From assembly GCF_016862815.1 (NCBI RefSeq), contig NZ_BONR01000001.1:744001-808000 (forward strand): 64,000 nt of DNA. Direction: 5' to 3'. The notes under the pieces were generated by a model. It ran no database searches. It was not told the origin of the DNA and was given only the letters and a program-made list of their open reading frames with translations. Numbering within the stretch: position 1 is the stretch's first letter; every line of letters begins with the position of its first letter. The translations under genes and the position numbers were made by a program. Source of the stretch: Demequina activiva (GTDB lineage Bacteria > Actinomycetota > Actinomycetes > Actinomycetales > Demequinaceae). This document shows, one piece after another, positions 1 through 64,000 of the stretch.

Positions 1-55
1 AGAATTTGGCACCATTTTCATCGCCCAGGGCAGGAAATGAGGAAGGATCCTCCAC
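1..55 (+). repeat. Left arm of short inverted-repeat element
   Basis: First of four copies of the arm in the window. It reads inward: AGAATTTGGCACCATTTTC, then ATCGCCCA, a variable segment, and AATGAGGAAGGAT...CTCCAC. The outer 27 bp are identical in three of the four copies. The fourth, at 51620-51673, differs at its outermost bases. Confidence 0.75.
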
Positions 56-147
56 CCCACGCACAGCGCCGATGCGCGGGTCACCTCACGGTGGCCCTGC
101 CGTCGTCCGTTGAGCGAGGCGCGCATCGGCCGGGCGGCGTACGCAGC

Positions 148-203
148 GTGGAGATTCCTTCCTCACAAACGCCCTTGGGCGATGAAAATGGTGCCAAATT
201 CTG
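148..203 (-). repeat. Right arm of short inverted-repeat element
   Basis: Reverse-complement copy of the arm at 1-55. The outer 27 bp match exactly and the inner GAGGAAGGA..CTCCAC block is kept. The variable spacer differs, so the two arms are not a fresh duplication of each other. Confidence 0.75.
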
Positions 204-231
204 GAGAGGAGAGAGCGAAGGGGCGGCGGGG

Positions 232-1224
232 CTACCAGCCGGCGCGCTCGAGGGCCTCTGCTGCGACCACGAGCCGATCACGGACGCCGGCGTTGTCCAC
301 CACCGCATCGTCCAGGTCGAGCGTGCGAAGGATCCCGTCGAGTTCCGCCGTGCGCGCCCGGGCGAAGTCCTGCCAGTAGCCTTCCGGCTCGCGCGCCATC
401 AGCCGCTCCAGTCGCACGTCCTCCGGGGCGTCCACACGCACGATCGCGACCTCGGCTGGGCCCGCCTCGGGATCGGCGAAGGCGCGGGCGTAGCGATCGC
501 GATCGGTGGAGTCTTCGACCACGCGCGGGAGCACCATCAGACCGAATCCGCGAGCGCGATAGTTCGGCGCGATCGCCGCGAGGTTGTCGAACAGCAGCCC
601 CTGGTTGAAGCGATCGGTCTCGGGATGCGGCTCGGCCTGACACAGGAAGTCGGCGTCCACGTAGCCGCTGTGCGCGTCGCGCTCCGCCAACAGATCGTGC
701 ACCGCGGCGGCGATGGTGGTCTTCCCCGCCCCCATGGTGCCGTTGATCACCAGCACCCGGGTGGGCAGGGGACGCGCGAAGCAGCGCGAGTCCGGCTCGT
801 CCTTGTACTCGCCGTAGGGCGCCATGGGCGTCCACCCCAGTGACTGATACAGCGCGATGGCCTCGGGCTGCTCGGTGCCGGTCTCGAGGATCATGCGCGT
901 CGCGCCCGCGCGCCGGCACGCCTGCTCGGCCGCCCTCATCATCACCCGCGAGTGCCCGTGGCCCCGATGCCCGGGCTCGACCCACAGGCGCTTGAGCTCC
1001 ACGTCTCCCGGCAGCGTCTCAGGGTACGGCGACCAGCGGGCGACGATGCTCGCGACCGGCGATCCGTCCTCCGCGTAGCCCACCCACGACCCCACGAGAG
1101 TCGGAAACTCCGTCTCGAGCACCAGGTCGGGCTCGTCGTAGCGCAGGGCGAGGTCTCGCTCCTGGGCCTTCCACAGCCGATGCGCGTCGGGATCGTCCGG
1201 GCGCACCCGGCGAACGGTGATCAT
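232..1224 (-). CDS. GNAT acetyltransferase fused to a P-loop kinase-like domain
   Basis: This 330-residue protein has two domains. Residues 1-150 look like a GNAT N-acetyltransferase: the acetyl-CoA loop lies in VEPGHRGHGHSRVMM near residue 85, and ALYQSLGW is typical of motif B. Residues 157-330 start with a Walker A sequence GTMGAGKTT (162-170), followed by a shikimate/gluconate-kinase-like fold with VDADF and a late VDAPEDVRLERL segment. Both activities follow from family knowledge. Substrates cannot be read. The gene is convergent with nothing on its left and sits 9 bp downstream of the dGTPase gene, so it may be co-transcribed with it. ATG start at 1224. Confidence 0.8.
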   Translation of the reverse strand: MITVRRVRPDDPDAHRLWKAQERDLALRYDEPDLVLETEFPTLVGSWVGYAEDGSPVASIVARWSPYPETLPGDVELKRLWVEPGHRGHGHSRVMMRAAEQACRRAGATRMILETGTEQPEAIALYQSLGWTPMAPYGEYKDEPDSRCFARPLPTRVLVINGTMGAGKTTIAAAVHDLLAERDAHSGYVDADFLCQAEPHPETDRFNQGLLFDNLAAIAPNYRARGFGLMVLPRVVEDSTDRDRYARAFADPEAGPAEVAIVRVDAPEDVRLERLMAREPEGYWQDFARARTAELDGILRTLDLDDAVVDNAGVRDRLVVAAEALERAGW

Positions 1225-1233
1225 GGGCCGAGT

Positions 1234-2727
1234 CTAGAGACCCTGACCGGCGTCCCACAGACGCTCCGTGTAGCCCGTCAGCAGGGCGTCCAGGTGGATG
1301 GCCTGGGCGTCCGTGAGAGCGGCAACGTAGTCGATGACGCCGCGTCCCATCGCTCGCCGGCGCAGCTCCGTCTCGTCGACGTCCGGCAGCACCTGCGGCT
1401 GCTCGCGCAGCACGGTCAGGTAGTCCTCCGTCGCGAGGTCCACGAGGTCCAGCAGGCGTCGAGGCGCTCTCCGCACATCCTGCGGGTCGTCGAGCCACGC
1501 GATGCAGCCGTCCACCAGGCGCTCGACGAGGTTCGCCTGTCCCCGCTGGTAGACGGCCAGGTCCGGGCGGTCCAGGATGAATCGTTCGTGGAGGAACTTG
1601 AGCACCGCCACCTCGTGCCACGCGGTGGCGTCCAGCATCACGTGTCCGGAGCGATGCGCGGGCTCGCGGTGCAGCTCGATCGAGGACTGCAGGTGACGGA
1701 TCCACGCATCCGTGAAGCGCGCCAGTGCGCGATCCGCTCCGAGCGAGCCGTCGAACGGCACCGTCAGGAGCCCCTCCACCACCTCCTCGGTGACACGCGC
1801 CACCGCCTGGTCGAACGCATCGGCGTTCGCGATCCAGGGGTCGCGCTCCTCGAGCCGTCGCCACAGCAGCTCGAGCGAGTGCCCGGGTGCGCGGCTCACG
1901 CTGCGCAGCGTGGGCGTGTCCAGCGCGCGGAGGTCCGCGAGCTCGCGTCGCCACTCCCGGAACTCGCCGGCGATGGTGGCCTGGTTGAGCAGGCCCGCTC
2001 GGTAGAAGTCGTCCAGATCGTGGAGCGAGTAGGCGATGTCATCCGCGATGTCCATGACCGAGCACTCCAGCGTCTGCTGGCCCTCCGCGATGGCCGGGTA
2101 GGCGCTCATCGCCGCGAGCGCATCGTGCTCGTCGATCACGTACATCGAGAACTTGCGACTGGCGGCGCCGCGGCGGGAGCCGCCCTTGCCGCGGCGCCAT
2201 GGATACTTGAGCACCGCCGCGCGCACCGCGCTGGTGAGGTTGAGTCCCACGCCTGAGACGTCGTGCTCGTCGAGCCGTGTGAGGATCCGATACGTCTGCG
2301 CGTTGCCCTCGAAGCCCTCGGCCAGCCGGAAGCGATCCCGAGCCAGCCGGTCCAGCGCACGCTCCCCCAGGTGCCCGAACGGCGGGTGGCCCACATCGTG
2401 CGCGCTTGCCGCCGCCTGCACCACGACCGGGTCGCAGCCGCCGAGCTCCTCGACCAGTCGCCCCACCTCGCCGGTGTCGCGGTAGAGGTTCATGGCGATC
2501 GCGCGCGCCACGGCCGCGACCTTCACCGAGTGGGTGAGCCGATTGTGCACCGCGAGACCGGCACCGCTCTGGGAGATCACCTGCGTCACGGCGGACAGCC
2601 GCGAGAAGTACGGGGAGAAGCGGATGCGCTCGAGGTCCACCCGGTAGTCGGGGTGGCGCTCAGCCAGCTGGAACTCGTCGAGGTCCTCGTGCGCGCGTCG
2701 GAGGACGCGGGGATCTGCCACTGTCAT
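1234..2727 (-). CDS. dgt: dGTP triphosphohydrolase-like HD-domain protein
   Basis: A 497-residue HD-superfamily nucleotide hydrolase of the deoxyguanosinetriphosphate triphosphohydrolase type, expected to cleave dNTPs to nucleoside plus triphosphate. The metal-binding set is visible: RLTHS (His66), HDVGHPPFGH (His110-Asp111) and DIADDIAYS further on. The open frame runs far upstream, but I chose ATG 2727 because AGGA lies 8 nt before it and homologous sequence starts there. The ATG at 2736 would bury the ribosome site. The insertion WRRGKGGSRRGAASRKFSM is usual in actinobacterial members. Followed at 9 bp by the GNAT/kinase fusion on the same strand. Confidence 0.9.
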   Translation of the reverse strand: MTVADPRVLRRAHEDLDEFQLAERHPDYRVDLERIRFSPYFSRLSAVTQVISQSGAGLAVHNRLTHSVKVAAVARAIAMNLYRDTGEVGRLVEELGGCDPVVVQAAASAHDVGHPPFGHLGERALDRLARDRFRLAEGFEGNAQTYRILTRLDEHDVSGVGLNLTSAVRAAVLKYPWRRGKGGSRRGAASRKFSMYVIDEHDALAAMSAYPAIAEGQQTLECSVMDIADDIAYSLHDLDDFYRAGLLNQATIAGEFREWRRELADLRALDTPTLRSVSRAPGHSLELLWRRLEERDPWIANADAFDQAVARVTEEVVEGLLTVPFDGSLGADRALARFTDAWIRHLQSSIELHREPAHRSGHVMLDATAWHEVAVLKFLHERFILDRPDLAVYQRGQANLVERLVDGCIAWLDDPQDVRRAPRRLLDLVDLATEDYLTVLREQPQVLPDVDETELRRRAMGRGVIDYVAALTDAQAIHLDALLTGYTERLWDAGQGL

Positions 2728-2881
2728 GCACCCCATCCTGTCGCATGCGGCCGGTGAGGTCACCGGCGTGCGCGTCACTGCCAGGACGGATGCGGCGCGG
2801 CTCGCTACAGTGAGACCGACGATGGCACCGTCCACGGCCGATGCGCGCCTCGCCTCGGTCCACAGGTTGCGAGGAGCCGCC

Positions 2882-3133
2882 TTGAGCGACACAGTGCCCG
2901 GTGAGCCGATCGGCGTAGATTCGCGGCGACGCGAGCACCTCACGGCCCTCCGCGATGCCCTGCTCGCGGGCGGCCTGTTCTTTGTCCTGTCGACCCTGTG
3001 GGGTCGCACGTCCGTGGTCGAGCGCGCGGTGCTCGCGGTGCTGCTGACGCTGGCGAGCCTGGGGTTCGCGGAGCTCCGGGCTCGGCGGGCGCGGCGGGCC
3101 GCCCCCGGTGTCGCTGCGGACGGTGCGGTGTGA
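2882..3133 (+). CDS. Small two-helix membrane protein
   Basis: An 83-residue protein of unknown function. A charged N-terminus (SRRREHLTALRDAL) precedes two close hydrophobic stretches, LLAGGLFFVLSTLW and VLAVLLTLASLGF, ending in a basic ARRARRAA tail. I picked the TTG start at 2882 because GAGGAG lies 5 nt upstream. An ATG at 2822 would add 20 residues with no ribosome site. The stop overlaps the GTG of the next membrane gene (GTGA), so the two are probably translationally coupled. It resembles the small partners often found beside actinobacterial integral membrane proteins, but I cannot name a family. Confidence 0.55.
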   Translation: MSDTVPGEPIGVDSRRREHLTALRDALLAGGLFFVLSTLWGRTSVVERAVLAVLLTLASLGFAELRARRARRAAPGVAADGAV

Positions 3134-3393
3134 GCACGAGGCGGGCGCTGACCGCCTTCGCGCAGTGGTGGGTGGAGCCCGCGCCCCGCTGGTCGCTGGT
3201 GGTGGGCGCACCCCTGGTGGTGGTGCTGGTCTCGCTCGTGGCGTGGGATCTGGTGGGGGGCGACGGCACGCCCGCGTGGGTCCCGGCCGCGGCCAACGTC
3301 ATCGTGCTGTGGGGCCTGATCCCGGTGGTGGTGGGCGGATGGATCCACGCCTACGTGCGCACCTACCGTCGCGAGGGCCAGCAGGCCGGCTGA
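3130..3393 (+). CDS. Small two-TM membrane protein
   Basis: An 87-residue protein with two clear membrane helices (SLVVGAPLVVVLVSLVAW and VIVLWGLIPVVVGGWIHAYV) separated by a short GGDGTPAW loop, ending in a basic YRREGQQ tail. The GTG start overlaps the stop of the preceding gene by 4 nt, which supports a two-gene unit. No catalytic motif is visible. The function is unknown. Confidence 0.6.
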   Translation: MSTRRALTAFAQWWVEPAPRWSLVVGAPLVVVLVSLVAWDLVGGDGTPAWVPAAANVIVLWGLIPVVVGGWIHAYVRTYRREGQQAG

Positions 3394-3479
3394 GCGCTCA
3401 TGCTCCAGGGCGGAATGGCGGCGCCCGCGACAGCGTTGGGCTGGCAGAATGGTTGAGGTTTCAACGTAGGGAGTAGCAC

Positions 3480-4577
3480 ATGCAGAACATCGGCTTCCTG
3501 AGCTTCGGATGGTGGTCGGGCGCACCCGGCTCGATGGTGCGCACCCCAGCGGACCTGATGCACGACACGATCGCCCTGGCCGAGGCCGCCGAGGACGCAG
3601 GAATGGACGGCGCCTGGATCCGCATCCACCACTACGAGCAGAACACCTCGTCGCCCTTCCCCCTCCTGGCCGCCATGGGCGCCCGCACCGAGCGCGTCGA
3701 GCTCGGCACAGGCGTCATCAACATGCGCTACGAGAACCCCCTGTACATGGCGGAGGCCGCCGGCACGGCGGACCTCATCTCCGGCGGGCGGCTGCAGCTG
3801 GGCGTGAGCCGCGGCTCACCCGAGCCCGCCGCGGACGGCCCCGGCACCTTCGGCTACCCGCTACCGGTGGGCACGCTTCCCGTCGAGGATGCCGCTCAGC
3901 GCATCGCGCAGTTCCGGCACGCGATCTCCGGCGCAGGCATCGCCGAGCCGGGCGCGAACGCCCACGTGAGGCCGGGACAGAAGCTGCCCATCACGCCGCA
4001 GTCGCCCGGGCTGTCGGAGCGCATCTGGTACGGCGCCGGAGGCGAGGAGTCCGCCCGCAAGGTGGGCGAGCTGGGCATGAACCTCATGTCCTCGACCTTG
4101 GTCGAGGGCGGCTCTGGCGAGCCGCTGGGCGTCATCCAGTCGCGCCAGATCGCGGCCTTCCGAGAGGCGTGGGAGCAGGCCGGACACGGCGGCGTGCCAC
4201 GCGTCTCGATCTCACGCTCGATCATGCCCATCATCGATGACGAGACCGCCGCCTACTTCGGCGGCATGCTCGAGCGTGACCGCATGGGCGCCAACCGCGA
4301 CCAGGTGGGCAGCATCGACAACTTCATCGCGACGTTCGGCAAGACCTACGTGGGCGACATGGACAAGCTCGAGGCGGAGCTGCGCGAGGACGAGGCCGTG
4401 CAGACGGCCGACACCGTGCTGGTCACCATCCCCAACCAGCTGGGCGCGGACTTCAACCACCGCACCTTCTTCGCCCTCGCGGAGCTGCGCGATCGCCTCA
4501 GCGGCGAGCACACCGGCCCGTCCCCCGCAACGGCGCTGCAGGCACGCTCCGACCAGGGTCAGCGCGTCACGGCGTAG
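3480..4577 (+). CDS. LLM-class flavin-dependent oxidoreductase
   Basis: A 365-residue luciferase-like monooxygenase fold protein, expected to use reduced FMN or F420. The N-terminal strand MQNIGFLSFGWW, the GAWIRIHHYEQ and LGTGVINMRYENPLYMAEAAGTADLISGGRLQLGVSRG region are typical of the family. The ATG at 3480 follows GGGAGT with good spacing. The last few codons (RVTA-stop) lie inside a 70-bp segment duplicated from the 3' end of the RibD-fold gene at 6022-6585. This suggests the two genes once abutted convergently before a cassette was inserted. The substrate cannot be predicted. Confidence 0.88.
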   Translation: MQNIGFLSFGWWSGAPGSMVRTPADLMHDTIALAEAAEDAGMDGAWIRIHHYEQNTSSPFPLLAAMGARTERVELGTGVINMRYENPLYMAEAAGTADLISGGRLQLGVSRGSPEPAADGPGTFGYPLPVGTLPVEDAAQRIAQFRHAISGAGIAEPGANAHVRPGQKLPITPQSPGLSERIWYGAGGEESARKVGELGMNLMSSTLVEGGSGEPLGVIQSRQIAAFREAWEQAGHGGVPRVSISRSIMPIIDDETAAYFGGMLERDRMGANRDQVGSIDNFIATFGKTYVGDMDKLEAELREDEAVQTADTVLVTIPNQLGADFNHRTFFALAELRDRLSGEHTGPSPATALQARSDQGQRVTA

Positions 4578-4640
4578 CGCAGGAACACCGTCCCGGACTC
4601 GAACACGCAAGTCTCGACCAGGTCGAGGTCCTCCACCGAC
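4567..4640 (-). pseudogene. Duplicated 3'-end fragment of the 6022-6585 gene
   Basis: About 70 bp here (from tagcgcaggaacaccgtccc onward) match 6032-6104, the last codons of the RibD-fold gene, in the same orientation and with few mismatches. It covers the LLM gene stop codon and then decays. It forms a direct repeat bracketing the lipoprotein/metalloprotease cassette (about 4640-6020). The layout resembles the gene-3'-end duplications left by integrating elements, although no integrase is present. Confidence 0.75.
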
Positions 4641-4709
4641 CCTCCGCACGCCGAGGAGCGTGCGTCGCGCAACGAGCGAGCCGGGCGTGGCGCTGGCCTG
4701 CGAGCATGA

Positions 4710-5282
4710 TCAGCGTGCAGCCTCCAGCGCAGCCTCGATTTCAGCGTGGGTCACCCTCTCTGGGATGCCCCGCGAGTCCGGATCCAGCCGCAAGTAGCCC
4801 GCGCCACCCGTCGCCTGGAAGTACCCCGAGACCCACCCGACAGGCACGAACTCTGCACGTGAGCCGAGGTCACTCTCGACCGGCTGGAGAAACAAGAGAA
4901 ACTCGTGCGGGAGACTGAGTAGGGGCTTTCGGCTGCTGGGCTGACTTGCCTGCTCGGCTACCGAGATGTCGGACGCGACCGCGAGCCTCTCTCCGGCCCT
5001 CACGTCGCCCCCCAGAACCTCGATGACCTCCATGTCTATGACAAATGCCCCCCAGTCATCTCTGACGTAATCGTCCGGGCCCGTCGCGCGCGCGACCACA
5101 ACGACTTCCGCGTCGACTGCCAACTGCTCCACGCTCGAATAGTCTTGAGCGCGCTCGGCTAGCGGCAGATCGTTCAGCACAACGGCCTCGACATCGCCAC
5201 CCGAACTGCAAGCACCCATCACGAGAGCGACTACAGCGACCGTGAGGAGTCTCGCCACACGCCCGTCTGAACCGGCCCGCAT
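4710..5282 (-). CDS. Secreted lipoprotein of unknown function
   Basis: A 190-residue protein with a basic N-terminus, a hydrophobic stretch and a lipobox VMGAC (Cys25), so it should be anchored to the outer face of the membrane. The mature part is acidic and soluble (VVARATGPDD, VIDMEVIEVLGGDVRAGERL, FVPVGWVSGYF). The fold looks like a small beta-rich domain, which I do not recognise. The ATG follows the stop of the protease gene by one base (TGAcATG), so the two are translationally coupled. It may be an inhibitor, chaperone or anchor for the protease, which is inference from context only. GC is visibly lower than in the neighbours. Confidence 0.7.
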   Translation of the reverse strand: MRAGSDGRVARLLTVAVVALVMGACSSGGDVEAVVLNDLPLAERAQDYSSVEQLAVDAEVVVVARATGPDDYVRDDWGAFVIDMEVIEVLGGDVRAGERLAVASDISVAEQASQPSSRKPLLSLPHEFLLFLQPVESDLGSRAEFVPVGWVSGYFQATGGAGYLRLDPDSRGIPERVTHAEIEAALEAAR

Positions 5283-5283
5283 G

Positions 5284-5880
5284 TCAGTACCGTGCCTTGA
5301 TAGCGTTAATGTCTATACCGGACGGATGGAATCGAGCGCAGTTTCCGCTGTACTTGGCGGTAGATGGGTACATGATCGACAGGTAGTCCGTTCCTCCGCC
5401 GGGGCACACCGATACGGTCGAGTTGTGATCGAGACCCAGGGCGTGACCAAACTCGTGGGTTGCCGTACCGGCACGGCGAGACGAACTGGTCGAGCTGTAC
5501 TTCGTGTTGACGACCAACTGAAGCGCCCCCCGCGCCCAATGGCCGCCACTGCAATTACTGGGAATGTACGTCACGTCGCCGCGTGCGGAGACGATGCCCG
5601 TCCAGCCGTAGTTGACCATCTGGGTGTCGTAGACGGAAATGTCATGGGTCGACGATGTCGTCTTGACCAAAGTGACGTCGTTCTGCGGCTCGTTCCATCG
5701 TCCCGCAGCCGCCACGATATCGGTGGTGGGCGAGTTGTTGAGGACGATGCGGTATGTCGGGGAGGTGGTCCCCCAGTGACAACTCAGGTACTCGTACGCT
5801 GACGCTGAGCCAGCGAGCATCACGGAAGCCACGAGCGCAAGCACCGTTGCCCCCGCTCCTATGCGCCAACTTCGAGCCAT
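5284..5880 (-). CDS. Secreted matrixin-like zinc metalloprotease
   Basis: A 198-residue exported metzincin. A Sec signal peptide (ATVLALVASVMLAGSASA) is followed by a small catalytic domain. It carries the extended zinc motif HEFGHALGLDH (residues 142-152) and a Met-turn SIMYP (168-172), the signature of matrixins. Cysteines at 34, 110, 159 and 181 could form disulfides. No propeptide cysteine switch is evident, so control may depend on the coupled lipoprotein downstream. The base composition is less GC-rich and a direct repeat brackets the pair, both consistent with acquisition by transfer. The substrate is unknown. Confidence 0.85.
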   Translation of the reverse strand: MARSWRIGAGATVLALVASVMLAGSASAYEYLSCHWGTTSPTYRIVLNNSPTTDIVAAAGRWNEPQNDVTLVKTTSSTHDISVYDTQMVNYGWTGIVSARGDVTYIPSNCSGGHWARGALQLVVNTKYSSTSSSRRAGTATHEFGHALGLDHNSTVSVCPGGGTDYLSIMYPSTAKYSGNCARFHPSGIDINAIKARY

Positions 5881-5909
5881 GGCTCCCCCCTCCGGACCGC
5901 CTGGTTCAG

Positions 5910-5937
5910 AACCTAGCCCCCGAGCACGAGGCTACAA
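5910..5937 (-). promoter_or_regulatory. Possible sigma-70-type promoter of the protease/lipoprotein pair
   Basis: On the minus strand TTGTAG, a 16-bp spacer and TAGGTT precede the protease ATG by about 30 bp, with GGAGGGGGGAG as ribosome site in between. The match to -35/-10 consensus is moderate. Confidence 0.35.
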
Positions 5938-6021
5938 GCACCAATTCTCACGTGGGCCGGAAGCTGCTGACGCCCCGCATAGCAAGCGTGCGCGATGGCA
6001 GCACGGGTCGTCGTGGGTGGA

Positions 6022-6585
6022 TCACCTCGCCACGCGGTAGCGCAGGAACACCGTCCCGGACGCGAACACGCGACTCTCGACCAGGTCGAGGTCCTCGCGG
6101 CGCCCACCGTGCGGAAAGAACGGTGTACCCCCTCCCACCAGGAACGGGTCGATGAACACCTGGTACTCGTCGATCAGTCCCAGCGACGCCGCCTGGTGGG
6201 CGAGGTCCGCCCCGCCTACGGCGATCTCGCCATCACCAGGCTCGGCTCGCAGGCGCTCGATCTCCTCGGCGAGACCGCCCGTGGCCAGGCGCGCTGGTTC
6301 CTCCACCTCGGAGAGCGTGCGCGAGAACACCACCTTGGGCAGAGGGTTCCACAGCGCAGCCCACTCCCGCTCCGCCTCTCCGAACGACGCGGCCTGCTCG
6401 GGGTCCTCCCAGTACAGCATCGTCTCGTACAGGCGCCGCCCCAGCAGATGCACCTCCACCGGTCGCACTCTCTCGATGTGGAACGCGAACACCTCGGGCG
6501 ACGGCGCCGACCAGTCGAAGCTGCCGTCGCCGTCCATGACGTAGCCGTCGACGGTCATGCCCATCGAGAATGTGACACGGCGCAT
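6022..6585 (-). CDS. RibD C-terminal/dihydrofolate reductase-fold protein
   Basis: A 187-residue protein of the RibD_C (DHFR-like) family common in actinobacteria. The family strand MGMTVDGYVMDGDGSFDW opens the fold, GRRLYETM and GEIAVGGADLAHQ follow, and DEYQVFIDPFLVGGGTPFF closes the NADPH-binding sheet. I chose ATG 6585 because AGGAGG lies 6 nt upstream. The longer open frame upstream reads through an intergenic region shared with the divergent homologue at 6665. Its 3' end is duplicated at 4567-4640. The exact reaction is unknown for this subfamily. Confidence 0.85.
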   Translation of the reverse strand: MRRVTFSMGMTVDGYVMDGDGSFDWSAPSPEVFAFHIERVRPVEVHLLGRRLYETMLYWEDPEQAASFGEAEREWAALWNPLPKVVFSRTLSEVEEPARLATGGLAEEIERLRAEPGDGEIAVGGADLAHQAASLGLIDEYQVFIDPFLVGGGTPFFPHGGRREDLDLVESRVFASGTVFLRYRVAR

Positions 6586-6664
6586 CCGGTGCCTCCTCTG
6601 TCTCAGACCCGATGCTACGGCGACCAGGCGTGCCATGCTGGGTCCCAGACTGAAGGAGCAGGCC

Positions 6665-7321
6665 ATGACCCGAGTCCGCGTGGACCTCAACATCTCCCTC
6701 GACGGCTTCGCGACCACCGAGGACGGTACACCCGAGAATCCGTTCGGGGAGGACTGGGCACGGTTGACCGCCGACTATGTGGCGACCCGCACGTTCCACG
6801 AGCGCGTGCTGCACGACACCAGCGGAGCCGGCACCACGGGCGTGGATGACAACTACGCCGCGCGCTACTTCGAGGGCGTCACCGCGGAGATCATGGGCGC
6901 CGGGATGTTCGGGCTCCACCTGTACGGCGACGATCCCGACTGGCGCGGGTGGTGGGGCGACGCGCCTCCGTTCGGCTACCCCGTGTACGTCCTCACGCAT
7001 CGGCCCCGGCCCTCGCTGGAGTTCGACAACGGCACGCGCTTCGAGTTTCTCGAGGCGTCGCCCGCGGAGGGTCTGGCGCTGGCGCGAGAGGCGGCCGCGG
7101 GGGGCGACGTGCGCATCGGCGGCGGCGCCACCACCGTGCGCGACTTCCTGCGCGCCGGGCTCGTCGACGACCTCCACGTCGCCATCGTGCCCATCCTGCT
7201 GGGCCGTGGCATCCGGCTGTGGGACGATCTGCGCGGCTTCGAGGCCGGCCGGCGGGTCACGTCGGAATCCGCCCCCAGCGGCGTCACGCACGTGAGCTTC
7301 GAGCGCGAAAGCGACCGCTAG
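6665..7321 (+). CDS. RibD C-terminal/dihydrofolate reductase-fold protein
   Basis: A 218-residue paralogue of the divergent gene at 6022-6585. It has ISLDGFATTEDG at the N-terminus, the long acidic FGEDWARLTADYVATRTFHERVLHDTSGAGTTGVDDNYAARYF insert region seen in the YwjB/YyaP-type branch, GGDVRIGGGATTVRDFLRAGLVDDLHVAIVPILLGRGIRLWDDL, and a C-terminal beta strand. ATG 6665 is preceded by a GGAGCAGGCC ribosome site. It is divergent from its paralogue with an 80-bp spacer, and its stop overlaps the converging ASCH gene by 4 bp. Probably an NADPH-dependent reductase of unknown substrate. Confidence 0.85.
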   Translation: MTRVRVDLNISLDGFATTEDGTPENPFGEDWARLTADYVATRTFHERVLHDTSGAGTTGVDDNYAARYFEGVTAEIMGAGMFGLHLYGDDPDWRGWWGDAPPFGYPVYVLTHRPRPSLEFDNGTRFEFLEASPAEGLALAREAAAGGDVRIGGGATTVRDFLRAGLVDDLHVAIVPILLGRGIRLWDDLRGFEAGRRVTSESAPSGVTHVSFERESDR

Positions 7322-7827
7322 TCCACCTCCGCGGGCTCCCCCGCGTGGACTCCTGCCGGCGGGTAGAGCAGCCGGAACTCCTCGCACACCACCGGCATGT
7401 CCGGCTCGAAGCCGCGCGGGCTCGCGGCGTGCTCGCGCCAGTAACGCTCGTGGACCTCGCGCCAGTGCTCGAGCGTACGGTCGCCCTCGCCCTCCGCGGC
7501 GGCATGGGCGGCATCCACCTCGCCGAACGCCACGACCCGCACCCGCGTGGTCTCGATCAGCGCACGCGGGACCCCGCGACCGTCGAGGATGATGCTCCGT
7601 TCCCCTTCGCGTGGCACCGGCTCCCCCGTGGCCTCGTGGTCCCACACCGACGATGCGGTGGCGGTCTTGACGCCCTCGAGCACGAGCGTGAGCAGGTCGT
7701 CCGCATGCTCCGGGGTCGCCCCGAAGGCCCAGGCCTCTGGCGCACCCTCGGGAAGCGCAGGGTCGTCGGAGCGCCGCGCGGCCCAGAACGCGGCGATGCG
7801 TTGGCCGTCGGGTTGGGGCTGCGTCAT
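7318..7827 (-). CDS. ASCH-domain protein
   Basis: A 169-residue protein of the ASCH superfamily, a PUA-related fold thought to bind RNA or nucleotides. The pattern is typical of the actinobacterial branch: AFWAARR near the N-terminus, WAFGATPEHADDLLTLVLEGVKTATASS, then VPREGERSIILDGRGVPRALIETTRVRVVAFGEVD, and the final WREVHERYW...VVCEEFRLLY. ATG 7827 overlaps the stop of the upstream monooxygenase gene (ATGA), making it the last gene of a three-gene operon with 7824-8120 and 8117-8818. It converges on and overlaps the RibD-fold gene by 4 bp. Confidence 0.85.
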   Translation of the reverse strand: MTQPQPDGQRIAAFWAARRSDDPALPEGAPEAWAFGATPEHADDLLTLVLEGVKTATASSVWDHEATGEPVPREGERSIILDGRGVPRALIETTRVRVVAFGEVDAAHAAAEGEGDRTLEHWREVHERYWREHAASPRGFEPDMPVVCEEFRLLYPPAGVHAGEPAEVD

Positions 7828-8120
7828 GGGCTCACCTCTGCTCCGTAGTGCAGCACCGTGGGGAACGGCTCGTAGAACCCGTGCAGCAGTCGCTTCCACT
7901 GCTGGTAGTCGGACGATGCACGGAAGCCGTCCTCGTGCGCGGCGACGTTCTCCCAATGCACGGTGAGCAGGTACGTCGACGGATGCTCGATGCCACGTCG
8001 GAGCGTATGGCCCCCGTAGCCGGGCTGGCGCTCGATGAGCGGCGCGGCCTGCGCGAAGGCCTGTTCGAAGTCGGCCTCCCTGCCGGGCATCACCGGCAGC
8101 ACCACGGACTCTACGATCAC
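7824..8120 (-). CDS. Antibiotic biosynthesis monooxygenase (ABM)-fold protein
   Basis: A 98-residue dimeric ferredoxin-like ABM-domain protein. It starts with the strand MIVESVVLPVMPGREADFEQAF. The GYGGHTLRRGIEHPSTYLLTVHWENVAAHEDGFRASSDYQQWKRLLHGFYE segment matches the family order, with conserved Trp and Phe residues. ABM proteins include quinone and heme monooxygenases. The substrate here is unknown. It overlaps both neighbours by 4 nt, so it is translated as the middle gene of the operon 8818 to 7318. Confidence 0.85.
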   Translation of the reverse strand: MIVESVVLPVMPGREADFEQAFAQAAPLIERQPGYGGHTLRRGIEHPSTYLLTVHWENVAAHEDGFRASSDYQQWKRLLHGFYEPFPTVLHYGAEVSP

Positions 8121-8818
8121 CGCCCGGCTCGTCCCAGCGCGGTGACCGGCGCATCGGCTGAGCCGGCCCGCGGCAGGATCCTCGGGCGCGCCGGGTCCGT
8201 GTTGTCCACCACCACGAGCGCTCGCTCGCGCGGGCCCACCTCGCTGCGGTAGATCAGCTGGCCGTCGAAGTAGCGCCGCTGCACGGGGTCCTCGGGATCC
8301 GCCTCGAGGCCGTCGCGCGCGACCATGCGGCCGAACCGCACCGAGTACGGAGCCTCCACCCAGATGACCGCGTCCCAGCGGTCGCGGAAGCCGGGGTGCT
8401 GCATGAACAGCCCGTCCGCCAGCAGCGTGACGTTGTCACCCACCCGGCAGCTGGGCACATCCTCGAGGATGCGATCCGAGTCCAGGTCGTGGTGGCGCAG
8501 CGTGACGATGCGGTCGCCGCCTGCGCTCAGCGGGTCGAGAACCTTCGCGATGAAGGCCTCGTGATCGAACGAGTCCTCCCAGAAGCCACGGGCGCTGGTG
8601 CGGCCCTGGCGGTAGCGCACGTCCTCGGTGTGGTGGAAGTCGTCCATGCTGGCCTCGACCACGTCGCGGCCCTGCGCCTTGAGCACCGCAGCGAGCTCGC
8701 GGCGCAGCGTGGTCTTGCCGGCGGCGTCGGGCCCATCGATCGCGATCAGGACAGGGGCGCCCTCAGGCCGGGGCAGCTCCTCGGCGACGGTGCCGATGAC
8801 CTTCTCGCGACGCGTCAT
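8117..8818 (-). CDS. Uridine kinase-like P-loop protein
   Basis: A 233-residue P-loop NTPase of the uridine/pantothenate kinase-like group. Walker A is GPDAAGKTT near residue 30. MDDFHHTEDVRYRQGRTSARGFWEDSFDHEAF gives the acceptor-binding region, ADGLFMQHPGFRDRWD the Walker B analogue, and VQRRYFDGQLIY the lid. The family phosphorylates nucleosides or related small molecules. First gene of the operon with the ABM and ASCH genes, and 3 bp downstream of purQ. The ATG at 8818 follows the purQ stop region closely only in the opposite sense of order: purS and purQ lie upstream on the same strand. Confidence 0.82.
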   Translation of the reverse strand: MTRREKVIGTVAEELPRPEGAPVLIAIDGPDAAGKTTLRRELAAVLKAQGRDVVEASMDDFHHTEDVRYRQGRTSARGFWEDSFDHEAFIAKVLDPLSAGGDRIVTLRHHDLDSDRILEDVPSCRVGDNVTLLADGLFMQHPGFRDRWDAVIWVEAPYSVRFGRMVARDGLEADPEDPVQRRYFDGQLIYRSEVGPRERALVVVDNTDPARPRILPRAGSADAPVTALGRAGR

Positions 8819-8821
8819 GAC

Positions 8822-9522
<701 letters not shown>

Positions 9523-9523
<1 letters not shown>

Positions 9524-9771
9524 CAGTCGACGACCTCCACGGCCACGACGTCCTCGATCACGGGGTTCGACAGCATGGTCTCGGCGGCGTCGCGCGCCTG
9601 CGCGAGCAGCTCCTGCGTGACGTCGCCGTCGACCGTCAGCTCGAAGCGCTTGCCCTGGCGCACGGAGGCGAAACCCTCGAAGCCCAGGCGGGGCAGTGCG
9701 GCGCCGACGGCCTTGCCCTGCGGGTCGAGGATCTCGGGCTTGGGCATCACGTGAACAACGATCGTGGGCAT
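9523..9771 (-). CDS. purS: Phosphoribosylformylglycinamidine synthase subunit PurS
   Basis: An 82-residue small subunit of FGAM synthase. The typical sequence order is [17 protein letters not shown], then [16 protein letters not shown] and [17 protein letters not shown]. It bridges PurQ and PurL and helps transfer ammonia. First gene of the purS-purQ pair. Its stop overlaps the purQ ATG. It begins 46 bp after the converging end of nothing, with a short leader between it and the lipoprotein gene at 9817. Confidence 0.95.
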
Positions 9772-9816
9772 GTCCGCAGTCTAGCGGCACCCAGGCACGC
9801 CCCTCGGTGGGTGGGG

Positions 9817-10263
9817 CTACTCGGCGGCGCCCTTGAGCGAGCCTGTGAGCTCCTCGCCCACCTCCCCGACCAGGAGGCACGCGATCTGGCGGTCACCGTT
9901 GTCCCACGAGCCCTGCGTGGGGTACGTCGCGGTGAAGTAGTAGATCGATTCCGCGTAGTCGATGCCCACGTAGCTCTCGAACGCGCCGTAGCAGGCGTCC
10001 TCCGCCTGGGTCACCACGTCTGCGGGGAAGCTCTCGTCGGTGAGCTGGACGGTGTGGAACACCTCGGCGTAGTGCGGCTCGGCGCAGTCCACGACAGGGA
10101 GCACGCCGATCTCCTGCTCGCCTTCCTCCGTCACCGACGCCTCATCCACGCACTCGCCCACGGTGACCTGGAGCTCCTCTACGGTGCCGCCACTGCCGAG
10201 CAGTGAGCAGCCGGACAGTGCCAGGACGGTGGTGGCCAATGCGGCCAGAGTCCACTTCTTCAC
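9817..10263 (-). CDS. Septum-formation-family lipoprotein
   Basis: A 148-residue lipoprotein. GTG 10263 follows GGGGGA at good spacing and gives [19 protein letters not shown], a classic signal peptide with lipobox LSGC. The mature part matches the actinobacterial Septum_form pattern: [43 protein letters not shown], then [24 protein letters not shown]. The paired cysteines probably form disulfides. The name comes from a domain family, and a direct role in septation is not established. The membrane protein at 31704-32363 carries the same domain. Confidence 0.8.
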
Positions 10264-10356
10264 AGATGTTCCCCCTTGTTGATGCGCGATGAGCGGACTC
10301 AACCTAGCAGGGCCCTCGTTCCCTGACCAGGGTCCTGGTTGACGCGCGGTGGAACG

Positions 10357-10851
10357 TCAGCACAGGAAGCTGTAGGAGATGGTCGTGGTGGTGAGCCACG
10401 TCTCCAGCAGTCCGTTGTCCGAGACCCAGTGCGCGAAGCCGCCCTCGAACTCGACCAGGGTCCCGGTATCGTCGCCTGGCCCGGGCGCGACGACGGCCGG
10501 CAGCGCACGGACGGCCGATGCGCGGGACCAGCCCACGGTCGGTAGGTCACCCAGGCCGTCCGTCGCCCGCGCGGAGGGCACCGTGAAGTCCTCGCCGTTG
10601 GCGGGGGTGAAGGGGTACCACGTGGTGCCGTCGTGGTTGAGTGTCTCGTTGCCGCACGCAGGATAGAACTCGACGTCCTCCGTGACGGCTACGGTCTCAC
10701 CCGGCACGCCGAGGTCGAGCTCCTGGTCCCACTCCACCGGTTCCGTGGGCGAGCTGCCCGCAGCGCAGCCGCCCAGCCACAGCATCGCAGTCGCCGCGCA
10801 CGCGGCCGCCGCGCGCATCGGCCGTCCTGACATGTCCGTCACCACGCTCAT
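10357..10851 (-). CDS. Lipoprotein of unknown function
   Basis: A 164-residue secreted lipoprotein with an Ala-rich signal peptide and lipobox WLGGC. A second in-frame ATG at MSGRPMRAAAACAA would give a more compact signal. The mature domain includes FYPACGNETLNHDGTTWYPF and ends at Cys (YSFLC), so one disulfide between the two mature cysteines is plausible. I do not recognise the family. It is a single gene on the minus strand, 55 bp upstream of the purS-side lipoprotein and divergent from the TRIC-type channel gene. Confidence 0.65.
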   Translation of the reverse strand: MSVVTDMSGRPMRAAAACAATAMLWLGGCAAGSSPTEPVEWDQELDLGVPGETVAVTEDVEFYPACGNETLNHDGTTWYPFTPANGEDFTVPSARATDGLGDLPTVGWSRASAVRALPAVVAPGPGDDTGTLVEFEGGFAHWVSDNGLLETWLTTTTISYSFLC

Positions 10852-10901
10852 GCAACTGAGACGCGCGGCGGCGTGAAAGCGTTGGGCGCGACTACGCTTG
10901 C

Positions 10902-11618
10902 GTGGTGCTCGCCCTGACCGTCGACGCGCCCGAGCTGATCGGCTCCGCGCTCGAGACCCTGCGCACCGTGCTCGAGTACCTCGGCACGGTGGCCTTCGCC
11001 ATCTCCGGTGCCGTCGCCGCGGGACGCAAGCGCATGGACCTCGTGGGCGCGGTGGTGCTGGCGTGCATGGTCGCGGTAGGCGGCGGCACGCTGCGAGACG
11101 TGCTGCTCGACGTGCCCGTGTTCTGGATGGAGAGCCCCAGCTACCTCCTGGTGGGTGCCGGAACAGGGCTCGCGGTCGCCCTCTACGCCCGCCGCCGTCC
11201 CTTCGACAGGCTGGACCGCTACCGGACCGTGCAGATCACCGATGCGGTGGGACTCGCGGTGTTCGTGGCCGTGGGCGCCGGGATCGCGATCGACGCCGGC
11301 GCCTCGATCGTCACCGCAGCCGTGATGGGGGTCATCACGGGCGTGGGCGGCGGCATCATCCGCGACATGCTCGCCAACGACGTCCCTGACGTGCTGCGCA
11401 ACGGCCACCTGTATGCCACAGCCGCGCTCGCGGGAGCCACGCTCTACGGTGTGCTGATCGCGCTCGATGTGCCGCGCATCGTCGTGATCTGGGCACCCAT
11501 CGTGGTGGTGCTCGGGCTGCGCCTGGCGTCGCTCAAGTTCAAGTGGGGCATTCCCACCATCGGCGGCAAGCCCGTGGACCTCGACTGGCGCGAGGGTCAC
11601 GGCTCGGACAAGGGCTAG
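10902..11618 (+). CDS. TRIC/UPF0126-family membrane channel
   Basis: A 238-residue protein with about seven hydrophobic segments and two repeats of the UPF0126 (trimeric intracellular cation channel) domain. The first is LEYLGTVAFAISGAVAAGRKRMDLVGAVVLACMVAVGGGTLRDVLLD. The second is ITDAVGLAVFVAVGAGIAI...GVITGVGGGIIRDMLAND. The GGGTLRD/GGGIIRD pair is the family signature. Prokaryotic members behave as cation channels in published structures. The GTG at 10902 has no Shine-Dalgarno sequence, and GTG 10905 is an alternative, so the transcript may be nearly leaderless. It overlaps the converging purC by 4 bp. Confidence 0.9.
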   Translation: MVLALTVDAPELIGSALETLRTVLEYLGTVAFAISGAVAAGRKRMDLVGAVVLACMVAVGGGTLRDVLLDVPVFWMESPSYLLVGAGTGLAVALYARRRPFDRLDRYRTVQITDAVGLAVFVAVGAGIAIDAGASIVTAAVMGVITGVGGGIIRDMLANDVPDVLRNGHLYATAALAGATLYGVLIALDVPRIVVIWAPIVVVLGLRLASLKFKWGIPTIGGKPVDLDWREGHGSDKG

Positions 11619-12511
11619 TTCTTCGCGAGCCTGTCGTAGGCCTCGAGGTAGCGCTCGCGGGTCCTGTCGACCACGTCCTGCGGCAACCCCGGCGGGGGCG
11701 CGTCGCTCGCCTTGTCCCAGCCGGATTCCGGCGAGGTGAGCCAGTCGCGCACGAACTGCTTGTCGAAGCTGGGCTGAGCACGTCCCGGCTCCCAGTCGCC
11801 GGAGGGCCAGAAGCGCGAGCTGTCCGGCGTGAGGACCTCGTCGGCGAGGACGATGGTGCCGCTCGCGTCGCGCCCGAACTCCAGCTTGGTGTCCGCGAGG
11901 ATGATGCCCTTCGAGGCCGCGATCTCGTGCGCGCGGGCGTAGACCTGCAGCGTGAGGGTGCGCAGCGCCTCGGCGTCTGCCTGGCCGATGCGCTCGGCGA
12001 CCGCCTCGAAGCTCACGTTCTCGTCATGCTCGCCCACCTCCGCCTTGGTCGCGGGGGTGAAGATGGGGGCGGGCAGGCGTGAGCCGTCCACCAATCCACG
12101 CGGCAGCTCGATGCCGCACACGCTGCCGGTCTCCCGGTACTCCGCCAGGCCCGATCCGGTGAGGTAGCCGCGGGCCACGCACTCCACCGGGAACATCTCG
12201 AGCCGCTGGCACACCATGGCGCGCCCCGCCACCTCATCCGGCACCGGCGCCTCGATGGTGTGGTCGGGCACGATGTCGCGCAGCTGGTCGAACCACCACA
12301 GGCTCAGCGCGGTCAGCACTCCGCCCTTGCCGGGGATCTCCGTGGGCAGCACCCAGTCGTAGGCGCTGATGCGGTCGCTGGCGACCACTAGGACCACGTC
12401 ACCGCGCGGGTGCGGCTCGACGGGCTCGTAGAGGTCGCGGATCTTGCCCGAGTAGACGTGTCGCCAGCCCGGCAGCTGAGCCGCAGTTGGCTCGATCACG
12501 TGCCCTGGCAT
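11615..12511 (-). CDS. purC: SAICAR synthetase (phosphoribosylaminoimidazole-succinocarboxamide synthase)
   Basis: A 298-residue enzyme that ligates aspartate to CAIR in purine biosynthesis. The family features are YSGKIRDLYE (ATP loop), VASDRISAYDWVLP, VARGYLTGSGLAEY, and LADTKLEFGRD followed by DEVLTPDSSRFWP. The length suits the eukaryote-like/actinobacterial form of around 300 residues. The ATG overlaps the purD stop (TGATG), so it is coupled behind purD. Confidence 0.95.
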   Translation of the reverse strand: MPGHVIEPTAAQLPGWRHVYSGKIRDLYEPVEPHPRGDVVLVVASDRISAYDWVLPTEIPGKGGVLTALSLWWFDQLRDIVPDHTIEAPVPDEVAGRAMVCQRLEMFPVECVARGYLTGSGLAEYRETGSVCGIELPRGLVDGSRLPAPIFTPATKAEVGEHDENVSFEAVAERIGQADAEALRTLTLQVYARAHEIAASKGIILADTKLEFGRDASGTIVLADEVLTPDSSRFWPSGDWEPGRAQPSFDKQFVRDWLTSPESGWDKASDAPPPGLPQDVVDRTRERYLEAYDRLAKN

Positions 12512-13782
12512 CAGGCGCCGGCCTGGTCCGTCGCCGCCGCGAGCGCGATGTCCGATCGGTGATGCGCGCCGTCGAGGCCGATGTGCGCGAGAGCCTCGTA
12601 CGCCGCGTCCCGCGCATCGGCCAGGCTCGCGCCGCGGCCGATCACGGACAGCACCCGGCCGCCCGCGCTCACCAGTTCGAGCGCGTCGTTGGTGGCCGTG
12701 CCGGCGTGGAGGACGTGAGCGCCGTCGACGGCCTCCGCGGCGTCGATTCCGGTGATCGCGTCGCCGGTTCGAGGGTCCTCGGGGTACCCGCTGGAGGCGA
12801 GCACCACGGTGACGGCCGCATCGGCGCTCCACTCCAGGGGCGGCAGCTCCGCCAGGCGTCCCTGTGCGGCGGCGAGCAGCACCTCGCCCAGCGGCGTCTC
12901 CAGGCGCGCCAGCACCGACTGCGTCTCGGGATCGCCGAACCTGGCGTTGAACTCGACCACGCGCACACCCTTCGAGGTGAGCGCGAGCCCCACATAGAGC
13001 ACGCCCTGGAAAGGAGTGCCGCGGCGGGCCATCTCGTCGATGGTGGGCTGGGCGACGGTGCGGACCACCTCGTCGACAAGGCCCTCCGGCGCCCACGGCA
13101 GCGGCGAGTACGCGCCCATGCCGCCGGTGTTGAGTCCCTCGTCGCCGTCGTAGGCGCGCTTGAAGTCCTGGGCGGGCTGCAGCGGCACCACCGTCTCGCC
13201 GTCGCAGATGCAGAACAGGCTGACCTCGGGGCCGTCGAGGTACTCCTCGATCACCACGACGCCGCCGGAGCGCAGGATCGCCTGGCCGTGCTCGGTGGCG
13301 GTCTCGAGGTCCTCGGTGACCACCACGCCCTTGCCAGCCGCGAGGCCGTCGTCCTTCACCACGTAGGGGGCGCCGAACTCGCCCAGAGCGGCAGCCAGGC
13401 CCTGCGGCGTGGTGCACACGCGAGGCGCGGCGGTAGGCACGTCGGCGGCGGCCATGACCTCCTTCGCGAAGGCCTTGGAGCCCTCGAGCATCGCCGCTGC
13501 GGCGGTGGGGCCAAAGCACGGGATGCCCACCTCGCGCACCGCATCGGCCACTCCGGCCACCAGGGGCGCCTCGGGGCCCACCACCACCAGGTCCGCCCGC
13601 ACGTTGACCGCGAGCGAGGCGATCGCGACGCCGTCGTTCGGGTCCTGCGAGTGCTGTGTCGCGAGAGCGCCGATGCCCGGGTTGCCCGGGACGGCGTGGA
13701 TCTCCTCGACAGCGGGGTCCAGGTGGAGGGAGCGGGCGAGCGCGTGCTCGCGGGCTCCGGAGCCGACGATCAGTACCTTCAC
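12511..13782 (-). CDS. purD: Phosphoribosylamine-glycine ligase (GAR synthetase)
   Basis: A 423-residue ATP-grasp ligase joining glycine to phosphoribosylamine. It begins [15 protein letters not shown] and has [22 protein letters not shown] and [18 protein letters not shown]. The ATP-grasp core ([38 protein letters not shown]) is complete. First gene of the purD-purC pair. Together with purS-purQ, purC and purA the window holds a loosely scattered purine pathway. Confidence 0.95.
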
Positions 13783-13809
13783 GCGTGCGAGTCTAGCGAC
13801 GGCTGAGGG

Positions 13810-14247
13810 TCAGCCCTCGATCGAGCCGATGCGCAGCCACACCTCGCCGTCCCGCGTCGAGACGGTCGCCCACCGGCTGTCGTGCGCGGCTCCGCCGGAC
13901 CACGTCGAGCCGTCGCCCTCGCGCCGCCAGCCGTCCTCCTCGAGCTGCTGTTCGAGTGCCGCGAGCACGGCATCGGAATCCTCGGTCTCGTAGTGGACGT
14001 ACACCGAGCCGATGCCCGAGCCCAGACCGTCCGGGAACAAGGCGCCCAGCGTCTCGCTGGTCGTGACGGAGGTCGCGCCGTCGATGTCGAGGTACTGCTG
14101 CGCGATCACGCGCTCGGGATCCAGGCGCTGCGAGGCCTCAAGCCGCGCGCTGACGAGGATCGCGGCCACGAGGCCCGCCGCCAGCACGACGATGCCGAAC
14201 CCCGTCCACAGCGCAGTGCGTCGTCGCATGCCAGTCAGCCTCGTCAC
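13810..14247 (-). CDS. Membrane-anchored small protein, paralogue of 14257-14694
   Basis: A 145-residue protein with one N-terminal membrane helix (WTGFGIVVLAAGLVAAILVSA) and an external domain. It ends WRREGDGSTWSGGAAHDSRWATVSTRDGEVWLRIGSIEG, which aligns with the end of the neighbouring protein. LEQQLEEDGWRRE before it looks like an alpha/beta sandwich sensor or binding domain. Function unknown. It lies 9 bp after its paralogue, so the pair is a tandem duplication transcribed together, ending just before purD. Confidence 0.65.
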   Translation of the reverse strand: MTRLTGMRRRTALWTGFGIVVLAAGLVAAILVSARLEASQRLDPERVIAQQYLDIDGATSVTTSETLGALFPDGLGSGIGSVYVHYETEDSDAVLAALEQQLEEDGWRREGDGSTWSGGAAHDSRWATVSTRDGEVWLRIGSIEG

Positions 14248-14256
14248 GACGACCTC

Positions 14257-14694
14257 TCAGCCTTCGATCCGGCCGACGCGCAGGCGCACCTCTGTGGCGT
14301 CGTCGTCGCGCGTGACGGTGCACCAGAAGTGACCCGCAGCGGGCGGACCGCTCCAGAGGGACCCGTGTGGCTCCCACCCCTTGGAGCGCAGGCGCACCTC
14401 GACGGCGTTCTCGATCGCGTCGAGATCCTCGCCCTCGTAGGTGACGACGACAGCACCGATGCTCGCACCGCCATCGTCGCAGCACACCACCAGAGGGTTG
14501 AGGTTGATCCGGGGCGCCGGTCTCTCCTCCACTGTCACGACACGGGCGGCGTCCACCTGGACCATCTGCGCGGCGAACGCTCGTTCATCGTCCAGGTCGG
14601 GCGGCGACCAGTCCGTGGCCGCCCACAGATAGCAGCCCACGATCACAAGCAGCGCGCCACCCGCTCCCCACCAACCGACTGCACGGCGCCTCAT
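14257..14694 (-). CDS. Membrane-anchored small protein, paralogue of 13810-14247
   Basis: A 145-residue protein with the same plan as its neighbour: an N-terminal helix (VGWWGAGGALLVIVGCYLWAA), a region of about 80 residues, then KGWEPHGSLWSGPPAAGHFWCTVTRDDDATEVRLRVGRIEG. I used ATG 14694 because it gives the same length as the paralogue. The longer frame from 14748 adds a non-homologous leader. It carries a CC pair (LVVCCDDG) absent from the paralogue. Function unknown. Confidence 0.62.
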   Translation of the reverse strand: MRRRAVGWWGAGGALLVIVGCYLWAATDWSPPDLDDERAFAAQMVQVDAARVVTVEERPAPRINLNPLVVCCDDGGASIGAVVVTYEGEDLDAIENAVEVRLRSKGWEPHGSLWSGPPAAGHFWCTVTRDDDATEVRLRVGRIEG

Positions 14695-14775
14695 CCGAGA
14701 GACCCTACCGAGGTGCGAGCCGGCTTCGCCTCTCTCAGCGCCGCGCAAATCCCGGGATCGCCACGGTTCGAGGTG

Positions 14776-14958
14776 TCAGGGGATGGGGTTTCGCTTGTTC
14801 CAGGGAATCCTGGGATAGGCGAGCAGAGCTGCGCCGAGACCGCGTGCGGGCTCAGCCGATCCGGTGGTGACGGCGGAGGCCCGGGTGTCGACGCTGAATG
14901 CGCGGTAGAGCAGATGTGAGACAACGTTGGGAAGTGGAATCTGGGACAAGTTGCTGAC
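14776..14958 (-). pseudogene. Truncated fifth immunity-gene copy
   Basis: The frame here reads NLSQIPLPNVVSHLLYRAF, then SVDTRASAVTTGSAEPAR, and then diverges into an unrelated tail and stops. It is clearly homologous to the first 45 residues of the intact gene at 15719-16354 (DKSQFPVPEVVPHLFYRAF). The expected GTG start has become GTC and the remaining 170 codons are gone. It is the distal end of the immunity array, left after deletion. Confidence 0.75.
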
Positions 14959-14971
14959 CTGATGGTCTCCG

Positions 14972-15610
14972 CTATGGTCGCGGCTGATAGTCGGTCCATT
15001 CAGGGTGCTCCGCCCACTCCTCATACGAGACCATGTGCTTGCCGTCCATCACCCGGAGTTCTGTGGCGTACCCAGGCCAGCCAAGCTCATGGAGCGCCAA
15101 CAGCAGGTCGCCCCGCATCACCGTATTGCTGCGCGCCTCGGGCACGACGAAGAACGACCGGTCGGCCAGCTTGTGAAGGTCCAGCGCCCACCATTGCGCC
15201 ACGCCGCTGGGCGCAACAGTCGACCACGGTGACAACACGTCCACATGCTCCGTCGGAAGCGCCACGTGCACCTTATCAATCGCATCATCAAGAAGCGCGA
15301 CCGGATACGACACGAAGCGAATCCTGTCGCCAGGAGCCGCGTAGGCCTCGATGGTCTGCCTTGCCTCAGCGCTGAAGGCTTGACGGACTCCGACAAAGTA
15401 AGGCCACGGCGGCAATTCAGGCAGCGTCACCTCAAAGACCAGCTCGTCCGCCGGGGTGGAGAACCTCTTCAACGCCGTCGACACCGCCAGCCGAGCCGAG
15501 TCCCCGCCCACCGTTGTCGCGCGAGACTTCACAGCAGCGTCGTAGGCGAACGCCCCGTAGAAGCAATGACCGACGACCGCCTCGAGTTCGACTGAATCAT
15601 CATCGGTCAT
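14972..15610 (-). CDS. Immunity-protein paralogue D (Imm11/Imm43-like)
   Basis: A 212-residue cytosolic protein, one of four homologues in a row behind the nuclease toxin gene. Conserved landmarks shared by all four are the PPWPYFVGVR segment, QWWALDL.KL..RSFFVVPEA, MRGDLLLALHELGWPGYATELRVMDGK and the C-terminal EEWAEHPEWTDYQP. The alpha/beta plan, with a late wpGY strand, resembles Imm11 (DUF1629)/Imm43 proteins of polymorphic toxin systems. That assignment is by eye. ATG 15610 overlaps the stop of a 32-codon toxin-tail ORF by 4 nt. The likely role is binding and inactivating a cognate toxin C-terminus. Confidence 0.68.
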   Translation of the reverse strand: MTDDDSVELEAVVGHCFYGAFAYDAAVKSRATTVGGDSARLAVSTALKRFSTPADELVFEVTLPELPPWPYFVGVRQAFSAEARQTIEAYAAPGDRIRFVSYPVALLDDAIDKVHVALPTEHVDVLSPWSTVAPSGVAQWWALDLHKLADRSFFVVPEARSNTVMRGDLLLALHELGWPGYATELRVMDGKHMVSYEEWAEHPEWTDYQPRP

Positions 15611-15705
15611 GGACGACACTCCCAGTAGGTCCTCCGCATGATGGACGTGCGCGACGAACACGCCAAGCGTTGCACCTGCCGGCCCTCGCCAGTGACGCCG
15701 CTCAT
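15607..15705 (-). CDS. 32-codon ORF ending in a toxin-tail sequence
   Basis: This short ORF ends SIMRRTYWECRP, matching the last residues of the nuclease toxin (SIVLKKYWECRR). Its stop overlaps the start of immunity gene D (ATGA), just as the toxin stop overlaps immunity gene A. A 32-codon homologue lies at 16988-17086, aligned without indels and with several synonymous third-base differences. It is best read as the leftover 3' end of a displaced toxin allele. An expressed leader peptide coupling translation is the alternative. Too short for routine gene finding. Confidence 0.55.
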   Translation of the reverse strand: MSGVTGEGRQVQRLACSSRTSIMRRTYWECRP

Positions 15706-15718
15706 CCGGAGGTCCCCT

Positions 15719-16354
15719 TCACCGCGGCGGTTGATAGTCGGTCCATTCAGGGTGCTCCGCCCACTCCTCGTACTTCACACGGCGGGTCCCTCTCATGACA
15801 GGAAGCTTCTCGGCGTACCCAGGCCAGCCCAGTTGTCGCAGAGCAATGATGACGTCTCCGCGAAGCGCCACGTCGCCCACCGCAGGCGGGTAGAAGAAGA
15901 ACACTCTGCCTGCCAACTTGCGAAGGTCGACGCCCGAGTAACGCCCAACGTTGCCGTCCGAGAGCGGAGCATTGAGGCCCCACTCGATGTCGACCGCCGC
16001 GGAGCAGTACGCAACGTGGACGACGTCGTCACTTCCCTCAAGGGCAACGGGATAGGACTCGAAGACGATGTTGTCCTCGGCTCCGAGGAACATCTCGAGT
16101 ACGTCGCGGGCCCCGCTTGAGAAGACTCCCGTCGCATCACGGAAGTACGGCCAGACCGAGAGCTCCCTCGCCTCTACGCTGAAGGCCAGGTCCTTGGTCG
16201 GCGGCGTGTGAAGGCGGCGCGCGCGAGCAACGAGACGGCGCGCGGGCTCAGCCGATTCGGTGGTGACGGCGGAGGCCCGGGTGTCGAAGCTGAATGCGCG
16301 GTAGAACAGATGTGGGACAACCTCGGGAACCGGAAACTGGGACTTGTCGCTCAC
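15719..16354 (-). CDS. Immunity-protein paralogue C (Imm11/Imm43-like)
   Basis: A 211-residue paralogue, the most divergent in its central part: it has SVWPYFRDATGVFSSGARDVLEMFLGAEDN and SVDLRKLAGRVFFFYPPA-like sequence in place of QWWALDL. The start GTG 16354 lies 13 bp after the stop of paralogue B with no toxin remnant between them. The N-terminal VVPHLFYRAFSFDTRASAVTTESAEPAR is nearly identical to the truncated fifth copy. Probable immunity factor for a related but different toxin variant. The C-terminus EEWAEHPEWTDYQPPR is shared with the other copies. Confidence 0.66.
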   Translation of the reverse strand: MSDKSQFPVPEVVPHLFYRAFSFDTRASAVTTESAEPARRLVARARRLHTPPTKDLAFSVEARELSVWPYFRDATGVFSSGARDVLEMFLGAEDNIVFESYPVALEGSDDVVHVAYCSAAVDIEWGLNAPLSDGNVGRYSGVDLRKLAGRVFFFYPPAVGDVALRGDVIIALRQLGWPGYAEKLPVMRGTRRVKYEEWAEHPEWTDYQPPR

Positions 16355-16367
16355 CTGAAGGTCCCCG

Positions 16368-16988
16368 TCACCGCGGCGGTTGATAGTCGGTCCATTCAGG
16401 GTGCTCCGCCCACTCTTCATACGAGACCAGGTGCTTGCCGTTCATCACCCGGAGTTCCGTCGCGTACCCAGGCCATCCAAGCTCATGGAGCGCCAGGAGC
16501 AGGTCGCCCCGCATCACTGTGTTGCTCCTCGCCTCTGGAACGATGAAGAACGAGCGGCCGTTCAACTTGGATAGCTCAAGCGCCCACCATTGCGCCACGC
16601 CGTGCGGCGACACTGTCGAGTACATCGACAGCACGTCCACCCTTTCCGTGGAATACGCGAGGTGAACGGACTCGAGGCGCCCGTCAGGCATCTCAACGGG
16701 GAGCCGAAAGAAGCCGATCCGATCCTCCGCGCCGAGGTACGCATGGATCACCGCCTTTGCACGTTCCGAAAAGACGGTCCGAGCGCGCACCACGTACAGC
16801 CACGGCGGTAGCACGACGTCATCGACTGCGAACGACACATCCGGTAGCTCGGCACCGTAGGTGACTTCCGCTCCGTAGATGTCGTTGCCTCCGCCTCGGG
16901 TGAACACACCGCGATTATCCTTATCAAAGGAGAACACGCGATAGAGGAGGTGCGGAACCACCTCGCTCATCGGAAGAAGTTCGGACAT
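16368..16988 (-). CDS. Immunity-protein paralogue B (Imm11/Imm43-like)
   Basis: A 206-residue paralogue. The N-terminal half (GVFTRGGGNDIYGAEVTYGAELPDVSF) is distinct, whereas the C-terminal 60 residues (RSFFIVPEARSNTVMRGDL, LLALHELGWPGYATELRVM) are almost identical to paralogue D. The mix of near-identical 3' halves and divergent 5' halves suggests gene conversion between copies. ATG 16988 shares a base with the stop of the preceding 32-codon toxin-tail ORF. Confidence 0.67.
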   Translation of the reverse strand: MSELLPMSEVVPHLLYRVFSFDKDNRGVFTRGGGNDIYGAEVTYGAELPDVSFAVDDVVLPPWLYVVRARTVFSERAKAVIHAYLGAEDRIGFFRLPVEMPDGRLESVHLAYSTERVDVLSMYSTVSPHGVAQWWALELSKLNGRSFFIVPEARSNTVMRGDLLLALHELGWPGYATELRVMNGKHLVSYEEWAEHPEWTDYQPPR

Positions 16989-17086
16989 CAGCGGCGACAC
17001 TCCCAGTAAGCCGCGCGCACGACGGACAGGTGCCAAGAGCACGCCACGTCTGGCACTCGCCGGCCCACACCCGTGAGGCCACTCAT
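16988..17086 (-). CDS. 32-codon ORF ending in a toxin-tail sequence
   Basis: The peptide ends SVVRAAYWECRR-stop, matching the toxin C-terminus SIVLKKYWECRR, and its stop overlaps the start of immunity gene B (TGATG). It begins with ATG 17086, 13 bp after the stop of immunity gene A. Homologous to the ORF at 15607-15705: MSG, TG, GR, ACS and YWECR blocks are kept with no gap. Most likely the residual 3' end of an older toxin gene, as in orphan cassette arrays of polymorphic toxins. Confidence 0.55.
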   Translation of the reverse strand: MSGLTGVGRRVPDVACSWHLSVVRAAYWECRR

Positions 17087-17099
17087 CCGGAGATCTCCG

Positions 17100-17738
17100 T
17101 CATTGCGGCGGTTGACAGTGGGTCCATTCAGGGTGCTCCGCCCACTCTTCATACGCGACCATGTGCTTGCCGTCCATCACGCGCAGCTCGTACACGTACC
17201 CGGGCCAGCCAATTTCGTGAAGCGCCAAGATGAGGTCGCCGCGCATCACGACGTCGGTGCTCGCCTCGGGGACAATGAAGAACGAGCGGTCGCGCAACTT
17301 TGCGAGATCGAGCGCCCACCACTGTGCGACGCCGTTGGGCGCGACCGTCGACCAGGGCGAGAGGACGTCGACGTGCTCCGTCGGCAGCGCCACATGAACC
17401 TCGTCGCTGATTCCACCCGCGAGCGTCACCGTGTACTCGAAGAAACGAATGCGATCAGCAGTGCCCAGGTGAGCACTGATCACATCCCTGCCGGCGCGTG
17501 AGAACACGGTTCGGACCCCCATGAAGTACGGCCACGTCGGCAAGGTCGCAGCATCGAACGTGAATTCGAGCTTGCCAACAGGTGCGCCATAGTTCCTGGC
17601 AGCTCTGTAGTACTCACGATCGGCGGGTTCGCCGGTCGTCGCACTCGCGGTCGACCGTGTGACCAGATCGAACGACATGGCCCTGTAGAACATGTGGGGC
17701 TTCACCCCAGCAAGATCCAGCAGATCACTCGTACTCAC
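17100..17738 (-). CDS. Immunity-protein paralogue A, directly coupled to the toxin
   Basis: A 212-residue paralogue directly behind the nuclease toxin. GTG 17738 and the toxin stop share four bases (GTGA), which argues that this copy is the cognate immunity protein of the present toxin. It shares TWPYFMGVRTVFSRAGRDVI, STVAPNGVAQWWALDLAKL, RSFFIVPEASTDVVMRGDL and the EEWAEHPEW terminus with the other copies. No signal peptide is present, so it acts in the cytosol. Binding to the AHH nuclease domain is inferred from position and from the general logic of such loci. Confidence 0.72.
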   Translation of the reverse strand: MSTSDLLDLAGVKPHMFYRAMSFDLVTRSTASATTGEPADREYYRAARNYGAPVGKLEFTFDAATLPTWPYFMGVRTVFSRAGRDVISAHLGTADRIRFFEYTVTLAGGISDEVHVALPTEHVDVLSPWSTVAPNGVAQWWALDLAKLRDRSFFIVPEASTDVVMRGDLILALHEIGWPGYVYELRVMDGKHMVAYEEWAEHPEWTHCQPPQ

Positions 17739-18910
17739 CTGCGGCACTCCCAGTACTTCTTCAGCACGATCGACGGATCCTCCAGGATGGACGAGGTGAT
17801 GTACTCGGTGAAGAAGTGAGCAAAGAGCGCGTCGTCGGCGCCTGCAGCCGCATCTGCTTCCTGCAGATTGCTGAGCACCCAATTGTGATACTCGGGTGGG
17901 TGCGGGCCTTCATGCGGGATGACCAGTAGGTTCATGTCAGATTCCGTTGTGAGTCCCCGGCGCGCGAGGATACCGTTCATCTCCTTCACCACGTTCACCT
18001 TCGCAGGATCCGTGGAGTTCGCGTACTTGGTGACGATGTGATGGCGCTCGTACGTGTTCTCTAGTCCATCCTTGCGCAAGAGCGCATCGAGCGTCGCGTC
18101 ACGCACAGAGGTGTCGATGTTCCCATCCGCGTCGAGCAGCAGGTCGCCGTTCTCGTCGAGGAACATGCAGTTGACGGGTGGTCTGCTGCCCGCTCCGCCG
18201 GCCTGCGGCTTCCACTGGCCGTCCTCGAGGGCGTAGACCTCAACTGACCGCGGCTCCCCGGGGATGCCGTCGCACGACCACGCCTCAGTTCCGTCGAAAT
18301 AGGTGAACCGCGGTCGCAGCGGCTTGGGGTCCCACGGCTCGCCGGGTATCGAGTAGGCAGTGGGCGAGTTGACCGCTCCGTCGTAGTCCGCAGCAGTCGG
18401 TGGGCCGGGGTTGAGCCACGGGTCGTCGGCGTTCGACGTGCACCAGTTCCCCACGCCCGTGAGGACGTAGCAGTCGGCATCAGGATTGGTTGATCCGTCG
18501 ATGGGTGCGTCCGGATCAGTGCCCATGTCGAAGAGGATGTCCATGATGACGCTGATGGACACGATTCCCGCGAGGCCGATCAGCGCCTCGCCCAGCCCAG
18601 CGGCGCTGCACGCGAGCCAGAAGTCGCCGGCTGTGGAGCGGGTCCGAGCGTTGGCGGTCAGATAGGGGGCGACTCGACTGCACGCGGCAACATCGTTCAT
18701 CGCCGCGGCGGCGGTGGAGTCCACAAGCTTGGACCCTGCGACGAGAGCGGCAGGCGTCATTGATCCGGCTGGCTCGTTCAGCGCCACGAAAGCGTAGCGG
18801 AGGAGATCGTCCTTCACGTCGTCCAGGTCGCCAACATGGGCGAACATCAGCTGCCTGCTGGCCACATTCCCTCGGTAGACGCCCGCCCCGGCGTATCCGC
18901 CACTCGACAC
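17735..18910 (-). CDS. AHH-type HNH/EndoVII nuclease toxin, C-terminal part
   Basis: A 391-residue open segment starting at GTG 18910. It contains a hydrophobic stretch LGEALIGLAGIVSISVIMDILF, a Pro/Asp-rich linker with a DENGDLLLDADGNIDT motif, and a C-terminal nuclease domain: YERHHIVTKYAN, ILARRGLTTESDMNLLVIPHEG and HPPEYHNWVLSNL. The HH pair and the distal H-x-x-x-x-H-N set match the AHH branch of the HNH/EndoVII superfamily used as bacterial toxins. The same reading frame continues upstream through a single amber codon into a secreted domain. Either this is the second half of one gene, or a separate gene started by GTG with AGGAAG as a weak ribosome site. Confidence 0.75.
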   Translation of the reverse strand: MSSGGYAGAGVYRGNVASRQLMFAHVGDLDDVKDDLLRYAFVALNEPAGSMTPAALVAGSKLVDSTAAAAMNDVAACSRVAPYLTANARTRSTAGDFWLACSAAGLGEALIGLAGIVSISVIMDILFDMGTDPDAPIDGSTNPDADCYVLTGVGNWCTSNADDPWLNPGPPTAADYDGAVNSPTAYSIPGEPWDPKPLRPRFTYFDGTEAWSCDGIPGEPRSVEVYALEDGQWKPQAGGAGSRPPVNCMFLDENGDLLLDADGNIDTSVRDATLDALLRKDGLENTYERHHIVTKYANSTDPAKVNVVKEMNGILARRGLTTESDMNLLVIPHEGPHPPEYHNWVLSNLQEADAAAGADDALFAHFFTEYITSSILEDPSIVLKKYWECRR

Positions 18911-18919
18911 AGCGGCTTC

Positions 18920-18922
18920 CTA
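18920..18922 (-). other. In-frame amber codon splitting the toxin frame
   Basis: TAG here is the only stop in one continuous reading frame from 19549 to 17735. Codons on both sides read FSSGIRV, stop, EAAVSSGGYAGAGV, so sequence continuity is kept with no shift. It may be a recent nonsense mutation, a sequencing error, a readthrough site, or a genuine gene boundary with GTG nine bases later. Confidence 0.7.
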
Positions 18923-19549
18923 GACCCGAATCCCGGAGGAGAAGTACTCCCAGTCATTGCAGATGCCGTCAGTTCCCGCTCCGCCACAATTGGACAGGAG
19001 CCGATTCCGCGTGACGTCCACGATGGTCGCCCGGTAGGAGTTCACCGGCACGCTGAGGGAGAGCGACAGGCGAAAGGCCGGGGTGCCGTAGTAGTTCTCG
19101 CCCACGCGGGATGAGGAGAACTCCGTGATCGAACCCGAGTAGCCTGCGTGCCGCACCGTGATCGCGCCAAGGTCCACGAAGTCTCCCGTAGGCCGGTCGA
19201 GGGCACCGTCCCACCCAGGGCTCGACGTCAAGTACGCGTGGTACGTGACCGTAGCGTCCTCGGGGACCTTTGTCCCCGAGGACACCAGACAACCGCCGGC
19301 GCTCAGAGTGCAGGAGTAGTAGTTGGTGACCTTGCTCCCGTCCCAGATGCGGATCTCGGTGCCGTACGGCAGCGCATCCGACACTACGAACTGAAGCTGC
19401 ACTCGTGGATTCGCGTCATCCACCACCGTTCGGTCGACGGTGAAGGTGGCGGACACCGTGGGCATAGCGGCAGCAGCAGGGCCAGATGCCGCCGCCTGAG
19501 CGGCCAGGACAAGCATCAAGGCCAGGGCGATAGATCGGAGGCGCGGCAA
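18920..19549 (-). CDS. Secreted N-terminal part of the toxin locus
   Basis: A 209-residue protein exported through a Sec signal (LRSIALALMLVLAAQAAASGPAAAA). I chose TTG 19549 because AAGGAG lies 6 nt upstream, which is better than the ATG at 19597. The mature part is a beta-rich domain: VQLQFVVSDALPYGTEIRIWDGSKV, a CTLSAGGC disulfide pair, FRLSLSLSVPVNSYRATIVDVTR, then LLSNCGGAGTDGICNDWEYF with a second Cys pair. I cannot name the domain. It probably carries or displays the nuclease encoded in the same frame downstream of the amber codon. It contains a perfect 12-bp-stem hairpin at 19256-19283. Confidence 0.65.
   Translation of the reverse strand: MPRLRSIALALMLVLAAQAAASGPAAAAMPTVSATFTVDRTVVDDANPRVQLQFVVSDALPYGTEIRIWDGSKVTNYYSCTLSAGGCLVSSGTKVPEDATVTYHAYLTSSPGWDGALDRPTGDFVDLGAITVRHAGYSGSITEFSSSRVGENYYGTPAFRLSLSLSVPVNSYRATIVDVTRNRLLSNCGGAGTDGICNDWEYFSSGIRV
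19256..19283. other. Perfect intragenic hairpin
   Basis: GTCCTCGGGGAC, a 4-base loop CTTT, and the exact complement GTCCCCGAGGAC form a 12-bp stem inside the secreted-domain gene, covering codons for SSGTKVPED. No T-run follows. It could slow transcription or translation, or reduce expression of the downstream nuclease. Confidence 0.5.
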
Positions 19550-19640
19550 CGGTCTCTCCTTGTGGAGTGCGGTGCCATCGCCGCGTCGAAGATACATCCC
19601 CGGAGCGAGAATGTGCCCAGCGTTCGATCAGAGTGTCGCG

Positions 19641-20939
19641 CTACTCACCCCTGGCGTGCAGCAGGTCGTGGTTCACGATGATCTCGTCGCGGCCCGGGCC
19701 CACGCCGATCGCGCTCACGCGGCAGTTCGAGATCTTCTCGAGCGCCAGCACGTAGTCCTGGGCGGTCTGCGGCAGGTCCGAGAACTCGCGCGCGGCCGAG
19801 ATGTCCTCGGTCCAGCCCGGCAGGTACTCGTAGATGGGCGTCGCTGCGGCGAAGTCCGCCTGATCCTGCGGCAGCTCCTCGTAGCGCGTGCCGTTCACGT
19901 CGTAGGCGACGCACACCGGGATCTCCTCGAGACCCGTCAGCACGTCCAGCTTGGTCAGCACCAGGTCCGTGAGGCCGTTGATGCGCGACGCATAGCGAGC
20001 GATCACGGCGTCGTACCACCCGCATCGGCGAGGCCGTCCCGTCGTGGTGCCGTACTCGTGCCCCACCCGTGCCAGGAACTCGCCGTTCTCGTCGAACAGC
20101 TCCGTGGGCATCGGCCCCTCGCCCACCCGGGTCGTGTAGGCCTTGACGATGCCGATCACGGAGTCGATCCGCGTGGGCCCCACGCCGGAGCCGGTCGAGG
20201 CGCCGCCTGCCGTCGCGTTCGAGCTGGTGACGAACGGGTAGGTGCCGTGATCCACGTCCAGCATGGTCGCCTGGCCACCCTCGAACAGCACGGTCTCGCC
20301 GCGGTCGAGCGCCTGGTTCAGCACCAGCGACGTGTCCGTGACCATGGGCGCGAGACGCTCGCGGTACTGCAGCAGCTCGTCCGCGACCTCGTCCACGGAG
20401 ATGGCGCGGCGGTTGTAGACCTTCACCAGCAGGTGGTTCTTCTGCTCGAGCGAGCCCTCGATCTTGTCGCGCAGCACCTGCTCGTCGAACAGGTCACCCA
20501 TGCGGATCCCCAGGCGGTTGATCTTGTCCGCATACGCCGGCCCGATGCCGCGGCCGGTCGTGCCGATCTTGCGCTTGCCCAGGAAGCGCTCGGTCACGTT
20601 GTCCAGCGTGCGGGCGTACGGCGCGATCACGTGCGCGGCGTTGGAGATCAGCAGCTTGGACGGGTCCACCCCGCGCTCGAGCAGCGCGTCGATCTCGCTG
20701 AACAGCACGGAGATGTCCACCACGACGCCGTTGCCGATCACCGGCGTGACGTCCGGCGTCAGGATTCCGGACGGCAGCAGGTGCAAGGCGAACTTCTGGT
20801 CACCGATCACCACCGTGTGACCGGCGTTGTTGCCGCCGTTGAACTTCACCACATAGTCGACGCGGCTTCCCAGCACGTCCGTGGCCTTGCCTTTGCCCTC
20901 GTCGCCCCACTGGGCTCCCACGATCACCACTCCGGGCAT
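19641..20939 (-). CDS. purA: Adenylosuccinate synthetase
   Basis: A 432-residue enzyme condensing IMP and aspartate with GTP to adenylosuccinate, the first committed step to AMP. The start [18 protein letters not shown] holds the P-loop-like motif with the catalytic Asp. [26 protein letters not shown] and the C-terminal VGPGRDEII are complete. ATG 20939 is chosen because family proteins begin exactly there. The open frame extends about 68 codons upstream without homology. It follows fba on the same strand, separated by a strong terminator. Confidence 0.96.
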
Positions 20940-21013
20940 CTCGCCCACTCCCCTCACCCCGGAACGGTGCCGGGGGCTTGGTGTCAGCGGGGCTGGTGCC
21001 CCACCTGATGAAC

Positions 21014-21031
21014 GGCCGATGCGCATCGGCC
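21014..21031. repeat. Perfect palindrome of the GCCGATGC motif
   Basis: GGCCGATGCGCATCGGCC is an exact 18-bp palindrome, two copies of the window-wide motif GCCGATGC head to head. It lies between purA and the fba terminator, 12 bp from the terminator stem. Confidence 0.8.
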
Positions 21032-21042
21032 TTTGCGTAGCG

Positions 21043-21076
21043 AGGCCCCGGGGTGTCTGGTGACTCCCCGGGGCCT
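21043..21076 (-). terminator. Rho-independent-like terminator after fba
   Basis: AGGCCCCGGGG and CCCCGGGGCCT form a perfect 11-bp stem with a 12-base loop, 18 bp after the fba stop. The T-run is poor, as is usual in GC-rich actinobacteria. Confidence 0.7.
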
Positions 21077-21093
21077 GGCCTGACGCGGTTTGG

Positions 21094-22113
21094 TCAGATC
21101 TTCTTCCCGGCGGAGCCCAGCTGCTGGCAGGCCTCGACCACACGGGCGGCCATGCCGGCCTCGGCGAGCTTGCCCCAGGCGCGCGGGTCGTAGGCCTTCT
21201 TGTTGCCCCACTCTCCGTCGACCTTGAGGACGCCGTCGTAGTTCTTCATCATGTGGTCCACCACGGGACGCGTGTACGCGTACTGGGTGTCCGTGTCGAT
21301 GTTCATCTTGATGACGCCGTGGCTGACGGCGGTCGAGATCTCCTCGGCAGTCGAGCCCGAGCCGCCGTGGAACACGAGGTCGAAGGGCTTGTCCTTGCCG
21401 AACTTCTCGGCGGCGGCCTTCTGGATCTCGCCCAGGATCTCGGGACGGAGCTTGACGGCGCCCGGCTTGTACGCGCCGTGCACGTTGCCGAACGTGAGGG
21501 CCGTCATGTAGCGGCCCTTCTCGCCCAGGCCGAGCTTCTCGATGGTGGCGATGCCGTCCTCGGGAGTCGAGTAGAGCTTGTCGTTGATCTCGGCCGAGTG
21601 GCCGTCCTCCTCGCCGCCCACGACGCCGATCTCGATCTCGAGGATCGTGCGCGCGGCCTGCGACAGCTCGAGCAGCTCCTCCGCGATCGCGAGGTTCTCG
21701 TCCATCGGCACGGTCGAGCCGTCCCACATGTGCGAGTTGAAGATGGGGGCGCCGCCGTTCGCGACCTTGTCCGCCTCGATCTTCAGCAGCGGCTTGAGCC
21801 AGTTGTCCAGGTAGGTCTTGTGGCAGTGGTCCGTGTGCAGCGCGATGGTGACTCCGTAGGAGTCCGCGACCTCGCGGGCGTACGCGGCGAGCGCGAGCGA
21901 GCCCACGACCTGGTCCTTGATGGTCGAGCCGGAGGCGTACTGACCGCCACCCACCGAGACCTGGATGATGCCGTCGGACTCGGCCTCCGCGAAGCCCTGG
22001 ATGGCGGCGGTGATGGACGACGAGGACGTGATGTTGATCGCGGGGAACGCGTAGCTGCCGGCCTTGGCGGCGTCCAGCATCGCGGAGTACGACTCAACGG
22101 TGGCGATGGCCAT
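21094..22113 (-). CDS. fbaA: Class II fructose-bisphosphate aldolase
   Basis: A 339-residue zinc aldolase cleaving fructose 1,6-bisphosphate into DHAP and G3P. The zinc and substrate motifs are visible: [54 protein letters not shown] and [14 protein letters not shown]. The start [19 protein letters not shown] matches the family. Close neighbour of purA and, further along, pyrE, a common arrangement in actinobacterial chromosomes. Confidence 0.95.
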
Positions 22114-22158
22114 GAAGATCTCCTGGGATCGTGCGGAAAGGAACCGCCGTCCATTCTG

Positions 22159-23466
22159 TCAGAAATCGCGCGGGCGCGGTATGGGCCCCAGGTCCCTGCG
22201 CGCGGCGGTGGCGGCCGATGCGCGCCGCAGGGCCACATAGGCCGCCTCCGCGGGGTTGGCGGTGAGCCCGGCCGCACGGTCCCACGCGAGCGCCGCCTCC
22301 TCGGCCCGCCCCGAGCGCTCGAGCAGGTCCGCACGGGCCGCGTGGAAGAGGTGGTAGCGCTCGAGACCCGTGATCCTGTCGACGTCCGTGAGCGCGGATT
22401 CGGGCCCGTCGACCTCCGCGACCGCGATCGCGCGGCTGAGCTGCGCGACCGTGCTCGGACCCATCGTGATCAGCACGTCGTGGTACCGAACCACGCGCTC
22501 CCAATCCGTGCGCTCACGCGTGTGCTCCGCTGCTATCAGCGCCTGAACCTGCCAGGGTCCCAGCGCTCGTCGCGACAGAGCGTGCGCCAGAACGGCGTAC
22601 CCACGCGCGATCATCGACCGGTCCCACAGCGTCCGGTCCTGGTCCTGGAGGCGCACCAGCGCGCCGTCGCGATCGACGCGCGCCGCATCCCGCGACCGGT
22701 GGAAGAGCTCGAGTGCGAGCAGGCCCGCGAGCTCCGGCTCGTCGGGAAGCGCATCGGCCGCGGTGGCGGTCAGCAGGATGGCCTGATCGGCGAGGTCGGC
22801 CCGCGTCAACGTGCCCGCGGCGGCGGAGTGGGCGAGGTAGCCCTCGTTGAAGATCGCGCCGAGCACCGCCGTCAGCACCTCGGCCCTCTCGCTCAGGTCC
22901 GCGGGGATCGTGAGCGGGATGTTCGCCGCCCTGATCTTGCGCTTGGCCCGCACCAGGCGCTGGGCGATGGTCGCCTCAGGAACCACGTAGGCCTGAGCGA
23001 TCTCCGCGGTGGTGAGGCCTCCCGCCAGTCGCAGGGTGAGCGCCACCTGGGCCTCGCGCCCCAGGGCCGGGTGGCAGCACAGGAGCATCAGGCGCAGCTG
23101 CTCGTCGCCCACCTGCCCGTACTCCGCGATCGCGACGGGCGCATCGGCCGTCGACGCGCTGTCCAGCCGCTCGGTCGTGCCGGCCTCGAGCACCCGCGCC
23201 TGCGTGGACAGGCGGCGCTGAGCGGCGGACTCCCGCCGCAATCGATCGACGCCCGCATTGCGGGCGACGGTGTACACCCACGCGGCGGGCTGGTCCGGCA
23301 CGCCCGCCGCGCCCCACGAGCCCGCCGCTCGCGCGAGAGCGTCCTGCAGCGCGTCCTCGGCGCGGTCGACGCCCCCCAGACGGTCCGCGAGGAGGGCGAG
23401 CAGGCGCCCGCCCTCCTCGCGGGCGACGCGGGTCAGCGCCGCGTCGACCCGTGGGTCGCTGCTCAG
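22159..23466 (-). CDS. ECF sigma factor with C-terminal extension (ECF42-like)
   Basis: About 435 residues. The N-terminal third is an ECF sigma factor: AEDALQDALARAAGSW, PAAWVYTVARNAGVDRLRRE, then the HTH region LMLLCCHPALGREAQVALTLRLAGGLTTAEIAQAYVVPEATIAQRLVRAKRKI. The rest is a helical, TPR-like extension ending in YVALRRASA. This plan and the YCII partner just upstream are the hallmark of the ECF42 group. No ATG, GTG or TTG lies near the expected start. CTG 23466, overlapping the YCII stop as CTGA, is the best candidate, so the exact start is uncertain. Confidence 0.82.
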   Translation of the reverse strand: MSSDPRVDAALTRVAREEGGRLLALLADRLGGVDRAEDALQDALARAAGSWGAAGVPDQPAAWVYTVARNAGVDRLRRESAAQRRLSTQARVLEAGTTERLDSASTADAPVAIAEYGQVGDEQLRLMLLCCHPALGREAQVALTLRLAGGLTTAEIAQAYVVPEATIAQRLVRAKRKIRAANIPLTIPADLSERAEVLTAVLGAIFNEGYLAHSAAAGTLTRADLADQAILLTATAADALPDEPELAGLLALELFHRSRDAARVDRDGALVRLQDQDRTLWDRSMIARGYAVLAHALSRRALGPWQVQALIAAEHTRERTDWERVVRYHDVLITMGPSTVAQLSRAIAVAEVDGPESALTDVDRITGLERYHLFHAARADLLERSGRAEEAALAWDRAAGLTANPAEAAYVALRRASAATAARRDLGPIPRPRDF

Positions 23467-23819
23467 AACTCGTCCGTGGGGAACACCGGTCGCACCTCGA
23501 CGGAGCCGGTGCCGATGGGCACCCGGCGAGCCCACTCGATCGCGTCGTCGAGAGTGTCGACGTCGATCAGGTAGTAGCCACCCAGGTGCTCCTTGAGCTC
23601 GGCGAAGGGGCCGTCCATCACGGTGGTGGCCCCGGCATCGTGGCGCACGGTGGTGGCGGTCTCGGCGGGCTGCAGCGCTTCGCCGCTGTGATGAGCACCC
23701 GCGGCCGTGAGCGCCTGCGTGTACTCGGACCACGCGGCCATGTAGGCCTCGAAGCCCGCGTCACCGGGCTCAGGCGAGGGGAGCGAGGGGTCCGAGGCGA
23801 GGATCAAGAGGTACTTCAT
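23463..23819 (-). CDS. YCII/DGPF-domain protein, partner of the ECF sigma factor
   Basis: A 118-residue protein of the YCII-related (DGPF) family, recognised from MKYLLILASDP, VMDGPFAELKEHLGGYYLIDVDTLDDAIEWARRVP and VEVRPVF. In ECF42 systems such a protein is encoded with the sigma factor, and the C-terminal extension of the sigma factor is thought to take over regulation. Here it precedes the sigma gene, and the two overlap by 4 nt. A good GGAGAC ribosome site lies upstream of ATG 23819. Confidence 0.85.
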   Translation of the reverse strand: MKYLLILASDPSLPSPEPGDAGFEAYMAAWSEYTQALTAAGAHHSGEALQPAETATTVRHDAGATTVMDGPFAELKEHLGGYYLIDVDTLDDAIEWARRVPIGTGSVEVRPVFPTDEF

Positions 23820-23914
23820 GATGGTGTCTCCTTGTTTCCGGCGAGCCCGGGCCTCTCCCGAGTCTCACCCCTACGACGCAGCAGCGGCACGGGATCGACA
23901 CTCCGTCGCACGAT

Positions 23915-23990
23915 TCAACCCAGGCGGGTGTCGACCTCGCGCACGATCTCCCAGCGGCCGGGCTGGACGTCCTGGTCGCTGATCTCCTTG
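23915..23990 (-). pseudogene. Possible 3' remnant of a lost gene
   Basis: One frame reads KEISDQDVQPGRWEIVREVD, then TRLG-stop, with strong third-position GC, but an in-frame stop lies just upstream and no start is available. It looks like the last 25 codons of a deleted gene. The rest of the 256-bp gap between the YCII gene and the methyltransferase shows nothing else. Confidence 0.3.
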
Positions 23991-24076
23991 GGTCCTCACT
24001 TTCCTACAGATTGCGCCGGAGCGCGCTGTGGAGTCGTGGGGTTCCTCCAGGAGCGAGGCACCTGATGGGAGACAGG

Positions 24077-24730
24077 TCAGGCGTGACCTGCGTCGATGTC
24101 CGCGTGCTGGCGCACCCACGCATGCATCGCGATGGCTGCGGCAGCGCCCGCGTTGATGGAGCGCGTGGAGCCGTACTGCGCGATCGCGAGCGTCGCGTCC
24201 GCCGCATCGCGCACCGCATCCGACAGGCCCACCGACTCCTGGCCGAACACCAGCACGCACTCGCGGGGAAGCTGAGCGGTCTCGAGCGGCACGGAACCGG
24301 GCAGGTTGTCGATCGCGACCACGGCCAGACCCTCGCTGTGCGCCCACGCGACGAAGCCCTCGACCGTCGGATGGTGGCGCACGTGCTGGTAGCGATCGGT
24401 GACCATGGCGCCGCGACGGTTCCATCGGCGATTGCCCACGATGTGCACCTCGCGCGCCAGGAACGCGTTCGCGGTCCTGACCACCGAGCCGATGTTGAGG
24501 TCGTGCTGCCAGTTCTCGATCGCGACATGGAACTCGTGCCGGCGCTCGTCGAGATCGGCGACCACTGCCTCGTGCCGCCAGTAGCGGTACCGATCCACCA
24601 CGTTGCGGCGGTCGCCCTCCCGCAGCAGATCAGGGTCCAGGCGCGCGTCCTCCGGCCAGGCGCCCTCGCCGCCCGGGAAGGGCCCCACGCCGTGCTCGGG
24701 AGCGCTGTCGCCCTCGAGGGAGTCGGTCAC
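24077..24730 (-). CDS. SpoU/TrmH-family RNA 2'-O-methyltransferase
   Basis: A 217-residue SPOUT methyltransferase. The three SpoU motifs are present: motif 1 NIGSVVRTANAF, motif 2 CVLVFGQESVGLSDAV and motif 3 GSTRSINAGAAAAIAMHAW. The N-terminal 60 residues (EDARLDPDLLREGDRRNVVDRYRYWRHEAV) are specific to actinobacterial homologues. The enzyme uses SAM to methylate a ribose in tRNA or rRNA. The target base cannot be told. GTG 24730 overlaps the stop of the ABC permease by 4 nt, so it is the last gene of a three-gene operon. Confidence 0.9.
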   Translation of the reverse strand: MTDSLEGDSAPEHGVGPFPGGEGAWPEDARLDPDLLREGDRRNVVDRYRYWRHEAVVADLDERRHEFHVAIENWQHDLNIGSVVRTANAFLAREVHIVGNRRWNRRGAMVTDRYQHVRHHPTVEGFVAWAHSEGLAVVAIDNLPGSVPLETAQLPRECVLVFGQESVGLSDAVRDAADATLAIAQYGSTRSINAGAAAAIAMHAWVRQHADIDAGHA

Positions 24731-25950
24731 GCGCCAGACCCGGCCCGCCACGCCGCGACCAGCGACGTGCGCTTCGAGGTGTTGAGCACGGAGCCGGAGT
24801 AGAGGCGCGCGCCCACGCCGATCAGCACCACCGCCGTCGCCAGCACGATCGCGAGCGCGGCCCAGGGCTCCCACGGAGCGGCGTTGCCGTGCAGCATGCG
24901 CGCGGGCATCAGCAGCGGGGCCGTGAGCGGGAAGTAGGACAGCACCCGCTGGAGCCAACCGTCGTCCGTGATGAAGATCGCGGAGAAGAACGGGATCATC
25001 ACCGCGAGCTGCATGTACAGCGTCGTCGACTGGAGGTCCTCGATGCGCGAGGCGAGTGAGCCCGCGACCGCCCACAGGCACGCCAGCATCAGGAAGCCGC
25101 CCAGGAAGAAGGCGAGGAACCAGCCGCTGGCGCCCAGCGCCTGCGACACCACGTCGCTCGACCCCGTCAGTGCCGCTCCCACCAGGCCGGCGCCTACGAT
25201 CAGCGCCACCTGTGCGATGGCGAGCACGGTGTTGCCCGCGACCTTGCCGGCGAGCATCCACCGCATGGGCACCGCGGCCACCAGGAGCTCGACCACACGC
25301 GACTGCTTCTCCTCGACCACGGACTGCGCGATCGACATGCCGAAGGTCAGCACCGCGAAGTAGAACAGGAACCCGAACACGAGCACCAGCAGCTCCGGCG
25401 GGACCGCGTGGTCGGGACCGGGGTCCGTGAGCACCACGTCCGGAACCGGCGGCGCGAGCAGACCGTCCAGCTGGGCGTCCGTCAGGCCGGCCTCACCGGA
25501 CACGCGCGCGATGGTCGCCTGCGCGCCCGCGGTCGTGATCAGCGCTCGCAGCTCCTCTGGCACGCCGTCGCGGCCGTAGATGGTCGCCTGGTCGCCGTCG
25601 ACGGACACCACGGCGGTCAGCGAGTCGTCGGACTCGAGCGCCGCCTGGGGCTCCTCCACGGGAACGGAGTCGACCTGCGCCTCGGGCACGCCCGGAGGGC
25701 GCTCGTCTGCGGGGAGCGCACCCAGCCCGGCAGCCGCGTCCACGACCTGCTCGGCTCCCGGGGCCACACCCACTCGGTACTCGGGCGTGCCGCCGCCGAT
25801 CAACGCCGGGATGGCGACCGCGGCGACGATCACCACGAGGAACACGATGGTCGATGCGATGAAGCCTTTGTCGTGCAGCTTCACGGAGATCTCGCGGCCC
25901 GCGATCACGCGGACCAGGGCGCCCCGCTGCGGGGCCGTGGGCTCCGTCAT
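24727..25950 (-). CDS. ABC-2-type exporter permease (NatB-like)
   Basis: A 407-residue integral membrane protein. After a cytoplasmic start (IAGREISVKLHDKGFIAST) comes the first helix, then a large extracellular loop of about 150 residues, then five to six helices. VVEEKQSRVVELLVAAVPMRWMLAGKVAGN is the coupling-helix signature of NatB/YhaP-type permeases. ATG 25950 overlaps the ATPase stop (ATGA). It works with the ATPase at 25947-26846 as an exporter of unknown substrate. Confidence 0.88.
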   Translation of the reverse strand: MTEPTAPQRGALVRVIAGREISVKLHDKGFIASTIVFLVVIVAAVAIPALIGGGTPEYRVGVAPGAEQVVDAAAGLGALPADERPPGVPEAQVDSVPVEEPQAALESDDSLTAVVSVDGDQATIYGRDGVPEELRALITTAGAQATIARVSGEAGLTDAQLDGLLAPPVPDVVLTDPGPDHAVPPELLVLVFGFLFYFAVLTFGMSIAQSVVEEKQSRVVELLVAAVPMRWMLAGKVAGNTVLAIAQVALIVGAGLVGAALTGSSDVVSQALGASGWFLAFFLGGFLMLACLWAVAGSLASRIEDLQSTTLYMQLAVMIPFFSAIFITDDGWLQRVLSYFPLTAPLLMPARMLHGNAAPWEPWAALAIVLATAVVLIGVGARLYSGSVLNTSKRTSLVAAWRAGSGA

Positions 25951-26846
25951 CGGGCCACCTCCTGGAAGAGCTCGGCGAGCGTGGGAACCACGCGACCGAA
26001 GTGCTCGACGGCGCCCGCACGCTGCGCCTGCGCGAGCAGGTCCTGAGTGTCTGCGGTCTCGTCCAGGTCCACCAGCACGCCACGCGCGTCGCGCGACGCG
26101 ACTTCGAACCCGGCTCCAGCCGGTGTCCATTCCGGCGCTGCGGCCACCTGCACGCGATAGCGTCGACCGGCCCGCTCCTCCTGCAGTGCGGCGGCATCTC
26201 CAGCGGCCACCACGGCACCCCTGTTGATCAGCACCAGATCGTCGCACAGCTTCTCGACCAGCTCGAGCTGATGGCTGGAGAACAGCACCGGCACACCCTG
26301 CGCCGCGCTCTCCTGGAGCCGCGCGGCCATCGTGTCCATGGCAATCGGATCGAGACCGCTGAACGGCTCGTCGAGCACCAGGATGCGAGGCTCATGGATG
26401 AGCGCGGCCGCCACCTGAACGCGCTGCTGGTTGCCCAGCGACAGTGTGTGCAGCACGTCGTCCGCGCGGTCGCCCAGGCCAAAGTCCTTGAGCAGCGCCG
26501 TCGCACGCGTCGCGGCGACGTCGCGGTCGACGCCCAGCACCCGCCCCAGGAACACCAGCTGCTCGTGCACCTTCATCTTGGGGTAGAGGCCGCGCTCCTC
26601 CGGCATGTAGCCGATGCGCCTACGCACGGCCAGGCTCAGCGGCTCGCCGCCAAAGGTGACGGTGCCCGCATCGGGCTTCAGGACGCCCACGATCGACCGC
26701 ATCGTCGTGGTCTTGCCGGCGCCGTTGGCTCCCACGAAGCCGGTGAGGCGGCCGGGCCGGACGTCGAACGTGACGTCGTCGAGCACGCGACGATCGCCGA
26801 ACGAGTGCGTGAGGCCGGAGACGGACAGCTGGGAGGAGTCGCTCAC
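25947..26846 (-). CDS. ABC transporter ATP-binding protein
   Basis: A 299-residue ATPase with Walker A GANGAGKTT near residue 40, signature LSLGNQQRV, Walker B ILVLDEPFSGLDP and the H-loop SSHQLELVEKL. The C-terminal DUF4162-like extension (RYRVQVAAAPEWTPAG) fits the NatA type. GTG start at 26846. First gene of the operon with permease and SpoU methyltransferase. Confidence 0.92.
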   Translation of the reverse strand: MSDSSQLSVSGLTHSFGDRRVLDDVTFDVRPGRLTGFVGANGAGKTTTMRSIVGVLKPDAGTVTFGGEPLSLAVRRRIGYMPEERGLYPKMKVHEQLVFLGRVLGVDRDVAATRATALLKDFGLGDRADDVLHTLSLGNQQRVQVAAALIHEPRILVLDEPFSGLDPIAMDTMAARLQESAAQGVPVLFSSHQLELVEKLCDDLVLINRGAVVAAGDAAALQEERAGRRYRVQVAAAPEWTPAGAGFEVASRDARGVLVDLDETADTQDLLAQAQRAGAVEHFGRVVPTLAELFQEVAR

Positions 26847-26876
26847 CCTGGCGACCCTAGCAACCGGCTCGCACTC

Positions 26877-27626
26877 TCAGGACGCGGGAAGCCGCCAGCG
26901 CTCCCACACGAACGGTGGGACTCCATCGCGCATGCGTTCGAGCACGTCCAGCCACGCGTCGATCCAGTCGAGTCCATGCGCGGGATAGGCGGTCGCGGCG
27001 ACGAGGTACCCGTTCTCGATGAAGATGGAGTAGATCTCGCTTGGCGCATCGATCAGAGCCGTGATGACGGTCGACGTGAGCACCGCGTGCGCGCACTCCG
27101 TATCGTCCGTGCCAGCTCGCCACCGCTCGTTGAAGGCGTGGGATTCGACGAGCACCTCGTGTTCGCACGCCTCGAGCACCTCCACTCCCAGGAGCTCCGC
27201 GAGCGCGCCTGTCGGCGTGAACGAGACCCGCGGGATGCGCCCGCCCAGGGGTACTGCGACCACGCGCCACGGCGCGCTGGATCGCTCGGAGGAACTGTTC
27301 GTTCGCTTGACGCCGTGCAACGTGAAAGCCACGAAAGCGCCCCCCTCGCGGCTGCCGTGCACCACATCGGTCGCGTAGGGCGCTCCGCGCATCCCGAAGG
27401 GCGGGACCGTGAAGAGATGCGCCCACCTTCCGCTGCTAGCCGTGTACTGCCACCCGCGGGCGGCGGCAGCGGGAGCGATCGGCGGAGCGGGCGTTCGCCT
27501 CGTGATCACGATCCACTTCGATGCGCGGCTGTTGCCCATCGCGATCAGCTTGGCGATCAGTGGCACCGTCATGCCCAGGAACACCAGCGAAATGGTCGCG
27601 AAGATCGCGGCGTCTGCGACACTCAA
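26877..27626 (-). CDS. Membrane-anchored protein of the LemA operon (DUF3137-like)
   Basis: A 249-residue protein with one N-terminal helix (IFATISLVFLGMTVPLIAKLIAMG) and a cytoplasmic domain. The part HEVLVESHAFNERW, then a region ending in LIDAPSEIYSIFIENGYLVAA, parallels VEVESYEFNRRWRV and the GLMLRIEGGAVYTW segment of the protein at 28217-29338. The two are distant paralogues around LemA. The start is a TTG overlapping the lemA stop as TTGA. The domain resembles DUF3137 proteins that accompany LemA. Function unknown. Confidence 0.65.
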   Translation of the reverse strand: MSVADAAIFATISLVFLGMTVPLIAKLIAMGNSRASKWIVITRRTPAPPIAPAAAARGWQYTASSGRWAHLFTVPPFGMRGAPYATDVVHGSREGGAFVAFTLHGVKRTNSSSERSSAPWRVVAVPLGGRIPRVSFTPTGALAELLGVEVLEACEHEVLVESHAFNERWRAGTDDTECAHAVLTSTVITALIDAPSEIYSIFIENGYLVAATAYPAHGLDWIDAWLDVLERMRDGVPPFVWERWRLPAS

Positions 27627-28183
27627 AACTGGACGTTGGGCGTCTGGCGCACCGCGGCGTCCTGGACCTCGAAGTAGTCCTCGCGCGTGATCGAGAACAT
27701 GCCCGCGACCACGCTCGTGGGGAACGTCTCGACCTTGGTGTTCATCGAGCGCACGTTCGCGTTGTAGATGCGCCGTGACGCCGCCAGGCGGTCCTCCGTG
27801 TCCGCGAGCTCGCGCTGGAGCTCCAGGAAGTTCTGGTTCGCCTTCAGATCCGGATAGTTCTCCGCGAGCGCGAACAGGCGCCCCAGCGCCTGGGACAGGA
27901 CGTTCTCCTGCTTCGCCTGCTGGGCGTGGCTCGATCCGGGCTCCACAGCCACGGAACGGGCCTGGATCACGGCCTCGAGCGTCTCGCGCTCGTGCTTGGC
28001 GTATCCCTTGACGGTCTCGACCAGGTTGGGGATCAGGTCATGGCGTCGCTGCAGCTCGACGTCGATCTGGCGCCAGGCCTCCTGCACCAGGTTGCGCAGC
28101 GTGATGAGCCGGTTGTACTGCGCGATCGCCCACAGGATGACGATCACGATGATGATCGCGAGTGCGACGAAGAACCACTCCAT
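27623..28183 (-). CDS. lemA: LemA family protein
   Basis: A 186-residue protein with a short N-terminal membrane helix (FFVALAIIIVIVILWAIAQYN) and the conserved LemA helical domain: LVQEAWRQIDVELQRRHDLIPNLVETVKGYAKHE, then ALGRLFALAENYPDLKANQNFLELQRELADTEDRL, and NANVRSMNTKVETFPTSVVAGMF. LemA proteins are membrane-bound coiled helical bundles whose exact role is unresolved. Middle gene of the three-gene operon 29338 to 26877. Confidence 0.93.
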   Translation of the reverse strand: MEWFFVALAIIIVIVILWAIAQYNRLITLRNLVQEAWRQIDVELQRRHDLIPNLVETVKGYAKHERETLEAVIQARSVAVEPGSSHAQQAKQENVLSQALGRLFALAENYPDLKANQNFLELQRELADTEDRLAASRRIYNANVRSMNTKVETFPTSVVAGMFSITREDYFEVQDAAVRQTPNVQF

Positions 28184-28216
28184 GGTGCCCCTCCAACTGT
28201 CGGTGATGCTGAGAGC

Positions 28217-29338
28217 CTAGCGGCGACCGTCGTCGCGACCGGGGTTCATCTGCCGCCAGTCCTCGATGCCGTCGCCGTCAGCGTCCACGCCGACGCCCGT
28301 GTAGCGGCGCCCGGTGAGGGCGCCGGACTCGGTCGCCCAGGCCGGGCCTGTGGGGACGGCCGATGTGCGGGTCCCGTCGGATGCGGGCGGCTCGCCATGC
28401 GTGCTTGCCGGTTCCGAGGCGCCGTCACGCCGCGGCGCGCCGTGCGGCGCGGTGGCCGCTGCGGCGACCGGCAGCCATCCGGCGGCTGCGGCGAGATCGG
28501 TGGGCTGGCGGCTGGTGAGCGCTCCGGACTCGGTCGCCCACGCGGGCGCGCTCTCAGCGAAGCCGTCCTTCACTCCGTATCCCCACTGCCGGTACTGCCT
28601 GAGCACGTGCTGCGGAACCCGCCGCGCGACTCCGGTGACCACCGCGAGCCGCCGGGCGAGCGCATCGGCCCCCTGTCGCCCCGGCTGCCACGTGTAGACG
28701 GCGCCCCCTTCGATGCGGAGCATGAGCCCGTCTGCATCGTCCGCGATCAGGCGGTCGATCATCCGGGGGTCAAGGACGGCGCGCGCGTAGCGCGGATCAG
28801 CGGTGATGACGCGCCAGCGACGGTTGAACTCGTAGGACTCGACCTCCACGTCCGTGCCTCCGAGCAGCTGCAGGACCTGCTGGCCCACGGCCTCCGGGAC
28901 GATGTCGATCCGAGGCAGCGCGACAGGCAGCTCCGCCATGACCACCTGGTGCGCGATCGGCACGGACTGCTCCCCGCTGTGTCCGGAGGTCTCCTCGTAC
29001 ACATGGGCGAAGGTCGCGCATCTCACCCCGCCGAACTCGCCCCGGATGAGCGACTCCTGGCGCCGCCTCACTCCGGTGCTGAACGGGTAGGCCCGGAACC
29101 GGCTGCCGTACTCGGACGTCGCGCTGACATGCTCCCAGCCATGTGCCCGCGCGAACTCGGCGTAGGTCTCGCTGAGCCGGGACGCTCGCGAGCGGTCGCG
29201 CCAGGCGAGGAGCGCTGCGGCCGCGCCGATCGCGATTCCCAGCAGCAGGAAGATCGACTGCCCGAGCACGATCCCCAGCCCGAACAGGACGGCGCCGGCC
29301 GTGCCTATCCACGCATCGAAGCGCAGCCAGCCGTTCAT
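28217..29338 (-). CDS. Two-helix membrane protein with repeated C-terminal motif (DUF3137-like)
   Basis: A 373-residue protein. Two adjacent helices (AVLFGLGIVLGQSIFLLLGI, IGAAAALLAW) are followed by a cytoplasmic domain with VEVESYEFNRRWRVITADPRYARAVLDPRM, as in the paralogue behind lemA. The last 130 residues are low complexity and contain the near-identical motif PAWATESGALT twice, once followed by SRQPTDL and once by GRRYTG, before GVDADGDGIEDW. This may be a short linear interaction motif. First gene of the LemA operon. Confidence 0.65.
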   Translation of the reverse strand: MNGWLRFDAWIGTAGAVLFGLGIVLGQSIFLLLGIAIGAAAALLAWRDRSRASRLSETYAEFARAHGWEHVSATSEYGSRFRAYPFSTGVRRRQESLIRGEFGGVRCATFAHVYEETSGHSGEQSVPIAHQVVMAELPVALPRIDIVPEAVGQQVLQLLGGTDVEVESYEFNRRWRVITADPRYARAVLDPRMIDRLIADDADGLMLRIEGGAVYTWQPGRQGADALARRLAVVTGVARRVPQHVLRQYRQWGYGVKDGFAESAPAWATESGALTSRQPTDLAAAAGWLPVAAAATAPHGAPRRDGASEPASTHGEPPASDGTRTSAVPTGPAWATESGALTGRRYTGVGVDADGDGIEDWRQMNPGRDDGRR

Positions 29339-29377
29339 GGCGTCACCCTAGCGACACCGCTCGCCTCGCGGAAGGGT

Positions 29378-29402
29378 CGGGGGCCGCTGGGGCAGGCCCC
29401 CG
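29378..29402 (-). terminator. Terminator after pyrE
   Basis: CGGGGGCC and GGCCCCCG form an 8-bp stem with a 9-base loop starting 14 bp after the pyrE stop, separating it from the LemA operon on the same strand. Confidence 0.6.
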
Positions 29403-29415
29403 GCCCGGCGGTCCG

Positions 29416-29982
29416 TCAGCTGAGGCCGAGGTCCTCCAGGCCGAACAGCGAGATGTACGGCAGGCCCTCCGCCTCGATGCGCTCGCGCGCTCCGGTGTCG
29501 CGGTCCACGATCACCGCGACCGCAGCGACGGTCGCACCAGCCTCCCGGATCGCCTCGACGGCGGTCAGCACGGAGCCGCCCGTCGTGGACGTGTCCTCGA
29601 CCGCCACGACCGTGCGTCCCGCGATGTCGGGACCCTCGATGCGGCGCTGCAGACCGTGGGCCTTGTTCTCCTTGCGCACCACGAACGCGTCGAGGTCGAG
29701 GCCGCGGGAGGCCGCGGCATGCATCAATGCCGTCGCGACGGGATCCGCGCCCAGGGTGAGCCCGCCCACCGCGTCGACGTCTGCAGGGCCGTAGCCCTGG
29801 ACCTCGAGCTCATCGAGCAGCACGTGCCCCACGAGTGGCGCGGCGCGGTGATGCAGCGTGATGCGGCGCAGATCGACGTAGTAGTCCGCCTCCTTGCCCG
29901 AGGCGAGGGTGATGCGGCCGTGCACCACGGCCAGCTCCTTGATGAGGTCGCGCAACTGCTCGCGAGGCGTGCCGGTGGTCAT
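29416..29982 (-). CDS. pyrE: Orotate phosphoribosyltransferase
   Basis: A 188-residue enzyme making OMP from orotate and PRPP in pyrimidine synthesis. The PRPP-binding loop VVAVEDTSTTGGS and the family features LASGKEADYYVDLRRITL and VGGLTLGADPVATAL are complete. ATG 29982 follows GGGAG. Monocistronic or first of a unit ended by the hairpin at 29378-29402. Confidence 0.95.
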   Translation of the reverse strand: MTTGTPREQLRDLIKELAVVHGRITLASGKEADYYVDLRRITLHHRAAPLVGHVLLDELEVQGYGPADVDAVGGLTLGADPVATALMHAAASRGLDLDAFVVRKENKAHGLQRRIEGPDIAGRTVVAVEDTSTTGGSVLTAVEAIREAGATVAAVAVIVDRDTGARERIEAEGLPYISLFGLEDLGLS

Positions 29983-30013
29983 GGAAGGGAGCCTACCGAC
30001 TCCCACTGGGAGC

Positions 30014-30778
30014 TCAGCCGCGACGCTGGGAGCGGGAACGACGCGTCAGGGACTTGGGCACCAGGTGGAGCAGTCCGGCACCCGCGGCGTAGCGGGCGCT
30101 CGGCGTGACGGTGACGGCCTTGCGGCGAACGGCGGCGAGCGCGGATGCGACCACCTGCTCCGCGCTCAGCCACGCCGCATCGGGGTACTCCTCGCGCATG
30201 TGCACCAGATCAGGGGCGTCGTGGAACTCGGTGCGCACCAGCCCGGGGATCACGGCCGTGGCGCTCACACCCGTGCCGCGGAGCTGGCCCGCGAGCGCCT
30301 GCGTGAAGTCGAGCACCCAGCGCTTGTGCGCCCCGTAGGACGAGTTCGCGAGGTGAGCGGCGATCGAGGAGACGTTCAGGATCGCCCCGTGCCCGCGGTC
30401 GACCATCGCCTTCGCGGCGACCTGCGACAGACGCATCGGCGCGGTGACGAGCACGTCGAGCGCGGCCTTCTCGTCCTCCCATGTCGTCTCGAGGATGCTG
30501 CGGCCCAGTCCATAGCCCGCATTGTTGACCAGGAGGCTGATGGGCCGGTCGGGATCGGCGAGGCGATCGGCGACGCGGTCGAGCGCTGCGGGATCGGCAA
30601 GATCCGCCTGGAGCACCTCGACCTCGACGCCGGCCGCGCTGCGGATGGTGTCCGCGATCTCGGACATCCGGTCAGAGTCGCGGGCCACCAGCACCACGTC
30701 GTGGCGCGCCGTGGCCAGCTGCCACGCGAACTCCTCGCCCAGGCCCCTGCTCGCTCCGGTGATCAATGCTGTCGCCAT
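30014..30778 (-). CDS. Short-chain dehydrogenase/reductase
   Basis: A 254-residue SDR. It has the nucleotide-binding TGASRGLG at the N-terminus, NNAG, and a catalytic Ser...Tyr-x-x-x-Lys set (NVSSIAAHLANSSYGAHK). VIPGLVRTEF marks the usual position after the active site. It resembles DltE/YqjQ-like SDRs. The substrate is unknown. The basic tail TRRSRSQRR is typical of the actinobacterial group. Confidence 0.88.
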   Translation of the reverse strand: MATALITGASRGLGEEFAWQLATARHDVVLVARDSDRMSEIADTIRSAAGVEVEVLQADLADPAALDRVADRLADPDRPISLLVNNAGYGLGRSILETTWEDEKAALDVLVTAPMRLSQVAAKAMVDRGHGAILNVSSIAAHLANSSYGAHKRWVLDFTQALAGQLRGTGVSATAVIPGLVRTEFHDAPDLVHMREEYPDAAWLSAEQVVASALAAVRRKAVTVTPSARYAAGAGLLHLVPKSLTRRSRSQRRG

Positions 30779-30915
30779 GGCCTCAGAGTACGCGGCGCGC
30801 GGCATGTCGCCGTGAAGCGTTGGGACCGCACCCGCCGCCCGACGCCGCCGCGCGCGTGCCATCCTCGGGGACGCGGGTCAGGCTTCCCCCAGCACCGGAG
30901 CGGTAGCGTGGAGCC

Positions 30916-31707
30916 ATGCGCCTGGCCACCTGGAATGTGAACTCCGTCCGTGCCCGTTGCGAACGGGTGGTCGACTGGCTCGAGCGGTCCCAGACTGACG
31001 TGCTCGCGATGCAGGAGATCAAGTGCAAGCCCGACCAGTTCCCGCGCGAGCCCTTCGAGGCCGCCGGCTACGAGCTGGCGATCCACGGTCTCAACCAGTG
31101 GAACGGCGTGGCGATCGCCTCCCGCGTGGGGCTCGCGGACATCGAGACGTCCTTCCCCGCCCAGCCGGCGTTCGGCAAGGGCGACCAGGAGCCCGTGGTC
31201 GAGGCGCGGGCGATCGGCGCCACGGCAGGCGGCGTGCGGGTGTGGAGCCTGTACGTTCCGAACGGCCGCGGGCTCACGGACCCTCACTACGCCTACAAGC
31301 TCGAGTTCCTGCGCGCGCTGCGCGAGGCCGCCGCCGGGTGGACGGACCAGCCCACGGCGCTCGTGGGCGACTTCAACGTCGCGCCGCTGTCCACGGACAT
31401 CTGGTCCGAGGAGGACTCGGAGGCGGAGACCCACGTCACGGCTGAGGCGAGGGCCGCGTTCCATGCATTCGAGGACGCGGGCTACGTCGAGCTGTCGCGC
31501 CAGTTCATCCCCGACGAGAACCGCTACACGTTCTGGGACTACAAGCAGCTGCGCTTCCCCAAGAATGAGGGCATGCGCATCGACTTCGCGTTCGGCTCCG
31601 CTCCCCTCGCGCGCGCGACCACGGGCGTGCAGATCCTGCGCGATGAGCGCAAGGGCAAGGGCGCGTCGGATCACGTGCCGGTGGTGCTGGAGATCGGCGC
31701 GCTGTGA
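30916..31707 (+). CDS. xthA: Exodeoxyribonuclease III
   Basis: A 263-residue AP endonuclease/3'-5' exonuclease of the EEP fold, acting in base excision repair. Visible residues are WNVNSVRAR, QEIK (metal-binding Glu), YVPNGR, VGDFNVAP (catalytic Asp-Asn) and the terminal GASDHVPVV (Asp-His). ATG 30916. The stop overlaps the GTG of the following membrane protein. Confidence 0.94.
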   Translation: MRLATWNVNSVRARCERVVDWLERSQTDVLAMQEIKCKPDQFPREPFEAAGYELAIHGLNQWNGVAIASRVGLADIETSFPAQPAFGKGDQEPVVEARAIGATAGGVRVWSLYVPNGRGLTDPHYAYKLEFLRALREAAAGWTDQPTALVGDFNVAPLSTDIWSEEDSEAETHVTAEARAAFHAFEDAGYVELSRQFIPDENRYTFWDYKQLRFPKNEGMRIDFAFGSAPLARATTGVQILRDERKGKGASDHVPVVLEIGAL

Positions 31708-32363
31708 CGGGCTCCTTCACACCGCCCGGCGGCCCGCAGGCGCAGGGCCCGGCGTGGAGCCCGCCCACCCCGCCGCCCGCATCGCATGCCGCGGACGAGC
31801 GCTCGGCTCGAACCTCGAGCACCACGTCCGTTCGCAAGGCGGGTCGCGGCATGATGCTCGCCGCGTGGATAGCGATCGCGGCAGGCGTCGCCCTGCTCAT
31901 CGGGATCTCGTGGTCGGTCGCTCTGGACGTCCAGGGAGGCAGCCTCGAGCCGGCGGCTGCCAGCGAGACGGGCGACCTCCATGCGATGCAGGTGGTCCCC
32001 GGCATGTGCCTCGAGCGCATCGGCGAGGACGGGTCGGTGAGCGATGCGACGGTGGTGGACTGCGATGAGCCCCACACGGGCGAGGTCATCACCGCGCTGG
32101 GCTTCTCTGAATTGCGCTTCCCCGGCGACGCGGACGTGGCGCAGCGCACGCGCGATCACTGCGCGACACGGATGCCCGATCTCGGAGACGGATCGTCGTG
32201 GGTGGCCTGGGTGCCCACCGCGGAATCCTGGCAGCGGGGGGACACCGTGGCGCTGTGCATCGCCACGTGGGAGGCACCGCGCGAGGGCCGCGTGGGTCCG
32301 GACCGCTCATCCGTCGGTGAGGACGCGGACCAGCGAGACGACGCGGAGCCGCAGGCGGCCTGA
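31704..32363 (+). CDS. Membrane-anchored septum-formation-domain protein
   Basis: A 219-residue protein. A Pro-rich cytoplasmic start (TPPGGPQAQGPAWSPPTPPP) precedes one membrane helix (MLAAWIAIAAGVALLIGISW) and an external Septum_form domain: VVPGMCLE, DATVVDCDEPHTGEVI, DHCATRMPDLG, then WVPTAESWQRGDTVALCIATW. The four cysteines match those of the lipoprotein at 9817-10263. The GTG overlaps the xthA stop. The role is unknown beyond the domain name. Confidence 0.75.
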   Translation: MTGSFTPPGGPQAQGPAWSPPTPPPASHAADERSARTSSTTSVRKAGRGMMLAAWIAIAAGVALLIGISWSVALDVQGGSLEPAAASETGDLHAMQVVPGMCLERIGEDGSVSDATVVDCDEPHTGEVITALGFSELRFPGDADVAQRTRDHCATRMPDLGDGSSWVAWVPTAESWQRGDTVALCIATWEAPREGRVGPDRSSVGEDADQRDDAEPQAA

Positions 32364-32386
32364 GCGACGCCGGCAAGCGATACCGG

Positions 32387-33016
32387 TCAGCCCAGGAGGC
32401 TGGGAACCGTCACCGCGGTCGCGACGCGATCGGCCTCGACGCGCCTCACACCCGAGACGGGCGTGGCGACGCTGGCGACGCTTCGGCGCGACGCGATGGC
32501 GGCATCGATCTGGACGTCGCCCAGGGTCGACAGCCAGGACAGCACGTTCGCCGGAGTGGCGGGATTGGCCGCCACGACCGGGCGCAGGTGCGCATGGAGG
32601 CATGCGAGCTGCTCGAGCTCGTGCGCGGATGATCGCGGGCTCGCGGCGCGCTCCCGGAGCACGCGGATCGCCGCTGAGGTCATCGCTGCACGGTCGCCGT
32701 CGGGACTGAAGGCCGATGCTCGCCTCACCGTGGGAGTCGCGGGCGCAGCCGGCGTCGCCGATGCACGCGTGTCGCGCAGCAGGACCGCGATGGCGGCGAT
32801 GGGCACCAGCGGCACCAGCCAGAGGATCACGGGGAACCGGACGTCCTCCATCCTTGCCAAGAGTGCGGCGGATCCCATGAACGCTGCGGCGCCGATGGCA
32901 AACGTCGCGCGTGTCACGGGGGTGAGTTCCACCCTCGGAAGGAAAGAGGATGCCACGGCGGCCAAGAAGAGGATGCTTGTGATGACTAGGACGAACTCCT
33001 CCGCCGACCAGTGCAT
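32387..33016 (-). CDS. Two-helix membrane protein with variant leucine-rich repeat-like tail
   Basis: A 209-residue protein. The N-terminus has three hydrophobic stretches (FVLVITSILFLAAVASSFL, ATFAIGAAAFMGSAALLA, VILWLVPLVPIAAIAVLL). The C-terminal half is cytoplasmic and includes LRPVVAANPATPANVLSWLSTLGDVQIDAAIASR, a pattern of the variant leucine-rich repeat domain of actinobacteria (AANP.TP..vL..L). Function unknown. It converges on the preceding gene. Confidence 0.6.
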   Translation of the reverse strand: MHWSAEEFVLVITSILFLAAVASSFLPRVELTPVTRATFAIGAAAFMGSAALLARMEDVRFPVILWLVPLVPIAAIAVLLRDTRASATPAAPATPTVRRASAFSPDGDRAAMTSAAIRVLRERAASPRSSAHELEQLACLHAHLRPVVAANPATPANVLSWLSTLGDVQIDAAIASRRSVASVATPVSGVRRVEADRVATAVTVPSLLG

Positions 33017-33219
33017 CGCCACCCCTCCCGGGCTTGGCGGCAAGGGGGGTCTCCCCACCTCTGCCTCGTCACCGAGCATGCCAACTTACGTCGTGGTCCG
33101 GTATCCCCATTTGTGGGGGGTCGAGGTGAACTTTTTGCGGTGAGAGGTCGGCTCCGATCCCGTGGGTTCGCCAGGGCTCACGCTATCGTGGCCGGACAGC
33201 CACCAAGCAGGGAGGACGC

Positions 33220-33852
33220 ATGACTGAGCCGCACCGCATCGCGCTCGTCGAGGATCATGCGCTGGTGGCACGGGGCTTCGAGGCGCTGATCGCCGGAGCG
33301 CCCGATCTCGAACTGGTCGCGTGCGTCGCGACGGTGCGCGACCTGGGTGCGCTCGCGCCCTCCCCTCGGCTGGTGGTGCTGGACCTGCGGCTGTCCGACG
33401 GCTCGGATCCGGCCGCGAACGTGGCCGCGATCCACCGGTTGGGCGCGTACGTGCTCATCCACACGGGCGCCGAGGATCGAGCCCTCATCCAGTCGGCCGC
33501 CCGCTCCGGTGCGCTCGGCCTGGTCCGTAAGTCCTCCGACCCTCACGAGCTGCTGGCCGCGATCCGCACGGCGGCGCGCGGCGACGCCGTCTTCAACACC
33601 GACTGGGCGGCCGCGATCGACGCGGACGCACACCTGTCGAACGCGCGCCTGAGCGAACGCGAGCAGGAGGTGCTCAGCATGTACGCCTCGGGCGAGACCG
33701 CCGCCTCGGTCGCCGCGGCGCTCGGGATCTCGCGCGGCACGGTCTCCGACTACGTCAAGTCGATCCGCCGCAAGTACGAGGCCGTGGGGCGGGAGGCGGC
33801 CTCACGCGTCGACCTCTACCGCCGCGCCGTCGAGGACGGCATCCTCGAGTGA
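33220..33852 (+). CDS. NarL/LuxR-type response regulator
   Basis: A 210-residue response regulator. The receiver has the acidic pair VEDH, the phospho-acceptor Asp in VVLDLRLSDG, the switch Thr in LIHTGA and the Lys in LVRKSS. The C-terminal LuxR HTH is LSEREQEVLSMYASGETAASVAAALGISRGTVSDYVKSIRRKY. ATG 33220 follows AGGGAGGA. First gene of a three-gene operon. Its stop overlaps the kinase start (GTGA). Confidence 0.92.
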   Translation: MTEPHRIALVEDHALVARGFEALIAGAPDLELVACVATVRDLGALAPSPRLVVLDLRLSDGSDPAANVAAIHRLGAYVLIHTGAEDRALIQSAARSGALGLVRKSSDPHELLAAIRTAARGDAVFNTDWAAAIDADAHLSNARLSEREQEVLSMYASGETAASVAAALGISRGTVSDYVKSIRRKYEAVGREAASRVDLYRRAVEDGILE

Positions 33853-35024
33853 CGGAGCGCGCCGAGGAGTCCGCAGCAGACCGCCTCCAGCGGGTGCTGT
33901 ACACCGCGTCAGGCATCGGTGCGGTGGTCTTCGGAGCCCTGCTGGTGACGGGTCCCAGCGGGATCCTGGCGCAGCGCGCGTCGCTCAGCCCTTGGTTCTG
34001 GTGGTCGACCGTGGTCCTCGGGCTGCTGGTGCCGGCCTCGCTGCTGGCGATCGCCCCACTCGGCAGGGCTGCGTTGAGCCGCACCCTCGCACGCATCACC
34101 ATCGTGGGATTTCTCGGGTTGCAGGCGCTGTGGGTGCCCGCGATGACCGTGACCGTGCTGCCGCCTGGCACCACCCCGTGGATCCAGGGCATCACCGCGC
34201 TGCCGTCGACCCTCGCCGGCGCCACGTGGCGATCCCGGTGGGTGTGGGTCTTCCCGGTCGCGCAGGCGCCCATCGTCACCATCGTGCAGATCCTCTCGAG
34301 CGACCGCTCCGCCGTGGACGCGGTGCTCGACGGCGTGGGCGCGATGATCTTCTGCAGCGTCCTGACGGGAATCGCGCAGGCCGTGGTGCGAGCTGGCGAC
34401 GCGCAGGACGCCGCCGCGGAGAGGGCACGAGCCGCAGCGATGCTCGCCGCCGCCGGCGCGACCCACGAGCGCGAGAGGGCCCGCATCAATGCGATCGTGC
34501 ACGACGACATCATGTCGGTGCTGCTCGCGGCGAGCCGACCTGATGGCCCCGATGTGACGGCGCAGGCAGGCCGCGCGCTCGATGCCGTGCGGACCATCGC
34601 GGCGCCCGTGGGAGACGACTCGGGCGAGCTGCCATCGGAGCATGCGGAGGCCGCGCTGCGGGCGACGATCACGGATGCCGCAGGCGACGCCGTGTTCGTC
34701 GCAGAGCTCGAGGACGCCGGCCCGCTCCCTGCGATAGCGGTCGCGGCGGCCTCGGAGGCCGTCGCCGAGGCGCTGACGAACGTGCGACGCCATGCCGGCC
34801 CCGACGCGCATCCCACCGTGACCGCTCGCCTGGGCCACGACGGGCTCGAGGTGCGCGTCACGGACAGCGGCACGGGGTTCGATCCCTCGTCGGTGCGCCC
34901 CACACGCCTGGGCATCCGCGCATCGATCGAGGGTCGCATGGGCACCGTTCACGGCGGGCATGGCTCGGTACGCTCCGCTCCCGGTGCGGGCACCGAGGTG
35001 ACGATCACGTGGCGCCGCGCATGA
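33849..35024 (+). CDS. NarL-system sensor histidine kinase
   Basis: A 391-residue membrane kinase. Four or five N-terminal helices come first, then a coiled segment, then a HisKA_3-like box with the phospho-acceptor His in NAIVHDDIMSVL, and a HATPase_c domain: EALTNVRRHAG (N box), VTDSGTGFDPSSV and GTEVTITWR. It partners the response regulator upstream. The stimulus is unknown because the sensor part is only membrane helices. Both ends overlap neighbours by 4 nt. Confidence 0.9.
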   Translation: MTERAEESAADRLQRVLYTASGIGAVVFGALLVTGPSGILAQRASLSPWFWWSTVVLGLLVPASLLAIAPLGRAALSRTLARITIVGFLGLQALWVPAMTVTVLPPGTTPWIQGITALPSTLAGATWRSRWVWVFPVAQAPIVTIVQILSSDRSAVDAVLDGVGAMIFCSVLTGIAQAVVRAGDAQDAAAERARAAAMLAAAGATHERERARINAIVHDDIMSVLLAASRPDGPDVTAQAGRALDAVRTIAAPVGDDSGELPSEHAEAALRATITDAAGDAVFVAELEDAGPLPAIAVAAASEAVAEALTNVRRHAGPDAHPTVTARLGHDGLEVRVTDSGTGFDPSSVRPTRLGIRASIEGRMGTVHGGHGSVRSAPGAGTEVTITWRRA

Positions 35025-36082
35025 CGACGCCGATGGGCTCGCCCCCGTCGCCGGCGCCAGCGGACAACGCCGACGTCTCATCGCTGCTGTACCTGGGTTC
35101 GCCGGCCGCGAGGCTCATCCTCGCGCTGTTCGTCCTGTCGAACGCGATCTTCACGGTGGGCACCGCGGATGTGCTGAGCGCACCATGGCAGTCGTACGTC
35201 GCGATGCTCCTGGTCAGCGCAGGGGGCGTGCTGCTGCTGCGCCCCCACCCCGATCCGTTCCCGCTGCGTGACACCGCTGCGGTGCTCGCCGTCGTGGTGG
35301 TCTCCACCGCGCTGGTCGCGACCAACCTCCCAGGCGAGGGCGACCTGGGCCGGGCGTCCTGGCACCTGGGCTCGAACACCTGGCTGCTGTTCTTCCTGAC
35401 GCTGCGCCGGCGCGGGCTGTACGCGTGGGCGGGCATGGCCGCCATGGCTGCCATCACCATCGCGGCGGCCGCGTCCTCAGGACGCGGTGCCGTGTCCGGC
35501 GCGCTCATGCTGAACGCGCACATGGGAATCCTCGTCGTGGCGACTCTCTTCGCACGCACCTTGCGGCGCACAGCGCGCCGGATCGCATCCCTCGAGCGCC
35601 GGTCGATCGCTGCGGCGGCGCAGCAGGCGCGCGTCGAGACCGCCGAGGAGATACGGCGCACCCGTGCCGCGGAGCTCGCCGCAGCAGTGGTACCGCTGCT
35701 CGAGCGCATCGCGAACGGTGCTCCGGCGTCCGACGAGGAGCGACAGACCTATGCCGTCACGGAGGCGGCCCTGAGGGATGGGGTGCGGGGGCGCTCACTG
35801 ATGCTGCCCAGTGTGGTGGAGGCGGCGGCGCGTGCCCGGCGCCGCGGCGTCACGGTGACGATTCTGGACGACCGCGGGGCGCTGCCACCGGATGGCGACA
35901 GCGTGGCGCGCGTCGTCGCCGCGACGGTGGACGCGCTCGACGCCGCCAGCGACGGCACGGTCACGATACGACTCGTGCCCGCCGGGAGGAGCGTCGGCCT
36001 CACCGTGGTCGCCACTGCGGGCGATCAGGTGCGGCGCACGACGCTCGGTCCCGACGGGCACGAGCTGGAGAGATCTAGCTGA
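35021..36082 (+). CDS. Membrane protein resembling a kinase without catalytic parts
   Basis: A 353-residue protein coupled to the kinase gene (ATGA overlap). It has five or six helices, then a coiled-coil (SLERRSIAAAAQQARVETAEEIRRTRAAELAA) where a HisKA_3 domain would sit, but no acceptor His. The end (VVAATVDALDAASDGTVTIRLVPAGRSVGLTVVA) looks like a remnant HATPase fold without N or G boxes. It may be a regulatory pseudokinase modulating the kinase by heterodimerisation, which is inference. The 3' end overlaps the converging gene by 8 bp. Confidence 0.7.
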   Translation: MTTPMGSPPSPAPADNADVSSLLYLGSPAARLILALFVLSNAIFTVGTADVLSAPWQSYVAMLLVSAGGVLLLRPHPDPFPLRDTAAVLAVVVVSTALVATNLPGEGDLGRASWHLGSNTWLLFFLTLRRRGLYAWAGMAAMAAITIAAAASSGRGAVSGALMLNAHMGILVVATLFARTLRRTARRIASLERRSIAAAAQQARVETAEEIRRTRAAELAAAVVPLLERIANGAPASDEERQTYAVTEAALRDGVRGRSLMLPSVVEAAARARRRGVTVTILDDRGALPPDGDSVARVVAATVDALDAASDGTVTIRLVPAGRSVGLTVVATAGDQVRRTTLGPDGHELERSS

Positions 36083-36467
36083 GGGCCTTGGCCTTCAGTG
36101 CCTCGTACTCCTCCTGCGTGATGGTTCCAGCGTCGAGCAGCTCCTTGGCCGCCTTGATCTGGCCAGCGGGGCCGCCGACCTCCTGGACGACACCCTTGGT
36201 GTACTCGCGCTGCGCATCGCGGATGGCCGCGGCGTCGCGTGCATCGCGCCGGGCCATGCCGGAGCCGCGGGCGAACAGGTAGATGATCGATCCGATCACC
36301 GGGAGGATGACGACGAGCAGCAGCCAGCCGGTCTTGCCCCACCCGCTCAGGTCCTCGTCACGGAAGATGTCCATGATGATCCGGATGACCACCACGAAGA
36401 ACGCGATGACGATCATGAACCAGAGGGTGAAGAACAGGATCTCGAGGAAGTTCGCGAAGAAATCCAC
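36075..36467 (-). CDS. PLDc_N/SHOCT membrane protein
   Basis: A 130-residue protein. An N-terminal two-helix PLDc_N (phospholipase D nuclease N-terminal-type) domain, FFTLWFMIVIAFFVVVIRI and GWLLLVVILPVIGSIIYLF with a WGKTGW turn, is followed by a linker and a C-terminal SHOCT motif, IKAAKELLDAGTITQEEYEALKAKAL. SHOCT modules are short oligomerisation elements. Precise function unknown. Confidence 0.85.
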   Translation of the reverse strand: MDFFANFLEILFFTLWFMIVIAFFVVVIRIIMDIFRDEDLSGWGKTGWLLLVVILPVIGSIIYLFARGSGMARRDARDAAAIRDAQREYTKGVVQEVGGPAGQIKAAKELLDAGTITQEEYEALKAKALS

Positions 36468-36608
36468 GGTGTTGACTCCTTAGACGGTCTCAGGCTCCGC
36501 CTTCTGCGGCGCCGAGGACCACCCTAGCGGTGACGTGCCTGGACCAGGGGCGACACTGTCGTCACACGACAAAGGTCCCCATCGCGAACGATGAGGACCT
36601 TCGGTGAG

Positions 36609-36681
36609 CGCGCCCTGAGGGATTCGAACCCCCAACCTTCTGATCCGTAGTCAGATGCTCTATCCGTTGAGCTAAGGGCGC
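36609..36681 (-). tRNA. tRNA-Arg(ACG)
   Basis: A full cloverleaf on the minus strand: acceptor GCGCCCT pairs with AGGGCGC, the D arm contains AGCTCAACGG, the anticodon arm is TCTGA-CTACGGA-TCAGA giving anticodon ACG, and the T loop is GGTTCGAATCC. No CCA is encoded. Confidence 0.95.
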
Positions 36682-36751
36682 ATGGCCGTGATGGCCGAGT
36701 CACGAGTATACAGGCTCCCGACTCGAGGTCGAGACGGGGCTGCGCACGCGG

Positions 36752-36838
36752 CGGAGACGGTGGGATTCGAACCCACGGATGGGTAACCCCATCACATCCT
36801 TAGCAGGGATGCACTTTCGGCCGCTCAGTCACGTCTCC
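36752..36838 (-). tRNA. tRNA-Ser(GCT)
   Basis: Minus-strand class II tRNA with acceptor GGAGACG/CGTCTCC, anticodon arm CATCC-CTGCTAA-GGATG giving GCT, a long variable arm (GATGGGG...CCCATC) and T loop GGTTCGAATCC. Confidence 0.95.
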
Positions 36839-36911
36839 CGATTGGTCCACCACAGGGTACCGGTCGTCATGGGCGCGGAGCAAAGCGGCCGGCAACGCGT
36901 GGCGGGAGCGG

Positions 36912-36929
36912 GCCGATGCGAGCATCGGC
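36912..36929. repeat. Inverted pair of the GCCGATGC motif
   Basis: GCCGATGC, two bases, GCATCGGC: a perfect 8-bp stem hairpin built from two opposed copies of the window-wide motif. It lies between the tRNA-Ser(GCT) gene and the terminator of the microprotein gene. Confidence 0.75.
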
Positions 36930-36944
36930 GAGCGGGTGATCAGG

Positions 36945-36966
36945 CCGCCCGCCGACGGGCGGGCGG
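36945..36966 (-). terminator. Terminator directly after the microprotein gene
   Basis: CCGCCCGCC and GGCGGGCGG pair over 9 bp with a 4-base loop, starting 3 bp after the stop of the 21-codon ORF. This placement supports that ORF as a complete, separately transcribed gene. Confidence 0.7.
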
Positions 36967-36968
36967 TG

Positions 36969-37034
36969 TCAGCAGCAGCCGCCGCCGCCGCAGCAGCCTC
37001 CTCCGCCGCCGCAGCAGTCCAGGATGGTCGTCAT
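36969..37034 (-). CDS. Cys-Cys/Gly-repeat microprotein, 21 residues
   Basis: An ORF too short for routine gene calling. It encodes MTTILD followed by CC, five Gly, CC, four Gly and CC. The ATG at 37034 is preceded by a near-perfect ribosome site AAAGGAGGTGAGTGCG, and a terminator hairpin follows the stop at once. Six cysteines in three vicinal pairs with flexible spacers suggest binding of a soft metal ion such as Cd, Zn, Cu or As, or a substrate for thiol chemistry. It is divergent from an ArsR-family repressor that is itself rich in vicinal cysteines, and two near-identical 10-bp sites lie between them. Metal binding is inferred. Confidence 0.72.
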   Translation of the reverse strand: MTTILDCCGGGGGCCGGGGCC

Positions 37035-37051
37035 CGCACTCACCTCCTTTC

Positions 37052-37096
37052 GATATATGTCTCACCGGAAGCGTGGCGCATGTTTAGACATATGTC
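37052..37096. promoter_or_regulatory. Divergent promoter region with paired ArsR-type operators
   Basis: GACATATGTC at 37087-37096 is a perfect 10-bp palindrome. GATATATGTC at 37052-37061 differs at one base. The AT-rich sites stand out in a GC-rich region and lie between the microprotein and the ArsR gene, overlapping where both promoters must be. ArsR/SmtB proteins bind such short imperfect palindromes. The spacing of 35 bp would allow simultaneous control of both directions. Confidence 0.6.
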
Positions 37097-37119
37097 AATT
37101 GCCGTGGGAGGATGGGCGC

Positions 37120-37491
37120 ATGCCCGCCTCCCTGCCCGTGATCGACGCCACCGAGCCGCTGTGCTGCGCACCCCTGGGGTCCGCGCAGTTCGCGCCAGAC
37201 GACGACGCTGAGCAGATCGCCGCCCGCCTGCGCGCCATGGCCGACGCCAACCGGGTCCGCATCCTGCAGCAGCTGTCATGCTGCGACGGCCACGAGATGA
37301 CCACCACGGAGGTGGCCGGACTGCTCCAGGTGTCCGCCGCCACCGCGAGCCATCACCTTCACCAGCTGGAGAAGGCCGGAATGGTGGCGTCGCGACGTGA
37401 CGGCGCGCGAGTGCAGTACGGGCTGCGGCTGGACAGCGTGCGGGCCGTCGCGCACGCACTCGACGTCACGTGCGGCGCGCGCTGCTGCTGA
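37120..37491 (+). CDS. ArsR/SmtB-family transcriptional regulator
   Basis: A 123-residue winged-helix regulator: LRAMADANRVRILQQLSCCDGHEMTTTEVAGLLQVSAATASHHLHQLEKAGMVASRRDGARVQYGL is the HTH and wing. Vicinal cysteines occur at three places, LCCAP near residue 15, SCCDGH in the alpha-3 region where many ArsR sensors bind metal, and the C-terminal CGARCC. It probably represses itself and the divergent Cys-rich microprotein and releases DNA on binding a thiophilic metal. ATG 37120 follows GGGAGG. Confidence 0.88.
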   Translation: MPASLPVIDATEPLCCAPLGSAQFAPDDDAEQIAARLRAMADANRVRILQQLSCCDGHEMTTTEVAGLLQVSAATASHHLHQLEKAGMVASRRDGARVQYGLRLDSVRAVAHALDVTCGARCC

Positions 37492-37553
37492 GCTGAGCCT
37501 GGCGGCCTGCCCGGCCCTCGCATCGGCCGCACGCGCCCTGTCGTCAGCGGGAG

Positions 37554-37642
37554 CGGAGAGTGTGGGATTCGAACCCACGGAGACGCTTTAACGCCTCAAC
37601 GGTTTTCAAGACCGTCACCTTCGGCCGCTCGGTCAACTCTCC
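37554..37642 (-). tRNA. tRNA-Ser(TGA)
   Basis: Minus-strand class II tRNA: acceptor GGAGAGT/ACTCTCC, anticodon arm ACGGT-CTTGAAA-ACCGT giving TGA, long variable arm around AGGCGTTAAAGCGTCT, and T loop GGTTCGAATCC. Confidence 0.95.
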
Positions 37643-37653
37643 CGGTGCCGGCC

Positions 37654-38082
37654 TCAGCCGGCGGTGCCATTGTGCCAGCCGGCGGGAAGGCCGGGCGACA
37701 CCACGGTGAGCTCGTAGAGCTCGGCGGCCTGCGCGAGCTCCGCGTCGTAGGTCGCGACGGTGTCGATCGCTGGGTGTGCGACGGCGGCGCCCAGGTGCAG
37801 CGCCGCGAAGGGCTTGAGCACGGCCGCTGCGTGCGTCGAGACCGAGACGTTCTCGTCCGAGAAGCGGATCATCGCGATCTTGGCCCTCACCTGATCCACC
37901 ACGTCGTACGCGAGCGTCTTCTGCTCGCGCGGCATCAGCTCTGCGGCCTGGCGCAGCTCGGTCACGCCCAGCTGGGTCATCGCTACCTGGTCGATGCGCG
38001 GCACCACCCAGGCGTTCCACTCCTCGAAGTGCTTCACGCCGGGCAGGAACCTGCACAGCGCGGAGCCGTCGATGTAGATCAC
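37654..38082 (-). CDS. Orphan PIN-domain (VapC-like) protein
   Basis: A 142-residue PIN-fold nuclease-like protein. The acidic residues expected for the site are Asp5 in MIYIDGSALCRFL, Glu in GVTELRQAAE, and the late Asp residues in HPAIDTVATYDAELAQAAE. The C-terminal order VATYDAELAQAA..YELTVVSPG is typical of VapC proteins. No VapB-like antitoxin gene lies next to it: upstream is the conservon terminator and downstream a tRNA. It may act without a partner or be a remnant half of a toxin-antitoxin pair. Confidence 0.78.
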   Translation of the reverse strand: MIYIDGSALCRFLPGVKHFEEWNAWVVPRIDQVAMTQLGVTELRQAAELMPREQKTLAYDVVDQVRAKIAMIRFSDENVSVSTHAAAVLKPFAALHLGAAVAHPAIDTVATYDAELAQAAELYELTVVSPGLPAGWHNGTAG

Positions 38083-38108
38083 CGTCCCAGCGTAGCCGGG
38101 GGTGGCCA

Positions 38109-38142
38109 GCCGATGCGCACGCGCCGTTGCGCACGCATCGGC
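38109..38142 (-). terminator. Conservon terminator built from two GCCGATGC motifs
   Basis: GCCGATGCG and CGCATCGGC form a 9-bp stem, with a further GCGCA/TGCGC pairing possible in the loop, 12 bp after the cvnD stop. The only hairpin at the end of the conservon is thus an inverted pair of the over-represented motif. Confidence 0.6.
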
Positions 38143-38154
38143 CGTCTGGTGGGG

Positions 38155-38763
38155 CTACTTCTTGAGCTGCTTCATCGCGAGCTGGACCACGGCGATCAAC
38201 GCCTGCTTGGTCGCGGCCTTCTCGCGAGCGTCGGTGTACATGACCGGGACCTCGGGCGGGATGCCCAGGGCCTCGCGCACGTCCTCGAGAGTGTGACGTG
38301 CCACGCCGTCGAAGCAGTTCACGCACACGACGAACGGCACGCCGCGACCCTCGAAGTAGTCGACGGCAGGGAAGCACTGGTCGAGACGCTCGGTGTCGAC
38401 CAGGACGACGGCACCGATCGCGCCGCGCACGAGGTCGTCCCACATGAACAGGAAGCGGTCCTGGCCGGGCGTGCCGAACAGGTAGAGCCACAGAGAGCCC
38501 GGCAGCGCGATGCGGCCGAAGTCCATGGCGACGGTGGTGGTGGTCTTGCGGTCGGTCACGCCGCCGGCATCGTCGATGCCGATCGACTTCTCCGTCATGG
38601 CCGCCTCGGTGTTGAGGGGGTCGATGTCGGAGATCGAACCGATGAACGTGGTCTTGCCGACCGCGAATCCACCCGCGATCACGATCTTGACGACCGTGGG
38701 GGCTGATGTAGGCGCGGAGGTCGCGACCGCCGCGTCAGAGGGCTGCGATGCCATCGAGGACAC
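38155..38763 (-). CDS. cvnD: Conservon GTPase (CvnD)
   Basis: A 202-residue small GTPase of the bacterial conservon type. P-loop GGFAVGKTTFIG is near residue 30, switch and G3 are LWLYLFGTPGQDRFLFMWDDL, and G4 is replaced by VCVNCFDG as in other conservon GTPases. It probably cycles between GDP and GTP under control of the roadblock protein and the sensor kinase. Its start overlaps cvnC by 29 bp. Last gene of the four-gene operon. Confidence 0.92.
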   Translation of the reverse strand: MSSMASQPSDAAVATSAPTSAPTVVKIVIAGGFAVGKTTFIGSISDIDPLNTEAAMTEKSIGIDDAGGVTDRKTTTTVAMDFGRIALPGSLWLYLFGTPGQDRFLFMWDDLVRGAIGAVVLVDTERLDQCFPAVDYFEGRGVPFVVCVNCFDGVARHTLEDVREALGIPPEVPVMYTDAREKAATKQALIAVVQLAMKQLKK

Positions 38764-39130
38764 TCTCCAGGAGACTCAGGGAAAGGCCGCCGGACTCGTC
38801 GTGAGTCGACGTGTCGTCAGCCGTTCCGCCGGTGTGAATCGTCAAATGATTGTCTTCAGCAAGGTCCGTGACCAGCACCCTGACCACACCCAGCGGGAGC
38901 CGGGTGTGGGCCGAGAGCTCGGCCACGGATTGATATTCACCTGTAGCAAGCTGCAGGATCTTCTTCTTCTCAGGGGTGAGCCCCTTCAAAGCCTGGTTGT
39001 CCGACCGCGCCTCCACGAGCGCCTCCATGGGGAGGTCCTTGCTCGCGGCGCTCACGCGGCCGCCGGTCACGGCGTAGGGACGGACCGTGTAGGTCTCCTC
39101 CTCGCCGCCCGGCGTCGTCGCGTCTGTCAT
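38735..39130 (-). CDS. cvnC: Conservon DUF742 protein (CvnC)
   Basis: A 131-residue DUF742 protein with a winged-helix-like core: VRPYAVTGGRV at the start, then KKKILQLATGEYQSVAELSAHTRLPLGVVRVLVTDLAEDNHLTIH. The DUF742 family always occurs with roadblock and GTPase genes in conservons. It probably serves as an adaptor in the membrane-associated complex. A clear GGGGGAG ribosome site lies before ATG 39130. Confidence 0.92.
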   Translation of the reverse strand: MTDATTPGGEEETYTVRPYAVTGGRVSAASKDLPMEALVEARSDNQALKGLTPEKKKILQLATGEYQSVAELSAHTRLPLGVVRVLVTDLAEDNHLTIHTGGTADDTSTHDESGGLSLSLLESVLDGIAAL

Positions 39131-39142
39131 GGCAGCTCCCCC

Positions 39143-39583
39143 TTACGAGCGGGTCACGCCGTCGGTCGGAAGGTTCTGGCGCATCTCCGTGATGAGCTGC
39201 GGCGTGAGGGCGTTCTCGGTGCGCGACACCAGCAGCGTCATCTCGTAGCCCACGAGGCCCACGTCGCACGTCGAGTCAGCCGCGACGGCCAGCACCGAGC
39301 CGTTCGACACGCTCATGAGGAACAGGAACAGCTCGTCCATCTCGATGATCGACTGGCGCACCTCTCCGGCCTGCAGCTGACGCGCCGCACCGCGGGTGAG
39401 GCTGGCCATGCCGGACACGACGGCGGCGAGCGTGTCGCCGCCCGTGCGGTCCAGGTTCTTCGACATCGCCATCAGCAGGCCGTCAGCGCTCACCACAAGG
39501 GTGTGACGCGTGCCGGGCACCGTCTGAACGAAGTTGTCGAGAAGCCATCCAAAGTTGGTGGCCTCAGTGCTGAGCTCGGTCAC
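39143..39583 (-). CDS. cvnB: Conservon roadblock/LC7 protein (CvnB)
   Basis: A 146-residue roadblock/LC7-domain protein: FGWLLDNFVQTVPGTRHTLVVSADGLLMAMS, then TLAAVVSGMASLTRGAA and VLAVAADSTCDVGLVGYEMTLLV. Roadblock proteins dimerise and act on small GTPases, here presumably CvnD. The GTG at 39583 has the ribosome site AAGGAGGAG. The in-frame ATG at 39598 lies upstream of it and is less likely. Confidence 0.92.
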   Translation of the reverse strand: MTELSTEATNFGWLLDNFVQTVPGTRHTLVVSADGLLMAMSKNLDRTGGDTLAAVVSGMASLTRGAARQLQAGEVRQSIIEMDELFLFLMSVSNGSVLAVAADSTCDVGLVGYEMTLLVSRTENALTPQLITEMRQNLPTDGVTRS

Positions 39584-39656
39584 AGCTCCTCCTTGCAATT
39601 CCCGCTCCCTCGATGGAGCGAATTCTCGATAGTGGGGATCGTACTGGTGCGGTGGC

Positions 39657-42600
39657 TCATGTGTCTGAGGCCTCCGCCGGCTCGGTCTGGCGCTCGAAGG
39701 CTGCGACGTCGTCGCGGGCCCGCTGAGTGCCGGAGTAGAAGGAGCTGAAGCGGCTGCGTACGGCGTCCGCGTCGCGGTCGCCAGGCGCCATGGTCACCTC
39801 GTCCTCGATGGGCCTGACCTCGACCGGCGCCGCATTGCTGGGGCGACGGCGCTGGAGGCCCGCGCGGGTCTTCTCCACCTTAGGCCGTTCGGCCGCGAGC
39901 GAACTCAGCTCGGAGAACACGGCCGACGTCATGTCGGTGTCTCCGCCGTCCGCGGAGTCCGGCTGGATCACCGGCTGGTAGGACGTCGCGACCTCGGGCT
40001 CGGCAGCCTGCAGCGCACTCGCGCCGGCCGCCTCCCAGCCCGATGCCCGTGCCAGCTGGTCCGGCGAGTACACGCCGTGACCGGCGTCCTCCGCCGGCTG
40101 CTCCTGGCGCGGCGCCCAGCCCTCGATTGCCGGCGCATCGGACTCCTGGGGCGCGAACGAGGCTGGGGACGGCTCGGGATCGTAGGCGGGAGCCTGGGGT
40201 GCAGAGGCGGCCGCCGGCGCGGGTGACGACGGCTCCGCCTCCCACGGTGCAGGGGCGTAGCCCTGAGGCTCCGGGGCGCTCTGCTGAGCGCTCGGCGCGG
40301 GCTGCGCCTCCCACGGCGCCGGCGCCGGGGCGCTCGACACCGAGGGCACGGACTCGTACAGCGACGGCATCGCGGCCGGGGCCGTTGCCTGCGGCTGGAC
40401 CGGCTCGGGATCGAAGCCTCCGAGGGGAGCGCTCGACTGGCTTGGAGCGGAGGCCTGGGAACGGGGCTCGGTCGCAGTCACAGGCTCGAAGGCCGATGCC
40501 GATGGCTGGGACGCCGCGACGGCGCCTGCGGTCGTTCCGGCAACGGCAGCGCCCTTCTTGCCACCACGCCCGAACAGGCGCGAGAAGAACCCTGGGCGCT
40601 GCTCGGTGTCGTCATCGACCGCGCTCTGGATCAGCTCGTCGAGCGTGGGTCCGTGCTCGGGGGCAGACGCTGCAGGGACGGGAGAGCCCATCGGCTGTGC
40701 GGGCTGAGCGGGCTGGACCGGCTGCTGGTAGGCGGGGGCGCCTGCGGAGAATCCCACCGCCGGGTCCTCCGTCGCGGGTGCGGGCGCTGCGGGGGGCTGC
40801 TCGTCCGCAGCGTCCCACGAGGCGGCCTGCGGAGCCGGCTCGACGGCCGATGCGCTGGAGGGCGCGGACTCGGGGCTCATCCACGACGAGGCCTCCGGGG
40901 TGCTCGGTGCGCTGAGCTCCCACGCCGACGCGTCGGAAGGATGAGCGTCAGCGAGCTCAGGAGCAGATGCAGCCGCGAACGGGTCGTCGAGCGACACGGA
41001 CTCGACACCGCCATACGGCGCAGAGTCGTGGTCCCCGGCGTAGGCCGTCTCCGCCTGTGGCACCGAGGGGGCGCTCGACTCTGCGGGGTACGCATCGTCG
41101 GCGGACTGCTCGCTCTCCACGGCGTCGTCACCCTCGAGCATCGGGATCACCATGGGGCCGGCGGCCTCGTCGGCTGCGAGAGCCGGCTCGTACTCGGCGG
41201 GCGACTCCTGCGCGGGAGGGGCGGCGGCCTGCTCGGGCGCGGACGCCTGATCGGGTGCCGAGGGGACGCTGGCGCCGGTGTCGGCGACGTGGGCAGCGGC
41301 CGCAGGGGCGCCCGCGCCGGCTCCGAACGCTCCTGCGGCGCCGTCGAACTTGGGCATGCGGAAGGTCGGCACCTCAGGAGCCTGCTCGACCTCGGGCTGC
41401 GCCTCAGCCGCCTCCGGCGCGAAGCCGTCGCCGGATGCCGCATCGGCTGTCTGCGGCGCGAACTCCTCGTTCGCAGCCGGGGCGCTCGCGGCTGACGGCT
41501 CGTCACCGTGACGCGAGCCGAAGAACGCGGCCGCGCCAAAGGCGCCGGCTGCACCGACCGCTGCGATGCCCGCACCGGCGCCGTCGGGCTCCGCGCTCGA
41601 CGCGGCGGACGGTGCAGATGCGGACGGTGCGGACGAGAACGTCGTGGCCGTGGGCTCGTCGCCATCCGGCTCGAGCGACGGGATCTGCGGTGCCTCCTCG
41701 ACCGGTGCGGCCTGCTGGCTCGCAGCCAGCGCTGCAGGGTCGAGGCCTCCGCGACGCGCCGCGTGGCCCAGGGACTCGGCCTCGGGGTCGATCGGTACCT
41801 CGGGCTCGTTGGCACGGCGCGGGCGGAAGCCACGGAACATCGAGGCGCGCTCCTCCGCGGACTGCGGGGTGACCTCGCTGGGAGAGACGGCAGGCATGAA
41901 GCCACCAGCCTGCTCGGCCTCGAGCGCGGACAGCTGTGCGTCCGTCGCTCGCGCAGGCAGGCCCACGATGGACTGCTGCTCGCGGTCGGCGTCTGCGGGT
42001 GCAGGCGCCTCGCGGCGGCGTCGCGTGGGAAGCCCGGCGCCGGTCGTCCCGCTCGTCAGCTCCTCGAGGTTCGCCTCCTCGCCCGCGGGTGCCTCGGCGG
42101 CATCCGCGGCGATGAGCGCCTCGATCGAGTTCGGGTCCGCCGCCGGCTCGGACGCAGGCGCGGGCTCGGGCTGAGCGGGAGCGCCGCGGCCACCGAGCAG
42201 GCTCGCGCCCTCCTCGATCACCGCGGGGGTGTACGCCGCGCCAGCGTTCGCGGTGGAACGCGCAGGCACATCGGAGATCTCGTCGGAGGCGCGGTGCGAC
42301 ACCAGCGCTGCGGGGGCGTGCGTGGCGGCGTCGGTCGCGGTGGTCGAGACGTGGGTCTCGGGGACGTTCTCCTCCGAGGCGAACAGGGAGGACGGCATGG
42401 TGACGGTCGCGACCGTGCCCTTGCCCTCCTCGGAGCGGATCTCGACGCGGGCACCCACACGGCGAGCAATGCGGCCCACCACGAACAGGCCCAGGCGCTG
42501 CGCACCCAGGATCTCGGACGCCGCGGTCGACGCGACACGGTTGTTGGCCTCGACCAGCTCCTTCTCGGTCATGCCGATACCGGAGTCCTCGATCTCGACC

Positions 42601-44654
42601 ACATAGGTGCCGTCGACGTGCGCGGTCCGGACCACCACGGGCGAGCCGGGGTCGGAGAAGACGGTCGCGTTCTCGAGGAGCTCCGCGAACAGGTGTGCGG
42701 CGGTCAGCGCGGAGTGGCCGAGCATCGACGGGTCCGCGTCGAGCTCGAGCTGCACGCGCTCGTACAGCTCGATCTCGGACGATGCGGTCCGGACCACGTC
42801 CGACAGCGGCATCGGACGGCGCAGGCGACGGCCGGTGTCGATGCCGGCGAGCACCAGCAGGGACTCGGAGTTTCGACGCATTCGGGTCGCGAGGTGGTCG
42901 AGCGCGAACAGCTTGGTGAGCGTGCTCGGGTCGTCCTCCGTGCGCTCCATCTCGTCGATCGAGGACAGCTGGCGGTTGAGGAGCACCTGGTCGCGGCGCG
43001 CGACGTTGACGAACATCTCGGAGATCGAGCCACGCAGAGCGGCCTGCTCGCCCGCGATCGCCAGGGTGGCGGCGTTGACGCCGTTGAATGCCTCTGCCAG
43101 CGTGCCGATCTCGTCGCGGGACTCGACGTTGATCTGCACCTCGGACACGTCGACGGACTCGCCGGGCATCGCCACGCGCTCCACCAGTCGAGGCAGCTCC
43201 TGGCGCACGGCGGTGGCCGTCGTGGTCAGGCGTCGCAGCGGGTTGACGATGCGGCGGGCGATCAGGAGCGCGACGACGACGGACGCGATGAGCACCAGGA
43301 TCGCGACGATCGCCGTCAGCACCGTCTGCAGGAGCGCTGCCTGCGAGTTCGCGGCGACGCTGTCCTCGACATCCGTCCACAGGTCCTCGCGGAGCGGCTC
43401 GTACGCGGTGAGCTCCTCGTCGACCTGCTCGGGCCACTGGTTCTGGCGCTGACCGGTGAGGTCGATGTCGGTGCCGCGCAGCAGCGCGGTACGGACGGAC
43501 TCGAACGACTGCTGGTCCGTCGCCGAGGTTCCGACGGAGGCGCCGTAGTCCGGGACCGGCTCCGCGCCCTCGACCGATGCGGTCGAGCGCTGCGCCTCCT
43601 CGAGGCTCAGGTCGGTTCGCGTCTGCAGGTTGCGGACCTGGTCCGCCTCGCCGGAGAGGAACGAGCCCGTGCGGATGAGTCGCTCGAACTGCACCTTCTC
43701 GTACTTCATGTTCTCGATCAGGGCGTCGACGTCGCCGTACGCCTGGAGCGTGGACACGAGCTCGCGATCGGTCATGGCGACCGCGACGTCGTCTGCGGAG
43801 TTCACGATCGTCTCGAGGATGCCTCGGTAGAAGCCCAGGTACGTCGCGATGTTTCCAGTTCCAGACTGGATTCCCGCGCGGACTGCGCCCAGGTTTGCGA
43901 CGGCCTGCTGGCCGGACGCGAGCGCGGCGACGGCCGCAGCGTTCGCCTCGTTGTCGGCGAGCTGCTCCGTGGAGCCCAGCATGGACTGGATGCTCGCGTC
44001 GACCTGGGCGGTGACGGACTCGAGGTCGTCCTTGAACGGCAGGGGCGAGGTGAAGAGCGTGGTCGCGGTCTCGGACTCGAAGCCGATGCGGAAGTCGAGG
44101 GTCTGGAAGGCGCCGCCAGCGTTCTCGTCGGCGGTGGCTGCCACAGCCGCGACGCGCTCACGGGCCGCGGTGTAGCCCTCCTGCATCGAGGCGACCTCGT
44201 CGAGGGACGGGAATCCGACCCATCCGCCCTCTTCCGTGGGCGGCGTGATGGATAGCGAGCGCTCGTTCGGGAACAGCGGGTCGTCCAGCGACGTCACCCC
44301 GAGCGCGGCATACAGGTCCGCGATGATGGGTCCGGCGTCCTCGCCCTCGACCTCCTGGATGCGCGCGACGGTGTCTGCGAGCGCGTCCTCGGTGTCGTTC
44401 TGGCCCACGACCAGCTTGGAGCGGGTGTCCTGGATGATGTGGACGAAGTTGATGGCCGCGTAGCGCTCATCCTGGAGGTTGGCCTCGAGCGTGCGTGCGG
44501 CATCAAGGGTGTCGACGAGCTGCTCCGAGTTGCGGGCAGCACTGAGATCCTGGGAGGCACCGTAGGTGATGAAGCCTGCCGCGAGCACGAGCACCAGAAT
44601 GGGCACCGCGACCACGGCGAGGATCTTCCCTCGAATTCCAAGCCTCTGGAGCAT
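39657..44654 (-). CDS. cvnA: Conservon sensor histidine kinase (CvnA) with very long tail
   Basis: A 1665-residue membrane protein. After helix 1 (ILAVVAVPILVLVLAAGFITYG) comes a nitrate/nitrite-sensor-like helical extracellular domain to about residue 440, helix 2 with HAMP (LVLIASVVVALLIARRIVNPLRRL), a dimer region (LFALDHLATRMRRN, with the usual H), and an ATPase domain with LFAELLENATVFSDP and EDSGIGMTEKEL. From about residue 790 to the end the sequence is Ala/Pro/Glu-rich and disordered. A conserved-looking last block (DRDADAVRSRFSSFYSGTQRARDDV) may tether the partners. Usual CvnA proteins are much shorter (from memory), so the tail is exceptional. The frame is open throughout. Confidence 0.88.
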   Translation of the reverse strand: MLQRLGIRGKILAVVAVPILVLVLAAGFITYGASQDLSAARNSEQLVDTLDAARTLEANLQDERYAAINFVHIIQDTRSKLVVGQNDTEDALADTVARIQEVEGEDAGPIIADLYAALGVTSLDDPLFPNERSLSITPPTEEGGWVGFPSLDEVASMQEGYTAARERVAAVAATADENAGGAFQTLDFRIGFESETATTLFTSPLPFKDDLESVTAQVDASIQSMLGSTEQLADNEANAAAVAALASGQQAVANLGAVRAGIQSGTGNIATYLGFYRGILETIVNSADDVAVAMTDRELVSTLQAYGDVDALIENMKYEKVQFERLIRTGSFLSGEADQVRNLQTRTDLSLEEAQRSTASVEGAEPVPDYGASVGTSATDQQSFESVRTALLRGTDIDLTGQRQNQWPEQVDEELTAYEPLREDLWTDVEDSVAANSQAALLQTVLTAIVAILVLIASVVVALLIARRIVNPLRRLTTTATAVRQELPRLVERVAMPGESVDVSEVQINVESRDEIGTLAEAFNGVNAATLAIAGEQAALRGSISEMFVNVARRDQVLLNRQLSSIDEMERTEDDPSTLTKLFALDHLATRMRRNSESLLVLAGIDTGRRLRRPMPLSDVVRTASSEIELYERVQLELDADPSMLGHSALTAAHLFAELLENATVFSDPGSPVVVRTAHVDGTYVVEIEDSGIGMTEKELVEANNRVASTAASEILGAQRLGLFVVGRIARRVGARVEIRSEEGKGTVATVTMPSSLFASEENVPETHVSTTATDAATHAPAALVSHRASDEISDVPARSTANAGAAYTPAVIEEGASLLGGRGAPAQPEPAPASEPAADPNSIEALIAADAAEAPAGEEANLEELTSGTTGAGLPTRRRREAPAPADADREQQSIVGLPARATDAQLSALEAEQAGGFMPAVSPSEVTPQSAEERASMFRGFRPRRANEPEVPIDPEAESLGHAARRGGLDPAALAASQQAAPVEEAPQIPSLEPDGDEPTATTFSSAPSASAPSAASSAEPDGAGAGIAAVGAAGAFGAAAFFGSRHGDEPSAASAPAANEEFAPQTADAASGDGFAPEAAEAQPEVEQAPEVPTFRMPKFDGAAGAFGAGAGAPAAAAHVADTGASVPSAPDQASAPEQAAAPPAQESPAEYEPALAADEAAGPMVIPMLEGDDAVESEQSADDAYPAESSAPSVPQAETAYAGDHDSAPYGGVESVSLDDPFAAASAPELADAHPSDASAWELSAPSTPEASSWMSPESAPSSASAVEPAPQAASWDAADEQPPAAPAPATEDPAVGFSAGAPAYQQPVQPAQPAQPMGSPVPAASAPEHGPTLDELIQSAVDDDTEQRPGFFSRLFGRGGKKGAAVAGTTAGAVAASQPSASAFEPVTATEPRSQASAPSQSSAPLGGFDPEPVQPQATAPAAMPSLYESVPSVSSAPAPAPWEAQPAPSAQQSAPEPQGYAPAPWEAEPSSPAPAAASAPQAPAYDPEPSPASFAPQESDAPAIEGWAPRQEQPAEDAGHGVYSPDQLARASGWEAAGASALQAAEPEVATSYQPVIQPDSADGGDTDMTSAVFSELSSLAAERPKVEKTRAGLQRRRPSNAAPVEVRPIEDEVTMAPGDRDADAVRSRFSSFYSGTQRARDDVAAFERQTEPAEASDT

Positions 44655-44833
44655 CTACTCTCTCCCTCACAAGCCGCCTGCTGTGCACACACCGCCATCT
44701 GCCGTGCGCGCCTCGATGCAACTGGACCCCAGCGTTATCGGCACCTTCGCCAAGAACCTGAAACCCATGGGGCTTCACGTGGAGTGAGACGCTATACCGT
44801 GACGGCTATGACGCGAAACATTGGGGCGATGGT

Positions 44834-45805
44834 GTGATTTTTTCCACTGTGTCCGAGTTCGGCGGTCCGGACGTCCTGCGCACACAGAGCAGGCCTGATC
44901 CTGAGCCAGGCGTGCACGAGGTGCTGATCCGGGTACGCGCGGCCGGCGTGAACCGGGCGGACCTGCTGCAGCGCGAGGGCCGGTATCCGCCGCCGCCGGG
45001 AGCGCCAGCGTGGCCAGGCCTGGAGGTCGCCGGCGTGGTGTCCGCCGTGGGATCGGGCGTCACGTCCTGGGCCGTGGGGGACGAGGTGTGCGCGCTCCTG
45101 GCAGGCGGCGGGTACGCGGACGCCGTCACCGTGCACGAGGACCTCGTCCTGCCGGTGCCGGCAGGGCTGACGTGGGAGGAGGCGGGGGGGCTCGTCGAGG
45201 CGGCGTGCACCGTCTGGTCGAACCTGCAGGCGGCCGATGCGCGTCCCGGCGAGACGCTGCTGGTCCAGGGAGGCTCGGGGGGCGTGGGGCACCTCGCGAT
45301 CCAGATCGCGGTAGCGGCAGGGATGCGCGTGCTCGCGACCGCTGGCGGGCCGGAACGGGTGTCCCGCTGCGAGGTGCTGGGGGCGGTCGGGATCGACCAC
45401 CGTGAGGGGGAGGTCTCCGCCACGGTGCGGGAACTCGGCGGAGCGGACGTCATCCTGGACGTGCTGGGCGCTGGCGCTCTCGAGGACAACCTGCGCTGCT
45501 TGCGGCCCGACGGCCGGCTGCTGGTCATCGGCATGCAGCGAGGCGCACGAGGCGAGCTCGACCTGGGCCGGCTGCTGTCGCTGCGGGCGCGAGTCATCGG
45601 CACCACCCTGCGAGCGCGCCCGCACGACCAGAAGGCCGCGATCGTGAGGTCCGTGCGCGAGGACGTGTGGCCGTGGATCCCGAGTCAGGTGCGGCCGGTG
45701 GTCCACGCGGCGGTGCCGCTCGAACGCGCAGGGGACGCGCATCGGCTGCTCGAGTCGGGCGAGGTCTTCGGCAAGGTGGTGCTCACCCCGCCCGTGCCCG
45801 CCTGA
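44834..45805 (+). CDS. NAD(P)H:quinone oxidoreductase, PIG3-like MDR protein
   Basis: A 323-residue zinc-free medium-chain dehydrogenase/reductase. The features are VRAAGVNRADLLQREGRYPPPPGAPAWPGLEVAGVV, the glycine-rich QGGSGGVGHLAIQIA nucleotide loop, and DVILDVLGAGALEDNLRCLRPDGRLLVIG. The PIG3/YhdH-type sequence places it among one-electron quinone reductases. The substrate is not certain. The GTG at 44834 lacks a clear ribosome site. Confidence 0.88.
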   Translation: MIFSTVSEFGGPDVLRTQSRPDPEPGVHEVLIRVRAAGVNRADLLQREGRYPPPPGAPAWPGLEVAGVVSAVGSGVTSWAVGDEVCALLAGGGYADAVTVHEDLVLPVPAGLTWEEAGGLVEAACTVWSNLQAADARPGETLLVQGGSGGVGHLAIQIAVAAGMRVLATAGGPERVSRCEVLGAVGIDHREGEVSATVRELGGADVILDVLGAGALEDNLRCLRPDGRLLVIGMQRGARGELDLGRLLSLRARVIGTTLRARPHDQKAAIVRSVREDVWPWIPSQVRPVVHAAVPLERAGDAHRLLESGEVFGKVVLTPPVPA

Positions 45806-45873
45806 GCCGTCCCGTCCTGAAGAGGCGGCACCCCGGTCAGCGCCTCTGCGCGTCCGTGAGGAGCCGTGGACCT

Positions 45874-47106
45874 CTACGCGAGGTTGCCCGCGGCGAGGGA
45901 TGCCGCGAGCGCGGGAGAGACCGGCAGCCTGGGGATGAGCGTCGCCTGCAGTGCGTGGTAGATGTCCGCCTTGCCCTCCCACACCGTGCGCGACACCGCG
46001 TTGTCGGTGCCGAGCTCGTGCCACCACGAGCCGCCCTCATGGTCCAGGTGGTGCTCGCCCGCGAACTCCCACCACCGGCGGTAGTCCTCGGCATAGGTGG
46101 GCAGCTTGGTCGCCTGCCACAGCGCGGCCGCTGCACCGATCGCCTCCGCCGTCACCCAATGCATGCGCTCGCGCACCACCGGCCGGCCGTCCCAGTCCAC
46201 GGTGTAGACGAAGCCGACTGCGCCGTCGACGTTCCATCCCTCGCGCACCGCCGTCGCGTACAGCTCCTTCGCGTCGTCCATCATCCACTCCGGGCGCGCC
46301 AGCCCCGACTGCTGCACCGATGCGGCCAGCTGAAGCGTCAGGCGGGACCACTCGAGGAGATGGCCGATGGTCGCGCCGAACGGCCGGAAGGGGTGTGCAG
46401 GCTCGTCCTCGTTGTAGGACATGAGCGGCTGCCACTGCGCGTCGAAGTGCTCCGGCAGACGCCAGTCGTTGGCGCGGGCGTAGCCGTGGACGGCGCGCTC
46501 CGTGATGCGCAGCGCGCGCCGCAGCAGCGACTTGTCGCCCGTGACGTCCGCGGCCGCCATGTACGCCTCGACCGTGTGCATGTTCGCGTTGATGCCGCGG
46601 TAGTCCTCGATCTCGGACCAGTCCCGGCCGAACGCCTCGCGGCTCATGCCGGCCTCGTCATCCCAGAACCGCTGGCCGTGCACCTCCAACGCCTCCTCCA
46701 GGAGGTCGCTCGCTCCGGGCCGGCCCGCGGCCACTGCGGAGGAGGCCGCGAGGATCACGAACGCGTGCCCGTACGCCTCCTTGACGTCCTTCGTGGGACC
46801 GTCTGGGTCCACCGCGGCGAACCATCCGCCGTGCTGGTCGTCGTGCAGACGCCCCCTCAGCGCATCGATGCCGTGGTCGACCAGCGAGGACGCCCCCGGG
46901 CGCCCCATCATCGCGGCCAGGGCGTACGAGTGCGTCATGCGGCAGGTGATCCACAGCTCGACGTCGTGCGACTGGTCGAGCGCGCCGCTCTCGTCGAGCC
47001 AGCCGAACCCCCCGCGTGGGTCACGGCTCGCGGCTCCGAAGCTCAGGAGACGATCGGTCTCGGACTCGAGCCAGCGGTGATGGGCAGGGGTGGTCAGCCA
47101 GATCAT
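45874..47106 (-). CDS. N-acylglucosamine 2-epimerase-family protein
   Basis: A 410-residue (alpha/alpha)6-barrel sugar epimerase/isomerase. Family landmarks are FGWLDESGALDQSHDVELWITCRMTHSYALAAMM, YGHAFVILAAS, DYRGINANMHTVEAYMAA, HPFRPFGATIGHLLEWSRL and WWHELGTDNAV. The conserved histidines at these positions are the catalytic pair in the family. Members interconvert N-acylglucosamine/mannosamine, cellobiose or mannose/fructose. The actual substrate is not determinable. Confidence 0.88.
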   Translation of the reverse strand: MIWLTTPAHHRWLESETDRLLSFGAASRDPRGGFGWLDESGALDQSHDVELWITCRMTHSYALAAMMGRPGASSLVDHGIDALRGRLHDDQHGGWFAAVDPDGPTKDVKEAYGHAFVILAASSAVAAGRPGASDLLEEALEVHGQRFWDDEAGMSREAFGRDWSEIEDYRGINANMHTVEAYMAAADVTGDKSLLRRALRITERAVHGYARANDWRLPEHFDAQWQPLMSYNEDEPAHPFRPFGATIGHLLEWSRLTLQLAASVQQSGLARPEWMMDDAKELYATAVREGWNVDGAVGFVYTVDWDGRPVVRERMHWVTAEAIGAAAALWQATKLPTYAEDYRRWWEFAGEHHLDHEGGSWWHELGTDNAVSRTVWEGKADIYHALQATLIPRLPVSPALAASLAAGNLA

Positions 47107-47130
47107 GTCACGAGCCTACGGGCACGTCCG

Positions 47131-47991
47131 TCACAGGACAGCGAGGCGTTCCGGGTCGATGAGGCGCTCGAGCAGAGGCAGGATCCCGTCGTCCTCGACC
47201 GAGCCGAGCACCTCGTCCGCGACCTCGTGCACATGAGCGGGCGCGTTGCCCATCGCTGCGGACTGGCCCGCCCACTGCAGCATCGCGAGGTCGTTGTTGC
47301 CGTCGCCGACCGCGACGGTGTGCGCGGGGTAGACGCCCATCTTGCGACGCAGCGCCTCCAGCGCGGAGGCCTTGGTGACCCCGGGAGGGGTGAGATCCAG
47401 CCACGCCGAGTAGCCCACGGCGTACGTGACGTCGTTGAGGCCGATGCGCTGGACCAGGTCGTCGAAGTGGCTGACGTCCACGCCGGGAGCGCGGATCACC
47501 ACGCGGGTGACCTCGCCCTGAGCGAGCTCCTCGAACGAGTCGACCACGATCTGCCGGCCTGTCAGCTCGCCCATGGGGAACTCGCGGCTCACGCGGAAGC
47601 CCACGCCCAGGTCCTCGACCGCGAAGAACGCGTCCGGCATCTCCTGGCGGATCAGCTCGAGGGCAGCAGTGGGGTCGAAGGTGACGACCTCGATGATGTC
47701 GTAGCCGCCTGGGCTCGCAGGGTTGAGGCGGATGGTCACCGCGCCGTTGGCGCACACCGCGTATCCGCGGCGAATGCCCAGGCGCTCCGCGACCGGCATG
47801 GTCGCGACGATGTTGCGGCCGGTCGCGAGGATCACGTGGTTGCGGCACATCCGCACCTGCTCGACGGCGCGCACCACGCGGTCCGAGATGTCGCCGCCCC
47901 AGTGCATGAGCGTGCCGTCGATGTCGAGGCCCAGCAGCCTCCACGAGTCGTTGTCCAGCGGGGGCTGCATCTGGTCGGGGGCCTGGCTCAT
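47131..47991 (-). CDS. HAD-superfamily (Cof-type) phosphatase
   Basis: A 286-residue HAD hydrolase. Motif I is LLGLDIDGTL near residue 20, motif II is ILATGRN, the Lys of motif III is in VTKASALEALRRKM, and motif IV is VAVGDGNNDLAML. The cap insert (VVDSFEELAQGEVTRVVIRAPG) makes it a class IIB Cof protein, a sugar phosphatase. ATG 47991 is used because the homologous part starts there. It lies between the epimerase and serS on the same strand, possibly co-transcribed with serS. Confidence 0.9.
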   Translation of the reverse strand: MSQAPDQMQPPLDNDSWRLLGLDIDGTLMHWGGDISDRVVRAVEQVRMCRNHVILATGRNIVATMPVAERLGIRRGYAVCANGAVTIRLNPASPGGYDIIEVVTFDPTAALELIRQEMPDAFFAVEDLGVGFRVSREFPMGELTGRQIVVDSFEELAQGEVTRVVIRAPGVDVSHFDDLVQRIGLNDVTYAVGYSAWLDLTPPGVTKASALEALRRKMGVYPAHTVAVGDGNNDLAMLQWAGQSAAMGNAPAHVHEVADEVLGSVEDDGILPLLERLIDPERLAVL

Positions 47992-48060
47992 GGGGATGAG
48001 CCTACGACGAGCCGGTGACGCGGGCGTGAACGGCACTCCCCTGCCCCCGCACGGGCGGGC

Positions 48061-49332
48061 TCAGGCGACGGGTTCGAGGCGCTCGACGCCGCCCAGGTAG
48101 GGGCGCAGGATCTCGGGCACGTGGACCGAACCGTCCGCCTGCTGGTGGTTCTCGAGCAGCGCCACGATCCACCGGGTGGTGCCGATGGTGCCGTTGATGG
48201 TCGCCACGGCCTCGGTGCCGCGCTCGCCGCGCTCCCGGATGTTGAGCCGTCGCGCCTGATAGGTGGTGCAGTTCGAGGTCGAGGTGACCTCCATCCAGCG
48301 CTCCTGGCTGGGCAGCCACGCCTCGCAGTCGAACTTGCGCGCCGCGCTCGAGCCCAGGTCTCCTGCCGCCGTGTCGATCAGGCGATACGGAAGCTCCAGT
48401 GCCTGCAGCATCTCCTCCTGGATGGCGAGGAAGCGCGCGTGCTCGGCCGCGGCATCGGCCGCCGTCACGTAGCTGAACATCTCCACCTTGTGGAACTGGT
48501 GCACGCGAATGATGCCTCGCGTGTCCCGCCCCGCCGAGCCGGCCTCGCGGCGGTAGCAGGCGCTCCAGCCGGCGTAGCGCAGCGGTCCGGCGCTCAGGTC
48601 CACGATCTCGTCCGCGTGGTAGCCCGCGAGAGCGACCTCGGAGGTTCCCACGAGGTACTGGTCGTCGCGCTCGAGGTAGTAGATCTCCTCCGCGTGCTTG
48701 CCCAGGAAGCCGGTGCCCGCCATCGTCTCGGGCCGCACCAGCGTGGGCGTGATCATGGGGCTGAAGCCGCGCTCGTACGCGAGGTTCATCGCAGCGTTGA
48801 GGATCGCGAGCTCGAGGCGTGCCCCGATGCCGGTGAGGAAGTAGAAGCGCGCGCCGGACACCTTGGCACCGCGCTCCATGTCGATCGCCTTCAAGCGCTC
48901 CGCCACCGCCAGGTGGTCCTGGACCTCGACGCCCTCCGCTGCGAAGTCGCGGGGCGAGCCCTCGTGGCGCAGGACGGTGAAGTCCTCCTCGCCTCCGCTC
49001 GGAACCTCGGGCTCCGGGATGTTGCCGAGCGACCGGGCGAGCTCGACCGCCCTGGCGGCTGCCGCATCGGCCGTCGCGCTCAGCTCCTTGACCTGAGCGG
49101 CCAGGTCCTTGGTGCGGGCCAGCAGCTCCTGCTTGGCGTCGCCCTGTGCCTGCGCGACCTCCTTGCCCAGCGCCTTCTGCTCCGCGCGCTTGGTCTCGAA
49201 GTCCGCGAGCGCGGCGCGGTGCTCCGCGTCCGCAGCGAGCACCTGATCCACCACCGCGGGGTCGTCGCCGCGGGAGCGCTGGCTGTCCTTGACACGGTCG
49301 GGGTCAGCGCGCAGCAGCTTGAGGTCGATCAT
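48061..49332 (-). CDS. serS: Seryl-tRNA synthetase
   Basis: A 423-residue class II aminoacyl-tRNA synthetase. The N-terminal coiled-coil arm (residues 30-105) binds the tRNA variable arm. The catalytic part has the class II motifs: [41 protein letters not shown] and, as motif 3, [18 protein letters not shown]. The family expects GxGxxxxxR-like sequence here and TTRW fits. Complete enzyme. Confidence 0.96.
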
Positions 49333-49366
49333 GCCCGCGATTCTAACGGGGCGTTAGGCTCGAGCC

Positions 49367-50509
49367 ATGCTGCCCCTCATCCTCGGATCGATCGCCTTGA
49401 TCGTCGGGGTGATCGCTCTGGTGCTGGCGGTCTCCGTGACCCGCCGTGTGGGCGCCCGCGACCCGTTCGCCGTCCCCAAGTTCTGGCGACGCGTGCTGCG
49501 CATCAAGCCGGCGACGGCCAACGTCAGCGGCGCCTTCACGATCGATGCTCCGGACAAGCAGCGGGTCGCCTTCGTCGCCAACCCCAGCAAGGAGAGCGTG
49601 ACCGAGATCCGCGAGCGGGCGATGCGGGCATGCGCGATCCGCTACCTGCCGCAGCCCATGTGGTTCGAGACCACCGTGGACGATCCGGGCACGGGACAGG
49701 CGCGCCGGGCCATCGCCGCCGGGGCCGATGTGGTGATCGCCGTCGGGGGCGACGGCACCGTGCGGGCCGTGGCCGAGGCGCTCGCCGGCACGGACATCGC
49801 CATGGGCATCCTCCCCATGGGCACCGGCAACCTGTTCGCACGCAACCTGGACCTTCCCATCAACGACACCTCCGCGCTGATGCGCACGGCCCTCGAGGGC
49901 GTGGACCGCCCCGTCGACGTGGGCTACATGGACATCGAGCGCGCGTTCCCCGGCCACGGGGAGGACAGCCGTCACCTGTTCCTCGTCATGGCGGGCGCGG
50001 GCATCGATGCGGAGATGGTCGCGGGTGCCAACGCGACGCTGAAGCGGCGCCTGGGATGGATGGCGTACTTCTTCGCCGCTCTCGAGCACCTGGGCGACAA
50101 GCGCATGACCGCGACGGTCAGGATCGACGATGCGGAGCCCGTCACGAACGAGATGCGCACCGTGCTGCTGGCGAATGCGGGCAGGCTGCCCGGGGGCCTG
50201 CAGCTGATCCCCGACGCCTCGATCTCGGATGGCCTGCTGGACATCGCCACGCTCGACGCACGCGCCGGGATCGTGGGCTGGACGGACCTGTTCGGCTCGG
50301 TCATCGCGCAGGGCGCAGGCATCAAGCAGTCGGAGCTGCTGCAGGCGTGGCGCGCCTCCCGCATCGATCACGGTCGAGGCAGCTCGGTGGAGATCGCCAT
50401 GGCGTCGCCGCAGCGCGTTCAGGTCGACGGCGAGGAGCTGGGGCGCGCGTCGCGTGTGAAGGCGTGGCTCGAGCCCGGATCGCTCCGAGTGAGGGTGCCG
50501 GCCACCTGA
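49367..50509 (+). CDS. Diacylglycerol/sphingosine kinase-family protein
   Basis: A 380-residue DAGK_cat protein. An N-terminal membrane helix (LILGSIALIVGVIALVLAVSV) is followed by the ATP-binding core VVIAVGGDGTVRAVAEALAGTDIAMGILPMGTGNLFARNL and the second domain AGAGIDAEMVAGANATLKRRLGWMAYFFAAL. It probably phosphorylates a lipid at the inner membrane face, as DgkB/YegS proteins do. Followed at once by the inverted-repeat element at 50548. Confidence 0.9.
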   Translation: MLPLILGSIALIVGVIALVLAVSVTRRVGARDPFAVPKFWRRVLRIKPATANVSGAFTIDAPDKQRVAFVANPSKESVTEIRERAMRACAIRYLPQPMWFETTVDDPGTGQARRAIAAGADVVIAVGGDGTVRAVAEALAGTDIAMGILPMGTGNLFARNLDLPINDTSALMRTALEGVDRPVDVGYMDIERAFPGHGEDSRHLFLVMAGAGIDAEMVAGANATLKRRLGWMAYFFAALEHLGDKRMTATVRIDDAEPVTNEMRTVLLANAGRLPGGLQLIPDASISDGLLDIATLDARAGIVGWTDLFGSVIAQGAGIKQSELLQAWRASRIDHGRGSSVEIAMASPQRVQVDGEELGRASRVKAWLEPGSLRVRVPAT

Positions 50510-50547
50510 GCCGTCGCATCGGCCGTCTCCCCCACTCCCGCTCCCTC

Positions 50548-50602
50548 AGAATTTGGCACCATTTTCATCGCCCAATAGGCGCAATGAGGAAGAACCTTCC
50601 AG
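50548..50602 (+). repeat. Left arm of the DUF559 element
   Basis: AGAATTTGGCACCATTTTC then ATCGCCCA, a 9-base variable stretch, then ATGAGGAAGAACCTTCCAG. The inner block forms its own small dyad GGAAG/CTTCC. Confidence 0.75.
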
Positions 50603-50618
50603 CGGCGCGCGACGAACG

Positions 50619-51536
50619 TCAGCGCTGCCTCACCGCAAGAGCCTCTCGCGCACGGGCCCGGCACCACTCGGGTCGACGCGTCACGTCCTCCCACGTGAGA
50701 CGAATCACGGAGTAGCCGGCCGCCACGAGAAGCGCGTCTCGCTCGAGGTCCTTGCGCCGCGCCTGGTCGTCGGAGTGATATCGGCGGGAGTCGAGCTCGA
50801 CCGCGACCTTCGCGTCACGGTGCAGCATGTCGGGGTGCAGCGCGACACCCACCGCGATCACCTCCCCCTGGCGCTCCCAGCCCTGCCACTCCGGACCCAC
50901 GAACACCTGCGTCGCCGCGACGTGCTCGAGCATGCTCTGCACTCCGGCCCTAGCCAGATCGACGACCTCGGCGAGCTGTGCGCGCGCGGGAATCCGCCCG
51001 TGCTCGGGCAGGCGGCGCCGCAAGGCCTCGGCGTCAACCGGTCCGTCTCTCATGATGTCGAGGAGACGGCCGATGCGCTGGTCGGGGGCCGCTCGGCGCC
51101 ATACGAGGATCGCGGCGTCCTCGGGCGACAGCACCCGCACTCCGTCGACCACCGCAATCTCGAACGGTCGATCGGTACGCAGAACTGTCGCGCATCGTGG
51201 CGCGGAACGTCGTACCGCCGTGGGCAGCACCACGTCGACTGCGTCGAACCGCGCCGCGGCCCATCCATGCAGCCACAGCGCTGCCGCGCCCGAGATCGCG
51301 CCATGCGGCTCCATCCACCTCACGACAGCCTCGATCTGGCACGCGACGCTCGTCTGATGCTCGCGGTGCGCCCACTGCCCAGGCGCGATGCGCACTACCA
51401 GCCCGTATCGCTGCGCGTCGGACAAGGTTCGCCTGCTCCAGCGCTCCTCGAGCTCGCCGCGAGACCACGGGCGTGGGTATGCGGCCATCGCCGCTGCCAT
51501 CGAGGCGACGGACGGGGCGCTGCGGCGTCGAGTCAT
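50619..51536 (-). CDS. AbiEi-HTH plus DUF559 (Vsr-like endonuclease) protein
   Basis: A 305-residue protein. Residues 1-95 contain an AbiEi-like winged helix: WSRGELEERWSRRTLSDAQRYGLVVRIAPGQWA, then a nucleotidyl/antitoxin-core-like ISGAAALWLHGWAAARFDAVDVVLPT. The C-terminal 110 residues fit DUF559, a PD-(D/E)xK/Vsr-type fold: GVALHPDMLHRDAKVAVELDSRRYH, then KDLERDALLVAAGYSVIRLTWEDV. The D and E-x-D positions suit a metal-dependent nuclease. The family is abundant in actinobacteria without a proven role. Here it is the only gene inside a pair of terminal inverted repeats, which makes a selfish or homing function worth testing. Confidence 0.78.
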   Translation of the reverse strand: MTRRRSAPSVASMAAAMAAYPRPWSRGELEERWSRRTLSDAQRYGLVVRIAPGQWAHREHQTSVACQIEAVVRWMEPHGAISGAAALWLHGWAAARFDAVDVVLPTAVRRSAPRCATVLRTDRPFEIAVVDGVRVLSPEDAAILVWRRAAPDQRIGRLLDIMRDGPVDAEALRRRLPEHGRIPARAQLAEVVDLARAGVQSMLEHVAATQVFVGPEWQGWERQGEVIAVGVALHPDMLHRDAKVAVELDSRRYHSDDQARRKDLERDALLVAAGYSVIRLTWEDVTRRPEWCRARAREALAVRQR

Positions 51537-51619
51537 GACACGGACAGTAAGAGTGGGGACGAGGAGCGCGCTCGAGCCGGCGCGTCACCTGTGGACATCG
51601 TTCAGGGTGAGCGGCCGCT

Positions 51620-51673
51620 GTGGAGACTCTTTCCTCATCGTTCCGTCTGGGCGATGAAAATGGTGCCAAATTC
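51620..51673 (-). repeat. Right arm of the DUF559 element
   Basis: Reverse-complement arm: GAATTTGGCACCATTTTC then ATCGCCCA, a variable segment, ATGAGGAAAGAGTCTCCAC. The outermost A differs from the other three copies. Confidence 0.75.
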
Positions 51674-51693
51674 CGGGAAGTCGGGTGGAGGGG

Positions 51694-52644
51694 TCAGGCG
51701 TGGTCGCCGTTCCTCAGCTGCTCGACCCACGCCCGGGCGTCCGCGAAGTCCGCGTCCGAGGTCCCCGGCACCACTGGCGTGGGCTCATCCGCCGCCGCCG
51801 GGTACGAGCCCAGGAACACCACCAGCGGGCAGGTGCGACGCAGGCCCATGAGGGCCTCCGCCATGCGCTGCTCCGCCACGTGCCCCAGGGCGTCGATCGA
51901 GAACGAGTACTCGCCTGGCCGGTCCCAGCGGGGACGCGACTCGATGCGTGACAGATTCACGCCGCGCGCCGCGAACTGCTCGAGCATCTCCAGCAGCGCG
52001 CCGGAGCGGTCCGTGGGCAGGTGGACGGTGAGCGTGGTCTTGTCGCGGCCCGTGGGCTCGGGCACGGCCGCGGGACGCCCCACCTTCACGAACCGCGTCG
52101 CAGCGTGCTCGTTGTCCGCGACGTGCTCCTCGATCAGGTGCAGCCCCAGGCCGGCGGCGGTGCCTGGTGGAGCGAGTGCTGCGTCGACGTCGATGCCCTC
52201 GACGGCCTCGCCGGCGGCGATCGCTCGCGCGCCCGCGGCGTTCGAGGAGGCGGGCACGAACACCGCCTGCGGAATGGTCACGTGCGCCCATCGACGCACC
52301 TGGGCCCAGGCGTGCGAGTGCGCGGTGACCCGCGTGATGTCGCCGTGCGCGATCCCCTCCCGCGCGACCAGCTCGAACTCGACGGGCAGGACGGTCTCCG
52401 CGAGGATCACCAGCGGTGCGCCCTCAGCCAGCGTGTCCAGGGTCGCGGTGACGCCGCCCTCGACCGTGTTCTCGATCGCGACCACAGCGAAGTCGACCTC
52501 GCCGGCACGCACCGCGCCCAGGGCCGCCGGCACGTCCACCACGGGCACGTACTCGGCGTCCTCGGGGGACACCATGCGGCGCAGGGCCGCCTCGGTGAAG
52601 GTGCCAGCAGGTCCCAGGAACGCGTAGCGGGGCCTCGTGCTCAC
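51694..52644 (-). CDS. pheA: Prephenate dehydratase
   Basis: A 316-residue enzyme converting prephenate to phenylpyruvate. The catalytic domain starts RYAFLGPAGTFTEAALRRM and has VVAIENTVEGGV and TRVTAHSHAWAQVRRW. A C-terminal ACT domain (HLPTDRSGALLEMLEQFAARGVNLSRIESRP) gives feedback control by phenylalanine. Monofunctional, without chorismate mutase, as is usual in actinobacteria. GTG 52644 overlaps the glycosyltransferase stop by 4 nt. Confidence 0.95.
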   Translation of the reverse strand: MSTRPRYAFLGPAGTFTEAALRRMVSPEDAEYVPVVDVPAALGAVRAGEVDFAVVAIENTVEGGVTATLDTLAEGAPLVILAETVLPVEFELVAREGIAHGDITRVTAHSHAWAQVRRWAHVTIPQAVFVPASSNAAGARAIAAGEAVEGIDVDAALAPPGTAAGLGLHLIEEHVADNEHAATRFVKVGRPAAVPEPTGRDKTTLTVHLPTDRSGALLEMLEQFAARGVNLSRIESRPRWDRPGEYSFSIDALGHVAEQRMAEALMGLRRTCPLVVFLGSYPAAADEPTPVVPGTSDADFADARAWVEQLRNGDHA

Positions 52645-53660
52645 TGGTCCTCCTCGGTGGCGGTCTGCTTGGCCACGGTCGCGTCGGCGTCCAGGGCATC
52701 GCCTTCGCGGCCCTGGCGAGTGCGGCGCGCCACGGCCTCGCGTGCGCCGCTGATCCCGCTCTTCACGCGTCGGGTGCTCACGGCCATCATGACGTCACGG
52801 TACTGGGCTGCGCGCGCGGCGGCCGCGCGGGGGGAGGTGCCGGGCGCACGGTGGCGGATCTCGCACTCGACCTCGGTGGCGCGCATCCCGGCATGCAGGA
52901 CGTCGATCGTCATGCCCACCTCGAGCCCGGCGCCGCGGGCGAGCGGCATGGCCGCCTCGAGCGCCTCGCGGGTGAGGCAGCGGATGGGGCCCAGCGGGTC
53001 CGTGGGCGTCCAGCCCGAGGCCTGCTCGATGGCTCGCCTGGCGGCCTTGCCGGAGGTGCTGAGGGTGCGGGCCTGACCTTCCGTCACGGCGATCGCGAGA
53101 TCCGCGACATGCTCCACGACCGCGGGCACGAGCGGAGCGGCGCCCACCGCGTGGTGCCCCAGTCCGCCGGGCAGCAGCAGCACGGCACGGGGCGTCCGGC
53201 CCGGCTCGTCGCGCATCGCGATCACCGAGCTTCCGGTCTCGATCGACGCCGTGCGCCCACGATGGTGCGAGTGCCGCACCACGACGGCACCGGCCTTGCG
53301 CGCGAGCTCCTGGGTGTTGTCGCCGGAGGCGTCGTCGACCACGAGCACCAGGTCGATGCCCGGGATCGATCGGGCGGCGCGCACGGTCGCGGCGATGCGA
53401 CGGGCTTGGTTGTGCGCCACGATCAGGGCGGCCGCGGCATGCAGATCCGCGGCCCGCTTGACGCCGCCCCGTCTGCGCGCGGGGGCGGATCCATCTCCGG
53501 CAGCCTTGCGCGCGGGAGCGGTACGCCGGGCCGATGCGGCGGCGGGCTTCTTGGCGGGCGTGCCCGTGGCGCCGGCGCCGCGAGGGCGCGCCGAGCCGTC
53601 CTGCGGTGCCTCCTGATCCGCAGGCGCAGAGGACGGGGGAGTCCGGCGCTTGGCTGCCAC
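52641..53660 (-). CDS. Glycosyltransferase family 2-like protein with basic N-terminal tail
   Basis: A 339-residue protein. The first 70 residues are Ala/Pro/Lys/Arg-rich with KKPAAASARRTAPARKAAG, resembling histone-like actinobacterial tails. From residue 75 a GT2-like fold follows: AALIVAHNQARRIAATVRAARSIPGIDLVLVVDDASGDNTQELARKAGAVVVRH, with the DDAS motif for nucleotide-sugar binding. No membrane helix is visible. The pairing with pheA by a 4-nt overlap is unexplained. The substrate is unknown. Confidence 0.78.
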   Translation of the reverse strand: MAAKRRTPPSSAPADQEAPQDGSARPRGAGATGTPAKKPAAASARRTAPARKAAGDGSAPARRRGGVKRAADLHAAAALIVAHNQARRIAATVRAARSIPGIDLVLVVDDASGDNTQELARKAGAVVVRHSHHRGRTASIETGSSVIAMRDEPGRTPRAVLLLPGGLGHHAVGAAPLVPAVVEHVADLAIAVTEGQARTLSTSGKAARRAIEQASGWTPTDPLGPIRCLTREALEAAMPLARGAGLEVGMTIDVLHAGMRATEVECEIRHRAPGTSPRAAAARAAQYRDVMMAVSTRRVKSGISGAREAVARRTRQGREGDALDADATVAKQTATEEDQ

Positions 53661-53778
53661 GTGCCCAGCCTAGCCGGGGACCCGGGGGGTTTTGTCAAAC
53701 TTTGACGCTCGCGTGACGTTCCCGTGAATGACCCGTACCGATGGACGGCGCGGGCGGGAAGGTGCAAGAGTGGGGCGC

Positions 53779-55458
53779 ATGCATGAGCGCGCCGGAACAC
53801 CCGCCCAACCCCAGGACCTCATCGACGTGGACGCCCTGTTGGGGGCCTACTTCGATCAGGTGCCGGACCCTGCGAATCCGGAGCAGAAGGTGGTCTTCGG
53901 CACGTCCGGACACCGGGGCAGCGCGTTCGACACCGCCTTCAACGAGGCGCACATCGTCGCCACCACCGCGGCGATCGTGGAGTATCGCCGCGCTCAAGGC
54001 ACCGACGGGCCGCTCTTCCTGGGCAAGGACACCCACGCGCTGTCGGGCCCGGCGCAGGACACGGCGCTCGAGGTGCTGGCCGCCGCAGGGGTGCGGGTGT
54101 GCATCGACGCTCGCGACGGCTACACGCCCACGCCCGCCGTCTCGCTCGCCATCCTCGTGGAGAACGGCGCCGTGGACCCCACCGGGCTGCGCACGTCCGG
54201 ATCGGGCCTCGCCGACGGCATCGTGGTCACGCCGTCGCACAATCCTCCCCGCGATGGCGGCTTCAAGTACAACCCCCCGCACGGCGGCCCCGCGGACTCG
54301 GACGCCACCCGCTGGATCGCGAACCGCGCCAACGAGATCCTCACGGGCGGCGCGTGGCGACAGGTGCCGCGCAAGCAGCTGAAGGACGCCCTCGCGGCGG
54401 ACAGCACCGAGCGCTTCGACTACCTCCATCTCTACCTGCGCCACCTTCCGACCGTGATCGATCTGGACGCGATCCGCTCAGGCGGCGTGCGCATCGGCGC
54501 GGACCCGCTGGGCGGCGCCGCGGTCGACTACTGGGGCGCCATCGGCGAGGAGCACCGCCTGGACCTGACCGTCGTGAACCCCGAGGTGGACCCCACGTGG
54601 CGCTTCATGACGCTCGACTGGGACGGCAAGATCCGCATGGACTGCTCGAGCCCCTCCGCGATGGCGAGCTTGCGCGGCCTCATGGAGGGCGCGGACGCGC
54701 CGTACGACATCGCGACGGGCAACGACGCGGACTCCGATCGGCACGGCATCGTCACCCGCGATGGCGGGCTGATGAACCCCAACCACTTCCTCGCGACTGC
54801 GATCTCGTACCTGTACGGCGGGGCGCGGCCGGACTGGCGGCCCGATGCGCGCATCGGCAAGACCCTCGTGTCCTCGTCCCTCATCGACCGGGTGGGAGCG
54901 AAGCTGGGCCGCCGCGTCGAGGAGGTGCCCGTGGGCTTCAAGTGGTTCGTGCCGGGGCTGCTGAGCGGCGAGGTGGGCTTTGGCGGTGAGGAGTCCGCTG
55001 GGGCATCCTTCCTGCGACGCGACGGCCGGGTGTGGACCACGGACAAGGACGGCATCCTGCTGTGCCTGCTGGCGTCGGAGATCATGGGCGCCACCGGACG
55101 CACGCCCTCGCAGCTGCACCGCGACCTCACCGATGAGCTGGGCGAGAGCTGGTACGCCCGCGTCGACGCCGCCGCGACCAAGGCACAGAAGGACACCCTC
55201 GCGCAGCTGTCGCCGTCTCAGGTGAGTGCGACGGAGCTCGCCGGCCAGGAGATCACGGCGAAGCTCACGGAGGCGCCCGGCAACGGGGCGGCCATCGGCG
55301 GTCTCAAGGTCACCACGGCCGATGCCTGGTTCGCCGCGCGCCCGTCCGGCACCGAGGACGTGTACAAGATCTACGCGGAGAGCTTCGTGTCCGAGGCGCA
55401 CCTGGGCGAAGTGCAGGACGCCGCTCGGACCGTGGTCGCGGAGGCGCTCGAGGGCTGA
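53779..55458 (+). CDS. pgm: Phosphoglucomutase (alpha-D-glucose-phosphate-specific)
   Basis: A 559-residue alpha-phosphohexomutase interconverting glucose 1- and 6-phosphate. All four active-site loops are present: FGTSGHRGSAFD, VTPSHNPPRDGGFKYN with the phosphoserine, DADSDRHG for the metal, and GGEESAGASF. The phosphate loop RPSGTEDVYKIYAESF closes the protein. I used ATG 53779. An upstream ATG in the same frame at 53728 is possible but lacks homology. Confidence 0.94.
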   Translation: MHERAGTPAQPQDLIDVDALLGAYFDQVPDPANPEQKVVFGTSGHRGSAFDTAFNEAHIVATTAAIVEYRRAQGTDGPLFLGKDTHALSGPAQDTALEVLAAAGVRVCIDARDGYTPTPAVSLAILVENGAVDPTGLRTSGSGLADGIVVTPSHNPPRDGGFKYNPPHGGPADSDATRWIANRANEILTGGAWRQVPRKQLKDALAADSTERFDYLHLYLRHLPTVIDLDAIRSGGVRIGADPLGGAAVDYWGAIGEEHRLDLTVVNPEVDPTWRFMTLDWDGKIRMDCSSPSAMASLRGLMEGADAPYDIATGNDADSDRHGIVTRDGGLMNPNHFLATAISYLYGGARPDWRPDARIGKTLVSSSLIDRVGAKLGRRVEEVPVGFKWFVPGLLSGEVGFGGEESAGASFLRRDGRVWTTDKDGILLCLLASEIMGATGRTPSQLHRDLTDELGESWYARVDAAATKAQKDTLAQLSPSQVSATELAGQEITAKLTEAPGNGAAIGGLKVTTADAWFAARPSGTEDVYKIYAESFVSEAHLGEVQDAARTVVAEALEG

Positions 55459-55474
55459 GCGCCCGTACGGTCCG

Positions 55475-56500
55475 TCAGGCCCGGTCGATCCAGCGTCCGT
55501 GCGGATGCGCGATCGCGACCGTCTCGCCGCGGTCGAAGGACGGTCCCACGCGCACGGCGGCGGCCGGGTGCTCGGCGACGGGCTCGAGACCCACCCGCGT
55601 GACGTCCCGGTGCCGAGTCGCCTCGTCCACCGCCGCGTCGATGTCCGCCCTCACCGCGGCATCGGCTTGGTACAGGGCGATGGTGTGCCACACCACCACC
55701 GGACCAGGCGGGAGGGTCGCGACCACCTCCGTGAGCGCCGTGGCCGCGTCGCCCGCGACCATCCGCACCTCCGTGGAGCGGCGCAGCGCGATGGCGGCAC
55801 GCAGTCGAGCGAGCCGGTCCAGGTGCTCGGGCCACACCAGGGCCTCGAGCCACGCTGCTGCGGCCGGGTCCGTGGCGTCCACCGGCGACAGGTCGATGCC
55901 GGTCCGCGTCGCCAGCTCCGGCACCCGCGCAGGCAGGTCGAAGCCGCCCCGATCGTCGCACTCGAGCTCGAGCACCCCGCCGCCGATGCGCGTGTCGCCC
56001 TCCGCACCGCGGTACCGGTAGGCGAAGCGGTCCAGCAGCAGGTTGAGGCCGGCCGATGCGCCCAGGTCGATCGCGTGCACGGCTCCGCGGTCTCGGGGCA
56101 GCCACGGCAGCAGCACGGCGGCGCGACCCACCTCATTGGTCTGAGTGCGGTGCGACTGCGCGATCGCGAGCAGCGCGTCCTCGCGTGCGAGAACGTGGTC
56201 CCGGAACGCCGCCACGGCGTCGGCGCCCGCCTCGCGCGCGGGTGAGGTGAGGTGCGGGTACCACGCGGCCAACGCATCGGCCGGACTCGTGGTGAGGCGC
56301 ACGGCGCCGAACAGCAGGTTCAGGGGCGGAACGTTGTCGATCCGAGCCACCACCCGCAGCAGCTCCGGATCCTGCGCGATGCCGAGCGCGAGCGCGCGGT
56401 ACAGCGGCGAGTCGCTCGCAGCGTCCGCCCAGCGACGCACCTCTGCGGCGACCTGGTCGAGATCCGCGCGATCGGCCGCGCTCCAGTCGATCGTGCCCAT
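55475..56500 (-). CDS. DUF2332-family protein
   Basis: A 341-residue protein of DUF2332, common in actinobacteria. It has a helical N-terminus (DSPLYRALALGIAQDPELLRVV, PPLNLLFGAV), then a Rossmann-like core with HAIDLGASAGLNLLLDRFAYRY resembling a SAM-binding glycine loop, and VVWHTIALYQ. It may be a methyltransferase-like enzyme, but the function is not established. It converges with pgm 16 bp away and is divergent from the AlkZ-like gene. Confidence 0.85.
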   Translation of the reverse strand: MGTIDWSAADRADLDQVAAEVRRWADAASDSPLYRALALGIAQDPELLRVVARIDNVPPLNLLFGAVRLTTSPADALAAWYPHLTSPAREAGADAVAAFRDHVLAREDALLAIAQSHRTQTNEVGRAAVLLPWLPRDRGAVHAIDLGASAGLNLLLDRFAYRYRGAEGDTRIGGGVLELECDDRGGFDLPARVPELATRTGIDLSPVDATDPAAAAWLEALVWPEHLDRLARLRAAIALRRSTEVRMVAGDAATALTEVVATLPPGPVVVWHTIALYQADAAVRADIDAAVDEATRHRDVTRVGLEPVAEHPAAAVRVGPSFDRGETVAIAHPHGRWIDRA

Positions 56501-56606
56501 CGCACCTCCCGAGCACACTGTGCCAGGACGCCGTGGTCGGTGCCCAGGGCCGGTGGGGCGCGCCCTGGCTCCGCTGAGTGTCACCGCGCCTCGCTAGCGT
56601 GGGCAC

Positions 56607-57725
56607 ATGACCGCGCTCCCGGGCTCCGAGGTGCAGGCGCTGCGCATGCGGGCACTGCTGCTGGCCGGCGACCATGCGCACCGCTCCGTGGGCGACGTCG
56701 CCATGTGGATGGGCGCCATGCAGGCGCAGGATCTCGCGAGCGGGATGTGGTCCCTGGGGATCCGCCTGCCGCACCTCACGGCGCCGGACGTGGACGCGGC
56801 CCTCGAGCGTCGCGAGGCGCTGCGCACCTGGCCCATGCGAGGCACGGTGCATCTGGTTCCTGCGCGCGATGCCCGGTGGATGCTCGACCTGATGTCCGGG
56901 AAGCCGCTGGCGGGCGCTGCTGCTCGGAGGCAGTTCCTGGGGATCACCGAGGACACGGTCGCGACCGCGAACGCGGCGCTCGAGGGTGTCCTGCGCGGCG
57001 GCAAGCGACTCACCAGGTCGCAGTGCCTCGAGGCGATCGCGGATGCCGGGGTGCCCTCGCCTGGCCAGGTGGGCTACCACCTGCTCTGGTACGCCTCGCA
57101 GGTGGGGCTGACGTGCATGGGTCCGCAGGACGGCAAGGAGCAGACGTTCGTGCTGCTCGACGAGTGGGTGCCTGACCCCGTAGCGCTCGAGCGCGAGGAG
57201 GCGCTCGCGGAGATCGCCGTGCGCTACGTCCGCAGTCATGGGCCGGTCACCGTGAAGGATCTCGCGCGCTGGACCGGACTGGGAGTGCGCGAGTGCCGCG
57301 CGGGCGTGGCGGGCGCGGGGCAGCGCTTGAGAGCGGTCGACACCGATCACGGTCCCATGGTCGCGGCGGCGGAGGCCCTTGACGACGCTCCGCCCGCGAA
57401 CGAGGGCGGCCTCGTCATCCCGCCTGGCTTCGACGAGTACATGCTGGGCTACGGGGATCGCTCACTCATGATGGAGCCGCAGCACATGAACGCCGTGGTG
57501 CCGGGCGGCAACGGGGTGTTCCGGGCGACGCTCGTGCGCGACGGTCGGGTGGTCGGGACCTGGAAGCGGACCATGCGCACCACGACCTGTGTGATCGACG
57601 TCGACCCGCTCACGCGGCTGGACGCTCGCGAGCGCGACGGCTTCGAGCAGGCGTTCGCCCGCTACGGCACGTTCATGGGACGCGGCCTCGACGTACGCTG
57701 GGGCGCCGTCACCCGAACTGGCTGA
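56607..57725 (+). CDS. HTH_42 winged-helix protein, AlkZ/AlkX-like DNA glycosylase
   Basis: A 372-residue protein of the HTH_42 (YcaQ/AlkZ) superfamily: tandem winged helices, with QAQ in MGAMQAQDLASGMWSLGIR, the glutamine-x-glutamine motif needed for interstrand-crosslink or alkylpurine glycosylase activity in AlkZ. GTVHLVPARDARWML and PGFDEYMLGYGDR are the other conserved blocks. Whether it unhooks crosslinks or cleaves alkylated bases cannot be decided here. Its 3' end overlaps the converging DUF4190 gene by 17 bp. Confidence 0.85.
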   Translation: MTALPGSEVQALRMRALLLAGDHAHRSVGDVAMWMGAMQAQDLASGMWSLGIRLPHLTAPDVDAALERREALRTWPMRGTVHLVPARDARWMLDLMSGKPLAGAAARRQFLGITEDTVATANAALEGVLRGGKRLTRSQCLEAIADAGVPSPGQVGYHLLWYASQVGLTCMGPQDGKEQTFVLLDEWVPDPVALEREEALAEIAVRYVRSHGPVTVKDLARWTGLGVRECRAGVAGAGQRLRAVDTDHGPMVAAAEALDDAPPANEGGLVIPPGFDEYMLGYGDRSLMMEPQHMNAVVPGGNGVFRATLVRDGRVVGTWKRTMRTTTCVIDVDPLTRLDARERDGFEQAFARYGTFMGRGLDVRWGAVTRTG

Positions 57726-58215
57726 GCGCGTACAGCAGCAGCCCATAGATCGCGATGATCCCCACGACTGCCACGGCGCCGGTGATGATCGCGGCCAGCG
57801 CCAGACGCTTGTTCGTGGCGAGTCCGTTGCGCGCGGCCGCGCGTCCCCGCACGCCCAGCACCATTCCGCTGATCGCGAGCACGAGCACCACCAGCACCGG
57901 CGTGCTGAAGCCCACGAACCACGCCAGCAGACCCGCGAGCGCCAGGCCGGACAGCACCATGCCCACGACAGCACGCCGGTTGTGCTCGGTCGCTCGATCG
58001 AACGTCACACCCTCGAGGCTGAGCGCCTGCTCGCCGCGGGAACCGGGGTGCGGTGGCGGCACCGCCGGCCCACCGTCCAGCGGAACGGGCGTGGACGCCG
58101 GGTTGGTCGCGCCTGCGGGGCCGCTGTACCAGTCGTCGGGCGCAACGATCGCGCCGTCCTCGCGCGGCTGGTCCGGCCCCTGCTCATCAGGACGATGCTC
58201 GTCGGGCTGGGTCAT
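57709..58215 (-). CDS. DUF4190-type membrane protein
   Basis: A 168-residue protein. An acidic/Pro-rich cytoplasmic head is followed by two paired hydrophobic helices, VVGMVLSGLALAGLLAWFVGFSTPVLVVLVLAISGMVLGVRG and LALAAIITGAVAVVGIIAIYGLLLYAL, the DUF4190 pattern. Such proteins often accompany signalling or transport genes in actinobacteria. No defined role. Confidence 0.75.
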   Translation of the reverse strand: MTQPDEHRPDEQGPDQPREDGAIVAPDDWYSGPAGATNPASTPVPLDGGPAVPPPHPGSRGEQALSLEGVTFDRATEHNRRAVVGMVLSGLALAGLLAWFVGFSTPVLVVLVLAISGMVLGVRGRAAARNGLATNKRLALAAIITGAVAVVGIIAIYGLLLYALSQFG

Positions 58216-58271
58216 GGTCGGCTCCCCTCGCCGGTTGATCAGGCCAGGCTAGCGGCTCGCACCAGCGGCGA

Positions 58272-59525
58272 TCAGCGCGTCGATGGCGCCGCGAGTCGTC
58301 GTCGGTGAGCGAGCAGGGCGACCACCAGAGGGACGAGCAGCACGGCGCCCGCGATCGACAGGCCCGTATACCCGAGCGCCGCGAGGGCGAGACCCGACAG
58401 CGCTCCCGCGCTGGCGCCGGCCAGGCCCATGGTGAGGTCCGCGACGCCCTGCACGTCGGTGGGAGCGGCACGCCCGTGGTGCGACAGCACCGCGATGAGC
58501 GTGGCCGCCGCGATGGTCACCGCCGACCACCCGAGCCCGATCAGCACCAGGCCCACGGTGGCCCACAGCTCAGCGATCGCGTGCGAGCCGTGACCCGCAT
58601 CCGCCCAGCCCGATGCGGCAGTGAAGCCGCAGCCGATCAGCAGCACCGTGGTGCCCAGAGCGACCACCGAGCGGGGTCCCCACCGGTCCGCGAGCCAGCC
58701 GAACACCGGCGCGAGCATGTACATGCCGGCGACGTGCGCACTGATGACGATGCCGATGAAGCGCAGCGAGGATCCGTGGCCGTGGAGGTGGACGCTGCTC
58801 ATGGCCATCACGCCCACCATGACGGCGTGGCCCGTCGCCATCGCGATGAGACCCAGGCGACCGTCCGCATTCGCCCACACCGCTCGCAGCGTGTCGACGA
58901 TCCTCCGGCGAGCGGGCGCGCTCGCCGGACGCGGGTCGCGCAGGCCGATGCGGATCACCAGGGCGGCGACCAGCAGAGCGATCAGTCCGAACACCCACGC
59001 CCCGCCGATAGGCACCAAGCCCAGACTGGCGCCCAGGCGCGCCCCGGGCTCGATGAGGTTGGGGCCTAGGATCGCGCCGATGGACGACGCCCACACCACG
59101 ATCGACAGCACGGTGCCGCGTCGCGCATCGGCCACGCCGTCCGTCGCGGCGAACCGCGCCTGAAGACCTGCGGCCATGCCGCCGCCCACCAGCAGCGATC
59201 CCGCGAGCAGCAGCGGCAGCGACGAGAGCGCGGCGGAGAGCAGTGCCACGGCGGCGCCGCCTGCGGCGAGCGCCAGACCCGTGGTCAGTGCCGTGCGCCT
59301 GCCTGCGCGACCGGCGAGCCGGGCCAGGGGGACCGCGATGAGCGCCGCACCCAGCACGTTCGCTGTCTGGGGCAGCCCCGAGTAGGCCGCGGATCCGCTG
59401 ACCTGCTCTGCGAGCAGTCCTCCCACCGACACCGCAGACGCGACGCCCACGCCGGCAGTGAGCTGCGCGGACGCCAGCACCGCGACGCGAGGCCGGTTCA
59501 CCCGCCCCTGCGCGCGCGTGCTCAC
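58272..59525 (-). CDS. Major facilitator superfamily transporter
   Basis: A 417-residue permease with twelve predicted helices. An MFS motif-like LARLAGRAGRRTALTTGLALAAGGA lies between helices 2 and 3, and WLADRWGPRSVVALGTTVLLIG in the second half. A drug or metabolite exporter is most likely, but the substrate is unknown. GTG 59525 overlaps the stop of the E2 gene by 4 nt, so it may be read with the dehydrogenase operon. Confidence 0.85.
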   Translation of the reverse strand: MSTRAQGRVNRPRVAVLASAQLTAGVGVASAVSVGGLLAEQVSGSAAYSGLPQTANVLGAALIAVPLARLAGRAGRRTALTTGLALAAGGAAVALLSAALSSLPLLLAGSLLVGGGMAAGLQARFAATDGVADARRGTVLSIVVWASSIGAILGPNLIEPGARLGASLGLVPIGGAWVFGLIALLVAALVIRIGLRDPRPASAPARRRIVDTLRAVWANADGRLGLIAMATGHAVMVGVMAMSSVHLHGHGSSLRFIGIVISAHVAGMYMLAPVFGWLADRWGPRSVVALGTTVLLIGCGFTAASGWADAGHGSHAIAELWATVGLVLIGLGWSAVTIAAATLIAVLSHHGRAAPTDVQGVADLTMGLAGASAGALSGLALAALGYTGLSIAGAVLLVPLVVALLAHRRRLAAPSTR

Positions 59526-60937
59526 GCCCAGACGAGTCCTTGAGCGGGGTCGTTCATCACCCGGCCCACGTCGTACAGCACGCGAGCGCCCAGCTCACCG
59601 TCCACCAGGCGGTGGTCGAAACTCAGCGCGAGCTGGGTCACCCAGCGCGGCTGGATCTCGCCCTCGTGCACCCACGGCATCTGGCGTACCGCGCCGAACG
59701 CGAGGATCGCGGCCTCGCCGGGGTTCAGGATCGGCGTGCCGGTGTCGATGCCCAGCGCGCCCACGTTGGTGATGGTGATGGTGCCGTCGCTCATCTGCGC
59801 GGGGCTGACGGTGCCCGCGCGCGCCTCGGCCGTCAGGTGCTGGAGCTCGACCGCGAGCGCGTGGAGCGGCAAGCGGTGGGCGTCCTTGATGTTGGGGACC
59901 ACGAGGCCGCGCGGAGTCGAGGCGGCGATGCCCAGGTTGACGTAGTGCTTGTAGACGATCTCCTGCGTGGCGTCGTCCCAGCTCGCATTGACCTCGGGGT
60001 GGCGGCGCACGGCCAGCAGCAGCGCCTTCGCGACGATCAGCAGCGGGGTGACGCGCACATCGGCGAAGTCCTTGTCCTGCTTGAGCTTCGCGACCAGGTT
60101 CATGGTCTCCGTGACGTCCACGGTGTGGAACTCGGTGACGTGCGGAGCGGTGAAGGCGGACTGCACCATCGCCTCTGCGGTGCGCTTGCGCACGGACTTC
60201 ACGGGCACCCGGGTGGTGCGCCCATCGCCCTGCGGGGTGCCCGTCTCGAGCCAGGGCTGATCGTCGCTCGGGTAGGTCGCGAGGGTCTGCGCCGAGTACG
60301 CCTTGACGTGCTGCTCGACGTCCTCGCGCGTGACGAGGCCGCCGGGTCCCGAGGGCGTCACCGTGGTGAGGTCCACGCCCAGGTCGCGGGCGAGCTTGCG
60401 GACGGGGGGCTTCGCGAGCACCGGGTACTCGTCGAGGTCCTGCTCGCCGCCCACGGGCTCGATCGCCTCCTCGCGGCGGGGGCGCCGCTCCGCGGAGCCG
60501 GCCTTCACGCCATAGCCCACGAGGACCGCTCCCGACTCGCCGCCGGCATCGCTGTCGCCGCCGGCGTCGGACAGGGGACCGGCATCCGCCACCGGGGCGC
60601 TCGCCGGTGCCGCCTGCACGGGGGCGTCAGTGGCCTCAGCGGCGGCGTCGGCACCGCTCGGCGCCGAGGACTCTGCGGGCGCCTCGCCGTCCGGGTCCAC
60701 GTCCACCTCGAGGATGGGCTCTCCCACCTCGACCGTGTCACCCTCGCGCGCCAGCAGCTCCTTGACCACGCCGTCGAACGGGCAGGGCAGCTCGACCAGG
60801 GACTTCGCGGTCTCGATCTCGACGATGGGCTGGTTCACCTCGACCGTGTCGCCTGGTGCCACGAGCCAGGTGACGATGTCCGCCTCGGTGAGGCCCTCGC
60901 CCGCATCGGGCATCCGAAACTGCTGGAAGGTCGGCAT
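59522..60937 (-). CDS. 2-oxo acid dehydrogenase E2 component (dihydrolipoyl acyltransferase)
   Basis: A 471-residue E2. It has one lipoyl domain with the lipoylated Lys in VEIETAKSLVELPCPFDG (about residue 48), an Ala/Asp-rich linker, a peripheral subunit-binding domain (LAKPPVRKLARDLGVDLTTVTPSGPGGLVTREDV), and a catalytic acyltransferase domain with the conserved LSFDHRLVDGELGARVL. It transfers acyl groups to CoA. Sequence and gene order suit a branched-chain or pyruvate complex. E3 is not in the window. Confidence 0.93.
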   Translation of the reverse strand: MPTFQQFRMPDAGEGLTEADIVTWLVAPGDTVEVNQPIVEIETAKSLVELPCPFDGVVKELLAREGDTVEVGEPILEVDVDPDGEAPAESSAPSGADAAAEATDAPVQAAPASAPVADAGPLSDAGGDSDAGGESGAVLVGYGVKAGSAERRPRREEAIEPVGGEQDLDEYPVLAKPPVRKLARDLGVDLTTVTPSGPGGLVTREDVEQHVKAYSAQTLATYPSDDQPWLETGTPQGDGRTTRVPVKSVRKRTAEAMVQSAFTAPHVTEFHTVDVTETMNLVAKLKQDKDFADVRVTPLLIVAKALLLAVRRHPEVNASWDDATQEIVYKHYVNLGIAASTPRGLVVPNIKDAHRLPLHALAVELQHLTAEARAGTVSPAQMSDGTITITNVGALGIDTGTPILNPGEAAILAFGAVRQMPWVHEGEIQPRWVTQLALSFDHRLVDGELGARVLYDVGRVMNDPAQGLVWA

Positions 60938-60947
60938 CGCGGGCTCC

Positions 60948-61964
60948 TCAGTGCCTCATGACTCGGTCCACGGCGTCCAGCACGCGGTCGAGGCTCGGCA
61001 GATAGTCGTGCTCGAACGTGGCTCCAGGGTAGGGCGTGTGGAAGCCACCGACGCGGAGCACAGGCGCGTGCAGGTGGAAGAAGGCCTCCTCCGTGACGCG
61101 CGCGGACAGCTCGGCTCCCGAGCCGAACGCGGTGGGCGCCTCATGCACCACGACCACCCGGCCGGTGCGCTTGGCGGAGCGCACCACGGTGTCGGAGTCC
61201 ATCGGGGACAGGGAGCGCAGGTCGATCACCTCGACGTCGGTGCCCTCCGTGGCGGCGACCTCCGCGGCCTGCAGCGCCAGCCGGACCGTGGGGCCGTAGG
61301 CGACCACGGTCACGTCCGAGCCCTCGCGGGCCACGCGAGCCGATGCCATCTCCGCTGTCGCCGCCGCCTCGCCGTCCGCGGCGTCGAGCTGGGCGCGCAC
61401 GCGCTCCGTGTCGACGTCGCCCTTGACCCAGTAGCGCGCCTTGGGCTCGAAGAACATCACCGGGTCGGGGCAGGCGATCGACTGCTGGATCAGGTCGTAG
61501 GCGTCCTGCGGCGTCGCCGGGGAGACGATGCGCAGGCCGGCCGTGTGCGCGAACAGCGCCTCGGGGGACTCCGAGTGGTGCTCGACCGCGCCGATGCCGC
61601 CCGCGAACGGCACGCGGATGACGATGGGCAGCGTGATCTGACCCTGCGAGCGATAGTGCATCTTGGCGAGCTGGGTGGTGATCTGGTCGTAGGCCGGGAA
61701 GATGAAGCCGTCGAACTGGATCTCGATGACGGAGCGATAGCCGCGCATGGCCATGCCGATGGCCGTGCCGACGATGCCGGACTCCGCGAGCGGGGTGTCC
61801 ATGACCCGCGCCTCGCCAAAGTCCTTGTGGAGTCCGTCGGTGACCCGGAAGACGCCGCCCAGTGCGCCGATGTCCTCGCCCATGAGGAGCACCTTGTCGT
61901 CGCGCTCCATGGCAGCGCGCAGGCCCGCGTTGATGGCGCCTGCCATGGTCAGCCGCTCGCTCAT
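60948..61964 (-). CDS. 2-oxo acid dehydrogenase E1 beta subunit
   Basis: A 338-residue E1 beta, recognised from VLLMGEDIGALGGVFRVTDGLHKDFGEARVMDTPLAESGIVGTAIG, GGIGAVEHHSESPEALFAHTAGLRIVSPATPQDAYDLI and the final YLPSLDRVLDAVDRVM. It forms the heterotetrameric E1 with the alpha subunit upstream. ATG 61964 overlaps the alpha stop (ATGA), so subunits are made in step. Confidence 0.94.
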   Translation of the reverse strand: MSERLTMAGAINAGLRAAMERDDKVLLMGEDIGALGGVFRVTDGLHKDFGEARVMDTPLAESGIVGTAIGMAMRGYRSVIEIQFDGFIFPAYDQITTQLAKMHYRSQGQITLPIVIRVPFAGGIGAVEHHSESPEALFAHTAGLRIVSPATPQDAYDLIQQSIACPDPVMFFEPKARYWVKGDVDTERVRAQLDAADGEAAATAEMASARVAREGSDVTVVAYGPTVRLALQAAEVAATEGTDVEVIDLRSLSPMDSDTVVRSAKRTGRVVVVHEAPTAFGSGAELSARVTEEAFFHLHAPVLRVGGFHTPYPGATFEHDYLPSLDRVLDAVDRVMRH

Positions 61965-63091
61965 CCGGCCGCCTCCACGTCCGCGAACGACCTCTCGTAG
62001 CGCTCGAACCAGGCACGGTCCGCGTCCACGGTCGCGTGAGGCAGCGCGTAGACGTGGTCGAACATCGTGGTGGTGGCCGGGCGCTCCCACCCGCGCACGG
62101 ACTCACGCGTGCGCTGGCCCAGCGCCTTGGCCTCGGCGGTCACCAGGGCGCGGAACTCGTCGGAGAGCTCGCCGCGCTGGGTGAGGTGCGCGTCGAGGCG
62201 GGCGATGGGGTCGCGCTCGGCCCAGTACGTCTCCTGGGCCTTCGAGCGGTAGCGCGTGGGGTCGTCCGAGGTGGTGTGCGCGCCCATCCGGTAGGTGAAG
62301 GCCTCGATCAGGACCGGCCCGTTGCCGCTGCGGGCGTGCTGCAACGCCCACTGGGTGACGGCGTGGCACGCGATCACGTCATTGCCGTCGACGCGCACGC
62401 TGGGGATGCCGAAGCCCTTGCCGCGGTCCGCGATCGGCACGCGCGACTGGCGCGTCGCCGGCTCGGAGATCGCGAACTGGTTGTTCTGCACGAAGAAGAC
62501 CACGGGCGCCTGGTGCACGGAGGCGAAGACCATCGCCTCGCTCACGTCTCCCTGCGAGGTGGCGCCGTCGCCGAAGTAGCAGACGGTCGCGCCGTCGCGC
62601 TCCGGGTGACCGCTGGCGACCAGCCCGTCGCGGTCCATCGCCATCGCGTAGCCCGTCGCGTGGAGTGCGTGGGTGCCGATCACCAGCGAGTACAGGTGGA
62701 AGCCGTGGTCCTGAGGGTTCCAGGCGCCGTGCTGGAGCCCGCGGAAGATGCGCAGGATCTCGACGAGGTCGACGTCGCGAGTCATCGCCACGCCGTGCTC
62801 GCGGTAGCTGGGGAACACGAAGTCCGGCTCCCGCAGCGCGTGGCCGGACCCGATCTGCGCGGCCTCCTGGCCCAGCGACTGGACCCACAGGCCCAGCTCG
62901 CCCTGCCGCTGCAGGCTGGTGGCCTCAAGGTCCCAGCTGCGCAGCACGGTCATGTCGCGCCAGAACGCCCGCAGGTCATCGGGGGTCAGGTGCGCGGCAT
63001 AGGGGCTGTAGACGTCATCGCCGACGGCGTTCCCCTGGTGGTCGAGCAGTTGGACCAGGCCGTCGGAGGAGAGCGGACCAGTCGCGTCCAC
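61961..63091 (-). CDS. 2-oxo acid dehydrogenase E1 alpha subunit
   Basis: A 376-residue thiamine-pyrophosphate enzyme subunit. The TPP-binding motif lies in YFGDGATSQGDVSEAMVFASVHQAPVVFFVQNNQFAIS, and GAHTTSDDPTRYRS is the phosphorylation-loop region. The specificity is branched-chain keto acid (BkdA-like) or pyruvate; the length and AMTRDVDLVEILRIF favour the former. GTG 63091 follows GGAGG. First gene of the operon. Two palindromic operators precede it. Confidence 0.93.
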   Translation of the reverse strand: MDATGPLSSDGLVQLLDHQGNAVGDDVYSPYAAHLTPDDLRAFWRDMTVLRSWDLEATSLQRQGELGLWVQSLGQEAAQIGSGHALREPDFVFPSYREHGVAMTRDVDLVEILRIFRGLQHGAWNPQDHGFHLYSLVIGTHALHATGYAMAMDRDGLVASGHPERDGATVCYFGDGATSQGDVSEAMVFASVHQAPVVFFVQNNQFAISEPATRQSRVPIADRGKGFGIPSVRVDGNDVIACHAVTQWALQHARSGNGPVLIEAFTYRMGAHTTSDDPTRYRSKAQETYWAERDPIARLDAHLTQRGELSDEFRALVTAEAKALGQRTRESVRGWERPATTTMFDHVYALPHATVDADRAWFERYERSFADVEAAG

Positions 63092-63142
63092 GGGGCCTCC
63101 AGGATGTTCTCGGGGACGCTCAAGCGTCCGCCTTCGCTAACT

Positions 63143-63170
63143 TACGCAAGCGTAGGCTACGCAACCGTAG
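63143..63170 (-). promoter_or_regulatory. Tandem operator-like repeats upstream of the dehydrogenase operon
   Basis: Two near-identical dyads, TACGCAAGCGTA (63143-63154) and CTACGCAACCGTAG (63157-63170), lie 52 bp before the E1 alpha start. On the minus strand they form 15-bp direct repeats of CCTACGsTTGCGTAr. The layout suggests a dimeric regulator, perhaps TetR-type as in several fatty- and branched-chain acid operons. No regulator gene is adjacent. Confidence 0.6.
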
Positions 63171-63182
63171 GTTGCAAGCGCA

Positions 63183-63935
63183 TCAGTTCTTCGACGCCTG
63201 GTACGCGTCGACGACCTCCTGCGGGTCCCCGTCCATCTTGAGGTTGCCGTGATCGATCCACAGCACTCGCGAGCAGGTGTCGAGGATCGAGCGCATCGAG
63301 TGGCTCACCAGGAAGACCGTGCCCGCCTGCTCGCGCAGCTCGCGGATGCGCGCCTCGCTCTTGGCCCGGAACTCCTTGTCGCCCACGGCGAGCGCCTCGT
63401 CCACCAGCAGGATCTGGTGGTCACGGGACACCGCGATCGAGAAGCGCAGACGTGCCGCCATGCCGGACGAGTAGGTCTTCATGGGCAGGTCGATGAACTC
63501 CTCGAGACCGGAGAAGTCCACGATGTCCTGGTACACCGCGTCCGCCTGCGCCCGGGAGTTGCCCAGCGCGAGCGAGCCCAGGATCACGTTCTTGGAGCCG
63601 GACAGGTCGCCCAGCAGCGCAGCGTTGACGCCCAGCAGCGCCGGCTGGCTCGAGGCGAACACGCTGCCCGATGCGGGGCTCTGCAGACCCGCGATCGCCC
63701 TCATCAGGCTCGACTTGCCGGAGCCGTTGTGGCCGATGACGCCGATGCTCTCGCCCTCGTGGGCGACGAAGGTCATGCCCTTGACCGCGTGCACCACCCG
63801 GATGCCGCGCTGGCGCTGCAGCAGCGCGCGCGTGCCGCTCGCGGCCTTGCCGGAGGCGAAGGTCTTGTACTTGATGTGGAGATCGTCCACCACCACCGTC
63901 GGATGGCCGGTGCGCGTCGCGGAGCCCTCAGTCAC
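63183..63935 (-). CDS. Polysaccharide/teichoic-acid-type ABC exporter ATPase
   Basis: A 250-residue ATPase of the TagH/RfbE type. It has a long N-terminal segment before the Walker A GHNGSGKSS (near residue 70), a signature YSSGMAARLRF, Walker B ILLVDEALAVGD and H-loop SHSMRSILDTC. VVDDLHIKYKTF opens the fold. It should work with the partial permease upstream to export a surface polymer. GTG 63935 overlaps the permease stop by 8 nt. Confidence 0.92.
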   Translation of the reverse strand: MTEGSATRTGHPTVVVDDLHIKYKTFASGKAASGTRALLQRQRGIRVVHAVKGMTFVAHEGESIGVIGHNGSGKSSLMRAIAGLQSPASGSVFASSQPALLGVNAALLGDLSGSKNVILGSLALGNSRAQADAVYQDIVDFSGLEEFIDLPMKTYSSGMAARLRFSIAVSRDHQILLVDEALAVGDKEFRAKSEARIRELREQAGTVFLVSHSMRSILDTCSRVLWIDHGNLKMDGDPQEVVDAYQASKN

Positions 63936-64000
63936 GGCCGTACCTCTCCTCGCCCTTCCAGAAGAACACGAGGCCGAACGAGGACGTCACCACCGCCGCT
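63928..64000 (-). CDS. ABC exporter permease (3' end only)
   Basis: Only the last 23 codons are in the window. They read SSFGLVFFWKGEERYGRD-stop, a typical cytoplasmic end after the final helix of TagG/RfbA-type ABC-2 permeases. The stop at 63928-63930 lies inside the ATPase gene, an overlap typical of permease/ATPase pairs. The identification rests on context and this short tail. Confidence 0.6.
   Translation of the reverse strand, partial: AAVVTSSFGLVFFWKGEERYGRD

Follow-up and report, generated by a model that had tools for sequence, protein, structure and literature searches.

A DUF559 nuclease gene between inverted repeats in Demequina and a dispersed family of cognate palindromes that it may maintain in trans

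The DNA analyzed here, the window, is a stretch of 64,000 nucleotides (G000:C1:744001-808000) within the 2.47-Mb genome of Demequina activiva (G000). Two inward-facing copies of a repeat arm, at positions 50548-50601 and 51620-51673 of the window, enclose a single ORF of interest (50619-51536, minus strand), whose 305-aa product is predicted, from Pfam, AlphaFold2 and structural neighbours, to consist of an AbiEi-type module and a DUF559 nuclease of the Vsr/EDxHD fold. Each arm has two boxes. In the left arm, box A (AGAATTTGGCACCATTTTCATCGCCCA) occupies 50548-50574 and box B (ATGAGGAAGAACCTTCCA) 50584-50601, both on the plus strand; in the right arm both boxes are inverted and lie on the minus strand, with box B at 51620-51638 and box A at 51648-51673 (located by a 19-mer match). 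A repeat finder extended the flanking arms to 50529-50591 and 51631-51693, 63 nt with 76% complementarity. When ≤3 mismatches were allowed, the arm 19-mer matched the window four times (100 shuffles averaged 0.00): the gene-flanking arms and a second pair at 1-203. This second pair has no gene inside; its left box A (1-27, a 19-mer match) and left box B (37-55) are on the plus strand, its right box B (148-165) and right box A (176-202) on the minus strand.

Thus the first-pass annotation, which described inward arms framing one AbiEi/DUF559 gene and a gene-less pair at 1-203, was right on both counts. Its arm length of ~54 bp was a fair description: over 24 arms from 12 elements of the genome, box A (26 nt) is 92% conserved by column, the spacer (10 nt) 54% and box B (18 nt) 84%. 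No Rfam family matched the arms in the window and at three loci. Pfam identified the neighbouring genes as diacylglycerol kinase and prephenate dehydratase; among the neighbours checked in this way there was no AbiEii/DUF1814 nucleotidyltransferase toxin adjoining the gene.

For the protein itself, Pfam scored DUF559 at 25.2 bits (cut-off 20.6), while MTES_1575 REase (34.7 bits, cut-off 38.2) and AbiEi_1 (14.7 bits, cut-off 22.2) stayed below threshold. In the AlphaFold2 model (pLDDT 94.8) residues 8-196 resemble the Streptococcus agalactiae AbiEi antitoxin 6y8q (Z 11.1, rmsd 6.9 over 182 residues), and the N-terminal part also resembles Rv2827c (1zel, Z 8.4); the AbiEi assignment is better supported by modelled structure than by Pfam. 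Residues ~200-305 are close to the putative endonuclease NGO0050 (3hrl, Z 12.6), and the C-terminal part to the homing endonuclease I-Bth0305I (3r3p, Z 12.4, rmsd 2.7 over 96) and to Vsr (1cw0, Z 9.7, rmsd 2.7 over 100), in agreement with the Vsr-like fold that had been proposed for the DUF559 part. Further fold matches were to MenT-type nucleotidyltransferase toxins (residues ~60-199, Z 8-9) and to TnsA (Z 6.0). Eight residues, E204, D236, E247, D249, H254, D263, R266 and D267, are invariant in 42 aligned sequences; we take the first five to be the putative catalytic set of the EDxHD/Vsr fold.

The protein is therefore predicted to join an AbiEi-like module to the Vsr/EDxHD homing-endonuclease fold. 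With the type IV AbiEi antitoxins (S. agalactiae AbiEi, Rv2827c) it shares the fold of its N-terminal ~195 residues, but it carries a nuclease domain and has no nucleotidyltransferase toxin next to it. With I-Bth0305I and Vsr it shares the fold of the nuclease domain, but the DUF559 gene was not seen in an intron or intein, is fused to an AbiEi-type module and is tied to a repeat family. AbiEi proteins are reported to bind inverted repeats (PMC7319586), and the AbiEi-type module would make binding of the arms plausible. I-Bth0305I is described as dimerizing on a target of nearly 60 bp (PMC3943268); from these two reports, a dimer on a palindrome of ~56-60 bp would be the natural reading.

The arms belong to a family spread over the genome. 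The 17-nt arm core, AATTTGGCACCATTTTC, matched the whole genome 39 times at ≤3 mismatches (reversed control, 0). These matches are read as 17 inverted pairs, two single arms and three weak (3-mismatch) matches, which gives 19 arm sites. Of the 17 pairs, five are 56-bp palindromes, eleven are elements of 145-261 bp without a gene, and one is the gene-bearing element of ~1.1 kb, spanning 1123 bp from core to core. The interiors of the gene-less elements have mainly a GCCGATGCG-type motif in common; one pair is 82% alike over 66 nt. We rejected the idea that the gene-less elements are MITEs formed by internal deletion, as no gene remnant was found in the 11 mid-size elements of this genome (best tblastn E 0.15).

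A separate observation concerns the 10-mer GGCCGATGCG, which often occurs as an inverted pair mid-way in the gene-less arm elements. It has 89 copies (three for the reversed 10-mer) in 194 kb (G000:C1:694001-888000); among relatives there are 63 copies and 0 reversed in 200 kb of G027, and just 10 and 3 in G006.

Terminal inverted repeats accompanied by short gene-less copies are the usual anatomy of MITEs, and one could suppose that a conventional transposase (DDE or RAYT) acting from another locus mobilized the repeats, the DUF559 gene being a passenger or neighbour. GTAG, described in PMC3733652 as the tag of RAYT-linked REPs, occurs in two other arm families, GTAGGCAACTCA and GGTAG. We nevertheless consider this origin improbable. 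No transposase lies between the same arms elsewhere in the genome, since the other 16 pairs (arms within 3 mismatches) span ≤261 bp and are too short for a transposase gene; inspection by eye of the 25-nt flanks showed no target-site duplication at any of the 17 paired sites; and the link to DUF559 recurs with different arms across actinobacteria, which would not be expected of a passenger.

Arm sites are found mostly downstream of genes. With a simple gene caller, 16 of the 19 sites were ≤54 nt from the 3' end of a gene; by orientation of the adjacent genes 10 sites were convergent, eight tandem, one undetermined and none divergent. In six other genomes seven of 58 arm clusters were divergent and two were inside called genes. 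Pyrimidines predominate in the left flanks and purines in the right ones (fractions 0.84 and 0.82 for the 17 pairs of the window's genome); for 21 Demequina doublets the fractions were 0.75 and 0.76, versus 0.50 and 0.51 at 216 control midpoints.

The doublets have a strict architecture: in 21 of 21 from Demequina the cores were spaced exactly 40 nt apart, although 38-43 nt were allowed. Folded as DNA hairpins, four doublets gave z from -9.9 to -13.5. In an alignment of 19 doublets we counted 39 cells in which both sides had changed and still paired, against a shuffle mean of 20.8 (0 of 500 shuffles as high), and the count fell to 2-6 when the partner was slid. The covariation score and the percentage paired exceeded all 500 shuffles, although the tool cautions that shuffles may be exceeded through relatedness of the sequences. 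Two further measures did not stand above the shuffles, namely how many pairs had a double change (33 of 500 shuffles as high) and how many pair types occurred (257 of 500). The hairpin is kept by paired changes.

Comparison of orthologous gaps in 100-200-kb stretches of seven genomes showed gene-less copies that are present in some species and absent from others. Two G038 copies (at 124645 and 126550) lie between convergent genes; the corresponding gaps are 19 and 9 nt in G000 and 18 and 4 nt in G027, and at the first of these sites G031 has a gap of 69 nt with an unrelated perfect hairpin. The site G006:1270309 is filled in G006, G021 and G030; elsewhere the gap measures 15 nt (G038), 12 nt (G031), 68 nt without a core (G000) and 92 nt with a possible remnant (G027). 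At other sites the palindromes are spelled differently. The site of the gene-less pair at 1-203 of the window reads AATTTGGCACC... in G000, and the orthologous gap holds a TGGATCCA palindrome in G030 and a similar palindrome in G027; another common site has AAATGGCTCC in G038 and G021 and GAGTTGGGCCC in G027, and is empty in G000 (7 nt) and G030 (62 nt). Either repeated insertion or conversion in place would explain different spellings at common sites. Exact insertion junctions could not be aligned, because the median protein identity of the compared stretches is 69-88%.

The first-pass annotation had named, as the outcome that would speak against a selfish element, arms that occur solely at gene 3' ends with fixed synteny. 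Part of this picture was found, in the nearness of the 16 sites to 3' ends and in the fixed place of the gene (see below); the presence or absence of gene-less copies between species at orthologous gaps does not agree with it.

The chief rival to the reading that we develop below is drawn from the same observations. The palindromes could serve the host, as 3'-end hairpins or terminators, or as RNA-stability, nucleoid or replication sites, with the DUF559 protein acting as a regulator; the flanking arms would then be autoregulatory operators and the copies would be kept by selection on the cell. The position of sites close to 3' ends, none of them clearly divergent, the strong conserved hairpins and the unrelated hairpin that stands instead at one gap of G031 are all in line with such a function, and AbiEi antitoxins are reported to autoregulate through inverted repeats (PMC7319586). 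On the other hand, autoregulation has no need of a downstream arm, yet both arms are kept and matched; the gaps of 4-19 nt in relatives indicate that some sites are dispensable; and the putative nuclease residues are invariant. Also, a consensus scan for terminator-like sites (GC-rich stem plus T run, the T tail being required) found 0 at 50300-52000, that is, at the gene locus, the one place scanned. We regard a host function as rather unlikely, though well worth keeping in mind.

The gene, unlike its gene-less relatives, stays in place. The window's genome has three close paralogues of the gene and one remote relative. Nine of 44 Demequina genomes, that of the window among them, carry the gene or an orthologue with 44-66% identity, and pheA adjoins each of the nine (eight loci directly, the split copy of G010 via L064). 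At a second kind of locus, where Pfam confirms ClpX as the neighbour, clpX was within the fetched 1.5-kb flanks of 25 of 55 distinct Demequina DUF559 loci and within 3-kb flanks of 29 of 48 loci from Blastococcus, Modestobacter, Geodermatophilus and others; at 49 loci sampled across the class clpX was beside the DUF559 gene in none. Given this fixed synteny, the gene is a long-term resident at its pheA and clpX sites, and a selfish hopping gene was rejected on the same ground. A phage or plasmid origin was rejected as well: the search of phages yielded no relative, and that of plasmids a single weak, partial match.

The orthologous nuclease gene of Demequina litorisediminis (G010, L064) is split over two frames (L203/L220, G010:C1:1207603-1208446), and the genome retains its 64 matches of the cognate palindrome despite the split. 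A sequencing error may be responsible, since the assembly scored 50% complete.

For the proposal that this is a transposase-less selfish element in which the nuclease takes the part of the transposase, the outcome is divided. The gene-less arms do recur, no other pair spanning more than 261 bp; the gene-bearing unit, however, remains at pheA and clpX and does not hop. These fixed places are easier to reconcile with a resident nuclease whose palindromes are spread in trans than with one that stands in for its own element's transposase.

The fixed position bears on two more alternatives. If the enzyme were a homing endonuclease, the ~56-bp palindrome would be its dimeric target, the gene would sit in a split and thereby immune copy, and the dispersed copies would be relics or decoys. 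The EDxHD catalytic-domain fold, the dimeric target of nearly 60 bp given for I-Bth0305I (PMC3943268) and the position of the gene between two half-palindromes in G000 would suit homing. But the intact gene coexists with full palindromes, which remain empty of it; it has kept to its pheA or clpX sites and not moved into further palindromes; and in some other species one arm alone is a near-complete palindrome. Homing therefore seems to us a poor candidate. Still more doubtful is a role in defence or conflict, where the AbiEi-nuclease fusion would act on invaders and the palindromes would mark self DNA or serve as decoys: the neighbours are housekeeping genes (diacylglycerol kinase and prephenate dehydratase at the main locus, ClpX at the other), and phages and plasmids offer only the weak partial match mentioned above.

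The spelling of the arms differs between species, and the two arms of a locus differ less from each other. At the pheA locus the arm is spelled AATTTGGCACCATTTTC in G000, AAATGGCTCCATTTCGC in G006, G038 and G021, AAATGGATCCATTTGG in G031 and GAGTTGGGCCCAACTC in G027. For seven of the nine pheA loci (G041 and G010 were left out) the identity of left and right arms was 0.89 (n=7), compared with 0.62 between genomes (n=84; maximum 0.90). For 16 clpX loci, picked for having arms, the values were 0.83 and 0.58 (n=480 between genomes; maximum 0.92). Identities inside a locus are biased upwards, because arms are defined by their mutual match. We also observed that a second paralogue of the window's genome (L021, G000:C1:841187-842089) has arms of its own, of the GTAGGCAACTCATG type, with two further matches at ≤1 mismatch (G000:C1:844404 and C3:321697); at ≤3 mismatches this type has 14 matches, against six in the reversed control.

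Are such species-specific arms dispersed in the genomes that hold the gene? For the spelling AAATGGNTCCATTTSG (≤1 mismatch), near-palindromic so that one arm may count twice, the numbers of matches were 175 in G006, 136 in G021, 70 in G038, 64 in G010, 51 in G031, 49 in G041, 10 in G030, 1-2 in six other genomes and 0 in the remainder; the reversed control gave one match overall, in G011, and 0 in the seven genomes with ≥10 matches. The spelling GAGTTGGGCCCAACTC (≤2 mismatches) had 54 sites in G027, six in G030, three in G041 and ≤2 elsewhere (control: 0 in G027, up to two sites elsewhere). Over the Demequina genomes, AATTTGGCACCATTTTC at ≤2 mismatches was confined to G000 and one match in G011. 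A population of cognate arms was thus present in nine of nine holders of the pheA-site gene, G030 being a low-copy case (10 matches, six sites, two spellings); none of the 35 genomes without this gene exceeded two sites of any of the three spellings (one-sided Fisher p 1.4e-9, 9 holders versus 35 others). As the three patterns were picked from the arms of gene holders, the co-occurrence says that the three tested spellings are not retained without the gene; other genomes may hold other palindromes. The two pheA-type palindrome spellings at low copy in G030 possibly represent turnover in progress.

For the clpX-type arm GGTAGSTNNTGGTCGSTT we found 28 matches in G017, 20 in G005, 15 in G042, nine in G014 and seven each in G013 and G019, with controls of 0 in these six; nine further genomes had 1-4 matches, and outside the six the control did not exceed 1. 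Some observations on arms of this and other loci speak against the reading proposed below. G014 and G019 disperse a GGTAG-type arm, yet the clpX-type genes fetched from them (L046, L041) have no detectable arm. In G000 the arm of the clpX locus has its own two exact copies, and the other 23 matches are at 2 mismatches, with five in the control; dispersal of the clpX arm in G000 is weak. Outside the genus, 12 genomes of Geodermatophilaceae and others had 0-14 arm matches at ≤1 mismatch (control 0-2), and a 400-kb stretch of G209 had no full palindromes of the TGATCAT kind described below away from the gene. Wide dispersal is a property of some clades.

We propose that a resident nuclease maintains and spreads its cognate palindromes in trans, a REPIN/RAYT-like arrangement with an unrelated nuclease, and we hold the chances of this reading to be about even. 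It builds on the flanking of the gene, the dispersal in the pheA clade, the species-matched spelling, the presence and absence of copies, the covariation and the predicted fold; binding, cutting and copying in trans are the steps it would have to add. The nuclease gene, with the gene-bearing copy, would stay at one place, and the arms would be the cognate sites of the enzyme. The AbiEi-type N-terminal part might bind the box A/B half-sites and the Vsr/EDxHD-fold C-terminal part might cleave one or both strands at the palindrome. The enzyme would maintain and spread a genome-wide palindrome family in trans, as ~56-bp A-A' doublets and ~200-bp A-B...B'-A' units, placing them mainly just downstream of genes, at pyrimidine/purine junctions. 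With drift of enzyme specificity in a lineage, the flanking arms and the dispersed copies would change along.

The nearest parallel is REPIN/RAYT. As described in PMC3116915, REPINs are inverted doublets of short palindromes with predicted hairpins, over-represented in extragenic space; the RAYT is a single-copy enzyme gene located beside the same repeat and seemingly unable to move itself, and RAYT and repeat are thought to diversify together. The Demequina system likewise has inverted doublets of a short palindrome that are scattered mostly in DNA between genes, and its gene, present once for each repeat family and at a conserved position, is flanked by the same repeat. The difference is in the enzyme, which is of AbiEi-type plus Vsr/EDxHD fold and not a HuH Y1 transposase of the IS200/IS605 group. 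As to the tag, GTAG/CGTC is absent from the ends of the 24-arm consensus of G000, but GTAG does occur in the GTAGGCAACTCA and GGTAG families. TIRtrons/TIRYT, in which tyrosine transposase genes lie between long TIRs and some have dispersed TIR families (PMC3733652), are similar in having a gene between long, sometimes double-palindromic TIRs; they differ in that the TIRYT enzyme is a HuH tyrosine transposase and the one here has an unrelated fold. Because the flanked gene does not code for a HuH enzyme, the DUF559 system is not a member of the REPIN/RAYT or TIRYT families.

In the PMC literature searched, no paper linked DUF559 with inverted repeats; the papers containing both DUF559 and 'palindromic' deal, by their titles, with CRISPR/type VI secretion and with NAD metabolism. 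The unrelated enzyme fold, together with the absence of such a link from the literature searched, suggests a kind of repeat-spreading system that has not been described. The cohesion of RAYT and repeat is called an open question in the account of those who defined REPINs (PMC3116915). A second fold, with genes in 139 of 197 sampled genomes of the class, would, if the reading is true, show that partnerships of an enzyme and a palindrome arise repeatedly. DUF559 proteins would also gain a testable function, with species-matched pairs of enzyme and site available for binding and cutting tests, and the system could account for some of the intergenic palindromes of high-GC bacteria.

One could go further and speculate that actinobacterial AbiEi-DUF559 proteins are a second, independently evolved group of 'palindrome keepers', resident enzymes of the homing-endonuclease fold which each recognize, copy and homogenize private palindromes of ~50-60 bp in trans, several such genes, each with its own palindrome, being able to share one genome. 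The ecology would be that of REPIN/RAYT, arrived at with a nuclease of other descent. We offer this extension tentatively and believe it somewhat less probable than not. The genes themselves are widespread: the class sample of 197 genomes includes the window's, and a single genome may have at least 12, which is as many as were scored per genome. Flanking inverted repeats were evaluated against sham windows from the same loci. Of 55 distinct Demequina DUF559 loci (from 199 genus matches, mostly the best matches per genome), 38 had flanking inverted repeats above the 99% level of 218 shams; left out here were a remote relative (L023), a duplicate (L024), repeated loci and the two pieces of the split G010 gene (L203, L220). 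The other 17 loci had no arm above this level, so that the question raised by the first-pass annotation, whether DUF559 genes of the clade always lie between arms, has the answer that most do and a considerable minority do not. Outside Demequina 21 of 44 tested loci exceeded every one of 176 shams (48 loci, less L108, L119, L125 and L128 with contig-limited flanks). Among 49 loci from other genomes of the class (29 best-match loci and 20 picked by genome) 29 were above the 95% level, 26 above the 99% level and 17 above all 196 shams. Roughly half to two thirds of the loci have flanking palindromes, which are thus common.

A ~50-bp palindrome of its own accompanied nearly every paralogue tested in two genomes that belong to a single genus: five of six paralogues in G247 and all five in G209, making 10 of 11. 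These palindromes (L335-L337, L339, L340, L345-L349) have a common outer TGATCAT and differ further in, as if paralogue-specific inner sites plus a common end were read.
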